Positions 1-6,841 of a stretch of DNA of 6,841 bases are shown here, one piece after another. A program made the position numbers and the translations under genes. Below the pieces are notes generated by a model. It was given only the letters and a program-made list of their open reading frames with translations, had not been told where the DNA came from and searched no databases. How positions within the stretch are numbered: position 1 is the first letter of the stretch; each line of letters starts with the position of its first letter. The stretch lies in the NCBI GenBank assembly GCA_905197385.1, contig CAJJYO010000088.1:1-6841 (forward strand), written 5' to 3'. The stretch comes from an uncultured Collinsella sp. (GTDB lineage Bacteria > Actinomycetota > Coriobacteriia > Coriobacteriales > Coriobacteriaceae).

Positions 1-1888
1 GCCCCACGCGGCGGGCGATGGCCTCGGCTGTCACACGGTTATCGCCGGTGAGCATGCGCACGTCGACGCCAAGCGAGCGCAGTGCGGCGATGGCTCCGGC
101 GCTCGTCTCCTTGACCTCGTCAGCCACGGCAATGGTGCCGGCAAGCTCGCCGTTCTTGGCAAAGAACAGCGGCGTCTTGCCCTTGGCGGCAAATTGCTCG
201 GCAAGGCCCGCGGGCACGGTAACGCCTAGCTCGTTCATCAGACGCACGTTACCAGCGGCGATGGTGTTTTGCCCCTCGCGTGCCGTAACGCCTCGCCCGG
301 GCACGGCGGCAAAGTCCTCGACGGCGCGTGCGACAATCCCTCGCGTCTCGCACTCGGCCATAATCGCCTCGGCCAGCGGGTGTTCGCTTGAGCGCTCCAG
401 CGCGGCGGCCCGCTTGAGCAGCGCCTTTTCGCTCATGGCGGGCGATCCGTCGGCGCGCGTGGCTACCACGATATCGGTCACGGCAGGCTTGCCGCGAGTG
501 ACCGTTCCCGTCTTATCGAGCACCACGGTGCCCACGCTGCGCAGATTCTCCAGCGCCTCGGCGCTCTTGAACAGAATGCCCATCTCGGCGCCCTTGCCGG
601 TGCCGACCATAATAGCGACGGGCGTGGCCAGACCCAATGCGCACGGACAGCTGATCACCAGCACAGCGACGGCGGAGGTGAGCGCTTCGTTCACGCTACC
701 GGTCAGTGCCATCCACGCCACGAAGGTCATGGCCGAGATCACGAATACCACGGGCACGAACACGCCGGCGACCTTGTCGGCCATGCGGGCGATGGGCGCC
801 TTGGTGGCGTTGGCGTCCTCGACGAGCTGGATAATCTTGGCGAGCGACGTGTCGGCGCCCACGCGTGTGGCGCGGAAGGCAAACGAGCCGGTGCGGTTGA
901 CAGTGGCGGCGTTGACGGTGTCGCCGGCGGTCTTTTCCACGGGGATGGACTCGCCGGTGAGCGCGCTCTCGTCCACGGCCGAGCTGCCCTCGAGCACCAC
1001 GCCATCGACAGGGATGGACTCGCCGGGGCGCACACGCAGCACCTGGCCGGGCAGAATGGCATCGACGTCGACGGGGGCCTCGCTGCCGTCCTCTGCCACG
1101 ACGGTCGCGGTCTTGGGTGCTAAGTCGATGAGCGCCTCGATAGCGCCGCCGGTCTTGGACTTGCTGCGCGTCTCGAGGTATTTGCCCACGGTGACGAGCG
1201 ACAGGATGGTGCCAGCGCTCTCAAAATACAGGTTGTCCATGCTCGTCATCATGGCCTCGTGCACCTGACCTGCGGCTAGCTGGTCGGCCATGATGAACAT
1301 GGCGTAGAGCGACCAGGCGATGGAGGCGGTGGCGCCCACGGCAATAAGGGCGTCCATGGTGGGCGCGCCGTGCGCGAGCGATTTAAACCCGTTGATAAAG
1401 TACGCGTCGTTGACGTAGACGATGGGAATGAGCAGGACGAGCTCGGTGAGCGCGAGCGTCATGCTGTGGGTGTGGTCGGTGAAGATGCCGGGCAGCGGCC
1501 AGCCGAGCATGTGCCCCATGCCTATGTAGAACAGTGGGATGAGGAATACGATCGAGACGATGAGGCGGGTGCGCATGGCAGAGGCGGCGGCCTCCAACTT
1601 TTTGGTCGGTGACTCCATATGGGCGGCGCCGGACCTGGCTTGCGCACTTCCGCTTTGGACAGCGTCGGTGCCCGTGCTGATGGGTGAGGCCGAGTAGCCC
1701 GCGCGGTCGACAGCGGTGCAGATGTCGTCGGGGGAGACCTGCGCAGGGTCGTAGTCCACCAGCATAGAGCCGGCGAGCAGATTGACCGCGACGCTTTGGA
1801 CGCCGTCGAGTTTGCTCACGGCGCGATCCACATGCGCCTGGCAGGCGGCGCATGTCATGCCGCCCACGTCGAACTTATCTTGAGCCAT
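1..1888 (-). CDS. copA: Copper-exporting P1B-type ATPase, C-terminus cut by window edge
   Basis: Integral membrane pump that should export Cu(I) (or Ag(I)) from the cytoplasm using ATP. 629 complete codons are visible. In order: one heavy-metal-associated domain with GMTCAAC (Cys13, Cys16); a linker at about residues 70-105; membrane helices near 107-125, 142-160, 176-200 and 217-233; the actuator loop with TGES (311-314); the metal-binding helix with CPC (414-416); the phosphorylation motif DKTGT (Asp458); the P1B-specific His-Pro pair (503-504); and TGDN (614-617). The GDGxND hinge and the last two helices lie beyond the left edge. The helices that would confirm Cu(I) specificity are therefore not visible, but one CxxC domain plus CPC strongly favours copper. 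The ATG start is set by AAAGGAG (1894-1900) five bases upstream. The gene stands alone behind its own promoter with a CsoR-like operator. Confidence 0.95.
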
Positions 1889-1935
1889 GGCTTCTCCTTT
1901 CTGTGACGTAGTGTCGGAAATGTTAACCTGCCGAT

Positions 1936-1966
1936 ACTATACACCCATACCCCCTGGGGGTGTCCA
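1936..1966 (-). promoter_or_regulatory. Probable copA promoter
   Basis: On the minus strand, TGGACA (1966-1961) resembles a -35 box and TATAGT (1941-1936) a -10 box. The spacer is 19 bases and contains the CsoR-like palindrome. Transcription would begin near 1929, giving a leader of about 40 bases before the ATG. The spacer is longer than the usual 17 bases. MerR-type copper activators such as CueR also use long spacers, but the G-tract dyad does not look like a CueR site. Confidence 0.5.
1947..1963. promoter_or_regulatory. CsoR-like copper-repressor operator
   Basis: ACCCCCTGGGGGT at 1949-1961 is a perfect 13-base palindrome. It extends to 17 bases (1947-1963, ATACCCCCTGGGGGTGT) with one mismatched pair. 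Five-base C and G tracts flanked by A/T match the known style of CsoR/RcnR-family operators in front of copper-pump genes in Actinobacteria and Firmicutes. The palindrome lies between the proposed -35 and -10 boxes of copA, so a bound repressor would block transcription until copper binds it. No csoR gene is in the window, so the regulator's identity is inferred from site and context. Confidence 0.7.
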
Positions 1967-2040
1967 GTACAGAAAGAAATGTATGACATTTCGCTACAGA
2001 TGAGGGTGGCTGCCGGGTTGGTGCACCATCCCCGCCCTTC

Positions 2041-2097
2041 GTCTCAATCTGTAACATCTAGCCCAGTTTTTGCCGAGCTGCTGTTACAGAATGAGAC
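2041..2097 (+). repeat. 57-bp palindromic repeat, unit 1
   Basis: The arms are 2041-2056 and 2082-2097 and differ from perfect symmetry at one pair, arm position 7 (A opposite A). The centre starts TCTAG and contains TTTTTGCC, then GAGCTGC. It closely matches the centre of unit 6, so these two form one subfamily. Confidence 0.93.
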
Positions 2098-2120
2098 AAA
2101 CTCTCCGGCGGCAAATCAAT

Positions 2121-2177
2121 ATCTCGATCTGTAACATCTAGCGGGGAAAATGACCTCTAACTGTTACAGATTGAGAT
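2121..2177 (+). repeat. 57-bp palindromic repeat, unit 2
   Basis: The arms are 2121-2136 and 2162-2177. The outermost pair is A-T rather than the G-C of unit 1, with both sides changed. The single irregular pair is arm position 6 (G opposite T). The centre begins TCTAG and ends TCTAAC, and matches the centres of units 4 and 5. Confidence 0.93.
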
Positions 2178-2200
2178 TTTGTTTTGAGAGGTTTGAGTTT

Positions 2201-2257
2201 GTCTCCATCTGTAACAGTTAGACCGGTTTTTGGATTCCAGATGTTACAGATCGAGAC
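2201..2257 (-). repeat. 57-bp palindromic repeat, unit 3, inverted
   Basis: The arms are 2201-2216 and 2242-2257 with one mismatch, at arm position 6 (C opposite C). The inner flanks read GTTAG on the left and CCAGA on the right. This is the reverse-complement arrangement of units 2 and 4, so the unit lies in the opposite orientation to them. Confidence 0.9.
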
Positions 2258-2280
2258 GAACCTTCAGCAATAAACTCAAT

Positions 2281-2337
2281 ATCTCAATCTGTAACATCTG
2301 GCGGGAAATATGACCCCTTACTGTTACAGATCGAGAC
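2281..2337 (+). repeat. 57-bp palindromic repeat, unit 4
   Basis: The arms are 2281-2296 and 2322-2337, with two irregular pairs at arm positions 1 and 6 (both A opposite C on the plus strand). The centre begins TCTGGCGGG and ends TGACCCCTTAC, sharing its right half with unit 5. Confidence 0.93.
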
Positions 2338-2361
2338 AGACCGTCCGCGGCCAACTCAAAT

Positions 2362-2418
2362 GTCTTGATCTGTAACATCTAGAGAGGTTTTTGACCCCTT
2401 ACTGTTACAGATTGAGAT
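2362..2418 (+). repeat. 57-bp palindromic repeat, unit 5
   Basis: The arms are 2362-2377 and 2403-2418. All three deviations from symmetry (arm positions 1, 5 and 6) would be G-U wobbles if the plus strand were transcribed. The centre carries TCTAG, TTTTTGACC and CCTTAC. The interval before this unit is 24 rather than 23 bases. Confidence 0.92.
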
Positions 2419-2441
2419 GTTGTCTCGCGGGATTGGGGTTT

Positions 2442-2498
2442 GTCTCGTTCTGTAGCATCTAGACCTGTATCTGCCGAGCTAGTGTTACAAATCGAGAC
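2442..2498 (+). repeat. 57-bp palindromic repeat, unit 6
   Basis: The arms are 2442-2457 and 2483-2498, with three irregular pairs (arm positions 7, 9 and 14). This is among the most diverged copies. CTAG on both inner sides (starting 2459 and 2478) can extend the stem. The centre matches unit 1 (CTGCCGAGCT). Confidence 0.9.
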
Positions 2499-2540
2499 AA
2501 CTGCCGGGGAGGGGTCCCGTCACGGCAAGACGCCCGCCGC

Positions 2541-4625
2541 CTAGATACAGAATCCGGGGATCACACAGGTTAGCTTGTTTGGCTTTTCCGCAGGCGTTGC
2601 GTACGTAAAGACGTCGCCGTCGTGGCCCACACGGTTTATGTAGAGCGTGCCTTCGGTCTCCGATGAGTCGGGGCTCACCGTGCGCTCCCACCAGCAGGTG
2701 TCCTTGCCCTTCCACTGGCGGACCATCGTCTCGTTCGTGGAATACGGGCTCACCTTGAGCTCGCGGAAGAGCTGATACTCCTTGCCCTCGCCGTTGTAGA
2801 TTTCTGCCAGGTAGTGATAGTCCTTGGCAAACGAATCGGGCGGTTGCGTACCGCACAGCTCGACCATGGCGGGCAGCCAAAGGGTTGCGGGCAACTCGCT
2901 CAGACACGATGCACTGTTGGCGGCGCCAGCGTTATTCGAGACCTTTTTGACAGATTTGATGAGCGCGCGCAACTCGTTGGGCAGCAGCTTAAGGCCGTCG
3001 CTGTCGAGCCATTCCCGCAGCTCGCAATCTGCCCAGCCGGCGCTCGGCGGTTCAGCCGCAGCGTTGCGCTCGGCAATGCCCGCATCGAACATAAACGTCA
3101 GTCCGGCCTTGCCCGTCCCGTCCAGAAGCTCATCGTGACGGATGCCCACAAGCTGCGCGCCGACCTCCAGCCCGTTGGCGAGCTTCACACGCTTGGTGCA
3201 CGGATAGGGGATATGCCCATCAGTGTCGAGCAGGTGGTAGCGCTTGGCAATCTCGCGTGCCTCGCTACGGGTCTCGGCGGCCTTAATCTTGAGCGAAATT
3301 TCCTGCAGCTGATCCCAGGCGTAGTCGTCAAGTGAACCGCGGATGCCGTCCAGGTAGTCGGGGATGCCAAAGCCATGGGTTGCCGCCCCGATAACACCGA
3401 GCCCCGCAACGGCTGCAACGACGCCGCCGATGACAAAGCGGCGGCGGGTCATGGCATCGTGACGGGCCTGCTCCAGGATCTCTCGTGCGCGCTCGCCGGC
3501 GACATCGACCTTAAGGTGCGTGCCAGAATCGATATCAATTGCGGCCTCGTCTCCTGCGCCCTCGCGGTCCTCGGATTCTGCAGCGGGGAGGTATGCCGAG
3601 AGCGCCTCGAGCATCTGCTGCTCGGTGGGACGATCGCCCTGTTCAACCGAGATGCCTTTCATGATGATCTGGACAAGCGCCTTGTCGTCCTCGCAGCGCG
3701 GCTCGAGCGGTGCCGGTTTGGTCTTGGTCTTTATGAGGTAGAACGAGCCGGTTGCCGCGGCACCCGTCGACTCGACATCGAATGGTTTGCGGCCGCTGTA
3801 GAGCTGGTACAGAATGCTCGAAAGCGCATAGACGTCGATCGCGGGCGAGCGGCGAAGGGCCGCGATGCCTTCGATATCCTGCGTGAGCATTTCGGGCGCG
3901 GCATATGCGGGTGTGGCAAAACGCCAAATGTCGGCACGTCGGGTGATTGTGTCGTCGCCGAGTGCCATGGTCGCGGAGCCCATGTCGATGAGGCAGGGGT
4001 CAAAGGAGCAATCGGCAATCTGCTGCTCGAGCGTTCGGCTGGTGGTGCGGAACATGATATTGGCAGGCGACAGGTCGCGATGGATGACCGGATTCACGAG
4101 GCCTTGGGTCATCAAGAGCGCGCGAAGCACGGCGTTTCCGACGGCGGCGACCATCTGAGTGGTCAGCCCGCCCGAGGCGTCGTGCGGAAGCAAGGGCAGC
4201 GCCTGCTTGAGCGAGGTGCCCTCGACCCACTCCATGAGGATGAGCGGGTCATCCTCGCACGATCCGTAGCCATAGACGCGCGGAAATCCGCGCAGGTGCG
4301 AGACGGTACACAGATGACGATACTCCTCGAACAGCGCGGCGGTGTTGGCCAGGTGAGCGGCCGATTGCTCGGCGGAGCGGTCGGGGGCTTGGCCGGAAAG
4401 GATGGCGTTGTCCTTGAGTAGCTTGACGGCAAAGACCTCGCCGCTCGTGTTGGTCGCGCGCAGCACGTGCCCGATGTTGCCGTTGTTGCGGTGGGCCGTC
4501 TGGAGAATAAGCGTCATAAACCGACGCTTGGCGTCGTCCTCGGCGCTGGGGTCGACCGCCACGGCGGTGTCGAACGTGTCAAGACGGATGAGTTTGTCGC
4601 CATAGGCGCTATCGGTAGTATCCAT
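2541..4625 (-). CDS. Membrane-anchored Hanks-type Ser/Thr protein kinase with DUF6273-like sensor domain
   Basis: A 694-residue signalling kinase. The cytoplasmic kinase domain (about 35-345) has a degenerate glycine loop GNIGHV (49-54), the ATP-anchoring Lys68 in AVK, a likely helix-C Glu100/101, HRDLSPAN with Asp184 and Asn189, DMG in place of DFG (214-216), APE (243-245), Asp264 and Arg332. All catalytic residues are present, so it should be active. Thr226, Thr228 and Thr238 in the activation loop are candidate phosphosites. One membrane helix spans about 397-416. It is followed by an extracytoplasmic domain with GW-x-LREWL (530-540), WLPA (583-586) and a C-terminal IPGFCI, which I read as DUF6273. 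This part contains seven cysteines. The ATG start has AAAGGA (4631-4636) five bases upstream. An in-frame ATG at 4712 would add 29 residues encoded inside an inverted repeat and is unlikely. The gene lies downstream of and co-directional with the FHA gene. Confidence 0.93.
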   Translation of the reverse strand: MDTTDSAYGDKLIRLDTFDTAVAVDPSAEDDAKRRFMTLILQTAHRNNGNIGHVLRATNTSGEVFAVKLLKDNAILSGQAPDRSAEQSAAHLANTAALFEEYRHLCTVSHLRGFPRVYGYGSCEDDPLILMEWVEGTSLKQALPLLPHDASGGLTTQMVAAVGNAVLRALLMTQGLVNPVIHRDLSPANIMFRTTSRTLEQQIADCSFDPCLIDMGSATMALGDDTITRRADIWRFATPAYAAPEMLTQDIEGIAALRRSPAIDVYALSSILYQLYSGRKPFDVESTGAAATGSFYLIKTKTKPAPLEPRCEDDKALVQIIMKGISVEQGDRPTEQQMLEALSAYLPAAESEDREGAGDEAAIDIDSGTHLKVDVAGERAREILEQARHDAMTRRRFVIGGVVAAVAGLGVIGAATHGFGIPDYLDGIRGSLDDYAWDQLQEISLKIKAAETRSEAREIAKRYHLLDTDGHIPYPCTKRVKLANGLEVGAQLVGIRHDELLDGTGKAGLTFMFDAGIAERNAAAEPPSAGWADCELREWLDSDGLKLLPNELRALIKSVKKVSNNAGAANSASCLSELPATLWLPAMVELCGTQPPDSFAKDYHYLAEIYNGEGKEYQLFRELKVSPYSTNETMVRQWKGKDTCWWERTVSPDSSETEGTLYINRVGHDGDVFTYATPAEKPNKLTCVIPGFCI

Positions 4626-4657
4626 GGCGTTCCTTTGTCTGGCATGGGTTGCTGCGC

Positions 4658-4718
4658 GTATACGTGGGCAGTGTGGATATCGGTAAAGTACCATGATAGC
4701 CACACTGCCCACGTATAC
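4658..4718. repeat. Inverted repeat, 19-bp perfect arms, between FHA and kinase genes
   Basis: GTATACGTGGGCAGTGTGG (4658-4676) is repeated in reverse complement at 4700-4718. After one mismatch, a further four pairs follow (TATC 4678-4681 with GATA 4695-4698). GGTA and TACC (4682-4685, 4689-4692) can then close on a three-base loop. The 61-base hairpin ends about 20 bases before the kinase Shine-Dalgarno sequence on the minus strand. There is no T tract on either side, so it is not a classical terminator. It may be an mRNA stabiliser or processing site, or a DNA-level palindrome. Confidence 0.93.
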
Positions 4719-4740
4719 CGCTGAGTATTGTCGTTTACGA

Positions 4741-4799
4741 CGCAGAAGGTAGAAGACGAAAGACGGACGGCGACCGTCTTTCGTCTTCTACCTTCTGCG
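4741..4799. repeat. Inverted repeat, 26-bp perfect arms, at FHA gene stop codon
   Basis: The arms 4741-4766 and 4774-4799 are perfect reverse complements across 26 bases (CGCAGAAGGTAGAAGACG and onward), with a seven-base loop ACGGCGA. The right arm abuts the FHA stop codon (4800-4802), so the hairpin opens directly after translation ends on the minus strand. No T run follows in either direction, which argues against intrinsic termination. A 12-base palindrome, GTCGTTTACGAC (4730-4741), touches its left end. Confidence 0.95.
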
Positions 4800-5762
4800 C
4801 TAGTCCACAATGACAAGGAATGTCGTGTAGAGACCCAGATGGAGCCTGTCGCTGTTTTCGATTTCCACCGGGGGATAGACTTTGCCGGGCTCGCGTTGGT
4901 CGCGCGGCGGCTCGATTACGATATCGCCGTCGCCCGCGCCCGATTTGAGCACTGTGCCGTTGGTCGACCCAAGGCCCTGGGCGTACCAGTGTCCGCCTTC
5001 GAGCCAAATGCGGAGATGCTCGCGCGATGCATCAGCGCCTACATCGGTGATGCTGGGCGAGGTTTTGGGCAAGGACCCAATTACCGTGCCGCGCGGATCG
5101 CGTGTGAGGGGATGGATTTGCATGTCGGCGCAGTTGTCGGCATGGGTTCTGAGCAGACCGAGGTTGGGGGCGACAGTGCGCGGCTGCTCCAGGCTGCTCA
5201 TAAAGCCACGTCCGACGGTAGTTTCGGTGGTGCCAAAGTGCCCGCCTGTCTTGCTGTCGCAAAAGCGCTCGACGGTGGCCACGCCTTGGATGGGGTCAGC
5301 GAGCGCCCCCGTTGCCACAAAGAGCATAAGGTAAAGCGTACTCTTCTCGCGCACGGCATTGCCGTCAAAGTTGTCGATGTGATTGAGGGCATTTGCATAT
5401 AGGCAGCTGTCCAGCTTGTAGCTGGCGAGAGCCGACATCATTTCGTTGGCGGCCGGGCCGCGATAGTGCTCGGCGATTGCCTGATAGGCGGACTCGCCGC
5501 CGCCGAGCTTGCTGTAGATTGCCGCGGAAAGATTGAGCGTGGTGACGGCAAAGTCGCTGTAGATGGCGGGCGCGCACTGGTCAGGCTCGCGATGGACGAT
5601 GTAACGGGTGAGATACGAGCGGTTGGAAGAGCATTTCTCGAGCAGGGTACTGCCGAGATAAGAGTTTCCATTGATGAGCATTCGGGCGATCTCGAGATGT
5701 CTAAGACCGCCGAACGAGCGAATATCGTTATAGAGGACCGAGCAAGGTGTCTCTGCTGCCAC
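4800..5762 (-). CDS. FHA-domain protein, probable partner of the adjacent kinase
   Basis: 320 residues. The C-terminal forkhead-associated domain (about 225-320) is recognised from SREH (246-249), W259, GSTNGT (265-270) and the closing strands around 302-320. FHA domains bind phosphothreonine peptides, and the co-directional kinase downstream is the obvious source of such marks. The usual first-strand Gly-Arg reads Gly229-Ser230, so the arginine that normally contacts phosphate appears absent; Lys233 is nearby. The N-terminal 220 residues are mostly helical-looking, contain several cysteines, and match no family I recognise. No signal peptide or membrane helix is evident, so it is probably cytoplasmic. 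I chose the GTG start at 5762 because AAAGGAGG (5768-5775) lies five bases upstream. A TTG at 5792 would place that ribosome-binding site inside the gene. Confidence 0.88.
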   Translation of the reverse strand: MAAETPCSVLYNDIRSFGGLRHLEIARMLINGNSYLGSTLLEKCSSNRSYLTRYIVHREPDQCAPAIYSDFAVTTLNLSAAIYSKLGGGESAYQAIAEHYRGPAANEMMSALASYKLDSCLYANALNHIDNFDGNAVREKSTLYLMLFVATGALADPIQGVATVERFCDSKTGGHFGTTETTVGRGFMSSLEQPRTVAPNLGLLRTHADNCADMQIHPLTRDPRGTVIGSLPKTSPSITDVGADASREHLRIWLEGGHWYAQGLGSTNGTVLKSGAGDGDIVIEPPRDQREPGKVYPPVEIENSDRLHLGLYTTFLVIVD

Positions 5763-5783
5763 GGATACCTCCTTTGATTGCTT

Positions 5784-5804
5784 CCTAGCCAATAAGGCGA
5801 TAGG
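5784..5804. promoter_or_regulatory. Small hairpin in the FHA leader
   Basis: CCTAGCC and GGC-GA-TAGG can pair around AATAA, giving a 7-bp stem with a two-base bulge. It sits about ten bases upstream of the FHA Shine-Dalgarno sequence. It could affect translation initiation, but it is short and may be chance. Confidence 0.25.
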
Positions 5805-5869
5805 AATTAATGGCCCCCGGTGGGCGACGTATTAAATGGCTGCGCAATATGTAGCGTAACCAAAGCAAC

Positions 5870-5899
5870 ATTATAGGCCACATGTTCGAAATTGCAGGA
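5870..5899 (-). promoter_or_regulatory. Probable promoter of the FHA-kinase unit
   Basis: A perfect TATAAT lies on the minus strand at 5875-5870, in a local AT-richer patch. The candidate -35 (CTGCAA, about 16 bases upstream) is weak. Transcription would start near 5863, leaving a leader of about 100 bases before the GTG at 5762. No better promoter is visible in front of the kinase gene, so this one may serve both genes. Confidence 0.5.
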
Positions 5900-5941
5900 A
5901 GACCGAGAGATTTGGTTTGGACTGGACGGAAATCCCTCTCT

Positions 5942-5998
5942 GTCTTGTTCTGTAACAATTAGGACCGATTTTACTCGGTAACTGTTACAGATTGAGAC
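5942..5998 (+). repeat. 57-bp palindromic repeat, unit 7
   Basis: Same family and length as the copies at 2041-2498. The arms are 5942-5957 and 5983-5998, with irregular pairs at arm positions 5-7. The centre carries a small extra hairpin, CCGATTTTACTCGG. It lies upstream of the FHA promoter. Confidence 0.92.
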
Positions 5999-6022
5999 GT
6001 TTGTGAATCGTGTCGACCGTTT

Positions 6023-6079
6023 GTCTCGATCTGTAACACGTAGAGGAAGATTTGCCCTGCAGATGTTACAGATTGAGAC
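6023..6079 (-). repeat. 57-bp palindromic repeat, unit 8, inverted
   Basis: The arms are 6023-6038 and 6064-6079, with one irregular pair at arm position 6 (G opposite T). The right inner flank CAGA places it in the same orientation as unit 3. It starts 81 bases after unit 7 with a 24-base interval, repeating the geometry of the larger array. Confidence 0.92.
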
Positions 6080-6341
6080 AATCAGCCGCGTCCGCCCCGT
6101 CATCTGTGGTTTACGTGGGGGCATGCGAAGCGCGGGTATACTAACCGGCGGCGAATCTGCTCCATCGCTTAGGGCTGCTGCGTCTGGACGGCGCGTGATA
6201 GGGCTGCCAAAGCGATCGCCAGCGTGCTGAGCAACGTCCTCTCTGTGCGCACCCGTTTTTGTATGTATTAGCGCACTACCAAGCACGCCCGCGCGGCCGC
6301 ATGCCGCGTCCATCGCGCGTGCAGATAAGGAACAACAACAT
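6080..6341 (+). other. Upstream region / possible long leader of the helicase gene
   Basis: No gene is supported here. TATACT at 6137-6142 is a candidate -10 box, but no good -35 is present at normal spacing (TTTACG at 6110-6115 is 21 bases away). If used, it gives a leader of about 190 bases. Long leaders are common for cold-responsive DEAD-box helicase genes, but I see no motif that identifies a riboregulator. The Shine-Dalgarno candidate is AAGGA at about 6327-6331. Confidence 0.35.
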
Positions 6342-6841
6342 ATGCGTAATTCTGTATCCGACGTCACCGACGCCGAGATCCTGGACGAGACCCGCGAGGC
6401 CATGACCCAGGCTGCCTTCGATGCGGCCGATGAGGCCAATGCTGCCCAGGCCGTCGAGTCCGCTACCGAGAGCCTGCCCGCCTTTGACGAGCTGGGCCTT
6501 TCCGACGAGATGCTTCGTGCTATCGAGAACCTGGGCTACACGGCGCCGACGCCTGTTCAGGCCGGCTCGATTCCTGTGGTGCTCGAAGGCCGCGACCTGC
6601 TTGCCGCCGCTCAGACTGGCACCGGCAAGACGGCCGCTTTCTTGCTGCCGACCATGAACAACCTGGAGCACATCGCTCCGCCCAAGCCTGTGCGCGAGCG
6701 CAGCGGCCGCAACCGCCGTCGCGGCGCTAAAAAGCCCGAGGGCAACGGCCGCGGCCCCGTGATGCTCGTCATCACCCCCACGCGCGAGCTTGCCCAGCAG
6801 ATCGACGAGGTCGCGAGCAAGATCGCCGACGTCACCGGTCA
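6342..6841 (+). CDS. DEAD-box ATP-dependent RNA helicase, N-terminal part
   Basis: 166 complete codons are visible; the right edge cuts the gene. DEAD-box proteins unwind short RNA duplexes with ATP, in ribosome assembly, mRNA decay or cold adaptation. After a 45-residue acidic, alanine-rich N-terminal extension come the Q motif (Phe48, then GYTAPTPVQ, Gln73), motif I AQTGTGKT (90-97, Lys96 of the Walker A loop) and motif Ia PTREL (146-150). The DEAD, SAT and C-terminal helicase motifs lie outside the window, so the subfamily (RhlE-, DeaD- or CshA-like) cannot be fixed. A basic Arg/Lys/Gly/Pro-rich insert (about 112-139) separates motifs I and Ia and is longer than in the Escherichia coli enzymes. 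The ATG start is supported by AAGGA about 11 bases upstream. The gene is divergent from the FHA-kinase unit. Confidence 0.93.

What the first reader, a model, noticed from the sequence alone, without database searches (positions are those of the whole stretch)
2041..2498. Six exact-length 57-bp palindromes on a strict 80-bp period
Unit starts fall at 2041, 2121, 2201, 2281, 2362 and 2442: steps of 80, 80, 80, 81, 80. Every unit is 57 bases with 16-base arms and a 25-base centre, although centres and intervals have diverged a lot. Length and spacing are kept better than sequence, which is unusual for neutral decay of tandem duplications. It suggests that geometry matters, for a DNA-binding protein, a structured transcript or a transposition substrate. 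I recognise no named family.
Basis: seen in the sequence. Interest (0 to 1): 0.75.

Follow-up and report, generated by a model that had tools for sequence, protein, structure and literature searches.

The report
Palindromes paired with a dedicated nuclease
Gut Collinsella bacteria carry dozens of DNA palindromes of almost always exactly 57 bases between their genes, and the same palindromes sit on both sides of one gene for a predicted DNA-cutting protein that likely binds them; related genes in other actinobacteria are often flanked by matching palindromes of their own, which points to an apparently undescribed two-part genetic system that is possibly mobile.

Summary
In detail: six 57-bp palindromes at the stated places, plus two at 5942 and 6023. 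In Collinsella 320 of 325 units keep a 25-bp centre and 193 of 201 steps are 80 or 81 bp. Arms are conserved and do not covary, and the centre avoids pairing, so a structured RNA is unlikely. Units flank one gene on both sides in 16 of 16 loci with both flanks readable. It encodes a 364-aa protein with an AbiEi-like half and a half folded like homing nuclease I-Bth0305I; its orthologue is in 18 of 21 unit-bearing genomes and 0 of 21 others. Relatives are flanked by different palindromes: 5 of 12, 10 of 18 and 7 of 15 loci, against 2 of 300 random genes. Three such families have near-fixed length genome-wide. I read the units as sites, and likely substrates, of a nuclease, in a system resembling REPIN-RAYT with another enzyme. 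Binding, cutting and movement are inferred. Nine searches of open-access papers found no report of this pairing.

The parts
2041..2097 (.). 57-bp palindromic unit 1 of array A
2121..2177 (.). 57-bp palindromic unit 2 of array A
2201..2257 (.). 57-bp palindromic unit 3 of array A (resembles unit 2 in reverse complement)
2281..2337 (.). 57-bp palindromic unit 4 of array A
2362..2418 (.). 57-bp palindromic unit 5 of array A
2442..2498 (.). 57-bp palindromic unit 6 of array A (2 mismatches in the 9-bp cores)
5942..5998 (.). 57-bp palindromic unit 7, array B
6023..6079 (.). 57-bp palindromic unit 8, array B
2..1888 (-). flanking gene of array A: heavy-metal P-type ATPase (cut by the window end)
   Evidence: Pfam HMA, E1-E2_ATPase
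2541..4712 (-). flanking gene of array A: protein kinase with DUF6273 domain (longest reading frame; start uncertain)
4800..5792 (-). flanking gene of array B: FHA-domain protein (longest reading frame)
6342..6841 (+). flanking gene of array B: DEAD-box helicase (cut by the window end)

Best explanation
The 57-bp units are likely the two-armed DNA sites, and possibly the substrates, of a predicted AbiEi-like/nuclease fusion protein whose gene is flanked by the same units on both sides elsewhere in these Collinsella chromosomes. Inferred mechanism: two copies of the protein bind one unit, one winged-helix domain on each arm; the bridge between them would fix the 25-bp centre and 57-bp length. 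The Vsr-like nuclease half would then nick or cut at the palindrome, and repair or recombination would copy or delete whole units in register. Protein and palindromes together would form a two-part element that behaves like REPIN plus RAYT but uses a different enzyme. Shown by calls: unit geometry and conservation, the flanking in 16 of 16 loci, co-occurrence of gene and units, repetition of the pattern around part of the relatives with other palindromes, and three genomes where the gene is missing with one or two units left. Inferred: binding, dimer bridging, cutting, movement.
Confidence: 0.6

Rival explanations
1. Operator sites only: the AbiEi-like protein is a repressor that binds the units to control its own gene and neighbours of the other arrays; the nuclease half is inactive or serves defence, and nothing moves.
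For: AbiEi proteins are autorepressors that bind inverted repeats (PMC7319586 abstract and passages). The upstream unit ends 2 nt from the longest reading frame's start in 10 of 15 loci. Arms are conserved in orthologous units.
Against: Units also lie directly downstream of the gene (8-41 bp after the stop in 15 of 15 loci). The 18 arrays of G006 lie in all gene orientations and beside genes that look unrelated by eye. Array size varies from 1 to 6 at one locus.
Confidence: 0.24
2. Decoy or protection: the nuclease is harmful and the many intact units soak it up or are the only sites where it is harmless, so cells that keep the gene must keep units.
For: Both 9-bp cores are intact in 37 of 43 G006 units; AbiEi relatives are antitoxins of a toxin-antitoxin system.
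Against: Three genomes without the gene still keep 28-34 exact units; no toxin partner seen next to the gene in G006: neighbours are an amidohydrolase and a protein without Pfam match.
Confidence: 0.07
3. The units are ordinary REPINs moved by a RAYT (Y1 transposase) of the genome.
For: All 22 unit-bearing genomes in that draw have a Y1_Tnp gene, and unit anatomy resembles REPINs (PMC3116915 passages).
Against: The G006 Y1 gene at 759716-760507 is flanked by another repeat (ATTGGGGACAGACT type, about 15 copies); no unit lies within 6 kb of either Y1 gene. Y1 genes also occur in unit-free genomes.
Confidence: 0.04
4. Structured RNA or terminator elements selected for hairpin formation.
For: 16-bp complementary arms.
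Against: No arm covariation (z -1.1), centre pairs less than chance (z -6.6); no Rfam match in the window; intervals are about as fixed in length as units.
Confidence: 0.03
5. A decayed 80-bp tandem duplication without function.
For: Array A has a period of 80 bp, and copies two periods apart are alike.
Against: Arms are conserved while centres diverge, single units occur far from others (4 of 18 arrays in G006), and the centre is 25 bp in 320 of 325 units.
Confidence: 0.02

Closest known systems
REPIN-RAYT (REP doublets with TnpA-REP)
   Same: Inverted 16-mer ends, spacer kept in length, intergenic, some tandem clusters, clusters beside the RAYT genes with a separate family for each (PMC3116915 passages).
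   Different: Enzyme is an AbiEi-like/Vsr-like fusion instead of a Y1 HUH transposase; this family has no compensatory changes and its centre avoids pairing; G006 holds a Y1 gene with its own repeat.
AbiEi antitoxins and their operators (type IV AbiE, Rv2827c)
   Different: A nuclease half is fused on, no toxin neighbour was seen in G006, palindromes lie on both sides of the gene and in 16 other arrays of G006.
EDxHD/Vsr-like homing endonucleases (I-Bth0305I)
   Different: Sits between palindromic repeats in intergenic DNA; no homing shown.
BIME arrays of REP elements
   Same: Regularly spaced palindromes in alternating orientations (abstract of PMC2817692 in the listing).
   Different: Unit length, spacing and associated enzyme.

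Membership tests
REPIN-RAYT | Cognate enzyme is a Y1/HUH transposase flanked by the repeats | tested here: not met
   No unit within 6 kb of either Y1 gene of G006; the one at 759716 has its own repeat; units flank the AbiEi-like/nuclease gene instead. Other genomes' Y1 genes were not examined
REPIN-RAYT | Two inverted conserved ends with a spacer of fixed length | tested here: met
   320 of 325 units with 25-bp centre
REPIN-RAYT | Compensatory changes that keep a hairpin | tested here: not met
   This family: none in arms, fewer pairs than chance in the centre. Two sister families do show paired changes
REPIN-RAYT | Mobility of the repeat | not testable with these tools
   No reads or population data
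AbiE type IV toxin-antitoxin | AbiEi-like two-domain fold | tested here: inconclusive
AbiE type IV toxin-antitoxin | Adjacent AbiEii (DUF1814) toxin gene | tested here: not met
   Checked in G006 only: neighbours are an amidohydrolase and a 235-aa protein without Pfam match at E 0.001
EDxHD/Vsr-like (PD-(D/E)XK) nuclease | Nuclease fold with conserved acidic residues and lysine | tested here: inconclusive
MITE | Target-site duplication and a transposase with the same ends | not tested
   Not examined systematically; W-rich bases flank units on both sides

The most novel reading that the evidence does not exclude
A phylum-wide class of two-part elements in Actinomycetota: each AbiEi-like/Vsr-like nuclease gene is bracketed by, and spreads or maintains, its own family of fixed-length palindromes, a counterpart of REPIN-RAYT that arose independently from a toxin-antitoxin-type DNA-binding protein and a homing-type nuclease.
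Probability: 0.45. Interest if true: 0.92.

Novelty: categorically new. Interest (0 to 1): 0.85.

Why it matters
If true, bacterial palindromic repeats have at least two unrelated enzyme partners, and a large set of proteins now called hypothetical or AbiEi-like would gain predictable DNA targets: the palindrome beside each gene. That makes it directly testable what such repeats do, and it would offer a supply of nuclease-site pairs with rigid spacing rules.

Tried and rejected
RAYT as the mover: disfavoured because no unit lies near the Y1 genes of G006 and one of them has another repeat. RNA element: disfavoured. Whole-genome search of the window's own assembly: not held. Origin/terminus function: GC skew of G006 shows the arrays unevenly spread but without a clear rule; not pursued. 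Regulon: neighbour genes of the 18 arrays look unrelated by eye; convergent gene pairs hold 7 of 18 arrays against 142 of 924 gaps of 100 bp or more, noted but not pursued.

Limits and dropped rows. My own gene finder missed the 364-aa gene, which was found by listing ORFs between two arrays; 'intergenic' rests on that finder. One low-scoring unit of 44 in G006 (1666977) was dropped as chance. In one search two units with assigned gaps 35 and 40 are probably pairing errors of the script and are counted as misses, as are gaps 24 (1) and 26 (2). For array A, two weak matches without units (L260, 69% over 341 bp; L261, 33 bp) were left out of the 17; for array B, L277 and L278 (30-36 bp matches) were left out of the 15. 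In one search locus L326 had no usable match and was dropped, so 18 of 19 order loci were counted. L294 and L295 are cut by contig ends and show units only on the readable side. Row L343 of the last table was computed with a wrong orientation flag and is not used. The 500 random genes include the 67-bp relative itself, so 10 of 499 others reach 14. Swapped-flank controls also had hits (8 of 306; 3 of 210); some may be real sharing, since loci L322 and L327 carry the same palindrome arms. One search warns that a family not listed is not excluded.

Full report
Observation. The window holds eight 57-bp units, six in array A (2041-2498) and two in array B (5942-6079), with arms of 16 bp and centres of 25 bp. 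The pattern was not found in 200 shuffles. Array A lies between a heavy-metal ATPase gene and a kinase gene, array B between an FHA gene and a DEAD-box helicase gene.

Distribution. In whole genomes, 23 of 43 of the genus carry exact-core units (18-47 each, one genome with a single unit) and 12 of 149 of the order, all 12 of them also in the genus list. The window's array A is nearly identical to that of G012 (L250), so I take the window to be Collinsella. In the single-contig genome G006 there are 43 units in 18 intergenic arrays of 1-5.

Geometry and conservation. 320 of 325 units have a 25-bp centre and 193 of 201 spacings are 80 or 81 bp; orthologous units of related genomes are counted each time. 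The consensus is RTCTCRATCTGTAACANNTAG, six variable bases, WWW, and the mirror image. Arms vary little within orthologous clusters (0.04), centres more (0.13). At array A, 17 of 17 clade loci keep at least one unit, 1 to 6 in number, mostly in 80/81 steps; at array B, 13 of 15 keep a 57-bp unit, one has a 26-bp centre and one has none. Symmetric positions in the arms do not covary; the centre has fewer complementary pairs than expected (430 against 538, sd 16, 120 representatives). This argues for reading as double-stranded DNA and against selection for an extended hairpin.

The gene. Between two arrays of G006 lies a 364-aa reading frame that my gene finder had missed. Its orthologue occurs in 18 of 21 genomes rich in units and in 0 of 21 others, 20 without exact units and one with a single unit. 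All 16 loci with both flanks in the contig have units on both sides; two loci at contig ends have them on the readable side. The fit is tight: the next unit begins 8-41 bp after the stop in the 15 loci measured. In G005, G008 and G009 the gene is missing and the same neighbours enclose one unit, or two in G009. The G005 and G008 units differ by one base; a unit like them (11 mismatches of 57 or fewer) lies next to the gene on one side in 11 of 15 filled loci, and one with 2-4 mismatches lies on the other side in 5 of 15 (both sides in 4). This fits deletion or insertion in register with a unit; the direction is not known.

The pattern repeats. A 28%-identical relative in G006 is flanked by a different palindrome, of which 19 of 21 genome-wide copies are exactly 67 bp. 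In G061 and G102 the palindrome beside the relative has 15 and 6 exact-arm copies, all with a 28-bp gap. By a fixed criterion (inverted repeats on both flanks that share a 9-mer in their arms), 14 of 15 orthologues, 5 of 12 Collinsella relatives, 10 of 18 order-level loci, 2 of 4 further loci and 7 of 15 distant relatives pass, against 2 of 300 random G006 genes; swapped flanks pass in 0 of 132, 8 of 306 and 3 of 210 pairs. The random-gene control comes from one genome only. A word-sharing test agrees: 7 of 13 loci share 17 or more bases, 0 of 156 swapped pairs share 14 or more, 11 of 500 random genes do, one of them the 67-bp relative itself. Relatives were found in 35 of 100 genomes of the order and 28 of 296 of the phylum, with matches fading to E 1e-10. 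Not every family is abundant: 2 exact-arm copies in G042, 3 in G095. In the 67-bp and 54-bp families a short inner segment changes on both arms together, as described for REPINs (passages of PMC3116915); the 57-bp family does not do this.

Interpretation. The anatomy works like REPIN-RAYT, but the defining enzyme was tested in G006 and is different, so I do not file it there. It is not filed as an AbiE toxin-antitoxin locus either, for lack of a toxin neighbour in G006. The most economical reading is a nuclease with its own two-armed sites. Binding, cutting and movement remain to be shown. Literature searches (open-access full texts only, listings seen) found no paper that links such proteins to palindromic repeats; of the papers I saw passages of PMC7319586, PMC3116915 and PMC8266576 and otherwise only listings.

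Noticed in passing
window 4658-4718 and 4741-4799: Two further long palindromes of other sequence (arms 24 nt, 96% complementary, 13 nt apart; arms 29 nt, 97% complementary, 1 nt apart) lie around the start of the kinase gene and between it and the FHA gene.
   Followed up: no
G006 759716-760507 (L164/L165): A Y1 transposase gene with its own flanking repeat of the ATTGGGGACAGACT type, about 15 copies.
   Followed up: partly
G006 genome-wide: Other abundant repeats such as the 14-mers CCTTTGTGGTGGTT (40 copies) and GACAGGTTTATTTT (27 copies).
   Followed up: no
L218:8657-10155: A Mutator-type transposase gene lies between a truncated unit half and a full unit, as if it had inserted into a unit.
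   Followed up: partly
L304:1165-1228 and 2555-2616: The palindrome of a 34%-identical relative contains GTTTGTCTC like the border of many 57-bp units, hinting at related sites for related proteins.
   Followed up: no
G037: A single exact unit in a genome otherwise without exact units.
   Followed up: no
L243-L259: Some units look like recombinants of neighbouring units' halves, by eye.
   Followed up: no
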